Part shown: positions 1 through 46,979 of the stretch, piece by piece
Layout: each line of letters begins with the position of its first letter
Position numbering within the stretch: the stretch's first letter is position 1
NCBI GenBank assembly: GCA_015296085.1
Contig: DVDT01000002.1
Coordinates: 1 to 46,979, forward strand
Origin: Trichormus sp. M33_DOE_039
GTDB lineage: Bacteria > Cyanobacteriota > Cyanobacteriia > Cyanobacteriales > Nostocaceae
Reading direction: 5' to 3'
DNA: 46,979 nucleotides
The notes under the pieces: model-generated
Database searches by the model: none
What the model was told of the DNA's origin: nothing
Seen by the model: only the letters and a program-made list of their open reading frames with translations
Translations under genes and position numbers: made by a program

Positions 1-135
1 CAGGCTGCACAAACTGCTCTTGAATCTATTTTCCCTCATATAGTTGTGTATCTTCTTTTACTTGATATTGAACGCCTTGCTCATCTTGCACTTAGTTGTG
101 GTTTTGACATTCATATTTCCAGGTGCAAGAAATGA
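1..135 (+). CDS. Possible 3' end of a gene cut by the window edge
   Basis: The first frame is open from base 1 to a TGA at 133-135 and would encode 44 residues rich in Leu, Ile, Ala and His. No start is visible because the window begins inside it. I do not recognise the protein, and 44 codons open at a window edge can arise by chance in AT-rich DNA. It is listed only so the left edge is described; it may be noncoding. Confidence 0.2.
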   Translation, partial: QAAQTALESIFPHIVVYLLLLDIERLAHLALSCGFDIHISRCKK

Positions 136-183
136 GTAAAAGACAAATTCTTTCTGTGGTTCTGATTGCTTGTGCTAGCACAA

Positions 184-675
184 TCATGAGTTTTCCCAAG
201 CTTGGCGGATTTTTTGTGATTTAATTTCCCCCCGTAATAAACAAACTGGACATCCACAGGGTTTCTTTCCATGTGCTTCTGGATAATATCGCCAACCTAA
301 AACTTGCGGTAAAGCTTTAATGTGTTGAATCTCATTGGCGGTGATTTTGCGGGGAATAAAAACTTCATAGCCTTGCGGATGATCAGCCTGCATAATCATT
401 GCAGCTGCTTCTGCAACAGTTGTGTGTATGTGCTGGTGATTGTAATGTCCTACATAGACATCCTGTTCATCAGAAATCCGAAAATAAACACCACAAATAT
501 TTCTTTGTCCAGAACGCTTGAGTTCCCGTACCCACTGATGAGAAATGTAATAGTTGGGTATTACTGGCATGGCAAATACACCTTTGGGATATTCTTGTCT
601 GTAAAATTTCGGCTTGATCCCAGAACGCAATACTGAATTACGATTGTTGGACGAAGTGAGATGTACTAACAGCAT
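184..675 (-). CDS. Unknown protein, possible ADP-ribosyltransferase-like fold
   Basis: A 163-residue soluble protein that I do not recognise by name. It opens with LVHLTSSNNRNSVLRSGI, which resembles the first strand and helix of DarT/KptA-type ADP-ribosyltransferases, where an HxT motif binds NAD and is followed by a helix with a [IV]L..G pattern. A later GYEVFIPRKITANEI segment resembles the strand that carries the catalytic Glu in that fold. Near the C-terminus CGCPVC could bind a metal. The fold assignment is my inference from motif spacing; no close family is identified. It stands alone: the nearest gene, at 1159, is on the other strand. The start is the only ATG at the N-terminal end. 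Confidence 0.6.
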   Translation of the reverse strand: MLLVHLTSSNNRNSVLRSGIKPKFYRQEYPKGVFAMPVIPNYYISHQWVRELKRSGQRNICGVYFRISDEQDVYVGHYNHQHIHTTVAEAAAMIMQADHPQGYEVFIPRKITANEIQHIKALPQVLGWRYYPEAHGKKPCGCPVCLLRGEIKSQKIRQAWENS

Positions 676-1158
676 AATTACTCAGAAGCATTGTTAAATT
701 AGCACTAATCTAACTCACTGTGCCAATGACAGTCTATGCTCTAACAAACGCGCCAAGCCGGAGATTATCGCACTCGTTTTACTTTATCTTTAACTATCTA
801 AATTTTGTAGTGCCAAAATTGTCTAGCCTTAATATTTTATTCATGAAAAAAATAAAATCCTGACTTGGTAGAAATACTAGACTTACTTATAGTAGAGTAA
901 TAATCATCTCTATACATTCTTAAGTACAACAAAAAAGCAATGATTATTAATTAATCTTAATCAGAAATTTCGTCCATTTTTTGTAGTTAAGGGTTGTATA
1001 TCTAAGATATCAAATCCTTAACCAAGAAAATTGGGTAATTAATGATACTGGATCAGTAGTTGTATTAATTAATAAGATTTATATAGTTATAAAGTTACAG
1101 AAAATTTCCATTTTTTTGACAACAATTAACTATCCTTTTGTAACAGTTGAATAATCAT
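676..1158. other. AT-rich intergenic region
   Basis: About 480 bases with no supported gene. It holds the divergent promoter regions of the 184-675 gene and the small gene at 1159. The DNA is strongly AT-rich, with many TTAATTAAT tracts. I see no convincing terminator, tRNA or repeat. Confidence 0.5.
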
Positions 1159-1422
1159 ATGAACAACCCTTTAGAAACTGATGAAAGTAAATTTGACGGC
1201 GAAACTTTCACTAAAATTTTTATCTATACAATTTGCTCTGCTACTGTTTTGACTGCGAGTATTTTAATCAGCAAATCTTTTTTATTTAATGGTGGTTCTG
1301 TCGATAAATCGAGCTATCCAACTTCTATTCCTTGGATTAAAAGTAAGTTGGACTGTGAAAAGACTGGGAGGAATTGGATTGATGACCGATGCTGGGACAA
1401 AGAACACAGTGCTTCTTTTTAA
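1159..1422 (+). CDS. Small single-pass membrane protein
   Basis: An 87-residue hypothetical protein. Residues about 20-43 form one hydrophobic segment (FIYTICSATVLTASILIS), and a short region of about 45 residues follows on the other side of the membrane. That tail contains the pattern DCEKTGRNWIDDRCWDKEHS, with two Cys that could form a disulfide if exported. An ATG at 1159 is preferred over the in-frame TTG at 1147 because nothing supports the longer form; no clear ribosome binding site is seen for either. The 3' end overlaps the 3' end of the convergent pentapeptide gene by 4 bases. Function unknown. Confidence 0.5.
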   Translation: MNNPLETDESKFDGETFTKIFIYTICSATVLTASILISKSFLFNGGSVDKSSYPTSIPWIKSKLDCEKTGRNWIDDRCWDKEHSASF

Positions 1423-2879
1423 CTTGACTGTCGCCAGTGCATTGGTGCTTCGATATGATCGGGTAGTTTAGTTGTGCGATCGCCAACTGCTAGACTAATC
1501 TGTTGGGATACTAAATTTTTCACGCCTGTGAGAATTGCCCCTGCTAGCTTAACATCATAAAAGTCAGCTTCAGATAAATTAGCTCCTACTAAGTTAGCGT
1601 TAGTCAGGTTGGCTTCGTAAAGATTGGCTTTTTCCAGATTTGCACCCATGAGATTGGCTTTACGTAAATCGGCTTCCGTCAAGCTAGCTTCTGTAAAATC
1701 TGCAAATAAAATTTCTGTTTGTTCTAATTTGGCAGCATTTAAGTTTGCTCCACACAGGTTAGCACCATTGAGATTAGCTCCTTGTAAGTTTGCTCCGATT
1801 AATCCGCAAAGGTACAAATTAGCTTTACCTAATTTAGCTCCCTGTAGGCTAGCAAGAAATAGTTTTGCATTAGATAAATTAGCACTTTTTAATGTCGCTT
1901 GTTGTAAGTTGGCTTTGTAGAGATTAGCGTCTTGTAAGTTAGCTGCACGCAGACTTGCACCCATGAGGTTAGCTTCGCGCAAATTTGCGCCATACAAATC
2001 AGCACGATTGAGGTTGGCTCTTTGGAGATTTGCTCCTTGTAGATTGACTCTTAATAGGTTGGCTTCATAAAGAACACAGCCAGCTAATTTCACATTTTCT
2101 AAATTTGCGCCACTGAGGTTACAACTACGTAAATCTGCTCCTCGCAAATCTGCTCCTCGCAAGTCCACCCGTTGTAAATCAGTACCCAATAAATCTGCTC
2201 GCCTCAAGTTAGTAGAGCGTAAATCTAGTTTTTTCGTGGAATCATCTTGTTGGGAATTACGTCTTCCGATTACCGTCAATGCGGCTTGAATATCTCGGCG
2301 AATTTTCGGGAATTCTATTGTCGTAGAATGCTCATTGTTTTTGTACTTACTCAGGTAAGTTGCTGAATCTTCGTCTTTGTTTTCCTCTTCTTGAAGATCA
2401 GCATTTTCACGTACAAACGCCGTGAGGATTTCCATGATTGTCCAATGCTCTTGAGGAAAATCCTGGGCAAGTCTTTCTAAAACGTAAATAGTACTTGTGC
2501 GAGTGGTAATTGTCTCATGTCCTAATTGGGCAATAGCGGACATTAAGCGTTCTGAAATTAGTCTATCTTGGGATATTTTGGCGTTTTGAACACTAATTTC
2601 TAGGTTTTTTTCCGCAGCGATCGCACTTTTTTGTATAGCATCGACGCGTTTAGCTGTGTAATAGGCATGGATTGTGACCCCTAATCCTAAAAACGCGATC
2701 GCAGTAGTAGTTAACGCCTGATTTCTGTGTTGTAATTGTTCCTGGATTGACAAATTTTCTGGAGTCGAAAACGCCCACAAAATCAGACTTACACAGAAGG
2801 CAAATATAATTGCTATGCCAATTAACCAGTACCACAACCTGTCTGTTTGATTGGCAGACATACTAGTAATATTCCTCAC
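1419..2879 (-). CDS. Pentapeptide-repeat membrane protein
   Basis: 486 residues. Two hydrophobic segments near the N-terminus (about 16-36, WYWLIGIAIIFAFCVSLI, and about 56-72) anchor it in a membrane. A helical domain follows at about 100-215, with LERLAQDFPQEHWTIMEIL and IRRDIQAALTVIGRR. From about 218 to 455 there is a long run of A(D/N)Lxx pentapeptides, which in this superfamily build a right-handed quadrilateral beta helix. Such proteins are abundant in cyanobacteria and mostly have no known activity; they probably act as scaffolds. The same helical domain occurs in the next gene on this strand (3057-3806), so the two are paralogues. The gap between them is 177 bases, so co-transcription is possible but not shown. 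Confidence 0.85.
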   Translation of the reverse strand: MRNITSMSANQTDRLWYWLIGIAIIFAFCVSLILWAFSTPENLSIQEQLQHRNQALTTTAIAFLGLGVTIHAYYTAKRVDAIQKSAIAAEKNLEISVQNAKISQDRLISERLMSAIAQLGHETITTRTSTIYVLERLAQDFPQEHWTIMEILTAFVRENADLQEEENKDEDSATYLSKYKNNEHSTTIEFPKIRRDIQAALTVIGRRNSQQDDSTKKLDLRSTNLRRADLLGTDLQRVDLRGADLRGADLRSCNLSGANLENVKLAGCVLYEANLLRVNLQGANLQRANLNRADLYGANLREANLMGASLRAANLQDANLYKANLQQATLKSANLSNAKLFLASLQGAKLGKANLYLCGLIGANLQGANLNGANLCGANLNAAKLEQTEILFADFTEASLTEADLRKANLMGANLEKANLYEANLTNANLVGANLSEADFYDVKLAGAILTGVKNLVSQQISLAVGDRTTKLPDHIEAPMHWRQSS

Positions 2880-3056
2880 AACACAGAGTTATTACTTATA
2901 TTTTTTAGAGAGTAATATACTATTTAGATAGTACTTCTAATACTATCATAAGAATTTACTGATGCGGCGATTACGGAAAAAATCAGTAGTTAGGAATATT
3001 TTATATAATTTGTCAGATAAATTTTGTTTACTTAACCAGGAAAGGTTGGAGATTTT

Positions 3057-3806
3057 TTATACTTCCCTGATGGGGTTGATTTCCGTAAACTTTGCTTCTC
3101 TGAGATTCGCTTGCTCAAATATGGCATGATTCAGAGTAGCTTCCTGCAAATTGGCTAAATAAAGATTTGCTTGATATAAATTAGCACCCGTAAGATTAGC
3201 TTGGTTGAAGTTAGCTGCACTGAGAATTGCGCCAGCCAGATTTGCATCAACGAGATTCGCGCCATCAAGGTTAGCTGCACTGAGAATTGCACCAGTAAGA
3301 TTTGCTTGGCTTAGGTTAGCCCCAGCTAAGTTCACATGGTATAAGTTTGCTCCTTCTAAGTTAGCTTTTTGTAGATTTGCTCCACGCAAATCAGTGTGAC
3401 TTAAATCTAGTTGATATTTTTCCCCATCTTTTTTTCTATGGATTTTGGCAATTAAAGTTAAAATTGCTTGAATTTCCTGACAAATTATAATGTCGGGGCT
3501 ACTATTAACTTCTGCTGGATAGATAGCAGTGAAGTTTCGCACAAATTCACCGAGAAATTCCAGAATTACCCAATCATGTTGGGGACAACTTTTAGCTAAT
3601 TGTTCTAAATGAGCAACAGCACCTAGAAATTCCACAGTTTTTTGCTGTTTCCAATATTTGATGACTAAATGGCAATTTTGTTCGACTACACTCCGGGGAC
3701 TATTTTTGTGAAAATATATATTAGGGATGATGTTTGAGAAAGATAATTGATTAGTTGTTATTTTATTGGTCGCTGTATTATAAAAGTCAATAATTGCATT
3801 GAACAT
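3057..3806 (-). CDS. Pentapeptide-repeat protein
   Basis: 249 residues with no membrane segment. Residues about 45-130 are helical and match the pre-repeat domain of the neighbouring pentapeptide protein: LEQLAKSCPQHDWVILEFL, then EIQAILTLIAKIHRKKDG, then the LDLSHTDLRGANL entry to the repeats. About 21 A(N/D)Lxx pentapeptides follow to about residue 240, forming a short beta helix. The function is unknown. The N-terminal 35 residues are Asn/Thr-rich and not conserved with the neighbour, so the exact start is uncertain. It is probably a truncated, soluble paralogue of the product of 1419-2879. Confidence 0.85.
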   Translation of the reverse strand: MFNAIIDFYNTATNKITTNQLSFSNIIPNIYFHKNSPRSVVEQNCHLVIKYWKQQKTVEFLGAVAHLEQLAKSCPQHDWVILEFLGEFVRNFTAIYPAEVNSSPDIIICQEIQAILTLIAKIHRKKDGEKYQLDLSHTDLRGANLQKANLEGANLYHVNLAGANLSQANLTGAILSAANLDGANLVDANLAGAILSAANFNQANLTGANLYQANLYLANLQEATLNHAIFEQANLREAKFTEINPIREV

Positions 3807-4205
3807 CAGCTATGGATTAATTAAAAGTGGGTATCATGATATTTTGCCTATATCATGAGGATTTGAATATTAGTAGATATAACGATTATCTTGAACTTGG
3901 TGAATATAAAAAACACCAGATGATTATATGTATGTAAAATACAACTAAGGATATTCATACCGCCAAGTTATGAATGATACTTAATTATATCTATAAAATG
4001 ATTAGCATGGCTTTTAGAATTCTTTGTTTTGCAAATCAGTGATGATTTTTTGAGAGTTTAGAAAACATTTTTTCAACAACCAATGTATTGATTGATATCT
4101 TGATGGCAAACAACATTAGTAATATATAATACATAAAATTATAATTTGAATAATTATTAAAAAAATGATCACAGCAAAATTAAAAATACTTAATTAGAAA
4201 TACAA
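3807..4205. other. AT-rich intergenic region
   Basis: About 400 bases between divergent genes, very AT-rich, with no supported reading frame. It must contain the promoters of the pentapeptide gene to the left and the flavoprotein gene to the right. I see no strong -35/-10 pair, terminator or repeat that I could defend. Confidence 0.5.
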
Positions 4206-5393
4206 ATGCAGCATAATTTACCAGCGATCGCAAAACATTTAGTCTTAGTTGGTGGTGGACATAGTCATGCTATTGTACTGAAAATGTTAGGCATGAAACC
4301 TTTACCTGGAGTTCGTTTAACCCTAATCACACCTAACTCAGATACTCCCTATTCCGGGATGTTACCAGGACATATTGCTGGCTTTTACAGTCGTGATGAA
4401 CTTTACATTAATTTGCAAAAATTAGCTCATTTTGCTCAAGCACAATTGTATCTTGATAAAGTAGTAGGCTTAGATTTAAAAAATCATCAAGTAATTTGTG
4501 CCAATCGTCCGGCATTAGATTTTGATCTATTATCTATTGATATTGGCAGTACTCCCGCCACAATATCTGTATCAGGTGCAGCAACCTATGCAACTCCAGC
4601 TAAACCTGTAGAAAAACTATTAGAAAGTTGGTATCAATTATTAGCAAATGTCTCTCAAAATCCCCAAAAAGCCATTACTGTAGTTATTGTTGGTGGTGGT
4701 GCTGGTGGTGTGGAATTAGCTTTATCGATGCAAGCTCATTTGCAACGAATTTTTCAAAAAATGCAACAACCACCGCAAAATTTAGCAATTCATCTATTTC
4801 AACGCCACAACCAGCTCATGCCGCATCATCATCCATCTGTACAATATCAAGTACAGCAAATTTTAATGAGGCGCGGTGTTAAATTACATCTGGGTGAAAC
4901 AGTATCTCAAATTGCACCATCTCCCCAACAAGCAGGATCATTTGTTGTTAAGTGTGAGTCTGGACTGGAATTAAAATGTGAAAAAGTTTTTTGGGTAACG
5001 CAAGCTTCAGCTCCCCAGTGGATAAAAGCCACAGGATTAGCCACAGATGAACAGGGTTTTATTTTAGTCCAGGATACATTGCAATCTATCACCCATCCAG
5101 AGGTATTTGCAGCGGGTGACATCGCGACAATCAAGCATCATCCTCGACCAAAGGCGGGAGTGTTTGCGGTACGACAAGGAAAGCCATTATTTGAGAACCT
5201 GCGACGGATGGTATTAGGTCAACCACTCCGACACTATAGACCACAGCAGCAATATCTCAGTTTAATTGGTACAGGGGATAGATGCGCGATCGCCACTAAA
5301 GGCTGTTTAACTTTACCGCCTCACCAACTATTGTGGTGGTGGAAAGACAGCATCGACCGTCGCTTTATGCAAACACTAGAAAATGGCGACTGA
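4206..5393 (+). CDS. NDH-like FAD/NAD(P) oxidoreductase, SelD-associated type
   Basis: A 395-residue pyridine nucleotide-disulfide oxidoreductase fold protein. The FAD-binding GGGHSHAIVLKMLG is near residue 15, a second Rossmann motif VVIVGGGAGGVELALSM is near 165, and the third FAD-contact motif VFAAGDIA is near 300. The family is the one often found as the N-terminal half of cyanobacterial selenide, water dikinase fusions; SHAIVL near the N-terminus and PYSGMLPGHIAGFY near residue 50 are typical of it. Here the protein ends shortly after the flavoprotein domain, with no SelD half, and no selD is visible downstream. It probably oxidises NAD(P)H and passes electrons to a quinone or unknown acceptor; the substrate is unknown. 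Codon use and HIP1 content match its neighbours. Confidence 0.85.
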   Translation: MQHNLPAIAKHLVLVGGGHSHAIVLKMLGMKPLPGVRLTLITPNSDTPYSGMLPGHIAGFYSRDELYINLQKLAHFAQAQLYLDKVVGLDLKNHQVICANRPALDFDLLSIDIGSTPATISVSGAATYATPAKPVEKLLESWYQLLANVSQNPQKAITVVIVGGGAGGVELALSMQAHLQRIFQKMQQPPQNLAIHLFQRHNQLMPHHHPSVQYQVQQILMRRGVKLHLGETVSQIAPSPQQAGSFVVKCESGLELKCEKVFWVTQASAPQWIKATGLATDEQGFILVQDTLQSITHPEVFAAGDIATIKHHPRPKAGVFAVRQGKPLFENLRRMVLGQPLRHYRPQQQYLSLIGTGDRCAIATKGCLTLPPHQLLWWWKDSIDRRFMQTLENGD

Positions 5394-5763
5394 CAATTAG
5401 AACAGGGAGAACATACAGAATAGACAACCTATACACCCTAAAACCCGTATTTTTGGGCGCAACGTAAAAAGCATAAAAAGACCCCAGCGTTAACTGGGGT
5501 ACTGATGATGTATGCCATCAACTCTATTCCTAACCATAGAGAATGACATCATATGGAAATAAAAGCATCCGAGAAAATGCAAAAATTGCATAACTTTAAT
5601 GATTATTTTGCAACTAAGTGAAATTTCCTAAGTAATACAACCCTTATCAGCATTCAGTTTGCAGCCATCGACATGGCTGTATGGTAGAAATACTTAATAA
5701 TGTTAATGCCAGTATCAACTTTCAGAGCATCTCACCTATCACGAGAGTCAAACTTTTCGTACT
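5394..5763. other. Intergenic region between convergent genes
   Basis: About 370 bases between the 3' ends of the flavoprotein gene and the AI-2E permease gene. It contains one clear hairpin (5481-5500, listed separately). The rest has no supported gene; a short open frame at 5681-5896 is only the reverse of the permease end plus spacer. Confidence 0.5.
5472..5500 (-). terminator. Hairpin terminator for the AI-2E permease gene
   Basis: ACCCCAG and CTGGGGT form a perfect 7-bp stem around CGTTAA. Read on the minus strand, the stem is followed by CTTTTTATG, the layout of a rho-independent terminator. It lies about 260 bases beyond the permease stop. The plus-strand side lacks a T tract, so it fits the minus-strand gene better. 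Confidence 0.6.
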
Positions 5764-6840
5764 TTATACCCCCGTTTCTTCTGTTTTTATGGGATGTCCA
5801 TCTGGACTAGACAAAGAATCCCAACCCTCGATGATATCTTTGATTAAACCCGCCACCGGTACAGCCACCAATAAGCCTAACAAACCGCCTATATAAGTAC
5901 CAATCAGCAAAGAAATTAACACCCATACGGGTTTAACCCCAGTCAAACTACCTAAAAGGCGAGGAGCGATCGCTTGGTCAATGATTTGGTCGATAATAAT
6001 AGCTACTGCTAAAACCTTCACCGCCAACCAAAAATCATAAGACGCAATCACTAAAGTAATGACACTCAAACTCACAATATCACCGAAGGGAATTAAACTG
6101 AAAACACCAATTCCCAAACCAAAAAGTAATCCGAATTGAACTTGAAAACTCAGAAACATCAATGTTTGGCAAGTACCTATCAACAAAGCCAGAGTACCTT
6201 GTCCCAGCAAATAATTTTGGAGATTTTTCTGAATAGAATCTCGCAAATGCTTAACAGAAGACCAAGGTAACTTATTAAATATACTCTCCCAAATTCTTGG
6301 CCCATCTAATAAAAAATAAAAAGTCAGAACTATTGTTACTAAAGCCTCAGAAATACTATCAATCGTATCTATAACTATGTTGACAAATTTATCAGAAATA
6401 TATTCCAATTCATCGGGGATTTTATCAGTGATTTTTGTCAAAATCTCGCTTAAATCAATATGCAATCTTTCATTAATAAATAGATCATTTAAATTTTGAA
6501 TTTTATTTTGACTAGAATCTATCCATTGTGGTAGAAGTCTTACTACTTCATTAAATTGTTCTATTGCTATAGGTAATAATATAATGCCCACAGCTATTAA
6601 TAGCAACAAAGTAATAAAAAATACTAATCCAACAGCATAGTTACGCTTGATGCCTCGTTGTTGGAGTAATGAAACAGGATAGTTTAAGATAAACGCCAGT
6701 AAAGTTGCTAATACAAGAACTGTCACTAAAGGTTGGAAATATCGAAAAAATTGACCAACCAGCCAAAAATTGAGAAATATTAAAGGAAATAACAAAGTTA
6801 CAATTAACCATTTAATTAATTGATTTAACGAAATATTCAT
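5764..6840 (-). CDS. AI-2E family (PerM-type) transporter
   Basis: 358 residues, the usual length for the AI-2E/PerM family of inner-membrane permeases. There are about seven to eight membrane segments: two at the N-terminus (about 10-60), one near 70-90, a soluble amphipathic region at about 95-165, and a cluster of helices at about 170-340 ending with IGTYIGGLLGLLVAVPVAGLIKD. That family-typical pattern GxxxGxxGLLxxVPxxxxxK is the main evidence. Members export varied small molecules or ions; only a few are linked to autoinducer-2, so the substrate here is unknown. The gene lies 71 bases downstream of pyrFE on the same strand and could share its transcript. A terminator hairpin lies past its stop. 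Confidence 0.85.
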   Translation of the reverse strand: MNISLNQLIKWLIVTLLFPLIFLNFWLVGQFFRYFQPLVTVLVLATLLAFILNYPVSLLQQRGIKRNYAVGLVFFITLLLLIAVGIILLPIAIEQFNEVVRLLPQWIDSSQNKIQNLNDLFINERLHIDLSEILTKITDKIPDELEYISDKFVNIVIDTIDSISEALVTIVLTFYFLLDGPRIWESIFNKLPWSSVKHLRDSIQKNLQNYLLGQGTLALLIGTCQTLMFLSFQVQFGLLFGLGIGVFSLIPFGDIVSLSVITLVIASYDFWLAVKVLAVAIIIDQIIDQAIAPRLLGSLTGVKPVWVLISLLIGTYIGGLLGLLVAVPVAGLIKDIIEGWDSLSSPDGHPIKTEETGV

Positions 6841-6911
6841 TTCTTTTCGCCTCTCCCCGATAAAATCTGCGCACGCGCTGTATTAACATCAGCGTACCTT
6901 TTCGTCTAAAA

Positions 6912-8345
6912 CTAACCTTCACTCAAAGCTAAAAATTGCTCATCATCAATCTTCCCACATTGATGAAGAACAGTTGTAATTTCTGAAATTGTTAAAACTG
7001 CATGACCACGATAACCATTTGCCGATAATCTTTCTCTTACCCCTTGTTCATGGTCAATAAAAACCACAATATCATGTACATTTAGCCCAGAAGATTTTAA
7101 TTTTTCCGCCCCTTCCATCACACTTTTGCCACTGATGAGGATATCATCAACAACAACAACTGTTTCCCCTGGATGGAAATTACCTTCAATTAATTTACGA
7201 GTTCCGTGTGCTTTTACCTCTTTACGAGGAAAAATCATTGGACAATGTAGACGTAAAGATAAGCCAGTAGCTGTAGGTAGAGAACCGTAAGGGATACCCG
7301 CTAATCTAGCAAAGGTCAAACCTTTCAATATTTCCTCATAGCCACTCAGAACTTGATTAAATACTTGAGGATTAGAAATGATTTTGCGTAAATCAATATA
7401 ATAAGGAAAAGTCGCTCCTGATGCTTGGACATAATTACCAAACATAATGCAACCGATATCATAAAGTTGCAAAATCAAATCATGGTAACGGTGTTGATTG
7501 GAAGAAACCACATCTGGAAACCAAACAGAACAGGTTGAATTATTTTCAATTACCTGCATTTTCATCTGATTAAGTTCTGTTCGTAACTCCTGAATTTCTG
7601 ACGACAAATTCGGTTTTGCCAACATATCTTGAGGTACAGGAATTAATAAACCATTGCCGTTATTATCCAAACCTGCTGCTAAAATTTGATTTAAATTACT
7701 TCCCTCACCCCAAACACTCCGCGCCATAATTATCCGTTCCGGTGCAATAGCGCGAATTTGAGAAAAAACGTCAGCATTCGTAGTTCCTACTTCTAAACCT
7801 AATTGTTCTGGAGTTCCCCAGTTTCTTGATTCTTTAACCACCTGTAAATACAGGGGTGATTCTGGCGTAGGATATTGCTGTAAAGTTACTGCACCAGGGT
7901 TAGAAGTACAACATAAAATAAATACTGCTTTATCAGGATAAACCAGAAAAGGAGCTACATGATCTTGTCCAGTATAGGGAGTGAGTGTAATCGCATCTAC
8001 TTGCCATTCTGTAAATACTGTATGAGCCAAGATAGTGCTAGTATTTAAATCGCTATGTTTCGCGTCCAAAATAATCGGTATATGATTTGGAATAGCTGCT
8101 AAAGTTTTTTGCAACAGTTCTAAACCAGGAATTCCCAAAGCTTCGTAAAAACCTAGAGTTGGTTTATAGGCACAAACAAAATCAGCCGTATCAGTGATAA
8201 TAAATTGCAGCCATTGCCATAAACTATCAATGATATCTTGGGAATGATATCTACTAGGCATCATCTCTATGTTGGGGTCAAGACCAACAAATAGTAAACT
8301 TTGATTTTGCGAAATAATTGTTTGTAATTTATCAGAAAAAATCAT
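6912..8345 (-). CDS. Bifunctional OMP decarboxylase / orotate phosphoribosyltransferase
   Basis: A 477-residue fusion of the last two enzymes of UMP synthesis. The N-terminal part (about 1-275) is a type-2 orotidine 5'-phosphate decarboxylase: LLFVGLDPNIEMMPSRY near residue 17 and the catalytic ILDAKHSDLNTS near 90 (DxKxxD). The C-terminal part (about 285-477) is orotate phosphoribosyltransferase with the PRPP-binding motif VVVVDDILISGKS near 400. Together they convert orotate and PRPP to OMP and then UMP in the cytosol. The decarboxylase-first order is opposite to the animal UMPS fusion and is known from cyanobacteria. The ATG at 8345 begins directly at the decarboxylase fold. pyrF-pyrE would be a fair symbol, but usage varies. 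Confidence 0.93.
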   Translation of the reverse strand: MIFSDKLQTIISQNQSLLFVGLDPNIEMMPSRYHSQDIIDSLWQWLQFIITDTADFVCAYKPTLGFYEALGIPGLELLQKTLAAIPNHIPIILDAKHSDLNTSTILAHTVFTEWQVDAITLTPYTGQDHVAPFLVYPDKAVFILCCTSNPGAVTLQQYPTPESPLYLQVVKESRNWGTPEQLGLEVGTTNADVFSQIRAIAPERIIMARSVWGEGSNLNQILAAGLDNNGNGLLIPVPQDMLAKPNLSSEIQELRTELNQMKMQVIENNSTCSVWFPDVVSSNQHRYHDLILQLYDIGCIMFGNYVQASGATFPYYIDLRKIISNPQVFNQVLSGYEEILKGLTFARLAGIPYGSLPTATGLSLRLHCPMIFPRKEVKAHGTRKLIEGNFHPGETVVVVDDILISGKSVMEGAEKLKSSGLNVHDIVVFIDHEQGVRERLSANGYRGHAVLTISEITTVLHQCGKIDDEQFLALSEG

Positions 8346-8420
8346 GTTGTTAATTAATAGTCAACAGTTAATAAGTAGCCGTCATGAACTGCATACATCA
8401 GAAAACATGAAAAAGTCTTT

Positions 8421-8458
8421 CCCTTACACCCCTATACCCTTACACCCCTACACCCCTA
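8421..8458. repeat. Short tandem repeat, CCCTTACA/CCCCTACA type
   Basis: A run of imperfect 8-mers built from CCCTTACA, CCCCTATA and CCCCTACA in the spacer between pyrFE and the molybdopterin oxidoreductase gene. The reverse complement of the same unit is at 16577-16630. It is a simple repeat of the class common in Nostocales genomes, not CRISPR. Confidence 0.7.
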
Positions 8459-8464
8459 ATTCTT

Positions 8465-9187
8465 CTAAATACCTGCAAACCATTCATAGCCCAAATCTTC
8501 CCAGTAGCCACGAAAAGGGGTTAAATGACTGGTGAGAGTAATTTGAGTTACCCATTTACTCTGTTTGTAACCTAGTTTAATTGGCGAGGCTAGGCGCAAA
8601 GGCGCACCATTATCTACTGGTAACGGTTCGCCATTCTTTTGATAAGCTAACAGTGTTTGGGGATGTAATACTGAAGCAATATCCCAACTTTCATAGTAAC
8701 CATCCGCAGATTTAAAATAAGCATACCTGACATTACTTTTAGGTTGGGCAAGAGCAATAATTTCTCTTAAACGTATACCTCCCCATTGCACGATCGCAGC
8801 CCAACCCTCCACACAAACATGACGTATAATCATAGAAGTTAGAGGCAGGCTCTGAATTTCTGCTATGCTCAAATTTAAAGGTTGATCCACTTCACCATCA
8901 ACAACTAACCGATATTTTTCTTGATCAATAATTGGTGTACCACGGAAAGTATTAACTATTAATGCCTCTGGTTGAATTTCACTGGGTAAGAATTCTGGAA
9001 CTAGCTTTTGAGGCTGAAATATCAACTTTTCGATTTTTTCATTTAGTGGTTCAGAAAGAGTACCCACCAAATCTTCAAATGTTGGTGTACCACAACCCCC
9101 TAGCAAAAAACTCATACTAGAAATTCCTGAAACCTTCAGAAATTGACGGCGAGTGAATTGAGGATGGTGCAAACGGATGATACTCAT
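8465..9187 (-). CDS. Exported molybdopterin-dependent oxidoreductase (YedY/MsrP-like)
   Basis: 240 residues with a sulfite-oxidase-type Moco fold. The N-terminus carries a twin-arginine signal, TRRQFLKVSGISSMSFLLGGC, which ends in a lipobox-like LLGGC, so the mature protein may be a lipoprotein outside the plasma membrane. The Mo-ligand cysteine lies in IRHVCVEGWAAIVQWGG near residue 120, the conserved motif of the family, and DNGAPLRLASPIKLGYKQSKW near 190 matches the pterin-contact loop. Substrate is unknown; relatives reduce sulfoxides such as oxidised methionine. It sits 188 bases downstream of a membrane cytochrome b gene on the same strand, the likely electron donor, in the manner of the MsrPQ pair but with an unrelated-looking cytochrome. 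Confidence 0.88.
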   Translation of the reverse strand: MSIIRLHHPQFTRRQFLKVSGISSMSFLLGGCGTPTFEDLVGTLSEPLNEKIEKLIFQPQKLVPEFLPSEIQPEALIVNTFRGTPIIDQEKYRLVVDGEVDQPLNLSIAEIQSLPLTSMIIRHVCVEGWAAIVQWGGIRLREIIALAQPKSNVRYAYFKSADGYYESWDIASVLHPQTLLAYQKNGEPLPVDNGAPLRLASPIKLGYKQSKWVTQITLTSHLTPFRGYWEDLGYEWFAGI

Positions 9188-9375
9188 ATTTTAAATATTG
9201 CCAAAATAATGTTGACTACCCTATCTTTTCTTGTATTCAATTGAGTGAATATTACTTTTTAAGTATATATTTTATAAATCACTCATTAATTCTTTTATCC
9301 CTTGTTAACGTGTACTAATAAATTTTAAATTCTGCAATTAAAAGCGCAAAATTTAAAATATAAAACCGTTAGTTT

Positions 9376-9975
9376 CTACCAAAACATTGATGTAGTTAGT
9401 TCTTCTCCTCCAGCTTTTCGAGCTAAAAATGAGTGAAGTATAGCAAATATAACTACCGTTGGTACTGAGGTAAAATGTACAATTCGCAATCCTTGCCAAC
9501 CACCAAACATAGCGACAATCACAGGAAATTGAGCAGGTTTATACATTCCTATACCTGTGAATAATGCCAATAATAAAATCGGAAATATTGAAGTGTAAAC
9601 AATCCGATGCCAAGCATAAATTCGGCGTTTAGAATTCTGGGTTTTTTGTAAGGCTTTAATGTCATTAACACCAACAAATCGATGTTGCCAACGGCGAGTA
9701 ATTAAAACATAAATTCCGTACCACAAGAGATTGAGGGAAAATAACCACATAGCTGCAAAATGCCAGTGTCTACCACCCGCTAACCAACCTCCCAACGTAA
9801 ATATAGGTGGTATGTGTAAACCCGCACGTCCACCAAAGACGGGGTTAGCGTTGTAAATTTGCAGTCCGCTAGTGATCATGAGAAACAAACTAATGATGTT
9901 GATAGTGTGGAAAACCTTAGCTCCTATTGCTTGTGTCGGTAACTTTCTCATCTTAGGAGGAATAGTGGTAGTCAT
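9376..9975 (-). CDS. Membrane cytochrome b, partner of the Moco oxidoreductase
   Basis: 199 residues with four hydrophobic helices (about 22-42, 70-92, 125-145 and 160-185). Several His lie in or next to these helices (FHTINII, GRHWHFAAMW, AWHRIVYTS, IVHFTSVP, ILHSFLAR), enough for two b hemes. This matches the bacterial cytochrome b561 / Ni,Fe-hydrogenase b-subunit superfamily. It would move electrons from the quinone pool across the membrane to the exported molybdoenzyme encoded next, 188 bases further along the same strand. The start ATG at 9975 follows AGGAGGAAT-like DNA only inside the gene, so no strong ribosome site decides it. Substrate specificity cannot be read from the sequence. 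Confidence 0.85.
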   Translation of the reverse strand: MTTTIPPKMRKLPTQAIGAKVFHTINIISLFLMITSGLQIYNANPVFGGRAGLHIPPIFTLGGWLAGGRHWHFAAMWLFSLNLLWYGIYVLITRRWQHRFVGVNDIKALQKTQNSKRRIYAWHRIVYTSIFPILLLALFTGIGMYKPAQFPVIVAMFGGWQGLRIVHFTSVPTVVIFAILHSFLARKAGGEELTTSMFW

Positions 9976-10066
9976 TGATTTATATGTTTTCGTGAGACAA
10001 TTATATTAAAAAATGTGAAGCAAACTTTTCAAATTACATATTTAGAGGTGATCATCAGCACAAGCC

Positions 10067-11380
10067 ATGCTGAAGAAGAACATGAAATGTCCTCATTGTG
10101 CATCAACCTCATATCGCAAGAATGGTCATCGCAAGAGTAAGCAAAACTACTTGTGTAAAAATTGCGGTAAACAATTCCTAGAGTCTGCATTACCCCATAC
10201 TCTAAAAGGTGAGTTGATAGCTAATAGCAACGGACATCCTCAAAAATCAGTTGCGCCAGACACAGAACTAATTGCAGAACATATATCTTTAAAAGATAAA
10301 TCTCAGGAAAAGCCTCATGCTGCTTTTAGTGTAATTTTCTTTGAAGAAATAATTCAAAATATCCTAGCTAACGGTTATTTAGAATCTCCTGTGGTTTGGC
10401 AATTTATTAATAGAATTCAGCAACAAATAGAAAATAAATCCACTCTAGAAGCATCAGGTATGGCTTTATTATTGTTGGATGTAGAAAACTTAAAAATCAA
10501 TATTGAAATAGAAAAATTTTTAGCTAGTATATGTAAATATCCTCTCAAAGTTAAAATAGGATTTGCTAATTGGAAAAATCCCAGTATTGGTAAACAAGAT
10601 GTAGATTTGTATGAACGTGGTTATCAGCTTCTTCATGTACCTGATGGCAAAGATGGTGCTGATGCTAAAATGATGACGGTTGGTGCTAGTCTTTTAAGCT
10701 ATTATCCTAATGTAAAAGAGATATTCGTTTGTTCAGGCGATGGGATTTTAACTCACCTATGTAATGAATTGCAAAACCAAGGTTTGACAGTATATTGGGT
10801 ACGCCGACAAGCGCAAACTTTGCATGTAGAAAATCGTAACACTGGCAAATATATTTTTTACTCTCTGTCTTTGGCGATGGAAATCCCTTCATTAGAAGAG
10901 GTCGTGCAAAGAATAGAAAATTTAATTAAATCAGAGCAAGAATCTATTGAAGCAAAACTCAATAATCTTGTAGCGATCGCTCATCTTTTCCAAGAGCGAT
11001 GTCATCTAGAATTACATACAGAACAATCAGAAAAAGTAGAAAAAAAATTACTGACTGATACTCAAACACAGAAGAACACCCCCAATATAAATTCTGCAAG
11101 GAAAGAAATTAATTCCCTAGTAGATTTAGAAAAATTACTGTTAGAAATTATTGATAATTATATTAAACCTCCACAGACTAAATTATCCGTATCTAAACTA
11201 GGTACAGAATTACAGCGCAGATGCGGCCAATCTCCCAATTCAATTGTCAAAAAATTAAAGCTTGGCTCTAGCTTTATCAAGTTTTTGCAGTCTTCACCCG
11301 TCTTTACCTTGAAAGCTAATGGTAAAGAATACGAAGTTACTAAGTCTCAAGATCAATCTTTAGGATGTGTCAATTCATAA
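10067..11380 (+). CDS. Zinc-ribbon / NYN nuclease / LOTUS-like protein
   Basis: 437 residues in three parts. Residues 8-33 are a four-cysteine zinc ribbon (C8, C11, C30, C33; MKCPHC...CKNC) like that at the N-terminus of the IS1 InsA protein. Residues about 127-275 form a NYN (PIN-like, DUF88) RNase domain with the acidic sites LLLDVENL, DGKDGADAKM and VCSGDGIL all intact. Residues about 350-425 resemble an OST-HTH/LOTUS winged helix (LEKLLLEIID, VSKLGTELQRRCG). Between them is a charged linker. The likely role is cleavage of RNA or structured nucleic acid in the cytosol, with ribbon and LOTUS domain giving binding. The start may instead be the ATG at 10082, which begins exactly at MKCPHC and is preceded by GAAGAAGAAC. 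Not in an operon. Confidence 0.8.
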   Translation: MLKKNMKCPHCASTSYRKNGHRKSKQNYLCKNCGKQFLESALPHTLKGELIANSNGHPQKSVAPDTELIAEHISLKDKSQEKPHAAFSVIFFEEIIQNILANGYLESPVVWQFINRIQQQIENKSTLEASGMALLLLDVENLKINIEIEKFLASICKYPLKVKIGFANWKNPSIGKQDVDLYERGYQLLHVPDGKDGADAKMMTVGASLLSYYPNVKEIFVCSGDGILTHLCNELQNQGLTVYWVRRQAQTLHVENRNTGKYIFYSLSLAMEIPSLEEVVQRIENLIKSEQESIEAKLNNLVAIAHLFQERCHLELHTEQSEKVEKKLLTDTQTQKNTPNINSARKEINSLVDLEKLLLEIIDNYIKPPQTKLSVSKLGTELQRRCGQSPNSIVKKLKLGSSFIKFLQSSPVFTLKANGKEYEVTKSQDQSLGCVNS

Positions 11381-11511
11381 CTCATTTGTGTAAGCAAGTG
11401 TAATTTAATTTACTGTGGCTGGATAATTATTGCCCAAGCAAGACTCAAAAATCTAGCAATAAAGACAAAATTTACAATTAGATCAGCTGTGGTGCTAGAT
11501 TTTGAGAATAT

Positions 11512-12543
11512 ATGAAAATTGATCATGTTCACTTTTATGTAGAAGATGCCAAAGTCTGGCGAGATTGGTTTGTCAACTATCTGGGTTTTACATCAGTAGC
11601 TAGTGATATCCATTCTTTCCACACTTACACAGAAGCCGTGAAAAGTGGTGTGGTCAAGTTTTTGCTGTCTTCACCATTATTACCCACTAGTCCAGTAGCT
11701 GAGTTTTTGCGTCAACACCCCCCTGGTGTAGCTGATATTGCGTTTGCGGTTGCAGATGTAGAAGCCGCGATCGCTCATGCTGAAATGCACGGTGCGATAG
11801 TTTTACAATCTATTGAGGAACGCCAACTAGGTGATTTCCGCCAAAAATGCAGCAAAATAGCTGCATGGGGTGGTTTAACTCATACTGTTATTGAAAGTTT
11901 GCCAGAGACTCATCCCACCCCACCACATCAAATCATCACCGCTATTGATCACATAGTCCTGAATGTAGCAGCAGGTGAATTAGAGCATGTAGTCAGTTGG
12001 TATGAAAAAATTTTTGATTTTCAACCCCGTCAGAGCTTTAAAATTCAAACTGATCGCTCTGCTTTGTACAGTCAAGTTATGGTTTCCCGTCAAGGTGGTG
12101 TACAGTTACCAGTGAATGAACCAGCCTCCAAAAATTCCCAAATTCAAGAGTTTTTAGATTTTAACCGCGGCCCAGGAATTCAGCACATCGCCTTACAAAC
12201 AGTCAATCTTATCGATGCGATCGCCAAATTTCGTCAACGCGGTTTATCATTACTCTCAGTTCCCCAAACCTATTACTCAAACTTGCAAAATCGCTCTGGA
12301 CTACCACTATCAACTGTAGAATTAACCGCGATCGCTCAACAGGAAATTTTGGTAGATTGGCAGCAAGATTCCGATCAAGGAGTGTTACTACAAATTTTTA
12401 CTCAGCCTATCTTTGGACAACCAACCTTTTTCTTTGAATTTATTGAACGTCGTTGTCAAGCGCAAGGCTTCGGTGAAGGGAATTTTCGTGCCTTGTTTGA
12501 AGCTATTGAAAGTGAACAAATCAAACGTGGAACTCTACACTAA
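11512..12543 (+). CDS. hpd: 4-hydroxyphenylpyruvate dioxygenase
   Basis: 343 residues, two vicinal-oxygen-chelate modules. The Fe(II) ligands are visible in the C-terminal module as H147 (AIDHIVLNV), H225 (IQHIALQT) and E309 (TFFFEFIERR), and the closing helix GFGEGNFRALFEAIE is the family signature. It turns 4-hydroxyphenylpyruvate into homogentisate, the head group precursor of tocopherol and also the first step of tyrosine breakdown. It is somewhat shorter than animal or plant enzymes, as usual for cyanobacterial members. It stands alone: the spacers are 131 bases before it and 376 after it. The ATG at 11512 begins at the canonical first strand (IDHVHFYVED). Confidence 0.93.
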   Translation: MKIDHVHFYVEDAKVWRDWFVNYLGFTSVASDIHSFHTYTEAVKSGVVKFLLSSPLLPTSPVAEFLRQHPPGVADIAFAVADVEAAIAHAEMHGAIVLQSIEERQLGDFRQKCSKIAAWGGLTHTVIESLPETHPTPPHQIITAIDHIVLNVAAGELEHVVSWYEKIFDFQPRQSFKIQTDRSALYSQVMVSRQGGVQLPVNEPASKNSQIQEFLDFNRGPGIQHIALQTVNLIDAIAKFRQRGLSLLSVPQTYYSNLQNRSGLPLSTVELTAIAQQEILVDWQQDSDQGVLLQIFTQPIFGQPTFFFEFIERRCQAQGFGEGNFRALFEAIESEQIKRGTLH

Positions 12544-12919
12544 TTGTTGTTGTAGTCCGCTTTGAGTTCTGTAATCTGCATAAATTAAGTTACAGGTGAG
12601 CCGATGCATTTTCTTGTGAGCAACTGGCGCACCTGCATAACTATAAGCTAGCGCACATAGATGGAAAATTAAGGAAATGAAGTATTGAGTCTCAATTCAT
12701 CTATCCTATTGAGGATAATACGCATTCTTCTGGTCATAATTTACCGAAAAAATTATTGCTAAATATGGAAGTATTATCCTGAATATAGAGTCAATTTTAT
12801 GCCTAAATTCTCCTGAATGCTCTGCTTTGTGATTTGCACAATTATATCTTTGGTATGGTTTAAAACCTCGTAGATAATTGTTACGGTTGCTAGTGAAATT
12901 AATCGCAAATGCAATAATT
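12544..12919. other. Intergenic region upstream of the first carotenoid protein
   Basis: About 376 bases with no supported gene; a TTG-initiated extension of the carotenoid-protein frame to 12878 is possible but unlikely. I see no hairpin with a T tract after hpd. The 3' part is AT-rich and should contain the promoter of the 12920 gene. Confidence 0.45.
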
Positions 12920-13411
12920 ATGGCTTTTACACAAACAGGTGATCCAACTATTCGCGAAAATATCCAAGCTTGGCAGAAATTAGATACAGACGAACAGTTA
13001 GCTTTGTTTTGGTTTATCTACACAGAAATGGGTGATGCGATTACACCAGCAGCCCCCAACGCTAGCACTGTTTCCCCAGAAATTGCCGAAGGTTTATTTA
13101 ATCAAGTTAAAGCTCTAGACCATGAACAACAATTACAATTACAACGTGACTTGATTAACCGTGTAGATAGCCAAATGAGCCGTCAATATGGTTCATTAAG
13201 CGATACAACCAAACTACTATTTTGGTATCGTTTAGCCCAAGGCATGGACGAAAATACTATTATTCCTATGCCGGAAGATTACGAACTTTCTGATGATGCA
13301 GAAGGACTGTTAGATAAAATCAAAGCATTGTCGTTTGAGCAGCAAATTACCCTGTTCCGTGACTATGTTTCGCCAATGGGTGCTGAACCAAAAGCTGGTG
13401 CAGAAATTTAG
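12920..13411 (+). CDS. Helical carotenoid protein (OCP N-terminal-domain homologue)
   Basis: 163 residues matching the all-helical N-terminal carotenoid-binding domain of the orange carotenoid protein. Family features include QAWQKLDTDEQLALFWFIYTEMG, LFNQVKALDHEQQLQLQRDL and KLLFWYRLAQGMDENTI. There is no C-terminal NTF2-like domain, so this is a stand-alone helical carotenoid protein (HCP). Relatives bind a keto-carotenoid and quench singlet oxygen, and some quench phycobilisomes; which of these applies cannot be told from sequence. The ATG at 12920 gives the usual start (AFTQTGDPTIRENIQAW); the frame runs back to a TTG at 12878, but that adds an unrelated hydrophobic stretch. A 12-bp hairpin follows, so it is a separate unit from the second HCP. 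Confidence 0.9.
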   Translation: MAFTQTGDPTIRENIQAWQKLDTDEQLALFWFIYTEMGDAITPAAPNASTVSPEIAEGLFNQVKALDHEQQLQLQRDLINRVDSQMSRQYGSLSDTTKLLFWYRLAQGMDENTIIPMPEDYELSDDAEGLLDKIKALSFEQQITLFRDYVSPMGAEPKAGAEI

Positions 13412-13430
13412 AATTAAAACTTGATAAGTG

Positions 13431-13465
13431 AATACGGTTCAATTAATTTGAACCGTATTTTATTT
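13431..13465 (+). terminator. Terminator after the first carotenoid protein gene
   Basis: AATACGGTTCAA (13431-13442) and TTGAACCGTATT (13448-13459) form a perfect 12-bp stem with a 5-nt loop, followed by TTATTT. It starts 20 bases past the stop codon. It fits a rho-independent terminator, and the symmetric A/T flanks mean it may work in both directions. Confidence 0.8.
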
Positions 13466-13631
13466 CATAAAACTAGAGGAGCAAAAGGCTTATTCATAAA
13501 CTATAAGAAAACTTAGAGTGGGCAGGATTTCCGGCTATGGACTGATTGCATAAATTTAAAAAATTAGAATAAGTAGATATGATCTGATAAACCTAAAAAT
13601 TTACTTCAGTATTTACTAGATATGTGAGGGG

Positions 13632-13675
13632 TTAGATGCACCCAAAATCCGTAACGCCCTTTGCTTTGCATCTAA
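13632..13675. repeat. Palindromic intergenic element
   Basis: TTAGATGCA (13632-13640) and TGCATCTAA (13667-13675) are perfect inverted repeats around 26 bases that include CCGTAACGCCC. The GC content of the core is higher than in the surrounding spacer, and there is no T tract. It looks like a small interspersed repeat rather than a terminator; a copy number in the genome would settle this. Confidence 0.4.
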
Positions 13676-13922
13676 TAAATATAAATGAATTTATAAAATC
13701 TTGCCTCTATCTTACGACTGGTTTAAATTTATTATTTCTTGTGTTTACGTCTACCCTTTTGTAGTGTTTTAAAGATAGCTATTTTTTTAACTTTAAAAAA
13801 GTACATTCAATCATCCATTAAATTATTACAACGTAGAGTTTGTTACTTGATAAATAAAAAGGCACTTGATTTTACATTGTAAAAGATTACATTTGCCATT
13901 GAAAATAAATAACACATAATAC

Positions 13923-13929
13923 AGGAGGG
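13923..13929 (+). promoter_or_regulatory. Strong ribosome binding site
   Basis: AGGAGGG lies a few bases upstream of the ATG at 13934 and decides that start. It is far stronger than anything before the first HCP gene, which has no clear Shine-Dalgarno sequence. Confidence 0.75.
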
Positions 13930-13933
13930 CTTT

Positions 13934-14455
13934 ATGACTTCTACAAATATTAATCCTGTAGAACAAGCCGCATCTAATTTTCGGAAATTAGATATAGACG
14001 ATCGCTTAGTAGTATTAGGTTCATTGTTTAGCAAAGTTTCTGATACAATCTCCACCAGCGATATAGACAAATTACCCACACAAAAAGCTGCGGAGTTAGT
14101 AGCCCAAATTCAGCAACTTTCCCCAGAAGAACAAACTTTTGCGTTGCGTGATTTGCTACCAGCTTCGAGAAATGATCAAGACGAAACCATCCTAGATCCT
14201 CATCCGAGTAAGGCAACATTAGAACTAGGGCGAGGAGGTACAAAAATTCCCAAAGGAGAGTATGGCGCACTCAATGCTGAGGCTAAATTAGCTTTTTGGT
14301 ATTACTTGGGACAACGATTAGGCAGCACAATTATCAACATACCGCGCGACTACGTCCTTCCAGAACAAGCTACGGCAGTTTTGAACGACCTGCAATCATT
14401 AAGTGCGGATGATTTAGTCTCTTTCTTGAAACAAGTGCTGCAAACTAAAGTCTAA
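13934..14455 (+). CDS. Second helical carotenoid protein (OCP N-terminal-domain homologue)
   Basis: 173 residues of the same all-helical fold as the preceding HCP but from a divergent clade. Matching segments are AASNFRKLDIDDRLVVLGSLFSKV, AELVAQIQQLSPEEQTFALRDLL and AKLAFWYYLGQRLGSTIINIP. A linker of about 25 residues (ASRNDQDETILDPHPSK) replaces the shorter one of the first protein. Like it, there is no OCP C-terminal domain. The strong AGGAGGG seven bases upstream of the ATG at 13934 fixes the start. Its own spacer, palindrome and terminator suggest independent expression. Carotenoid binding is inferred from the family; clade-specific function is not known here. Confidence 0.87.
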   Translation: MTSTNINPVEQAASNFRKLDIDDRLVVLGSLFSKVSDTISTSDIDKLPTQKAAELVAQIQQLSPEEQTFALRDLLPASRNDQDETILDPHPSKATLELGRGGTKIPKGEYGALNAEAKLAFWYYLGQRLGSTIINIPRDYVLPEQATAVLNDLQSLSADDLVSFLKQVLQTKV

Positions 14456-14484
14456 GTATAAAGAATTTCAGTGTTGCTGAAGAC

Positions 14485-14523
14485 GGGGAAACAGTGGCTT
14501 TGACCTTGTTTCCCCTTTTCTTT
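14485..14523 (+). terminator. Terminator after the second carotenoid protein gene
   Basis: GGGGAAACA (14485-14493) and TGTTTCCCC (14507-14515) form a perfect 9-bp stem with a 13-nt loop, followed by TTTTCTTT. It starts 29 bases past the stop and is a typical rho-independent terminator. Confidence 0.8.
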
Positions 14524-14546
14524 GGGCATTGGAGTAAAAACTTCTT

Positions 14547-14580
14547 GCTATATTCCTATTCCCCATTCCCCATTCCCTGA
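14547..14580. repeat. Short tandem repeat, ATTCCCC type, running into a gene end
   Basis: Imperfect 7-8-mers (CTATTCC, CCATTCC, CCATTCC) span the end of the squalene-hopene cyclase gene, so the repeat encodes its last residues (GMGNGE). The same unit is at the end of tgt (36768-36814) and within the ClC fusion gene. Confidence 0.65.
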
Positions 14581-16475
14581 TATCGGCCTAGGGCAATCAG
14601 CGGAAAATACTGTTGATAATAGTGGTACTTCAGATAAAAGTGACAAGGGAAGCCTGTTCCGGTAAAGTCTGCCTCAAACCAACTACCATCTGATTTCTGA
14701 GTGGACACTAAATAGCTAATTCCCTTGTCGATAGACTCATGGGCAAATTTACCAGTTGCTTCTCCGGCTGCTATTAAGCCAATAATTGCCCAAGCTGTTT
14801 GGGAAGCGGTGCTACGTCCTTGACCTTTGAGGCTAGGATCATCATAGCTGCGACAAGTTTCACCCCAACCACCGTCAGGATTTTGACAGCTAACTAACCA
14901 AGCTGCACCGCGTTCAATTTGGCGTTGATATTTTTTAGGTGCGATCGCTGCTAAAGCTGAGAGAACGCCACTTGTACCGTAGATGTAATTTACGCCCCAA
15001 CGCCCAAACCAACAACCTTCGGGTTCTTGTTCGTTCAAGAGATAATTAAATGCCCGTTCTAGGTTGTGGGGTGCAATAGATAAGTTGCATAAACCCAGCA
15101 TTTCTAAGACTCTAGCGGTGACATCGGCTGTATTGGGGTCAATCATGGCTTTCAAGTCACCGTAGGGTATGGCGTTAAGCCAATCTTGGTCATTGTCAAT
15201 ATCAAAAGCTGCCCAACCGCCGGGTTTACACTGCATCGATGCTACCCATTTGAGGGCGCGATCGCAGGCCATATGTTTTAATTTTTCATTAGGTAACTTG
15301 GCTGCATACAGTGCCATAACTACCACAGCCGTATCATCTACATCTGGATAAAAACGATTGTCAAACTCAAACGCCCAAGCCCCCGGTTTACCTTGACGAT
15401 TTTTCACCATCCAATCACCATAATCGAGGATTTGCTTTTGTAATAACCATTCTCCCGCCTTGACTATCGCTGGATGATCTGGTGCAATCCCTGACTCCAC
15501 AAACGCCCGTATTACCCAGGCTGTATCCCAAACCGGCGAAACACATGGTTGGACACGGTAACTATCCTCTGTTTCAATGGCAAAGTTATCAATGGCTTGC
15601 AAACCCCGTTCCACAATGGGATCATTGGGGTCATAATCCAGACATCGCAAAGCCAGCATCGAATTAAGCATGGCGGGAATAATTCCCCCCCAGTCGCCTG
15701 TGGCTTCTTGGCGTTCTAAAATCCACTGTTCTGCGGCTTTAATCCCTTCTTCGCGGAAGGGAATGAAATTTAGACTTTCGGCGAACTTAAATCCTGCATC
15801 TAAGGTGAGGAATAAATCTGACCAGTCGCCATTACGGGGTAACTCCCACCGGACATTCTCTACACCTTCAGCGTATAACTCATCAAGGTTAATGCTGGGG
15901 TTAGTGACAAAAACAGGTTTACGGTCAAAGACAATCAACAATGGCACAGTACTAGACCGCGCCCAACTAGACATTTCATAAATATTAACCGGGAATTCTT
16001 GCGGTAACAGCATCACCCAAGCTGGGAGGGAAGGCAAACCGCGCCAGTCATAACAACCCAATAAAGCCAGGTGAAACTTAGTAAAAATGCGGGTTTTGCT
16101 GATGCCGCCCCGTTGGATAATAAAATCTCGCGCCCGTACCATGTCTGGGTCATTAGCAGGGACACCCAGCAACCGTAACGCCATATACGCCTCAACAGAT
16201 GTGCTGAGTTCACCGCCATCATCATAAAATAATTCCCAACCTCCGTGCTGCCGTTGCTGGGAACGCAGATATGCTTCGACTTTGTGCAGAGGTCTGGTGG
16301 TATCTGTTCCCCAAATTTTGTGGAGTAAGACCACCTCAGCCGTGATAGTGACGTTCGACTCTAACTCAGCCCACCAGTAACCAGCCGGATTTTGCAGTGA
16401 TAGCAAATATTTTTGACTAGCTGCGATCGCTTCTGCAAGTTGATTGACTTGTAACCTGTCTTGTGTCTGCATCAA
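14556..16475 (-). CDS. shc: Squalene-hopene cyclase
   Basis: 639 residues, the normal length for bacterial squalene-hopene cyclase. The catalytic acid motif DVDDTA lies at 378-383, and many QW repeats (QxxxGxW-type) are present, for example QKYLLSLQNPAGYWW near 21, QATGDWGG-like near 257 and QNPDGGWG and QKSDGSWFE near the C-terminus. The enzyme is a monotopic membrane protein that folds squalene into hopene, the first step to hopanoids. It is divergent from an HpnB-like glycosyltransferase gene, also of the hopanoid pathway. The last six residues are encoded by an intergenic-type short repeat, an odd tail unlikely to matter for activity. The gene is separate from the convergent HCP gene by a terminator. 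Confidence 0.95.
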   Translation of the reverse strand: MMQTQDRLQVNQLAEAIAASQKYLLSLQNPAGYWWAELESNVTITAEVVLLHKIWGTDTTRPLHKVEAYLRSQQRQHGGWELFYDDGGELSTSVEAYMALRLLGVPANDPDMVRARDFIIQRGGISKTRIFTKFHLALLGCYDWRGLPSLPAWVMLLPQEFPVNIYEMSSWARSSTVPLLIVFDRKPVFVTNPSINLDELYAEGVENVRWELPRNGDWSDLFLTLDAGFKFAESLNFIPFREEGIKAAEQWILERQEATGDWGGIIPAMLNSMLALRCLDYDPNDPIVERGLQAIDNFAIETEDSYRVQPCVSPVWDTAWVIRAFVESGIAPDHPAIVKAGEWLLQKQILDYGDWMVKNRQGKPGAWAFEFDNRFYPDVDDTAVVVMALYAAKLPNEKLKHMACDRALKWVASMQCKPGGWAAFDIDNDQDWLNAIPYGDLKAMIDPNTADVTARVLEMLGLCNLSIAPHNLERAFNYLLNEQEPEGCWFGRWGVNYIYGTSGVLSALAAIAPKKYQRQIERGAAWLVSCQNPDGGWGETCRSYDDPSLKGQGRSTASQTAWAIIGLIAAGEATGKFAHESIDKGISYLVSTQKSDGSWFEADFTGTGFPCHFYLKYHYYQQYFPLIALGRYQGMGNGE

Positions 16476-16576
16476 ATACTACTCGATATTATTAGCTATG
16501 AATACGGCAGTACGGAGAAAAAATTTTTCCCGCAATTAGCAAATATTGTATTGTGTTTGAGGTATTTGATAAAGGA

Positions 16577-16630
16577 AGGGGGTGTGAGGGTTGAGGGGTT
16601 TAGGGGTTGAGGGGTGTAGGGGTGTAGGGG
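16577..16630. repeat. Short tandem repeat, GGGGTGTA/GGGGTTGA type
   Basis: A run of imperfect units such as GGGTTGAG, GGGTTTAG, GGGTTGAG, GGGTGTAG and GGGTGTAG in the promoter region between shc and hpnB. It is the reverse complement of the repeat at 8421-8458. Confidence 0.7.
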
Positions 16631-16675
16631 AAGAACTCATGAGTAATTGCTAATAAACAATTTTGAATTTTGTAG

Positions 16676-16720
16676 GCGCAAGCTTTCCCGTTCGCGGTAG
16701 CGTTGCGTAGCAAAGGGTAT
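16676..16720. repeat. Interspersed GC-rich repeat element
   Basis: A GC-rich block (GGCGCAAGCTTTCCC, then TTCGCGGTAGCG, then TTGCGTAGCAAAGGG) interrupts AT-rich spacer just upstream of hpnB. Its composition is unlike the flanks and it resembles interspersed repeats seen near Nostoc genes. Only one copy is in this window, so repeat status is inferred. Confidence 0.4.
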
Positions 16721-16748
16721 TTTGAATTTTGAATTGGAGCGTAGCGAC

Positions 16749-17957
16749 GTGGGTGCATCTATCTTAGGACTAACGTTATTATCTTTATTAATTTGGTTAG
16801 GATTGTTGACTTTGCGGGGGCAGTTTTGGCGGGTAGATCAGCAATTAGAGACCTTTGAGCCTGTGTTAACATCTTTACCTACAGTGTGTGTAGTAGTTCC
16901 AGCGCGTAACGAAGCAGAATTGTTACCAATTACACTGCGATCGCTTTTACTCCAAGACTACCCCGGTGAGTTTCATATCTTCTTAGTAGATGATCATAGT
17001 ACAGATGGGACAGCTGCTTTCGCTGAAGGGGTTGCCCACGCTGTTGATAAAGCCAAACAATTACATATTCTTTCTAGCGCATCCTTGCCTCCTGGTTGGT
17101 CTGGTAAACTTTGGGCAGTAGAACAAGGTATTCAAAACGCTACAACATTCACACCTGATTATTTTTTCCTTACCGATGCAGATATCGAACATGATGTCAA
17201 TAATCTGCGGCGATTAGTTGCTAAAGCTGAACAAGAGGATTTAGACTTAGCGTCAATTATGGTTAAACTTAGATGTCAAAGTTTTTGGGAAAAATTGTTA
17301 ATCCCTGCTTTTGTCTTCTTTTTTCAAAAACTCTATCCCTTTCGCTGGGTGAATAATCCTAAAAATAAAACTGCGGCTGCGGCTGGTGGTTCTATTTTAA
17401 TTCGCGGAACAGCATTAGAGAGAATCGGCGGTATTTCAGCTATCCGTCAGGCTTTAATTGATGACTGCGCCTTAGCACAAGCTGTAAAAGGGACTGGGGA
17501 CTGGGAAAAAGAGAAAAATACTACCTCATCTTTCCCAACTCCCTCTAGAAAAATTTGGCTGGGTTTGAGTTCTTTGACTCGCAGTCTGCGTCCTTACCCA
17601 TCTCTGCAAACAATTTGGGATATGGTGGCGCGGACTGCATATACTCAATTAAATTATTCCCCTTGGTTATTGTTGGGAACTGTAGTGGCGATGACGTTGA
17701 TTTATTTAGTTCCACCTTTGGGTTTACTAATAGGTGCATTGCTGGGAAATCAATTAATTGCACTCACTGGTTTAATTACATGGTTGTTGATGACCTTGGC
17801 TTATTTCCCAACAGTGCGTTTTTATCGATGTTCATTTGTATTTGCTTTTAGTTTACCTGCGATCGCTTTTCTCTACACTTTGATGACTATAGATTCTGCA
17901 TTCCGTCATTGGCAAGGACGCGGCGGTGCATGGAAAGGTAGAGTTTATCCTGGATAA
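16749..17957 (+). CDS. hpnB: HpnB-like hopanoid-associated glycosyltransferase
   Basis: About 402 residues. It is a family 2 glycosyltransferase in a membrane: an N-terminal helix (about 3-20, ILGLTLLSLLIWLGLL), the nucleotide-sugar-binding CVVVPARNEAELLP near 45, LVDDHSTDGT near 80, a DxD-like FLTDADIEHD near 140, and three hydrophobic helices at about 300-385. The match to hopene-associated HpnB and divergence from shc support a hopanoid role, though the substrate is not established. A GTG at 16749 preceded by GGAG is chosen; the frame is open to a TTG at 16722, which lies in repeat-like spacer. Between LIDDCALAQAVK and KIWLGLSS there is an unusual insert of about 18 residues encoded by an imperfect short palindrome. 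Confidence 0.85.
   Translation: MGASILGLTLLSLLIWLGLLTLRGQFWRVDQQLETFEPVLTSLPTVCVVVPARNEAELLPITLRSLLLQDYPGEFHIFLVDDHSTDGTAAFAEGVAHAVDKAKQLHILSSASLPPGWSGKLWAVEQGIQNATTFTPDYFFLTDADIEHDVNNLRRLVAKAEQEDLDLASIMVKLRCQSFWEKLLIPAFVFFFQKLYPFRWVNNPKNKTAAAAGGSILIRGTALERIGGISAIRQALIDDCALAQAVKGTGDWEKEKNTTSSFPTPSRKIWLGLSSLTRSLRPYPSLQTIWDMVARTAYTQLNYSPWLLLGTVVAMTLIYLVPPLGLLIGALLGNQLIALTGLITWLLMTLAYFPTVRFYRCSFVFAFSLPAIAFLYTLMTIDSAFRHWQGRGGAWKGRVYPG
17490..17546. repeat. Repeat insertion inside hpnB
   Basis: GGGACTGGGGACTGGGAAAAAGAG is followed after about 11 bases by CTCATCTTTCCCAACTCCC, an imperfect inverted copy. GGGACT-type units are typical of intergenic short repeats. It keeps the frame of hpnB and encodes a Thr/Ser/Glu/Lys-rich insert at about residues 247-265. 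Confidence 0.6.
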
Positions 17958-18240
17958 TCAATCAAATCAGAATTATTCATATGGCTGACCATAACAATTT
18001 GTTTAACATACTCATTCTCAGTAAAATACCTGAGATATAAATGCTATTTGGGTCTTATTAGTTTTTGCTGCTATCTTTGTATCATGACAAACCTGACCTG
18101 TTGATCTGAATTTTAGTATTTAATAGCTGAGAATTATTTTGTGTAAAAATAATACTTTAGATAGGCACAACAAAAGCTATTCATGTTTAGCTTTATAAAA
18201 GCTTTAAAATAACCAGAGTGTTGAGCTTCCAGAATTTTAA

Positions 18241-18248
18241 ACAGGAGG
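18241..18248 (+). promoter_or_regulatory. Strong ribosome binding site
   Basis: CAGGAGGA lies four bases before the ATG at 18253 and fixes the start of the acetyltransferase gene. Confidence 0.7.
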
Positions 18249-18252
18249 AAAA

Positions 18253-19101
18253 ATGACTATTACAGAAGATAATTTTCGGATTCGTCCTATGACTAAAGAT
18301 GATTTAAAAATTGCCTTAAGCTGGGCAGCTTCAGAAGGATGGAATCCAGGTATTGATGATGTTGATAATTTTTATATTGCCGATCCAGGTGGGTTTTTAA
18401 TTGGAGAATTAAACGGTCAACCTATTAGTTGTATTTCTGTAGTGCGATATAGCCCTAAATTTAATTTTATTGGTCTTTATATTGTTCAACCCGAAGAACG
18501 GAAAAAGGGATTTGGTCTAAAAATATGGCAAGAAGCATTGAATTTAATTCCTAATCAAACTGCTGCTTTAGATGCTGTTTTACAACAAGTTAATAATTAT
18601 CAAAAGTTTGGTTTTCAACCGACTCATTCTCATCTCCGCTATCAGGGGATAATTACTGGAACAATATCGCCCGACATCAGGAATTTAAAAACTATTGATT
18701 TTGAGCAACTTTGTCGTTATGATGAGCGATATTTTCCTGGTTCTCGCCCTCATTTTCTTTCCACATGGATTAATCAACCTCATGGGCAAGGTTATGCTAT
18801 CTTCGACGAAGATGATTTAGTAGGTTATGGAGTGATTAGAAAAGCTATGGATGGCTTTAAAATTGCTCCTCTATTTGCGGAGAATACAGAAATTGCAGAA
18901 AAATTATTCTTAGCCTTAGCGACTTATGCTGAAGAAAGTCCTATTTATATAGATGTTCCTAATATTAATCAATCCGCTATTCTTTTATTTGAAAATTATC
19001 AAATGAACTCTGTATTTGAATGTGTACGAATGTACAAAGGAGAATCGCCTAATATTGATTGGCAGAATGTTTTTGCTGTTACTAGTTTAGAATTAGGTTG
19101 A
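18253..19101 (+). CDS. GNAT family N-acetyltransferase
   Basis: 282 residues. The first 130 form a GNAT domain: FRIRPMTKDDLKIALSWAAS at the start, the acetyl-CoA motif IGLYIVQPEERKKGFGLKIW near residues 75-95, and a NYQKFGFQP segment near 118 where GNATs end. The second half (about 135-282) resembles a further, degenerate GNAT-like domain found in GCN5-related proteins that carry a C-terminal DUF4 9-type extension; this is only a fold guess. It would move an acetyl group from acetyl-CoA to an amine; the substrate is unknown. A strong ribosome site supports the start. It stands alone, 295 bases after hpnB. Confidence 0.8.
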   Translation: MTITEDNFRIRPMTKDDLKIALSWAASEGWNPGIDDVDNFYIADPGGFLIGELNGQPISCISVVRYSPKFNFIGLYIVQPEERKKGFGLKIWQEALNLIPNQTAALDAVLQQVNNYQKFGFQPTHSHLRYQGIITGTISPDIRNLKTIDFEQLCRYDERYFPGSRPHFLSTWINQPHGQGYAIFDEDDLVGYGVIRKAMDGFKIAPLFAENTEIAEKLFLALATYAEESPIYIDVPNINQSAILLFENYQMNSVFECVRMYKGESPNIDWQNVFAVTSLELG

Positions 19102-19182
19102 AATTAAGGTTATTCGCCTACTTTTATAAAGAGGTTAATTTTAAAATACCAGTTGTTGCTAATTTATCTGACTTAGTAGCTT

Positions 19183-19210
19183 GAGCAAAATGAGCAAAAT
19201 GAGCAAAATA
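19183..19210. repeat. Three tandem copies of a 10-base unit
   Basis: GAGCAAAATG is repeated nearly three times at 19183-19210, in the short spacer just before the 3' end of the ClC fusion gene. It is a local slippage-type repeat. Confidence 0.7.
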
Positions 19211-19211
19211 T

Positions 19212-21827
19212 TTATGTAATTGCTCCTCGTACTAATATCACCGTACTATCTACACCAGAGGCGATCGCTTCTGGTATATTACCTTGGATAGCTTGTTGCA
19301 GTAATCCTTCACGGGAAGCACCCAACACCACCACATCAAAACCTTCATTCTCTACCAAGTTAATTACACCCTCAGCAACAGAATTAGCTTGGACTGGAGT
19401 AGCAACCACTGTACTCGCTAATTGACGGCGGCGCATCAATTGACGCAAGGCTTGTTCTATGACTGTCATATCTGGCTGAAATTCTAAGGGTTTAAATACC
19501 CGTGTTAAACATATTTGGGGATGATCTCCCAAGGTAACTAAAGCAGGTAACAATTTAATCGCTAATCTCGCATTCGGCCCTCCAGCCATCGGGACTAACC
19601 AACGGTTGAACTGGGAGTTGGGAACTGGGGATTGGGAATTGGGAATTAGGGATTGGGGACTACTACCCAATTTAACCAGCACTACATTACAGGTGGCTTG
19701 GCGGATGATGGTGTCTACAACGTTGCCAAAAATTCGGCCGGGGGTGGTGGTATTACCTTTCCAACCCATCAGTATCAAGTCTATGTGGTTTTCGTTGATG
19801 GTTTCTAAGAGGGCTTGGGCGGTGTCATGGGCGACACGAATTTGTGTATGTAAGGGAATGTGCCATTTTTTGGCTAAAACTTCTGCTTGTCTGAGGAGGC
19901 GGCGACTTTTGACGGTTCGGACTGGTGTTTCTGCGGGGGAACTGTGGCGAGATACCAAAATTACCTGGACGCATTCTATTTCATAATGGCGATCGCGGGC
20001 AATGGCAGCGGCCATGTGTAATAATGTCTCGGCGGTTTCGGGGTTGGCGACTGGGACTAATAATCTGCCTCTGCCAATGCTGGGCGATCGCGTTTGGTAA
20101 ACTACATAAGAAGGTTCTGGTTGTGGCCCTGGTGTAACGTTTTTACCATTTAGATGATCTGCTTCAGCGCGGATAATGTCTGCACGGGTAATAATACCAA
20201 TCAGTTTTTTTCCTTGAACAACTGGTAAACGACTCAGTTGATATCTGTCTAGTAAATACAATACATTACTTAAGCTGTGGAGAGGTGTCACCGTCATGGG
20301 ATTGGCGGTCATAATCTCTCTGAGAGAGGTATCTTTTTGTAAGTGGCGATTTTGGATTTTTGTTAAATCTGATTGGGTGACAATTCCTATAAGTTTAGTG
20401 TTCTCTACTACTGGGAAACCGCGATGATGAGATGTAGAAAAAGCTTGTGTAACTTCTTCTAAAGTCATATCTGCATCCAGTGTTTCGACCCGTTGTTGCA
20501 TCACATCTTTAGCTGTTAACTGGTTTAAAACTCCTTCTACGGAAACTGTTTTAGTTAAGGTAATACCGTTCAGCTGTAATAGCTTTTCATACAATGAGCC
20601 AGGAAAGACTTTATCTGCTACTAAATAAGCTGTCACCACTACAATCATTAAAGGTAGCACTAGATTAAAGTCGGTAGTCATCTCAAATACAATCACAATA
20701 GCGGTGATTGGTACTTTAGAAACTGCACTAAAAAATCCTCCCATACCCGCTAAAGCATAGGTAATGGGAGAACCTTGATCTAAAATTTGGAAAGCCAATA
20801 CACCCACCAAGTGACCCAAAACCGAACCCAAAATCAAACTAGGTGCGAATAATCCTCCCGGTGCGCCAGAACCAAAAGCGATTAAGGTGAGGATAAACTG
20901 AGAGACAAAGGCGATCGCTGCAATGTTAGGCTGTAGATCACCAGTAACAATATATTCTCTTAATCCTGTATTATCACGAAAAGATGCGGGGAGTAGAGAT
21001 ACAATAATTCCCGAAATTAAACCAGCTAAAGCCATCCTTAAGGGCAAGCTGATATGCAAGCGGCGATAAAGTTTGATACTAAAAATTAAGCCCTGATTAA
21101 ATAATGCCCCCAGTAATCCTGCCAAAACACCCAACAGCAAGAAAAACGGGATTTCTGTAAAGTAGAATTGGCTAGAGTAGTTCATCAATTGAATATTTAA
21201 ATCTAGACTGCCTCCTCCCAGCAACCGCGACACTACCCCACCAATAAAAGCCGCGATAATAGCAGTCCCTAAAGTTAACCCAGATAAGTCTTGCAGTAAT
21301 TCTTCAATAATGAATAGTACACCAGCAATGGGAGCATTAAATGCTGCCGCCAAACCAGCCCCCGCACCAGCCGCAATCATTTGTCGCCGATGGTCAGGCG
21401 AAGTAGGAACTAAATGACTCATCCCCGCCGCTAAACCAGCACCTACTTGCACCGTCGGCCCTTGTCTACCCAAAGTCATCCCCGAACCTAAGACAATAAT
21501 GGCAGTGAATAGCTTAATCAACGCTACCCGCCAAGATAATTTAGTCGGTACATTTGCCAAAGTTGCTTTGACTTGTGGGATACCACTACCTGCGGCTTGT
21601 GGTGCTAACCTTTGTACCAACCAACCAGCTAAAAATCCAAAACTCACCCCGACTAGAGGTAATGCCACCCACACCGGTAAAATGTAGGAACTCTGAACGC
21701 GGAATGCACCCAGCGAACCAGAACCCACCTTTAAGACTACCGCAGATAAAGCCGCTACCACCCCGATAATACAAGCTTCTGCGATCGCTAAACCCTTTCT
21801 CGGCTGTAACCAGCTACGAAAGTCCAT
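19212..21827 (-). CDS. ClC chloride channel/transporter fused to CBS pair and two USP domains
   Basis: 871 residues. The ClC membrane domain spans about 1-430 with the selectivity signatures GSGIP (80-84), GRQGPTVQVG (120-129), FIIEE (172-176) and GAPGGLFAPSLILG (near 320). Two CBS domains follow (about 435-555; LTAKDVMQQRVETLDA and REIMTANPMTV), then two universal stress protein domains (about 580-715 and 735-871). The usual gating glutamate of GREGP is Gln122 here, confirmed by the CAA codon in the minus strand. In the E. coli transporter that change uncouples H+ and leaves chloride flux, so this may be a passive channel. CBS and USP parts would sense nucleotides. A linker rich in Pro, Asn and Ser (about 715-730) is encoded by short repeats. 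Confidence 0.9.
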   Translation of the reverse strand: MDFRSWLQPRKGLAIAEACIIGVVAALSAVVLKVGSGSLGAFRVQSSYILPVWVALPLVGVSFGFLAGWLVQRLAPQAAGSGIPQVKATLANVPTKLSWRVALIKLFTAIIVLGSGMTLGRQGPTVQVGAGLAAGMSHLVPTSPDHRRQMIAAGAGAGLAAAFNAPIAGVLFIIEELLQDLSGLTLGTAIIAAFIGGVVSRLLGGGSLDLNIQLMNYSSQFYFTEIPFFLLLGVLAGLLGALFNQGLIFSIKLYRRLHISLPLRMALAGLISGIIVSLLPASFRDNTGLREYIVTGDLQPNIAAIAFVSQFILTLIAFGSGAPGGLFAPSLILGSVLGHLVGVLAFQILDQGSPITYALAGMGGFFSAVSKVPITAIVIVFEMTTDFNLVLPLMIVVVTAYLVADKVFPGSLYEKLLQLNGITLTKTVSVEGVLNQLTAKDVMQQRVETLDADMTLEEVTQAFSTSHHRGFPVVENTKLIGIVTQSDLTKIQNRHLQKDTSLREIMTANPMTVTPLHSLSNVLYLLDRYQLSRLPVVQGKKLIGIITRADIIRAEADHLNGKNVTPGPQPEPSYVVYQTRSPSIGRGRLLVPVANPETAETLLHMAAAIARDRHYEIECVQVILVSRHSSPAETPVRTVKSRRLLRQAEVLAKKWHIPLHTQIRVAHDTAQALLETINENHIDLILMGWKGNTTTPGRIFGNVVDTIIRQATCNVVLVKLGSSPQSLIPNSQSPVPNSQFNRWLVPMAGGPNARLAIKLLPALVTLGDHPQICLTRVFKPLEFQPDMTVIEQALRQLMRRRQLASTVVATPVQANSVAEGVINLVENEGFDVVVLGASREGLLQQAIQGNIPEAIASGVDSTVILVRGAIT
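19606..19666. repeat. Short tandem repeat inside the ClC-USP fusion gene
   Basis: Units such as GGGAGTTG, GGAACTGG, GGATTGGG, AATTGGG, AATTAGGG and ATTGGGG run for about 60 bases in frame within the gene. They are of the intergenic ATTGGGG/GGGGACT class and encode the linker between the two universal stress domains. Confidence 0.65.
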
Positions 21828-21887
21828 AAGTTAGTTATTAGTCATTAGTCAATTCCAAGTTCTTGGCGTTCTTTAATTTTGAATTGA

Positions 21888-23198
21888 TCAATTACTCCTC
21901 CCTGTTGTCGATAGTCCTTCCACTATCAAAGATGGAGTATAACAAGAGCCATTCCAATCGGTATCACTACCTAATTCTACTTGTTTGAGAGAGCTATAGA
22001 TATTACCTGCTACCATCGTATCTTTTATGCGTCCGATAACTTCTCCTTTGCGGACACGATAACCTAATTCGATGTTGATAGAAAAGTCGCCAGAAATACC
22101 GCCGCCACCACCTAAAATTTGATCAACAATTAAGCCATCATCGATTTTGTGAATTAACTCCTGTAATGATTCTGTACCAGGTTGGATGAGGAAATTAAAT
22201 AACCCAGGGGTGGGATAGCTACTCAAACTAGGACGGACAGCATTCCCTGTAGTACCAGTACCTAGTTTTTTGCCTGTAGTGCGATCGCAATAATAATTTT
22301 GCAATCTGCCGTTCTCTACAAATACTAAAGGTTTGGTAGGCGTGCCTTCATCATCAAAAGGACAACTATACGGCCCTGCTAAGGGGTCTTGATAAAGAGT
22401 CAGATTAGAAGCAATCACTCTTTGACCGATGCGTTCTGCCCAAGGTGAGGCTAATTCTAAAACTCGCTTACCATTTAAGGCTGCTTGGGCTGTTCCCCAC
22501 AGCATATCAGCTGCTTTAGACGTAAATAAAACCGGAACGCGACCGCTAGGGGATGGCACATTTTCTTTTGCCCATGTCAGCCTTTGTAAAATTTGCTGGG
22601 CTAATTTTTCTGGTTCTAAAATGTCGCGCTGGGTTTGACCATCAGAAACACTCAAAAAATCATCACCCCGCACCCACTCAGCCGACATATAGCAGCTTAG
22701 GGTAGTATCGGTATAAGAAGCATCTAAGCCTTTACTGTTGACAATTCTAGTAATTTCTAAATCACATTCCCAATCACTATTACAAACTACATCTGGATAA
22801 GCATCCCGGATGATGGCGATCGCTTCTTTTCCCCAATGCACTAAAACTTCTATCGGTACAGATGTACCTAAATCTGGATAAGCCGGCTGAGAACCGCTGA
22901 CTAATTGCAAGACTTCTGGCTGGTTGAGTTCGCTCAAAGCGATCGCTCTTTCTACCATTGCTTGTGGTTCTACAGAACCGTAAGCTACCGTGAGTCCTGG
23001 ACGACCATTGCGCCATAGCCGCAGAGCTGTGCCTTCAGATTGACTGGTTTCTAGCTGTTTGAGTCGGTTAGCTTCAAAAAACACCGGACGAGACAGCGAT
23101 CGCGACTGATACACCTCAGCTGCTTCTGCTCCTGATTTGATAGCTAACTCCAGCAGCTGTTCTGCTAGTGTATCCTGTGACAAATTTTCAGAACCCAT
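21888..23198 (-). CDS. TldE/PmbA family protein
   Basis: About 436 residues of the TldD/PmbA superfamily. The N-terminal half has the typical AEQLLELAIKSGAEAAEVYQ and FFEANRLKQLETSQSEG, and the C-terminal half FTSKAADMLWGTAQAALNG, FDDEGTPTKPLVFVENG and LGGGGGISGDFSINI. There is no HExxxH, so it is the non-catalytic TldE/PmbA type rather than TldD. The TldD/TldE pair is a soluble protease that trims peptide substrates; no tldD is in this window. The frame opens upstream to 23243, but that extra stretch is repeat-like spacer, and the ATG at 23198 (MGSENLSQDTLAEQ) is the natural start. A GAGGG lies three bases before it. Confidence 0.88.
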   Translation of the reverse strand: MGSENLSQDTLAEQLLELAIKSGAEAAEVYQSRSLSRPVFFEANRLKQLETSQSEGTALRLWRNGRPGLTVAYGSVEPQAMVERAIALSELNQPEVLQLVSGSQPAYPDLGTSVPIEVLVHWGKEAIAIIRDAYPDVVCNSDWECDLEITRIVNSKGLDASYTDTTLSCYMSAEWVRGDDFLSVSDGQTQRDILEPEKLAQQILQRLTWAKENVPSPSGRVPVLFTSKAADMLWGTAQAALNGKRVLELASPWAERIGQRVIASNLTLYQDPLAGPYSCPFDDEGTPTKPLVFVENGRLQNYYCDRTTGKKLGTGTTGNAVRPSLSSYPTPGLFNFLIQPGTESLQELIHKIDDGLIVDQILGGGGGISGDFSINIELGYRVRKGEVIGRIKDTMVAGNIYSSLKQVELGSDTDWNGSCYTPSLIVEGLSTTGRSN

Positions 23199-23380
23199 GA
23201 CCCTCGGTAAATTATGGATTTTGGATTGTGAACCGCCGATCAACGCAGATCATTATCCCAAATCATTGGCTATTATCCGCGTAAATAAGCATTTGCCATA
23301 TTCGCAATGCAGACGGACGCTGATAATTATCCCAAATGATCGGTATTTCTCAGCATTTATTAGGAATGGGGACAAAAATT

Positions 23381-23421
23381 AAAAAGGTAAAAGAAAAAAA
23401 CTTTTGAGTTTTGCCTTTTTT
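23381..23421 (-). terminator. Hairpin after the Tab2-like gene
   Basis: AAAAAGGTAAAA (23381-23392) and TTTTGCCTTTTT (23409-23420) pair over 12 bp with one G-T wobble. The stem lies just past the minus-strand stop at 23438. A similar element is at 25026-25072, sharing CTTGAGTTTTG in its loop or arm, so both may belong to one repeat family that also terminates transcription. Confidence 0.5.
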
Positions 23422-23437
23422 CTGCCCCATGACGCTT

Positions 23438-24301
23438 CTAAGGCAAATTAATCTCCTGCAAGAGCCAAAATCCAGCAAAAGCTTCCGCTTGGGGATCAGA
23501 TTGTATACCTAGAAAATGCACACCATTAGCTTGTTGTTTGGCAGTTTCAAAGCCTTTGGCTTCAGCTAAGGTAGTAGGGTTTTTAATATTGGCTAGAATC
23601 CAACTTTCTGTCGAACCAGTTTCTAAAACCAATTTTGTTCCTTGTTTGCTATCAATCCGCAAAAATGCTAACTCCAAACCAGACATCCAACCAGCCAAAG
23701 GTAAGGCTCTGGGTGAGAAAATTAAAATCCCAGGGATGCGGGTTTCGGGTGATAATTGTGCCAAATCTAAAGGAAAGGCTTCACTAAAGCCAATTTCCCA
23801 TTCTGGCATCTCAGCTAACTCCGCAGCAGATAATGACACAAAGACCCATTGTTGCCCTTCTAGGGCATCAGGTAATCTTTGAGGTAAAGGACTATCTAGC
23901 CTTACAGAAGGATTCCCTCCCCCCTGATAACCAGGTTCTTGCGGATAAACTTCGTCCATGCGCTGTTGTAGCCATTGGTTAAGTACCAAAGTCTTACGGC
24001 TAGGTTGGGAAGGAATCCCCAAATCCTCGCAAGCTTTGGTAATCATATTGTTCATTTGGCGGCGGAAAAAGCGAATTTTGATGGGTGCTTCCCCAGCTTT
24101 ATCTATTGCTTCCTGTAATGCTGTCCTTAACCAGACTGAGTTTACCTGAGTACTAGGACAATATTTCGCATAGCGGAATAAAGAATCTAAGTTTGTGCGA
24201 ATATCTAAGGGACTTTCACAGACTAAGACTTCCCAAACTTTTTTCTGATTTTCGTCCAAAATTGGACGGGAGTAAAAATCTATTTCCCAAATACTGCCCA
24301 T
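23438..24301 (-). CDS. Tab2/Atab2-like RNA-binding protein
   Basis: 287 residues of the Tab2 family (DUF1092), with the family start IWEIDFYSRPILDENQKKVWE, an internal FFRRQMNNMITKACEDLGI, the GVHFLGIQSDPQAEAFAGFW ending and a WVFVSL core. In green algae and plants Tab2 binds the psaB 5' leader and is needed for translation of photosystem I proteins; the cyanobacterial orthologue is less studied. It is cytosolic and has no membrane segment. It is about 240 bases downstream of TldE's start and separated from it by a hairpin. The next gene on the strand, a 100-residue protein, starts 256 bases upstream of it. A photosynthesis role is inferred from the family. Confidence 0.88.
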   Translation of the reverse strand: MGSIWEIDFYSRPILDENQKKVWEVLVCESPLDIRTNLDSLFRYAKYCPSTQVNSVWLRTALQEAIDKAGEAPIKIRFFRRQMNNMITKACEDLGIPSQPSRKTLVLNQWLQQRMDEVYPQEPGYQGGGNPSVRLDSPLPQRLPDALEGQQWVFVSLSAAELAEMPEWEIGFSEAFPLDLAQLSPETRIPGILIFSPRALPLAGWMSGLELAFLRIDSKQGTKLVLETGSTESWILANIKNPTTLAEAKGFETAKQQANGVHFLGIQSDPQAEAFAGFWLLQEINLP

Positions 24302-24557
24302 GTTTTGCCGTAAAAAATCTGGCGAGTTGATATTTTGCTTATATTTTCACTCTACCCTTTCGGGGAATTCAAAATTCAAAATTCTGTTTTAGAAAGTTCT
24401 GATGTCTGACGACAAGCTCTTCGGGTAGCTCTAGAAGCGTCGCTAATGCTGCACAACAGTGCCACCTACAGGAATGTTTCACCGCTCTTATTCCCTTGTC
24501 TCTCATTCCCAATGAATGCCCTACTATTCTGGCAAGGCAACTTTGCTTGGTGAATTA

Positions 24558-24860
24558 CTACTCCCTGGCTTCATAATACCGACACCCTTGGCATGGGCCG
24601 TTAGGATTGATAGCACAACGAAGATAACCGGAACGGGCATTAAATTTACAACTAATGTCACCAATGAGAAAACCTACCCCTTCTAGGTAATAGCGATCGC
24701 CTTCTACTGGTCTGAGATGTTGCTGTATCCTAGCTCTGGAAGCATTAATGGCAGCTTGACGCAACCGTAAACGTGTTCGCCACTGGGTTTTACGGATTAC
24801 CCATAGGGAAAACAGGGAGGGTAAGAAACCGATGGTAATTAGCAAAAGTGTCTTAAACAC
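24558..24860 (-). CDS. Small membrane protein, cyanobacterial DUF6464-like
   Basis: 100 residues. Residues 4-22 (TLLLITIGFLPSLFSLWVI) form one membrane segment or uncleaved signal; then come an Arg-rich helix (RTRLRLRQAAINASRARIQQ) and a C-terminal region with four Cys (ISCKFNARSGYLRCAINP and CQGCRYYE), spaced like a metal site. I believe it belongs to a family found only in cyanobacteria (DUF6464), of unknown function. The cysteine-bearing end probably lies in the cytosol. It is a single gene, divergent from none, with HIP1 and repeat-like spacers on both sides. Confidence 0.7.
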   Translation of the reverse strand: MFKTLLLITIGFLPSLFSLWVIRKTQWRTRLRLRQAAINASRARIQQHLRPVEGDRYYLEGVGFLIGDISCKFNARSGYLRCAINPNGPCQGCRYYEARE

Positions 24861-25025
24861 CTTCTCTCATCCTCTTTTAGATATATCGGGCGATCGCGCT
24901 GTTTGCTTCCTCTGTTCTTGTTTAAATCGTCATTTGATGTGCAGTGGGAAGTTTTAGCATCTAGCAAAGGGGAAAAATTACTCATTGCTTCCCTCAGCAT
25001 AGCTTGTACTACCTGTTGGGTAAAA

Positions 25026-25072
25026 AGTAAAAAGGTAAAAAATTCTTGAGTTTTGACTTTTACCTTTTTACT
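25026..25072 (-). terminator. Long hairpin after the 155-residue gene
   Basis: AGTAAAAAGGTAAAA (25026-25040) and TTTTACCTTTTTACT (25058-25072) form a perfect 15-bp stem with a 17-nt loop. It starts ten bases past the minus-strand stop at 25082. The element resembles the one at 23381-23420. Confidence 0.6.
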
Positions 25073-25081
25073 GACATTCCC

Positions 25082-25549
25082 CTATCTTCGTGTTTTTCGC
25101 TGACGTTGCTGGGCTAATTTTTTTCTGTGGGTGTGCTGACGCAATTGTTGTGCTAATAATGCTGCTTCTCGTTCGGCTTTAAATAAATCAACTTTCCTGG
25201 TTGTGAGAATAAAAGAATAATCTGGCTTTTGTCTTACCCAAGGAATACTCACGGGCGAATAATGACAAATGCTTTTGTATGATTGCTCACTAGTTTCTAT
25301 CTGATGATTAACTTGACTACTGATACTGCTAGCGATTGTTTTTAACTCTAATATCTTGGCTTCTAATTCAGCTGCTATGTGATTAATATTCTGCACTAGT
25401 GTAGTTAATCGCTCCCATGCACTACTGATGTTATCTGATGACGGTTGTAGTGGTGCGATCGCACTATTCAAGGTTGATGGTAACAGTGCTAATGGAAGTG
25501 AAATAGTCTGTTTGTTGCTGGCTACAATTTTTTTCATTGTTGTTCGCAA
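25082..25549 (-). CDS. Hypothetical coiled-coil protein
   Basis: 155 residues, not recognised. Residues about 40-85 are predicted by eye to be a long helix (WERLTTLVQNINHIAAELEAK), compatible with a coiled coil; the C-terminal 40 residues are rich in Arg, Lys, Gln and His (RQHTHRKKLAQQRQRKTRR) and could bind nucleic acid. No signal or membrane segment. The start could be the ATG at 25549 or the next one at 25537. It is upstream of the DUF6464-like gene on the same strand, at 221 bases distance, with a strong hairpin between them. Confidence 0.55.
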   Translation of the reverse strand: MRTTMKKIVASNKQTISLPLALLPSTLNSAIAPLQPSSDNISSAWERLTTLVQNINHIAAELEAKILELKTIASSISSQVNHQIETSEQSYKSICHYSPVSIPWVRQKPDYSFILTTRKVDLFKAEREAALLAQQLRQHTHRKKLAQQRQRKTRR

Positions 25550-25657
25550 TGTTACTGAGCTTTTTAGGCATTTTAACAGATATTTAGTACAATTGTACTA
25601 AATATCTAGAACAAAAACTCAGAAATACGAAAAAGCAATGAGTGCTGGGAACAATTA

Positions 25658-27778
25658 CTAGTTTCTAGCTCCTTGCTCAAAATTGACTGTACAATCGCTC
25701 TCATCGGGATTTTCTAAGGCTTTCTGCAAGAGACTAATTACTGTATTAATTAACTTATTGGGTTCAAGAGGTTTGGTTAAATGTTCTTTAAATCCCGCTT
25801 GCAGAGGTGGAATTTGGTCATTTTCTGGGGAAAATGCGGTCAGGGCGATCGCAGGAATATTAATCCCCTGTTGTGCTTCTAGGGTGCGTAATTTTTGAAT
25901 TAAGGTGTAACCATCTTGTTCTGCCATCTCTAGATCACTAATCAAGATGTCAGGTTGTGATTGTTCTAATAGTGCTAATGCCGTCTCAGTGGATGTTGCA
26001 GCATTGGCGATCGCTCCATACTCTTCTAACAAGTAAACTAAAGAGTTACAGGTATCAATTTCCTGATCGGCAATTAGAACTTTAATCCCTTTGAGAGAGG
26101 CAGAACCGTTCAAACTATTTTCGTCTTTTGGCTGATTAACAGTCTTTTCTACTGAGCCAATCAGTGGTAGCTGCACAGTAAAGATTGCTCCTTGCCCTTC
26201 TCCTGGACTGTCGGCTGTGATTATACCACCGTGCAACTCTACTAAATGCCTGACGATCGCTAATCCCAAACCTAATCCATTGTGCGATCGTGTGGTGGTG
26301 CTGTCGGCTTGGCGGAAACGCTCAAAGACTTTGGGGAGAAAGTCCTGCACAATCCCAATTCCTGTATCAATGACTTGGATTTGAGCGTAGATAGAGGATT
26401 TAGGCAGATTGAGGTGCAAAGCAGTGGAGGATTTTTGCTTTTCTTGCGCAGGAAGTTCCTGTTGTTTACCTATTAAATGAATTTCTACCTTACCACCTTG
26501 GGGTGTGAATTTAATGGCGTTGGTCAGCAAATTCCAAACGATTTGCTGTAACCTGGCTGGATCACCACCAACTGAACCCAAGGTAGTGTCTAGGGCAGTG
26601 TGTAATTCAATGTCTTTGGTATCAGCTAAGGGACGCACTACCTCTAAAGCTGCTTCGATGACCGAGACGAGATTAACTGCACATAAGTTGAGCCGCAGTT
26701 GCCCCCGAATAATTCTGGAAACATCTAAAATATCTTCAATTAGCTGTACTTGAGTATTAGCGTTGCGTTCAATCGCTTCTAAAGCACGGGCTGTAGCTTT
26801 GGCATCTAGTTTTTTGGCGCGGAGAATTTTTGACCAGCCCAACATGGCTGTCAGGGGTGTACGTAGTTCGTGAGATAGCACCGCCAAAAATTCATCCTTC
26901 ATGCGATTGGTAGCTTCTGCTTCTTGTCTAGCAGTTTGTTCTCGGATGACTTGAGCGCGGATATCTTCAGCTTGCTTACGGGCGGTAATATCTTCTAAAG
27001 TTCCTACATAACCTAATAATTCTCCTTGAGTGGAAAGCATGGGTGAGGAGCGTACTTGTACCCATCGGCAATTACCATCAGTAGTTTGAAATTGGAATTC
27101 TTCTGAATAGTCGCCACCTTTTTGAATATATTCGTTCCAACTAGCTACTGCCCTGTCTCTATCTTCTGGATGAACTGATTCTAACCATTTTGTGTGTACA
27201 CTTTCTGCGGCACTTAAGCCACAAATAGACTGATAGCGGGGGTTAGTATATTTACAACGTCCTTCTGTATCGGTTTCAAAAATACCTACAGGGGAACAGG
27301 TACTTAAACACCGGAATCGTTCCTCACTTTGCCGCAATTCGGCGTTCATGGCAGTGAGTTGAGCTGCTTGGCGTTGGACAGCTTGAGTTTTCTTAAACAG
27401 TTCCACAAATACTGTCACTTTCGACAGTAGAATATCCGATTCTACAGGTTTGAGGAGATAATCTACAGCACCCAAAGCATAGCCTTTAAATAACATTTGA
27501 TCGCTGCTACTAAATGCTGTTAAAAAGATAATCGGAGTCTGACGCGATCTCCCACGGCTACGAATCATAGTAGCCGTTTCAAACCCATCCATCCCTGGCA
27601 TCTGTACATCTAATAAAATTACGGCAAAATCTTGATTTAGAAGACATCTTAAAGCGTCTTCGCCGGTTGTAGCTCGCACTAGATTCGCGCCCAAACGTTC
27701 TAAAATCGCCTCTAGTGCGAGCAAATTTTCCAACTTATCATCCACTAGGAGGATGTTTACTTTGGGTTCGGGCTGCAT
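25658..27778 (-). CDS. Hybrid histidine kinase: REC-PAS-HisKA-HATPase-REC
   Basis: 706 residues, cytosolic. An N-terminal receiver domain (about 5-125) has the phosphoacceptor VILLDVQMPGMDG near 55; a PAS domain with PAC motif follows (about 150-270). The kinase core has AVLSHELRTPLTAM near 300 and the ATP-binding lobe with NLLTNAIKFTPQGG, DTGIGI and GLGLGLAIVRHL (about 420-520). A C-terminal receiver (about 560-680) has the acceptor in ILISDLEMAEQDGY. The first receiver probably regulates the kinase and the last one accepts its phosphate. It is the last gene of a cheR-cheB-kinase operon, starting 4 bases after cheB. The input is unknown. Confidence 0.92.
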   Translation of the reverse strand: MQPEPKVNILLVDDKLENLLALEAILERLGANLVRATTGEDALRCLLNQDFAVILLDVQMPGMDGFETATMIRSRGRSRQTPIIFLTAFSSSDQMLFKGYALGAVDYLLKPVESDILLSKVTVFVELFKKTQAVQRQAAQLTAMNAELRQSEERFRCLSTCSPVGIFETDTEGRCKYTNPRYQSICGLSAAESVHTKWLESVHPEDRDRAVASWNEYIQKGGDYSEEFQFQTTDGNCRWVQVRSSPMLSTQGELLGYVGTLEDITARKQAEDIRAQVIREQTARQEAEATNRMKDEFLAVLSHELRTPLTAMLGWSKILRAKKLDAKATARALEAIERNANTQVQLIEDILDVSRIIRGQLRLNLCAVNLVSVIEAALEVVRPLADTKDIELHTALDTTLGSVGGDPARLQQIVWNLLTNAIKFTPQGGKVEIHLIGKQQELPAQEKQKSSTALHLNLPKSSIYAQIQVIDTGIGIVQDFLPKVFERFRQADSTTTRSHNGLGLGLAIVRHLVELHGGIITADSPGEGQGAIFTVQLPLIGSVEKTVNQPKDENSLNGSASLKGIKVLIADQEIDTCNSLVYLLEEYGAIANAATSTETALALLEQSQPDILISDLEMAEQDGYTLIQKLRTLEAQQGINIPAIALTAFSPENDQIPPLQAGFKEHLTKPLEPNKLINTVISLLQKALENPDESDCTVNFEQGARN

Positions 27779-27782
27779 GATT

Positions 27783-28355
27783 TCAGTTCCCTATAGAATG
27801 ACAAAGATTGACTAATAAATTAGAAATATCTGATAATCCCAGAATCCAATCTACTGCTACATCAGCAATAGCGGCGGCAGGCATAATTGGACTTTGGGCT
27901 GTACTCGGCTCTTGTACGATGGTAATACCTCCCCGTGCTTTGATTTTTTTTAGACCTTGTGCGCCATCCTGATTTGCCCCTGTTAATATGAGACCAATAA
28001 CCCGTTCCCCATAGGTATCGGCAGCTGATTCAAACAGTACATCGATTGAAGGTCTGGCATAAGAAACAGGTTGATCTATGGAAAGAGCAAAATGATCGGT
28101 TTCGACCAGCAAATGATAATCCGGTGGTGCTAAATATACTCTACCGGGGATAATTTCATCTTTATCTTCTACCTCTTGAATAGGCAATAGTGTGTATGTT
28201 TGCAGTAATGCCTTAAGGGCTGTGCCAGATTCCTTATGACGATGCTGTACGATGGCGATCGCAGCGGGAAAATTTGGTGGTAAATCACCGAGAATATTTT
28301 GCAACGCTGATAATCCCCCCAAAGAAGTTCCCATTACGACAATTTTAAAATACAC
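27783..28355 (-). CDS. CheB-type methylesterase, catalytic domain only
   Basis: 190 residues of the CheB catalytic domain, without a receiver domain. The serine-type triad is visible: Ser in GTSLGGLSALQ near residue 10, His in IVQHRH near 38 and Asp in LTGANQDGAQG near 132. In chemotaxis CheB removes methyl groups from, or deamidates, receptor glutamates. No methyl-accepting protein is nearby, so the target may be the hybrid kinases or something encoded elsewhere. The GTG start overlaps the cheR stop codon by one base (TAGTG), which implies translational coupling, and the kinase follows after 4 bases. Confidence 0.9.
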   Translation of the reverse strand: MYFKIVVMGTSLGGLSALQNILGDLPPNFPAAIAIVQHRHKESGTALKALLQTYTLLPIQEVEDKDEIIPGRVYLAPPDYHLLVETDHFALSIDQPVSYARPSIDVLFESAADTYGERVIGLILTGANQDGAQGLKKIKARGGITIVQEPSTAQSPIMPAAAIADVAVDWILGLSDISNLLVNLCHSIGN

Positions 28356-29185
28356 TAGTTCAGCCTCCGGTAAAGTTTTTCACCTTTAGCTATCTCTTCA
28401 TAGTATTGCTCATAAGGGGTAAATCTCAGTGATTCCTGTTTACCTAAACCCAAAATACCAAAAGTACACAAACTGTTATGAAATAGGGTATGTACTTGTT
28501 TTTGTAATACCTGATTGAAATATATTAAAACATTGCGGCAGAATATCACATTGAACTCATTGAAAGAACTATCGGTGGCTAGATTATGCTGGGCAAAGAT
28601 GACATTTTCTTTTAATGAAGTCCGAAAAATCGCATGATCATAAGCTGCTGTGTAATAGCTGGAAAAACATTGCTTACCGCCTGCCTTTAAGTAAAGTTGA
28701 GTATACTCCTGCATCAGTTTGAGTGAAAAAATCCCACTTTTGGCAGTTTGCAAGACTTTTTCGTTAGTATCTGTAGCATATATCCGGCAACGATGATAAA
28801 GGTTTTCCTCTTGGAGTAAAATTGCCATTGAATACACTTCTTCCCCAGTAGAACAGCCAGCGTGCCAGATGCGAATAAAAGGATAAGTTTTCAGAAGTGG
28901 TATGACTTTATGCCGGAAAGTCAAATAAAAACTGGGATCACGGAACATTGATGTAACGTTGACGGTGAGATGCACCAAAAATCGCTCCAAACAGGTGCGA
29001 TCGTGGAGTAACTTTTCTTGTAATGCAGAAATATTCTTTAAACCCTGAGAGTGTATAAAGCTAAGAATCCGCCTTTTGAGGGAAGCCAGGGCATAATTAC
29101 GGAAGTCATAACCGTAGTATTGGTATAGTCCTTCCAATAGCAACTGAATTTCAATGTCCTCTAAGCTGGGTTTGGGCAAAATCAT
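28355..29185 (-). CDS. CheR-type protein methyltransferase
   Basis: 276 residues. The N-terminal helical domain (about 5-75, YGYDFRNYALASLKRRILSFI) and the SAM-binding domain with IRIWHAGCSTGEEVYSMAIL near 110 and the VIFCRNVLIYF segment near 215 identify it as CheR. It methylates glutamates on chemoreceptor-like proteins with S-adenosylmethionine. It heads the cheR-cheB-kinase operon. The upstream spacer of 254 bases holds a terminator hairpin that separates it from the large hybrid kinase gene on the same strand. As with CheB, its substrate in this cluster is unknown. Confidence 0.92.
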   Translation of the reverse strand: MILPKPSLEDIEIQLLLEGLYQYYGYDFRNYALASLKRRILSFIHSQGLKNISALQEKLLHDRTCLERFLVHLTVNVTSMFRDPSFYLTFRHKVIPLLKTYPFIRIWHAGCSTGEEVYSMAILLQEENLYHRCRIYATDTNEKVLQTAKSGIFSLKLMQEYTQLYLKAGGKQCFSSYYTAAYDHAIFRTSLKENVIFAQHNLATDSSFNEFNVIFCRNVLIYFNQVLQKQVHTLFHNSLCTFGILGLGKQESLRFTPYEQYYEEIAKGEKLYRRLN

Positions 29186-29270
29186 AATGAGGATGGCGAA
29201 TATATAGCAATCCTAAAACATTCATTTTCATGAATGACTCTGCTGAGATGGGAAAATTCTTCTAAACCAC

Positions 29271-29299
29271 AAAAATCCCCCTGAAAGTCAGGGGGGATT
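29271..29299 (-). terminator. Terminator after the large hybrid kinase gene
   Basis: AATCCCCCTGA (29274-29284) and TCAGGGGGGATT (29288-29299) form a strong GC-rich stem with a 3-nt loop. On the minus strand the stem is followed by TTTTTG. It ends the 29440-33018 unit and makes cheR-cheB-kinase a separate transcript. Confidence 0.8.
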
Positions 29300-29439
29300 A
29301 ATTTCTAGGAGGGCGTTTGATATTTATGTATCATCTGATAGGGGTAAAGTTATGCAATCAAGTGAAAGTATTTAGATTTGGGGATTAGGAACTTATCAAC
29401 GCAGAAGGGTGTTGACTGCATCTGACATCCAAGTTGGTA

Positions 29440-32400
29440 TTACCTATACAACCAAACTCTTAGCAACGATAGCAACTGTTCTGTATCTACAGGTTTGGTG
29501 ATGTAATCAGAAGCACCGGCGGCGATGCACTTTTCGCGATCGCCTGGCATGGCTTTGGCGGTGAGAGCAATAATTGGTAGGGTGCGAAACTGCGGTTGCT
29601 GGCGAATGCAACGGGTGGTTTCATAACCATCCATTTCTGGCATCATCACATCCATTAAGATGACATCAATATTAGGGTTGGCTTGTAGAGTCTTAATCCC
29701 ATCTTGACCGTTTTCAGCAAATAAAACTTGCATTTGATAGCTTTCTAAGAGACTAGTCAAAGCAAAAATATTTCGCAGATCATCGTCGATGATCAAAATC
29801 TGGCGATGAGCTAGCACCGGATCTGTTTGTTGTAGTTGTTCTAGAATTTGGCGTTTGGCTGGGGGTAGGTTGGCTTGGACTCGATGTAAAAATAAAGCTG
29901 TTTCATCTAACAACCTTTCTGGCGATCGCACATTTTTGATAATGATTGTCTCTGCTAATCTCCTGAGTTGGGTTTCTTCATGACGAGACAGTTCTTTGCC
30001 GGTGTAAACAATAATTGGCAGTTTTAAGAGGTTGGGTTCTTGTTTAATGTATTCAATCAGTGCTAAACCTGTCATGTCAGGTAAACCTAAATCTAAGACA
30101 ATGCAATCAAACTGCTGCGTTTTTAAAATCTCTAGCGCGGCTCTTCCTGTACCTACAGCTGTACTCTGGACATCACTGTTACCAATCAGTTCAATAATAC
30201 TTTGAGCTTGTACAGGGTCATCTTCTATGATTAAGAGATGTTTGACTTTGCGAGCGATAAAGCTTTTCATCTCCGTAAATACCTGATCGAGTGCTGCTGG
30301 TGATACAGGCTTTTGTAAGTAAGTGATCGCTCCCAGCTGTAAACCTCGTTTTTGTCTATCATCTACAGACATAATGTGGACTGGAATATGTCTAGTTTGA
30401 GGATCGTGTTTCAACCGATCTAACAGTGTCCACCCGTCTACATCTGGGAGATTAATATCTAAAGTGATGGCTTCTGGTTGATACTGTTGCGCTAAGGCTA
30501 AAGCCTGTCTGCTGTTTTCTGCAACTATGACTTTAAAGCCTTGTTGCTGTGCCATATCTAGTAAAATTCGGGCAAATTTCTCATCATCTTCCACGATTAA
30601 CAATACATGATCGCCTGGTTGAATTTTTTGGCGATCGTCGGGAATTTGGCTGGGAGAAGCTTCAACTAGTCTCGGTGCAACGGTTTCTTGCACCATAGTT
30701 GCTGGAGGTGATGCAGCTAAAGGTGGTGTTTTTTCAGTATTGGGATAAGTCTGGGGTATATAAAGTGTAAAGGTACTCCCCTGATTGGGTTGACTGACAA
30801 GTTCTAAGCTCCCACCTAACATATGTGCTAGTTCGCGGCTGATAGACAAGCCTAAGCCAGTTCCTCCGTACTTACGGCTATTTGTTCCGTCCGCCTGCTG
30901 AAATGCTTCAAAGACAATCTGTTGCTTATCAGCTGGAATCCCGATACCTGTATCACTGACAGCAAAAGCAATCATCGGATTTTCAGGATTGAGTGTAGCC
31001 ATCTTCATCGTTAAAGTTACGCTGCCTTGCTCGGTAAACTTAAAAGCGTTGGCTAAAAGATTCTTCAGGATTTGTTGCAAGCGTTTAGGATCACTGATAA
31101 TTGTGGCGGGCAAGTTCTCATCTCTTTGAATGCTAAAGTTCAGTGCTTTACTGTGCGCTATTTGTGCAAAAGTTCTTTCTAAGTAATTATGTAAATCGGT
31201 AAATTTGATTGATTCTAAATTTACAGCTAAAGTCCCTGATTCAATTTTGGCTATGTCTAAAATATCATTAATTAGCTCTAATAAATCATTGCCAGCCGAA
31301 TTAATTGTTTGACTATATTCTACTTGTTTGGCAGTTAAATTACCTCCGCTATTATCAGCTAAAATCTTAGATAGAATCAACAAACTATTGAGTGGTGTCC
31401 GCAATTCATGGGACATATTCGCCAGAAATTGAGATTTATATTTAGAAGATAAAAGTAACTGCTGAGTTTTCTCTTCTAAAGACTGCCTAGCTTGTTCAAT
31501 TTCTTGACTTTTACGAGCGACCTCTTGGTTTTGAACTTCTAATAATTCAGCTTTTTCTTCTAACTCTTCATTGAGTTGTTGTAGTTCTTCATTGGACTGT
31601 TGTAATTCTTCTTGCTGCTGTTTTAGAAGTAATTCTGAGGTTTCAAGTTCTTGGGTCTGATGTTCTAACAGTTGATTACTTTGCTTGAGTTCATTGGCTA
31701 AATCTATAGATTCTTCCAATAAATACTGCGTTTGCAAGTTAGCATTAATATTGTTTAAAAATACACCTAAAATTTCTGCGAATTGCTCTAGAAAATTCAA
31801 CTGTAATGCGTTAAATCTTTCTAATGAAGCTAGTTCAATAACAGCATTGACTTTATTTTCAAAGACAATTGGTAATACGATAATATTGAGTGGCAGAGTT
31901 GACCCCAAACCTGAACTAATACTAATGTAATCTGGAGGTACTTCCGTTAATAATATTCTTTGTTTTTCTAAAGCCGATTGTCCTACTAATCCCTCACCTA
32001 AACGAAACTGATTAGCAAGATGTTTACGTTCATTATAAGCGTAGCTACTTAGCAGTTTCAGTACTGGTTCTTGGTCAATTTCCTCCATTATGTAAAATAC
32101 ACTTTGCTGCGCGCCAACCAGCGGTGTAAGTTTGGATAAAATCAACTGTGCTAAACTTTCACGATGGCGTTGTCCTTGCAGTATTTGGGTAAATTCAGCC
32201 AAATTAGATTTCAGCCAATTTTGTTCTGAGTTTTGTTGATAGGAGACGCGTAGATTCTCCACCATTTGGTTAAAAGTCCGAGTTAATACACCAATTTCAT
32301 CTAGGCGATTGCTATGTGGTAGACTGACTGATAAATCTCCATTAGCCATAATTTCTGCTGCCCTAGAAATTTGTCGTAAAGGTGTGGAAATATGGCGAGT

Positions 32401-33018
32401 TAACAAAAATCCAATTACAGCTAAAACCAAAGATATCAAAGGAATACTATAAGTAATGCTAGCTAATGTCTGATTAGCAGCAGCCTGTGCTTGGCTCGTT
32501 CGTAAGTCTAATAGTTTTAATTCTTCTACTTTCATTTGCTCAGTGATGCTAGTAATCCTGAGCATTATTTTCTGGCCTTTATCGGTGAGTATTGCTTCTC
32601 TAGCTGCTTCTAAGCCTTGCTTTTGTCGCAAATCAATTACTTCTTGCATGACAATCATTCTCTGATTGATTAATGGTTCTAACTTATCAATCAGACGTTG
32701 TTGTTTGGGATTATCTACAGTGAGGTTTACTAGTTCTGTAACTTTTTGATCCAGAAGTTTTGTATTTTCTAAATAAGGTTTTAAATAGCTTTGTTCCCCT
32801 GTAATAATGTAACCTCTTTGTCCAGTTTCAGCTTGAGTTAATCGACTGCTAAGTTCTTCTATTTTACTGAGAACTTGATATGTATGTTTTTCTCTTCGTG
32901 AAGCAGCTATTAATTCTTTGGTACTTCCGTAGGAGAAGAAACCTATTGCACTCAATATTGCTATGCTCAAGCTAAAACCTGTGCCAATTTTCGAGCCAAT
33001 TTTTAAGCGGTTCAACAT
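29440..33018 (-). CDS. Large hybrid histidine kinase: CHASE3-HAMP-GAF-HisKA-HATPase-REC-REC-REC
   Basis: 1192 residues. A membrane helix (about 12-30), a CHASE3-type sensor (about 38-180, with TQAETGQRGYIITGEQSYL), a second helix (about 188-207), and HAMP (about 208-262) form the membrane half. A GAF domain (about 285-425) is followed by a long Glu/Gln-rich coiled coil (about 430-520). The kinase core has NMSHELRTPLNSLL near 530 and ATP-lobe motifs NLLANAFKFTE, DTGIGI and GGTGLGLSISREL. Three receivers follow (about 810-925, 930-1045 and 1075-1190) with acceptors ITLDINLPDVDG, IVLDLGLPDMTG and ILMDVMMPEMDG. It probably signals from outside the membrane to a phosphorelay. It precedes cheR-cheB-kinase on the same strand but has its own terminator. 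Confidence 0.93.
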   Translation of the reverse strand: MLNRLKIGSKIGTGFSLSIAILSAIGFFSYGSTKELIAASRREKHTYQVLSKIEELSSRLTQAETGQRGYIITGEQSYLKPYLENTKLLDQKVTELVNLTVDNPKQQRLIDKLEPLINQRMIVMQEVIDLRQKQGLEAAREAILTDKGQKIMLRITSITEQMKVEELKLLDLRTSQAQAAANQTLASITYSIPLISLVLAVIGFLLTRHISTPLRQISRAAEIMANGDLSVSLPHSNRLDEIGVLTRTFNQMVENLRVSYQQNSEQNWLKSNLAEFTQILQGQRHRESLAQLILSKLTPLVGAQQSVFYIMEEIDQEPVLKLLSSYAYNERKHLANQFRLGEGLVGQSALEKQRILLTEVPPDYISISSGLGSTLPLNIIVLPIVFENKVNAVIELASLERFNALQLNFLEQFAEILGVFLNNINANLQTQYLLEESIDLANELKQSNQLLEHQTQELETSELLLKQQQEELQQSNEELQQLNEELEEKAELLEVQNQEVARKSQEIEQARQSLEEKTQQLLLSSKYKSQFLANMSHELRTPLNSLLILSKILADNSGGNLTAKQVEYSQTINSAGNDLLELINDILDIAKIESGTLAVNLESIKFTDLHNYLERTFAQIAHSKALNFSIQRDENLPATIISDPKRLQQILKNLLANAFKFTEQGSVTLTMKMATLNPENPMIAFAVSDTGIGIPADKQQIVFEAFQQADGTNSRKYGGTGLGLSISRELAHMLGGSLELVSQPNQGSTFTLYIPQTYPNTEKTPPLAASPPATMVQETVAPRLVEASPSQIPDDRQKIQPGDHVLLIVEDDEKFARILLDMAQQQGFKVIVAENSRQALALAQQYQPEAITLDINLPDVDGWTLLDRLKHDPQTRHIPVHIMSVDDRQKRGLQLGAITYLQKPVSPAALDQVFTEMKSFIARKVKHLLIIEDDPVQAQSIIELIGNSDVQSTAVGTGRAALEILKTQQFDCIVLDLGLPDMTGLALIEYIKQEPNLLKLPIIVYTGKELSRHEETQLRRLAETIIIKNVRSPERLLDETALFLHRVQANLPPAKRQILEQLQQTDPVLAHRQILIIDDDLRNIFALTSLLESYQMQVLFAENGQDGIKTLQANPNIDVILMDVMMPEMDGYETTRCIRQQPQFRTLPIIALTAKAMPGDREKCIAAGASDYITKPVDTEQLLSLLRVWLYR

Positions 33019-33313
33019 TATTACTTAGTAATTGTGATTCAAATTAATTTTTATATTCAATCAGCAAAACTGACTGAATATAAATCCCATAGCATGGAAA
33101 GTTACACTCAACAAAATATTGTGCAACTGCAAAGTGGTAATAGTAAATATTCTAACTCCCTATTTGCAGCATTAAAATCACTACTGGTATTTACTGTTTA
33201 CATCTGATTGTCATGAAAGTTACAAATTTGATTGTAAGCATGAGATGATTTTGAACAGAAATTCTATGTTTACTAGAACTAGTGCTTAAGTATAAAAATT
33301 CGTGGGATGTGAT

Positions 33314-34015
33314 ATGTTCAGTAAATTTTGCATATTAATGCTAAGTAATTTAGTAACTTTTTTATCTAGTACATTAATATTGTCTACCGCCTCTGTAGCA
33401 GAATCTACTGTCAATACAGTGCCAACGACAAGTCCCACACTGTTAACACAGGCTAGGTTAAATTCACCTTTGGAACAGCAAGTAGTTCAAGAAATGAACA
33501 AAGTGCGGACAAATCCCAAAGCTTATATTCCTGTCATGGAAAATTATCGCCAACGCTTCCAAGGTAATAAGGTGAAAATTGGTAGCAATACTTACTTAGT
33601 GACGCAAGAAGGAGTCAAAGCTGTCGATGAAGCGATCGCCTTTCTCAAGTCAGTCCGTCCTGTAGGGAAATTAAGTATATCTAAGGGAATGTCTTTAGCA
33701 GCTAAGGATCATGTCAAAGATCAAAGTTCCAAAGGTTTAACTGGTCATAATGGTAGTGACGGTAGCACACCTGCCACTCGCATCAGTCGTTATGGTAAGT
33801 GGCAAACTACAGCCGCCGAAAATATCAGCTACGGCCCTAACACCGCACAAGATATTGTGATGCAATTAATTATTGATGATGGAGTTCCATCACGCGGTCA
33901 CCGCACTAATATTTTTAATAGTAATTTTAAGGTGACTGGTGTTGCCTACGGTACTCATAAGATTTATAGAACTATGTGTGTGATTACTTATGCTGGTGGC
34001 TATCAAGAAAAATAG
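33314..34015 (+). CDS. Secreted CAP/SCP-domain protein
   Basis: About 233 residues. An N-terminal signal peptide (about 1-31; [19 protein letters not shown], then ASVAES) leads to a CAP domain like plant PR-1 and animal venom proteins: [19 protein letters not shown] near 55, [20 protein letters not shown] near 135 and [13 protein letters not shown] near 175, then [13 protein letters not shown] near 200. The paired His in HNG and GHRTNIF match the family's metal-binding pocket. The role of bacterial CAP proteins is poorly defined. The ATG at 33314 is preferred to a GTG at 33302, as it begins directly at the signal peptide. It is divergent from the large kinase gene. Confidence 0.87.
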
Positions 34016-34795
34016 ATTATTTAATAGTCAAAAATAATTTTTCTAAATTAATCAATCTTAAGACTGTTGATGTAGAGTACACAGTTAAAATAAAGGCGGA
34101 GTTACCCGCCACTTCTATTTACCATTTTTGATTAATTAGGTACTTGTGATTATCGGATATACATATGAAGACTATATGACAAAGATGTGCCATTCTTTTG
34201 TTTCCAGAATCTGCTTCAGAAGAAATCATAAAGATCATATTTCTCTACTCATCAGACTGTAAATAGTAAAAATTTTCACAAAAATTTATATATTATTCTC
34301 ATTTAAGTATATAAAAGTTTATAAAATCTGTTGTCTTTTACAACTTTATGTTTGAGGATTTCCTGTTAATAGGAGGCGACAGCTATAAATGATGATAATA
34401 ATTTTTATAATTAAATTTAAATAAATACGGAAATTTAATATAGATTTTTAGATATTGCTCATTATTTTAGCATTCCTTAACTTTTTTCTAATTAAAAATA
34501 TTAAACATAGATTAAAAATAATCAATAACATCACCAATTGTGAATTTAATCGGGCATTATTGAGAGTAAGCTTAATTATTGAAACCTAGTTGAAAAGTTA
34601 AGTAAATAAGCCACAACACAACTTAAAAAATCATTAGTTTTTCAGCTAATTACTTTTGTAAGTGTTATTAACTAATGGTGAAAAGTTGATTAGTGCTAGC
34701 TTAATTACTAGGTTGTTGAGCAAAGTGGTGACAATCTCATCAGCATTAACTACTAAAGATTCAACACCAAGCAACCTTAACAACAAGAAGTAACA
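34016..34795. other. Long AT-rich intergenic region
   Basis: About 780 bases with no supported gene. GGCGG (34095-34099) and CCGCC (34106-34110) make a small hairpin about 80 bases past the CAP stop, a weak terminator candidate. AGGAGG at 34371-34376 precedes a short frame at 34389-34424 (MMIIIFIIKFK), too short to call. The remainder should hold the promoter and leader of the stress-protein gene. Confidence 0.5.
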
Positions 34796-35647
34796 ATGAT
34801 AGAAAAAATTTTGCTAGCGGTTTCTGGATTAGGACACGCCGAAGAAATGCTCAAAACTTTGAAGGAAGTGCCTTCAATCCAAAATGCCAAAGTTACAGTT
34901 CTGCACGTTGTTTCTCCTCAAAGCACTTCGGCAGCAATGACGGATAAATGGGAAGAAGGGGGTAAAATTCTGGCAAATGCCATTCAATCTTTGAATTTAG
35001 ATCCCTCTCAGGTATCTTCCATTTTGCGTCAAGGTGATCCTAAAGATGTTGTCTGCCAAGTAGCAGATGAAATCGATGCTGACCTAATTATTATGGGTTC
35101 ACGTGGACTTAAACGTCTACAATCAATTTTATCGAACTCAGTCAGTCAGTATGTTTTCCAACTTTCTTCTCGCCCCATGTTATTAGTTAAGGATGACATT
35201 TATGTCAAAAGAATTAAGCGTATCATGGTGGCGATGGATAACTCTGATGCAGCTAAACACTGCTTAAATCTGGCTTTGTTCTTACTGCGGGGTATTCAAG
35301 GTAGTCAATTAATTTTGGCTAATGTTACTACTGATTTGCGTGGTAAAACCTCAGAAGTGACTGAAATTAGTCCAGATAAAAATCCAGTTTTAGCCGCAGC
35401 AGTAGCAGAAGCACAAAAGTACGATGTCTCAACTCGCTGCTATACCAGTAGTGGTAGACCTGGAGAAGAAATTTGCCACTTGGCGGAAGATTTGAGTGTA
35501 GATTTACTGTTACTTGGTTCTCCCGATCGCCGTCCATCAGTAGCGAAGAGTTTTGTCGATATCGATAGGCTCATCGGTGCTTCTTTATCAGACTATGTGC
35601 GTGTCAATGCAACTTGTCCTGTTTTATTAGCGCGGACAACTGGCTAA
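34796..35647 (+). CDS. Tandem universal stress protein
   Basis: 283 residues: two universal stress protein domains in tandem (about 1-140 and 142-283). Domain 1 has the ATP-type motif DLIIMGSRGLKRLQSILSNS followed by PMLLVK; domain 2 has LLLLGSPDRRPSVAKSFVD and ends CPVLLAR. The first keeps the G-x2-G-x9-G-S nucleotide pattern better than the second. Such proteins sense stress or bind nucleotides in the cytosol; no specific substrate is known. It has an unusually long 780-base upstream spacer and is followed by a bidirectional hairpin terminator. It is a single gene. Confidence 0.9.
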   Translation: MIEKILLAVSGLGHAEEMLKTLKEVPSIQNAKVTVLHVVSPQSTSAAMTDKWEEGGKILANAIQSLNLDPSQVSSILRQGDPKDVVCQVADEIDADLIIMGSRGLKRLQSILSNSVSQYVFQLSSRPMLLVKDDIYVKRIKRIMVAMDNSDAAKHCLNLALFLLRGIQGSQLILANVTTDLRGKTSEVTEISPDKNPVLAAAVAEAQKYDVSTRCYTSSGRPGEEICHLAEDLSVDLLLLGSPDRRPSVAKSFVDIDRLIGASLSDYVRVNATCPVLLARTTG

Positions 35648-35740
35648 TACAATTTTGGATTTTGGATTAGGGATTACCTTTCCTGATCTGATGAATATCT
35701 CTATCTCCATCCTTTTTAAGCATAGCGGTTGGTCAAATAA

Positions 35741-35774
35741 AAGCCCCTACACCATGCGGTAATAGGGGTTTTTT
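35741..35774. terminator. Bidirectional terminator between the stress protein and psbM
   Basis: CCCCTA (35744-35749) and TAGGGG (35763-35768) form a stem around CACCATGCGGTAA. On the plus strand six T follow; on the minus strand the stem is followed by CTTTTAT. It serves the convergent stress-protein and psbM genes. Confidence 0.75.
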
Positions 35775-35792
35775 ACTTGGAACAAAAAATGA

Positions 35793-35909
35793 TCAAGTAT
35801 CTTTTTTACCTTCGCGGCTGGCAGTTTGGATGTAAAGAATTATTAAAAATACAGAGGGAACTAGTACGAACAGAATGCTCGCTACGAACCCTAGGTCATT
35901 AACTTGCAT
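35793..35909 (-). CDS. psbM: Photosystem II reaction-center protein PsbM
   Basis: 38 residues. It starts with [20 protein letters not shown], the conserved N-terminus of PsbM, and is a single membrane helix (about 6-27) with a polar C-terminus ([10 protein letters not shown]). PsbM sits at the dimer interface of photosystem II. It is the last of four minus-strand genes here (tgt, psbK, ferredoxin, psbM), 123 bases after the ferredoxin stop. The ATG at 35909 is preceded only by a weak GAGAGG. A hairpin terminator follows the stop. Confidence 0.97.
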
Positions 35910-36031
35910 GGCAAGGAAGCCTCTCTCTAATTTCCAGTCAACAATTTTAGGATAGCATCATCAATGCCAGTGTTAGCTCTTTTTTTTACTGACTTGACTG
36001 CAAAAGTTTATGCGAGGCAAAATCAACAAAA

Positions 36032-36328
36032 TTAAGGTTTTGTTACCACACTAACTGGGCCATTGACTACAGTTTGACAGGCTAGACGGTAATTTGCTGG
36101 CTTTTTCTTCAGTATTCGATTTTCCACTGCTGTAGGAGTAGAAAGATTTTCGATTCCTTCTACTATTTCGACTATACAAGTACCGCACTGACCGTAGCCG
36201 CCGCAATTTGTGAGTTTACCAATAAATTTATAGATGTCAACGCCATTTTCCATTGCCTTGAGCCGCAAATTAGCACCATCTGCGGCGATGACTTCTTTAT
36301 TTTCTTTGACAAATTTAATGTTACCCAT
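36032..36328 (-). CDS. 2Fe-2S ferredoxin
   Basis: 98 residues. The [2Fe-2S] ligands are in [10 protein letters not shown] near residues 43-52 and in RLACQT near 82, the C-x5-C-x2-C...C pattern of ferredoxin-fold proteins. The rest ([20 protein letters not shown]...) fits a small soluble ferredoxin rather than the photosynthetic plant-type PetF, which has a different C-x4-C spacing. It would carry electrons for an unknown partner. It lies between psbK and psbM on the same strand, so a role tied to photosystem II or its assembly is possible. An AGGAGG lies about 13 bases before the ATG, a little far. Confidence 0.85.
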
Positions 36329-36435
36329 AACTGAATCATTCCTCCTTTAGTGCAAGCTAGTTGGTATATATACTTATCTTAATGAGTTTATGGGAATTTA
36401 TTACAAAAGATTAAGAATCATCAAGATAGAAGAAA

Positions 36436-36472
36436 TACAAAAAAATAGGACAGGCAAACTACCTGTCCTATT
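36436..36472 (-). terminator. Terminator after psbK
   Basis: TAGGACAGG (36446-36454) and CCTGTCCTA (36462-36470) form a perfect 9-bp stem with a 7-nt loop. On the minus strand seven T follow. It sits between psbK and the ferredoxin gene, so these two are probably not always on one transcript. Confidence 0.85.
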
Positions 36473-36491
36473 ATATTGATCAAGTCTTAAC

Positions 36492-36629
36492 TTACCTAAA
36501 TCCCACTGCTGCTTGCCATACGAAAGCAAGTAGTAAAAAGAAAACGGGAATAACTGGGAGAACATCTACCAGAGGATCAAAGATTTGGTAAGCTTCAGGC
36601 AATTTTGCTAATAATAGTGCGGCTTCCAT
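36492..36629 (-). CDS. psbK: Photosystem II protein PsbK
   Basis: 45 residues: [20 protein letters not shown], then [20 protein letters not shown] and a short GFR end. The sequence [37 protein letters not shown] is the mature PsbK. The first eight residues are a short cleaved propeptide. It is a single-pass subunit near CP43. It lies 158 bases after tgt on the same strand, a gene order I know from other cyanobacteria, and is followed by a strong terminator. GGTGG upstream serves as a distant ribosome site. Confidence 0.97.
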
Positions 36630-36698
36630 GTTTGTTTAAATCCACCTAATCCAACACAGCTTTCATAATTGAGATGTATCTTAACACGGTTTGGGCAT

Positions 36699-38447
<1,749 letters not shown>

Positions 38448-38894
38448 ATGAACTCAACAAGATTGTCGATCAAAATGAAAGCTTTCAATTCCTTATTTAT
38501 TTCTGGTTTATTATCTATACCCATAGTCATGGGTGCAGCAGTTGAAGCTAAAGCTGATTTGATTGTCTGTAGTGCTTCACCTGAAAAAGCTTATGTCGCA
38601 AAAGCTTGGTATTCGGAAGGTAGTTGGGTAGCTAGTGGTTGGACTCACGTATATTCAGGGGAATGTGAAACGGTTCTTGTTGGTGATATGAGACAAGTTT
38701 CCGCTTATATTTATGCAGCCGATAACGACTGGCAACCTTGGGAACTACAAGGTAAGAGAACAGCTGTATTTTGTTTGAAACAATCACCATTTGAAATTGT
38801 TGATGCTGACGGAAGCTGTTCTAGTAGTATGATTCCCAAAACATTTTATCGAGTAGTTTCAGATAGCTATGATTACAGAGTCAGGCTGAGATAA
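38448..38894 (+). CDS. Secreted DUF1036 protein
   Basis: 148 residues (or 139 from the ATG at 38475). Residues about 10-33 are a signal peptide (FNSLFISGLLSIPIVMGAAV, then EAKA), cut near AKAD. The rest is a DUF1036 domain: CSASPEKAYVAKAWYSEG, then WVASGWTHVYSGECETVLVG, and AVFCLKQSPFEIVDADGSC. Four Cys could form two disulfides in the periplasm. The function of the domain is unknown; in this family it is a small beta-rich secreted protein. It stands alone, downstream of a long AT-rich spacer. Confidence 0.8.
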   Translation: MNSTRLSIKMKAFNSLFISGLLSIPIVMGAAVEAKADLIVCSASPEKAYVAKAWYSEGSWVASGWTHVYSGECETVLVGDMRQVSAYIYAADNDWQPWELQGKRTAVFCLKQSPFEIVDADGSCSSSMIPKTFYRVVSDSYDYRVRLR

Positions 38895-39294
38895 TATTTC
38901 TATTGTTTGCCTCTGACTTCTTTGTAGGAAGATTAGGTAAAACTTGCAAGGCAGTTCATAGACTCAATATTAGGTGGAGGAGTGACACAACTACTAATGA
39001 TGTAAAATTTGCAAATTGGTAAGCCAAGTCGCAAGAAACTTTCTTCAATAGAAATAAGTGGTCTTTTATATAAGAAAACTCCACACTAATATCAAAGTTG
39101 GTCTGCGCTGTCCTATCGCTTCTCCGTACCCTTTCAAGAAACAAGCTATGCAGAATTTCTTACAGATAAGGAGGATACCCAATCTGCATATACAGCACAA
39201 AATTAGTTGTGTCAATCAACTACATCAATTTTATTTCTAATTCATAAATAACCTTTGATGAGATTATTTGATCATAATTTGGGCAAGCTTTTAG
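38895..39294. other. Intergenic region
   Basis: About 400 bases. Short frames on either strand (for example 39058-39240) have no family resemblance and no ribosome site, and I regard them as noise. I see no RNA gene or strong terminator. Confidence 0.45.
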
Positions 39295-39771
39295 TTAGAA
39301 AGTATCAGAACAGTCATCATCCATTTCTGCATCCCATCTAGCAGCCAGCACTTCGTCCATCATTGCTTCGATCACGCTGACATTCCATTGTCTCTCTTTA
39401 CGTTCCTGCAAAGGAGTGGATAAGGGAATCAGCCGCAAACATATACCTTCTTGCATTAAATCAAAGTAGGTTTCTTGTTGCGGAGATTGTCTCAGTTCCA
39501 AATAATCAAAACTCTCAACATTCAGGTAAAGCGCACGGTTAGCGACTAAGGTAGACCTTTGCGGGTTAGCAAATACTTCCATCACATCCCCTTCACCCTC
39601 GCTCAGTAGCTTGTCTTCTTGGGTGTAGATGTAGTGGACTCGACCTAAATCAGCCAACAGTCGTTTGATGTCGAGTTTATTCACAATTATGCCCGTGTTA
39701 ACAATGCACGGAGCAGGTATCTTGGTGTCGGGTAGATGATGACTCATAGAAAAATTGAAAACGAGCGTCAT
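39295..39771 (-). CDS. Hypothetical protein, start uncertain
   Basis: About 158 residues with no recognised family. It is acidic at the C-terminus (AARWDAEMDDDCSDTF) and has a central region LADLGRVHYIYTQEDKLLSEGEG, then VANRALYLNVESFDYLELR, that looks like a mixed alpha/beta fold. No signal or membrane segment is seen. Possible starts are the ATG at 39771 and the one at 39747 (MSHHLPD); a TTG at 39783 is open too. It is followed by the DUF1036 region and preceded by a 580-base spacer. It may be conserved among cyanobacteria; I cannot show this here. Confidence 0.6.
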   Translation of the reverse strand: MTLVFNFSMSHHLPDTKIPAPCIVNTGIIVNKLDIKRLLADLGRVHYIYTQEDKLLSEGEGDVMEVFANPQRSTLVANRALYLNVESFDYLELRQSPQQETYFDLMQEGICLRLIPLSTPLQERKERQWNVSVIEAMMDEVLAARWDAEMDDDCSDTF

Positions 39772-39783
39772 TGAGTCCAACAC

Positions 39784-40351
39784 AGCTAGACAATTACTGG
39801 CACAGCTTGTTGACCCTCTAAATAAAAAATATCAACTTTTGAGAGCGATCGTCTAATTACCTAAAGTAAATTATTAATTTTCAGTTGCAAAACGAAAATA
39901 TAATTTGTGGGAATTTACTGTGTGGTAATTTTACCTGTTAGATTTTACTAGTATTTACGTTACAATGGGTACGTAAAAAACCAGATTACAGAGTCCAGCA
40001 TAGCAAAATTTGCTTAGTAATTCCTTATATTAACCGCAATCTTATTTAAAGTTTTAAAATCAAATAATTTTAACTGTGACAGAACAGATAGTGTCAACAG
40101 TCTAGTCCATCAACTACCTGAAGTTTCGCTATGGGATTGGCTGTTAGACAGCGATTAGCACATAAAGTTTTTTGATGCAACTATATAAATTTAAATATTG
40201 ATCGCTACAGTATAATTATAGAGAAAATAGGTATCTTTCGATTTGTTCAAAATACCCAGCAATCTTGCTCGTATAATCTCTGTGTTACTGCGCATGAACT
40301 TTTGTGACACTTCGCATTGAATTTAGATTTTGCGAACATTTAGGAGTTCTA
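39784..40351. other. Intergenic region with a small palindrome
   Basis: About 570 bases of AT-rich spacer. TTTACGT (39954-39960) and ACGTAAA (39971-39977) make a 7-bp palindrome with a 10-nt spacer, about 180 bases upstream of the 39295-39771 gene, a possible operator or small hairpin. No gene is supported. Confidence 0.4.
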
Positions 40352-43249
40352 CTAAAAAGTTTTATACCAAGCTTGATAAAACTCTTGGTAGCTCATATTT
40401 TCTGCACAGTACCAAATTAGTTTATAAGCATCACAATATAAGTGTGAATTCTGTTCTTGTGCTGTATCAGAAAAATATTCCTTTAAAAAAACAATCACTT
40501 TTGGTAATTGTTCATAAAGAATAGTTACTTTAATATTATCTGCTGTACGTTTTCGTAAATGCTTATTGTGAGTTGATTTGAGCAGCATTAATAAAGTTGT
40601 CAATGCCATGTCATTACCCGGATCAACCTGTGCTAATTTATAAGCTCTACGTCGTTGAATATCTTCATCATCAACCGATGTAATACCTCTAATTAATGCT
40701 GTAATGGTTGTTGCTGAAGCTGGAGAGATTGTTTGCAATCTTGGTAGCTTTTTACTTCCTGGTTTAGCTGTAATTTCCCCACGACGTAAAACAATTAAAT
40801 TTTCTTGAGCTTGTTGTCGTTGTGATTTATCTAGAGCTGATGTAGCTATTGTTTCTAATGTCGAAATCGCGATCGCATTACTACTATCCAATTTTCCCAA
40901 TGAATAAGCTGCTTTACGGCATGTAGCTTCGTTTTTGCTAGATTCTATCACTTGTACTAAAGCAGCGATCGCAATAGCATTACCAGGATCTACTCTACCC
41001 AAACTATAGGCGGCTTGCCACCGAATAGATTCATGACGCACGGTTTTAACTAAATTTTCTAGTGTAGCGATCGCAATTTGATTACCTGGGTCAAAAGTTT
41101 TACCCAAACTGTAAGCAGCATTCCAACTATCAAACTCATTTTCGCATGATTGAATAAATTGCTCCAAGGCTGCGATCGCTTTTACCCGATCAGTTTTGAG
41201 TAGTGCGACTCTAGCACCTTCTACAATTGGTGGCGGATATCTGCACCACTTTTGTTTTTGCAGATCAAAATAACCAAAACGCCACTTAATTAATTTTTGA
41301 ATAATACTATCAGCATTTTGATAATCTCCAAACTCTGCTATGCTTTCTGCTGATAAAAAGTAAGCTTGATAATTATAAAATCCCCCACATTGATCATTAA
41401 AATTAATCAAAGCTTCGATAAATGTTGTTTTATCTATTTGTGCTATGTCATTCCTACCCAACCACAATAAAATTACTTCTCTCCATTGTGGTTCAAAAAT
41501 TCGGCAGTTATTTGTTTCAATACTTTCAAGCCGAGAATTTAAGAAAAAACTCCAATTTGTAACAGCTTGAGATGCAAAATATTCCTGAAAAGTTGGATGG
41601 TAAAACGCATAAACTCTTTCATTTAAACTATCGGAAATGCCAACTTGATTTAGCCAGCCCAATTGCAACGCTAATTGAAATAATCCATCATCAGGATTAC
41701 CCAATACTTGACATACAAAACTATGTTGCAAACGAAATTTTGTTTTTTCTTGGATGATAGCTAGTAATGCCAACTCTCCTAAGGCTTGATTTAACTGCTT
41801 TCTCTGGTTTAAATTGGTAGGAAATCTGTCTTGCTTCCATTCATAAATTGCCTCTACAAATTGCTTATATAAGCTAGCTTTTGTTGTAGGTAAACTGCCT
41901 TGTCCTAATCCCCAAATACGACATAGTAACGCTAACCTTAAAGGATTTTTGACCGCATCTCTAATCCTTCTTCGCCCAGATTGAGCTAATTCAAAGCGCA
42001 GTTTTTCCCCTATAGTTGCATCTGCACGAAACCAACGTTGAATAAATTGCCCTACCCGGTCTGGTGTTTGACTATCACCATAGGTAAAATGCAGATTGCA
42101 ATAGGTGTCAAAATTCTCTAAAACATTTTTTCCCGCATCCCAGACATTTCGCCGACAAGTTAAAATTACTGTGGCATCTGCTACCCAACCTCTGAGATAA
42201 CTGGCAATTTTTGCTAAAGCCAGAGTAGATGCGATCGCCATCTCATCCACCGCATCTAGTAATAGCCATACTCTTCCTTCATTAAACTGGTGGCAAAATT
42301 CTTCCTCTACCTCTGGAGAAACACGTAGCTTGCGAGTAGCAGCAGGTAGCCAATCTTGAATTAAATACTGTTGTAAACTTTTACCTTGTAAATCTGCTAA
42401 AGAAATCCAAATTGGTAAATCAGTAGTATTATTTAATATCCAAGTAGCAATTTTTTGCAGTAGAGTAGTTTTACCTGCCCCTGGTTCGCCGATAATAGCA
42501 ATTCGTTTGCTCTGTTTTGCTTGTATTATCTGCTGTATAAATTCATCATGGTCAAAAGTTTGAGTGACTTCCGTATCGTCTGGTTCATATAAACGAGAAC
42601 CATTTTGAGGGGTGACATCATCACGATAACGCGATCGCTGTTTTTGTTCGACCAATCCCAAGGAAACGTAAACTTGATTTAATTCAAAACTCAATCCATC
42701 AGCGATTGTTAAAGGATTGGTTGTCAGGCGTTGAATATTGTTGACTTCTAAATCAGCACGACAAATTTGTTGCCAATTTATAAGTGAAGAAGATTTTTCT
42801 ACATTTGTTTGTTGTGTAGGTGCTACTTGCTGCGCCTTTTCTGAACGACTAATTTCCCATTCCTGATCAAATTGTTGCAAGTTTGCTGCCATGTCTTGGC
42901 GTTTATGCCACAAATTAAGGGTAAAGTGCCAAGTTTCTGAACCACTGCGAGAGGGACGATTATCTTCTAAAATCTCCAAAAAATCAGCAAACCGCTTGAG
43001 AGATTCCTTAATTTGTTCTGCATTTAGTTGAATATCCCCAGGAATCAATGTTGTTAGTGCTTGGAGAAATCTGACTTTTGTTCTGACAACCAGTCGATAT
43101 TCACTTTGCCAACGAGTTTGAATATGAGGACGCAAAGCGTCTAAAGCCGACTCATCGCAGTCGATTACATCATTAGCATAAGCCAACAGCAACCCTAATA
43201 AGTGCCGCGATCGCTTTTTTGCTTCTGGGCCATAACTCGGTCTTGCCAT
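40352..43249 (-). CDS. NACHT NTPase with HEAT-like repeats
   Basis: 965 residues from the ATG at 43249. The N-terminal helical domain (about 1-140, MARPSYGPEAKKRSRHLL) is of a type found on cyanobacterial NACHT proteins. A NACHT STAND ATPase follows (about 235-560): Walker A GEPGAGKTT near 254-262, Walker B VWLLLDAVDE near 328-336 and a sensor segment TVILTCRRNVWDA. The C-terminal half (about 640-960) contains short repeats of the PBS-lyase HEAT type, e.g. AAYSLGKTFDPGNQIAIATL and AAYSLGRVDPGNAIAIAAL, which usually bind a ligand or partner. Such STAND proteins act as switches in signalling or phage defence. It is divergent from the vWA/RNA operon; linkage is only by position. A TTG at 43273 would add eight residues and is not preferred. 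Confidence 0.85.
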   Translation of the reverse strand: MARPSYGPEAKKRSRHLLGLLLAYANDVIDCDESALDALRPHIQTRWQSEYRLVVRTKVRFLQALTTLIPGDIQLNAEQIKESLKRFADFLEILEDNRPSRSGSETWHFTLNLWHKRQDMAANLQQFDQEWEISRSEKAQQVAPTQQTNVEKSSSLINWQQICRADLEVNNIQRLTTNPLTIADGLSFELNQVYVSLGLVEQKQRSRYRDDVTPQNGSRLYEPDDTEVTQTFDHDEFIQQIIQAKQSKRIAIIGEPGAGKTTLLQKIATWILNNTTDLPIWISLADLQGKSLQQYLIQDWLPAATRKLRVSPEVEEEFCHQFNEGRVWLLLDAVDEMAIASTLALAKIASYLRGWVADATVILTCRRNVWDAGKNVLENFDTYCNLHFTYGDSQTPDRVGQFIQRWFRADATIGEKLRFELAQSGRRRIRDAVKNPLRLALLCRIWGLGQGSLPTTKASLYKQFVEAIYEWKQDRFPTNLNQRKQLNQALGELALLAIIQEKTKFRLQHSFVCQVLGNPDDGLFQLALQLGWLNQVGISDSLNERVYAFYHPTFQEYFASQAVTNWSFFLNSRLESIETNNCRIFEPQWREVILLWLGRNDIAQIDKTTFIEALINFNDQCGGFYNYQAYFLSAESIAEFGDYQNADSIIQKLIKWRFGYFDLQKQKWCRYPPPIVEGARVALLKTDRVKAIAALEQFIQSCENEFDSWNAAYSLGKTFDPGNQIAIATLENLVKTVRHESIRWQAAYSLGRVDPGNAIAIAALVQVIESSKNEATCRKAAYSLGKLDSSNAIAISTLETIATSALDKSQRQQAQENLIVLRRGEITAKPGSKKLPRLQTISPASATTITALIRGITSVDDEDIQRRRAYKLAQVDPGNDMALTTLLMLLKSTHNKHLRKRTADNIKVTILYEQLPKVIVFLKEYFSDTAQEQNSHLYCDAYKLIWYCAENMSYQEFYQAWYKTF

Positions 43250-43299
43250 CGCTTTTGTCGCTGAAATCAACAAAGTTCGGGGAATCCCTTAAGTTTAGA

Positions 43300-43374
43300 A
43301 ACTTCCCCTGGTCTGAATATCCTGACTTGACAAGCTTTTGCAACGATAAGGCCTTGATTCGCTTCGGGGAAGTT
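43300..43374. repeat. Inverted repeat between the NACHT gene and the RNA operon
   Basis: AACTTCCCC (43300-43308) and GGGGAAGTT (43366-43374) are perfect 9-base inverted repeats 57 bases apart, flanking TTTTGCAACGATAAGGCC. A third related CGGGGAATCCC is at 43278-43288. The element lies in the promoter region of both divergent units; it may be a small mobile repeat or an operator pair. Confidence 0.45.
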
Positions 43375-43477
43375 CCTTCGCATATCCTGAATTTATAGAC
43401 AAAGCCAACTCCAGCATACAAATAAAAACCTCCATCTATAAATCAGCACTCGCCCAAAATATTACTAAAAACTGATT

Positions 43478-43846
43478 ATGTTAAAACTAACTTACACAGA
43501 AAATAGCTTTCACCTAGAGCATCTCAACGAATCTTTGCCAGATTGGGTAAGTAAAAGAGTGATCTTAGCTCTGTATTCTGCTACAACACTTCATATTGAA
43601 CCCACCACAGCTGCATTTTTGATTCCTAACGACTCATCTCTCATCGCTGATTTAGAACAGCTATCTCAAGAAAATATCTTAGAAATTTACCCTTGTGATG
43701 CGTCTTCAGCCGAAGTTATTCTTAAAGGTACTTGGCTAGCATCAGATTTAGAAAGCGCAACAGGAATTTTTGTGACAACATTAAGCCAATCGGCTGAATT
43801 ATTGTTACAACGTCTCTCTAAAACTCAGCAATTTTGTTACGTCTAA
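43478..43846 (+). CDS. Hypothetical 122-residue protein
   Basis: A small soluble protein that I do not recognise. It has a compact alpha/beta-like pattern (LPDWVSKRVILALYSATTLH, then SLIADLEQLSQENILEIYP) and a single Cys near the middle (YPCDASS) and one near the end. No signal or membrane segment. It is the first gene of the plus-strand unit that continues through the two structured RNA elements to the vWA gene; the ATG lacks a clear ribosome site. Its stop is only 20 bases before the first RNA element, so it may be the operon's first component. Its function is unknown. Confidence 0.6.
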   Translation: MLKLTYTENSFHLEHLNESLPDWVSKRVILALYSATTLHIEPTTAAFLIPNDSSLIADLEQLSQENILEIYPCDASSAEVILKGTWLASDLESATGIFVTTLSQSAELLLQRLSKTQQFCYV

Positions 43847-43866
43847 CTGTCTGCCCTAATCAGTCT

Positions 43867-43951
43867 TGCTGTTCGCGGGACTATGGTACAACTTCCGAAC
43901 CCAGTCTTTACCACTGTCATAGCTAGTTGTGCCACCTTTCCCCGAACAGCA
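43867..43951 (+). ncRNA. Structured RNA element 1, Y-RNA-like
   Basis: An 85-nt element. TGCTGTTCG (43867-43875) pairs with CGAACAGCA (43943-43951) over 9 bp; next, C43876 is left unpaired on the 5' strand and GGGA (43877-43880) pairs with TCCC (43939-43942). After a small internal loop, TGGTACAACT (43884-43893) pairs with AGTTGTGCCA (43925-43934), including one U-G. In the apical loop CAGT (43902-43905) and ACTG (43913-43916) close a 7-nt loop. A single bulged C above a terminal helix is the feature that Ro60 recognises in Y RNAs. The vWA (Ro60-like) gene follows. No promoter or end was verified; it might instead be a cis-acting leader element. Confidence 0.6.
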
Positions 43952-43984
43952 CCCCCTTCAAAATATTGACAAAATTTTCAGTCT

Positions 43985-44069
43985 TGCTGTTTGCGGGACT
44001 TTAGTACAACTTCCGTTCCAACCTGTTAAGTTGTCTAACCTAGTTGTACTGTTTTCTGCCCAAACAGCA
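43985..44069 (+). ncRNA. Structured RNA element 2, Y-RNA-like
   Basis: A second 85-nt element, 33 bases after the first. TGCTGTTTG (43985-43993) pairs with CAAACAGCA (44061-44069); C43994 is bulged, and GG (43995-43996) pairs with CC (44059-44060). AGTACAACT (44003-44011) pairs perfectly with AGTTGTACT (44042-44050), and CAAC (44019-44022) with GTTG (44030-44033) around a 7-nt loop. Versus copy 1, C-G became U-A in the outer helix, and G-C became A-U and U-G became U-A in the inner helix, all preserving pairs. The element ends 21 bases before the vWA ATG. Both copies start after the same CAGTCT, so they are duplicates with constrained structure. Confidence 0.6.
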
Positions 44070-44090
44070 TCCTCATAAATTTTTATTGTT

Positions 44091-45521
44091 ATGACTACTA
44101 ACCGTTCCGACCAAGTTGCACAAGAAGATTTGGTCATGTTTATCAATGCTTGCCTTGCTTGCACAGGACAACGTGAATTTTATGATGATGCTTACGGTCA
44201 AAGAGTATCAATTGATTTTTTACATGACTATATTCTCGGTAATTACCGCTTACTATATGCCCGTTCCTTAGCCGCAGGTATCAATCATTTTAATCAAGCC
44301 CAAATCATCCTGAAACTACTGGCAACAGGGAAAGACACACTTCCAGAACATCGAGAAGAGGAAGGCGCACTGATTGCCCATACACTCAACACCCTACCAC
44401 CCCAGAGAGCTTGGGGAGTTTTGCAGCAACTACGCCAAAGAAAAATTAACAATCGTCGTAGTAGAGCGATCGCACGAGATTATTTAAGTATGCGGCGTGA
44501 TATTAGTTTTGATGCGGTGAAATATCGTGCTAAAGTACGAGCGATCGCCACCCACGCCCACTTAAAATTACAAGGTGAACTAAGTAATTTCTTATTCCGT
44601 AACTGGCAACAAAAAGTTTATACCACCGAGTTATTTGAAAACTTTCGCCAAGCACATTACAGTGCCGAAGCCGTTTATAAATTACCGTTCACAGTCGCCG
44701 AAGGTTTAGCAACTAAACATAAAATTCCCCGTGATGTTTTTTTATCCCGTATTCAAGAGCAAATGACCTTGGGTGAAAAGTTGCGTTTTCAAGGTGCAGC
44801 AGAACGGAGTGAGAAAGTAGATATAGATGTAGATTTAGGTCGTCTTCCTCTTACCAAACTAGCGTTATATATCCTTTCCTTTCCTTGGGAAACACGAAAA
44901 CAACAACAAGTAATTTTAACCCTAGCTTTAGAGCGATCATCACAATTCACGTTAAAAAAAGCACCTTTAAAACTAGGAAAAGTTGCCGCAGTTTTGGATT
45001 GCAGCTACTCCAGTTCCGGTTCTAGTGAAAAACGTCGCCGTCCCTTGGGTATAGCCTTAGCTACACATTACTTCCTCAAAGCAGCCTCACAAGAATATCG
45101 CGCCTTCTGGACAGTACCCACACCAGAACCATTACTAGTACGTCCCTATGGACAAACTGATTTAGCTACACCATTACTAAACGCCTTAGCATCCGATGCA
45201 GACTTAGTAGTGATTATTTCTGACGGTTGTGAAAATGACCCACCCAATGGTGCGGCACAAGTGCTGCAAATTTATCGCACCAAATTAGACCCCCAAAAAC
45301 GAACTTCTATCATTCACTGCAACCCCGTATTTAATGCTGAAGACTTTTCATTACAAAATCTCAGCCCCAGCATTCCCACTGTCGGACTCAGAGATGCAGA
45401 AGATTTACCCACCATGCTGGGCTTTGCCCGATTTGCTGATGGTTCTGCACCTTTATCAGAACTAGAAGACTATTTAGCCTCCAAAGTGCAACAGATGTTA
45501 AGCAATTCCATCAGGGTCTAG
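44091..45521 (+). CDS. vWA protein with helical N-terminus, Ro60/TROVE-like
   Basis: 476 residues. Residues about 1-290 are almost all helical (e.g. FLHDYILGNYRLLYARSLAAG, LPPQRAWGVLQQLRQRKINN). Residues about 295-476 form a von Willebrand A domain with an intact MIDAS: D303-x-S305-x-S307 (VLDCSYSSSG), T356 (GQTDLATPLL) and D378 (IISDGCEN). Helical domain then C-terminal vWA with MIDAS is the layout of Ro60/Rsr, which bind Y RNAs and misfolded RNAs. Direct TROVE sequence similarity is weak by eye, so the family is inferred from layout and the RNA elements just upstream. ATG at 44091; the downstream gene starts 2 bases after its stop, so they are coupled. Confidence 0.8.
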   Translation: MTTNRSDQVAQEDLVMFINACLACTGQREFYDDAYGQRVSIDFLHDYILGNYRLLYARSLAAGINHFNQAQIILKLLATGKDTLPEHREEEGALIAHTLNTLPPQRAWGVLQQLRQRKINNRRSRAIARDYLSMRRDISFDAVKYRAKVRAIATHAHLKLQGELSNFLFRNWQQKVYTTELFENFRQAHYSAEAVYKLPFTVAEGLATKHKIPRDVFLSRIQEQMTLGEKLRFQGAAERSEKVDIDVDLGRLPLTKLALYILSFPWETRKQQQVILTLALERSSQFTLKKAPLKLGKVAAVLDCSYSSSGSSEKRRRPLGIALATHYFLKAASQEYRAFWTVPTPEPLLVRPYGQTDLATPLLNALASDADLVVIISDGCENDPPNGAAQVLQIYRTKLDPQKRTSIIHCNPVFNAEDFSLQNLSPSIPTVGLRDAEDLPTMLGFARFADGSAPLSELEDYLASKVQQMLSNSIRV

Positions 45522-45523
45522 AT

Positions 45524-46705
45524 ATGGCACAAAAGAAAAGATTATTAGCAGATATATCTCTGAAAGGATTAGACATTGCCCCTTCACAAGTAAGAGGTGC
45601 AGTCCGCATTGTGCCACTTATCCGGCGGAACATACGCGGTGATTTGCGCTTAAACCGTCGTTCCTGTGAAGAAGATATAACAATCGTCAATTTAGAAGGG
45701 AAATTTACAGACCCAAGCACAAAATATTTTTCCTATGTTCCCCACGGCTTAGTTATGTCGTGGACTGATGACGGTAGTCCCGTCGCCAGCTTTGGTGGAC
45801 AGATACTCAAACCCGATGGACAACATCAAGAATATGGTTGTGTCAGCGTTCGTTTAATGCACCGCATGGCTAAACGAGAATCAGCTAACCAACTGAGATT
45901 TTTGCCTTTACACCTAGCAATGGAAGGTTTTTTATCACTATTTTTCTCTGGGCCGACAATTGCTTGGCGTGAGTATTCTAAATATGCCCTCTCTCATGGT
46001 TTGGGTTCGCGCCACGAAACTGCTGTGAGTTACATAGCTGGTTTGGAAGATGCCTTACGTGTGTTTGAAATTCACGAACAACAAGTTGGGGTGTTAGTTT
46101 TTGTTGCCGAATCATTAGCATCAGCTTTTGTAGTTCCCACCCCAGAAGACTACCGTGCCTTGCATACCAGCCTTTTAGAAGACTTTTATGGAGAATTGAT
46201 TTACCAGTACAGCTTGCTGTATGACACAACTTGGCCGATGGAAACCACTGTAGATGAGTCCAATATTAATAGTTTGGCAGATTTGAGAGGAGCGATCGCT
46301 AAAATACGACAAGACTGGGCATCGTTCCAAGGCTTCATGGCAGAGGGATTATTACAACGCCAACTAAATTCTCAGATAGTTTATACTGCTGGTTCTTTTC
46401 TACTGCAAAGGTTCATCACCGACTTACAACCCAAACACGAAAACTATATTGGTGAAGCAATCATCCGCGAATCAGGGGAACTGGAATATCTCAAAACTTA
46501 CCGCCTATCAGAAGCACAAACTCGCCGAGCCTACCTACTGAGCAAATTAGCCGAACACAACTGGAATATCGTAGCAACCGCTAAAGCACTCTCTCAAACT
46601 AGTGAGGACTTCATTGCTCGAATAGAAGCGGCTGGTTTTGGATACCTACTCAATCAATCTGTGCGTGAAGCTGCACTCAAAAAAACTAAAAAGTCCCGGA
46701 TATAA
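45524..46705 (+). CDS. vWA-partner protein with C-terminal Fis-like helix-turn-helix
   Basis: 393 residues, not assigned to a family with certainty. Residues about 25-110 look beta-rich (AVRIVPLIRRNIRGDLRL, then DDGSPVASFGGQILKPDG); about 120-330 are mainly helical (LRFLPLHLAMEGFLSLFFSG, then VVPTPEDYRALHTSLLEDF). The end (about 335-376; YLLSKLAEHNWNIVATAKAL, then FIARIEAAGFGYLL) resembles the Fis/NtrC DNA-binding helix-turn-helix. The beta-rich start is faintly like the ARPP-1 domain, a guess only. It starts 2 bases after the vWA stop, so both proteins are made together and likely act together; it may also regulate the operon. A highly basic tail (KKTKKSRI) closes it. Confidence 0.7.
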   Translation: MAQKKRLLADISLKGLDIAPSQVRGAVRIVPLIRRNIRGDLRLNRRSCEEDITIVNLEGKFTDPSTKYFSYVPHGLVMSWTDDGSPVASFGGQILKPDGQHQEYGCVSVRLMHRMAKRESANQLRFLPLHLAMEGFLSLFFSGPTIAWREYSKYALSHGLGSRHETAVSYIAGLEDALRVFEIHEQQVGVLVFVAESLASAFVVPTPEDYRALHTSLLEDFYGELIYQYSLLYDTTWPMETTVDESNINSLADLRGAIAKIRQDWASFQGFMAEGLLQRQLNSQIVYTAGSFLLQRFITDLQPKHENYIGEAIIRESGELEYLKTYRLSEAQTRRAYLLSKLAEHNWNIVATAKALSQTSEDFIARIEAAGFGYLLNQSVREAALKKTKKSRI

Positions 46706-46979
46706 ATATCTCAGGTAAGTACATTATGAGGAGTTGGCAAAAAAACTGAAGGCTGAAAAGCTTTGCTGGTAAGGATATAAGGAGGAAGAAAAAAGAGACG
46801 AAAAAACTTTGGAAAAGGTGTTGACACACCAAGTCGAATTAGATATATTAGATAAGTGCCTGAGAGGAGAGCGCGAGAAAGCGCAGTCCAGAGGGCAACC
46901 GAACCTTGAAAAAATTATAGTTTGAAAGCCAAAAAAAGACAACTAGCCTGCGTCAAGAAAATAAAACACCAGGCTGAGG
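46706..46979 (+). other. Right-edge region with a decayed-looking reading frame
   Basis: Purine-rich plus strand. One frame reads YEELAKKLKAEKLCW, then TAA, then about 50 further codons with charged, coiled-coil-like content (e.g. LTHQVELDILDKCLRGEREK) to a TGA at 46924. It looks like the remains of a coding region broken by stops, or a chance purine-rich frame. No intact gene can be supported before the window ends. Confidence 0.35.
46821..46849 (+). promoter_or_regulatory. Strong sigma-70-type promoter match
   Basis: TTGACA (46821-46826), a 17-base spacer and TATATT (46844-46849) form an almost perfect vegetative promoter. Transcription would start near G46856. A GC-rich GCGCGAGAAAGCGC hairpin follows. 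It may drive an RNA or gene beyond the window edge, or be a chance match inside the decayed frame. Confidence 0.45.

Follow-up and report, generated by a model that had tools for sequence, protein, structure and literature searches.

A small structured RNA and a hidden relative of Ro60, found together in cyanobacteria and myxobacteria, most likely work as a Y-RNA-like RNA-protein particle, judging from sequence comparison and predicted structure. The window analysed here, a stretch of 46,979 nucleotides from contig DVDT01000002.1 of Trichormus sp. M33_DOE_039, carries on its plus strand an alr0857-family gene of 122 aa (43478..43846; NCBIfam NF045647, E 6.3e-42), two Y-RNA-like elements of 85 nt (copy 1, 43867..43951; copy 2, 43985..44069), a gene for a Ro60-like vWA protein of 476 aa (44091..45521) and an ARPP-2 gene of 393 aa (45524..46705; Pfam PF22549, E 6.2e-114). 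The alr0857-family gene is a neighbour of the RNA in many Nostocales and lies outside the conserved core; its namesake, alr0857 of Anabaena 7120, is reported to be 8.5-fold up in a trcR deletion (PMC10272220, available text), and positions 43273-44091 of the window contain no TrcR site, either exact or with one mismatch. Divergent to this gene on the minus strand is a gene for a 973-aa NTPase with a P-loop (40352-43273), whose weak PADLOC matches all fall within residues 245-297.

The minimum-energy fold of 43850-44090 has an energy of -71.3 kcal/mol, compared with a mean of -41.3 (sd 4.0) for shuffled sequences (z -7.45), and none of 200 shuffles folds equally well. It yields two 85-nt elements largely as a preliminary description had drawn them. 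In each, a 9-bp end helix and a lone C bulging from the 5' strand are followed by a short GGG(A) helix and an inner helix, and a 4-bp stem closed by a 7-nt loop forms the apex. In copy 1, the end helix pairs 43867-43875 with 43943-43951, the bulged C is at 43876, GGGA/UCCC occupies 43877-43880/43939-43942, the inner helix 43884-43893/43925-43934, and the hairpin 43902-43916 has the loop CUUUACC; in copy 2, the end helix pairs 43985-43993 with 44061-44069, the bulged C is at 43994, and the hairpin 44019-44033 has the loop CUGUUAA. In copy 2, the short GGGA/UCCC helix is broken by a G-G mismatch, so that only GG pairs there, and the single-sequence fold draws the base of this copy in a slightly shifted register around the mismatch. 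Differences between the copies that had been said to keep pairing can be read from the sequence as C-G to U-A in the outer helix and as G-C to A-U and U-G to U-A in the inner helix. The covariance model R1 matches copy 1 at 43864-43953 (E 3.2e-21) and copy 2 at 43982-44071 (E 2.1e-16); these are its only two matches in the 7.0-Mb genome (next best E = 0.11), and neither a DNA search nor the covariance-model search of that genome found a further convincing copy. Rfam has no match in the window at the gathering threshold, Y_RNA and YrlA (RF02553) included, nor in a permissive scan of 43830-44100 at E<=10, and across 20 related loci its sole matches at gathering are five tRNAs, in L180 and L224. 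Each 85-nt element holds a single apical hairpin and lacks the YrlA-type tRNA-like module of D, T and acceptor arms; its sole resemblance to tRNA is the anticodon-like apical loop.

A search with the window's two copies only (E<0.1) of the 700 nt 5' of each related vWA gene finds the RNA upstream of 117 of the 121 genes with usable upstream DNA; four of the 125 tblastn-positive loci were omitted because the match stopped short of the gene start or there was no upstream DNA. The four loci without the RNA are L010, L056 and L092, which are the unlinked cases considered below (two of these, L010 and L092, represent a single species), and L089, in which 323 nt upstream were covered and whose genome carries the RNA at a distance of 148 nt from a contig end. 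The search collected 146 elements with 101 distinct cores; the loci overlap in species (e.g. L012/L057, L010/L092), so that locus counts are not independent lineage counts. Homologues lacking covariation were one outcome that the preliminary description took as refuting it, and covariation is strong: on an alignment of 48 representatives (A1; two truncated elements were removed from 50), RNAalifold draws 23 pairs, 17 of them with two-sided changes. With one added A-U pair, the resulting 24 pairs have 95.0% of cells paired (78.6% in shuffles), 199 two-sided cells (51.3 in shuffles) and a score of 0.553 for covariation, shuffles giving 0.223 and slid structures at most 0.156; the number of pairs with two-sided compensation, 17 of 24 against 14.0, separates less well, 3 of 500 shuffles being as high. 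Covariation is seen in all three helices. Helix 1 has 13 pairs and, on its 5' strand, a single unpaired base, the end stem with a bulge that characterizes Y RNAs, in which Ro60 binding requires the bulged C; the bulge column is C in 40 of the 48 representatives and U in eight, the segments GGGACU and UUCCG are invariant, and A1 shows no variable stretch of the guide type.

The vWA protein consists of a helical N-terminal part and a C-terminal vWA-type domain, in which D303, S305, S307 and D378 are invariant and T356 is conserved in at least 90% of 43 sequences; DxSxS, T and D together make up the vWA metal-site (MIDAS) motif, which is present in full. At E<=1 the protein has no match to TROVE (PF05731), which by Pfam leaves it outside the TROVE/Rsr family, and none in NCBIfam, PHROGs or PADLOC; its Pfam vWA_Ro60 match is below the cut-off (E 0.13), a sequence search matched no Ro60 chains, and profile-profile comparison with canonical cyanobacterial Rsr gave a probability of 3.4%, not a significant relation. 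The preliminary claim of a Ro60-like gene is supported by the predicted fold: the AlphaFold2 model (pLDDT 85.8, pTM 0.82) matched 11 PDB chains at E<=1e-3 in Foldseek, all 11 of them Ro60, Rsr or TROVE entries (best 3.2e-7), among them Ro60-RNA complexes and the Rsr of D. radiodurans. Full-length Ro60 and Rsr give query-normalised TM-scores of 0.47-0.54 (7-9.5 A rmsd), and phage and TROVE-domain entries give 0.33-0.35, moderate values that point to agreement in the general Ro60 fold, with rearrangement.

ARPP-2 is a frequent third component of the system that is not obligatory nearby. The third gene of the window passes the Pfam cut-off for ARPP-2 with 380 bits against 27, and a homologue is present in 109 of 123 loci of this class of vWA gene (class 1); among the other 14, ten have 1.5-4 kb of downstream DNA lacking ARPP-2 and four end near the vWA gene. 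The structure model of ARPP-2 was poor (pLDDT 56) and was not used for a fold search, and an HTH_8-like C-terminus, matched by Pfam in just one of three sequences (E 0.021), is not claimed.

A search of a genome collection gave 76 loci from the best 80 matches, the record titles including Cyanobacteria, Myxococcus, Corallococcus, Archangium, Pyxidicoccus, a Polyangiaceae MAG, a Planctomycetota MAG, Limnoglobus (also Planctomycetota) and Candidatus Parabeggiatoa. The RNA and protein had previously been set in a cyanobacterial operon; cyanobacteria do carry the system, but so do myxobacteria and a few other records. A protein search of 198 relatives found some match in 55, and R1 at E<=0.01 matched 49. 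One of the latter, in G121 (E 9.4e-4, no class 1 gene), was taken as chance with 198 genomes searched and dropped from the counts; the remaining 48 coincide without exception with the 48 genomes that carry a class 1 gene (at least 62% identity), a count that takes in G035, G164 and G193, whose gene is truncated or fragmented, and leaves out a 26-residue remnant in G094. In the order of Archangium, the RNA and the protein each occur in 47 of 145 genomes, the identical set, and the RNA is present in 18 of 18 further genomes picked for carrying the protein. This co-occurrence includes linkage and shared ancestry, so a Fisher value for it cannot be read as counting independent events. Canonical TROVE Rsr, found in 69 of the 198 relatives, is a poorer predictor of the RNA (37 TROVE genomes are without the RNA and 16 RNA genomes without TROVE); the association is weaker but positive, with TROVE in 32 of 48 RNA genomes and 37 of 150 others (odds ratio 6.1). 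Three Nostoc plasmids carry the protein, and two of four plasmid matches in PLSDB are conjugative. On one of these, the conjugative plasmid pNe_3 of Nostoc edaphicum (L287), the RNA (2866-2955), the vWA gene and the ARPP-2 gene are flanked by transposase genes, and an insertion of xisH and xisI separates the vWA gene from the ARPP-2 gene. A 9.0-Mb record titled Comamonas sp. KCTC 72670 (L107) groups with the order of Archangium, and its title is probably wrong.

We consider it probable that the two elements are paralogous genes for trans-acting small RNAs to which the Ro60-like protein would bind through the bulged end helix, forming a Y-RNA-like particle; this judgement is a joint one for the whole reading, including the effector and ARPP-2 steps that follow. 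Each element would be transcribed as a separate small RNA; the vWA protein would bind the end helix with its bulged pyrimidine; the apical hairpin would be the effector end, tethering or excluding substrates or partners; and ARPP-2, where present, may act with the particle on RNA or RNA ends, in quality control or repair. The computed data beneath this reading are a covarying fold, strict co-occurrence with the protein, persistence of the RNA where it is unlinked, the Ro60-like predicted fold and the linkage to ARPP-2. Weighing against it, the relation to Ro60 rests on a predicted fold, and the co-occurrence of adjacent genes is partly linkage. The identification of the elements as Y RNAs in the preliminary description is supported by covariation, by the non-mobile character of the copies and by the predicted fold of the protein.

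The apical loop admits a more specific reading. Among 78 distinct elements with a 7-nt loop (38 of the 146 elements failed the hairpin criterion and were omitted, and related sequences are non-independent), U stands at loop position 2 in 75 and at position 4 in 72, G at position 3 in 44, and A at position 6 in 64 and at position 7 in 62. The loops of 31 of the 78 are identical to tRNA anticodon loops of the window genome, compared with a mean of 0.67 (maximum 5) in shuffles; counted as distinct loops, six of 29 are identical, compared with a mean of 0.22 (maximum 2) when letters are shuffled within loops. The loop of copy 2, CUGUUAA, equals the anticodon loop of the genome's own tRNA with anticodon GUU, and the loop of copy 1 matches none. 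tRNA-guanine transglycosylase recognises U33-G34-U35. YrlA has been proposed as a competitive inhibitor of anticodon nuclease (PMC7790460, available text). The RNA might mimic a tRNA anticodon arm (C-U-N-U-N-A-A), the Ro60-like particle and ARPP-2 serving as a bait or sensor for anticodon-loop nucleases or modification that captures or repairs damaged RNA; we hold this to be speculative and rather unlikely, and if true it would amount to an RNP for the surveillance of tRNA damage, separate from the YrlA/RtcB systems.

The preliminary description had left open whether the elements are Y RNAs or autoregulatory leaders. As a cis-acting leader, the RNA would be part of the 5' UTR of the vWA mRNA, through which the protein or another ligand would bring about self-regulation. 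The RNA is usually near the gene and co-oriented with it (the median distance between the RNA end and the start of the protein match is 56 nt in 117 loci, and in the window the vWA ATG at 44091 is 21 nt past copy 2), and 46 of the 47 RNA-bearing genomes in the order of Archangium have a single RNA; in the myxobacterial loci, where the RNA is just upstream of the gene, a leader role is compatible with the arrangement. Elsewhere the RNA does not keep to the 5' UTR of a regulated gene. In Nostoc sp. 106C and T09, R1 has no match in 9 kb around the vWA-ARPP-2 pair, and one intact RNA is found elsewhere in each genome (E 9.7e-23 and 9.3e-21, respectively), adjoining an alr0857-family gene (68-69% identity) in a fetched stretch from which a vWA homologue is absent; the two cases are probably one event, because these strains share the new neighbourhood of the vWA gene. 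In three further lineages (Iningainema, Cyanomargarita and Scytonematopsis), the RNA is followed first by the alr0857-family gene and then by the vWA gene; G164 has a solitary extra RNA with no vWA homologue within the surrounding 9 kb; and loci carry from one to three copies. Because the RNA is retained at sites from which the protein gene is gone or is separated by another gene, it is probably more than a leader, arrangements of this kind being hard to reconcile with a leader alone. On account of the same unlinked and gene-separated cases, the trans-acting Y-like RNA is favoured, on this genomic evidence, as the probable one of the two options, and we consider a leader unlikely.

Distinctly unlikely, in our estimation, is that the RNA is a sensor of a defence or conflict system composed of vWA protein and ARPP-2, in which the Ro60 fold would be reused for something other than RNA quality control. 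ARPP proteins were defined in ARG-centred conflict systems (ARPP-1 and ARPP-2, for ARG and Rhodanese-Phosphatase associated), where they occur with ARG, phosphatases, HIRAN, WYL and a deacetylase, and some of which include a protein with a vWA domain that is interpreted as a peptide-binding chaperone (PMC9503650, available text). The third gene of the window is likewise ARPP-2 by Pfam, the distribution among relatives is patchy (48 of 198) with occurrence on plasmids, and the P-loop NTPase gene with weak PADLOC matches is divergently adjacent. Against such a sensor, the vWA protein and ARPP-2 are without a PADLOC match at E<=1, and the RNA is under strong structural constraint, with no segment in A1 that varies as a guide would. 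The ARPP conflict systems also differ from the window system in what is described of them: 'Ro60' and 'TROVE' appear 0 times in the main text of PMC9503650 as available, and a linkage to RNA is not described there.

That the RNA belongs to the alr0857-family transcript, as an unrelated cis element or a processing site in its 3' UTR structure, and adjoins the vWA gene by chance, is already disfavoured and very improbable. Copy 1 does start 20 nt past the alr0857-family stop codon, and the RNA remains with an alr0857-family gene in the unlinked Nostoc genomes; but that gene is present in the fetched flanks (1.5-4 kb) of only 44 of 123 vWA loci, none of the 44 listed for a non-cyanobacterial record, compared with the RNA in 117 of 121, and a strong RNA match without a vWA gene occurs in none of the 48 genomes. 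A mobile or repetitive element (REP/MITE-like), for which the tandem copies, the protein on Nostoc plasmids and the transposase genes flanking the RNA on the one plasmid examined might speak, is scarcely credible for an RNA that covaries in all three helices, is tied to one protein class and numbers two copies in its own genome and one to three in each relative, and genome-wide copies unrelated to vWA genes, the pattern that the preliminary description had associated with a mobile repeat, did not appear.

The Y-RNA-like particle proposed for class 1 has relatives on the protein side. A sister class in cyanobacteria (L181-L187) is homologous to class 1 along the full chain (hhalign E 2.6e-19), and its partner in the loci scanned, L055 and L185, is ARPP-1. 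An RNA ligase gene is upstream in three of the seven sister-class loci (PF09414 with a PHA02142 OB domain; L182:3004-3993, L186:2963-3952, L181:422-1411): L182 and L186 have it intact, with Pfam confirmation, and L181/L055 has it interrupted; the other four have no RNA ligase homologue within their 1.5-kb flanks. In distant relatives on an Alkaliphilus plasmid (L179) and in an uncultured phage (L180), the vWA gene likewise precedes an ARPP-1 gene. From these sequence relationships, the putative pairing of Ro60-like and ARPP proteins is a wider theme, found partly beside RNA repair genes. Near the sister class and canonical Rsr genes (L181-L187 and L221-L224), the only trace of an R1-type RNA is a 10-bit partial match (L181, E 2.2); six of eight sister-class genomes are without the RNA, and the other two carry class 1 too.

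R1 has no match on L179 or L180, and no RNA was found upstream in L180. The Alkaliphilus plasmid has a larger RNA candidate (L179:3393-3572) upstream of its Ro60-like and ARPP-1 pair, with an end helix of 9-11 bp, an inner helix UAUGCGAU/AUCGCAUA, the UUCCGA segment, and a tip enlarged to several hairpins. A descriptor written by hand picks up a layout of this kind in L179 but also occasional matches elsewhere (L178, the minus strands of L095 and L179, and a second place in L112), so the candidate is only a lead. The GC-rich viral contig L178, the sole match to the RNA-core pattern among viral contigs, is unsupported by R1, and of 12 stretches in viral contigs that fit a pattern in an A2 profile search, none was confirmed.

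The Trichormus genome also encodes a separate canonical Rsr (L221, G000:C74:24000-29500; TROVE E 7.5e-17, vWA_Ro60 E 9.1e-38); therefore, the window system is an additional, divergent Ro60-like system beside the canonical one. By eye and by fold, the canonical Rsr gene is preceded by tandem RNAs resembling tRNA bodies with an inserted stem, as are those of L222-L224. Rfam has no match at gathering to these RNAs in L221-L223, and in L224 it calls two of them tRNA (E 5e-9 and 1e-7), with a sub-threshold YrlA match (E 3.2e-4). TrcR, a repressor responding to translational stress, protects TGTAGTAT at the trn promoter (PMC10272220, available text), and the exact TGTAGTAT is found upstream of all four of these Rsr loci (L221-L224) and of four of the seven sister-class genes (L183, L184, L185, L187), against a background of seven sites in 343,861 nt. 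This distribution of sites suggests that the canonical Rsr and sister-class systems may join rtcB in a TrcR-type regulon. For class 1, with an exact site in two of 85 upstream regions, approximately the background, control by TrcR through TGTAGTAT is unsupported. The same genome has a dense array of tRNA genes, some low-scoring (G000:C108:85363-87744), that resembles the 26-gene trn operon of Anabaena 7120 (PMC10272220, available text).

Like the bacterial Rsr/Y RNA systems (DrY of D. radiodurans, YrlA and YrlB of Salmonella, and RYPER), the window system joins a protein of Ro60-like predicted fold to adjoining small RNAs whose ends are paired in a long stem; unlike Rsr/YrlA, it has no TROVE Pfam match, no Rfam YrlA or Y match and no D or T arms, and has ARPP-2 as its usual partner. 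In YrlA, a long basal stem tethers Rsr and a tRNA-like domain binds PNPase (PMC8394870, available text), whereas the window RNA has the stem and bulge and no tRNA body. The rsr-yrlBA-rtcBA arrangement links Rsr to RNA repair genes (PMC7790460, available text); here, the corresponding link is the RNA ligase in three of seven sister-class loci. The vertebrate Ro60 site is described as a 7-bp helix with a single bulged C across from a bulge of 3 nt (PMC4726728, available text). The window RNA shares with vertebrate Y RNAs an end helix with a single bulged C on the 5' strand, followed by a short helix and an internal loop, and differs from them in that the bulge of its family may be U (8/48), in the invariant GGGACU and UUCCG, and in having no Rfam Y_RNA match. 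Rfam and PADLOC have no entry covering the system of RNA, vWA protein and ARPP-2, and in the open-licence literature we recognised no description of the RNA or of the Ro60-ARPP-2 pair, which does not establish their absence from print.

Functional studies of bacterial Rsr and Y RNAs cover few organisms, D. radiodurans being the only one named in the available text of PMC7790460. The system described here would add a second, sequence-divergent Ro60-like branch, with its own RNA family and ARPP-2 as a frequent partner, in cyanobacteria and myxobacteria, and its carriers include named strains of culture collections; Chlorogloeopsis fritschii PCC 6912 (L062) and a Myxococcus xanthus strain (L123) are culturable examples. 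It gives a concrete context to the uncharacterised ARPP-2 family, and a short Y-like RNA without a tRNA body, conserved across phyla, would separate what Ro60 needs of the stem from what effector domains have added to it.
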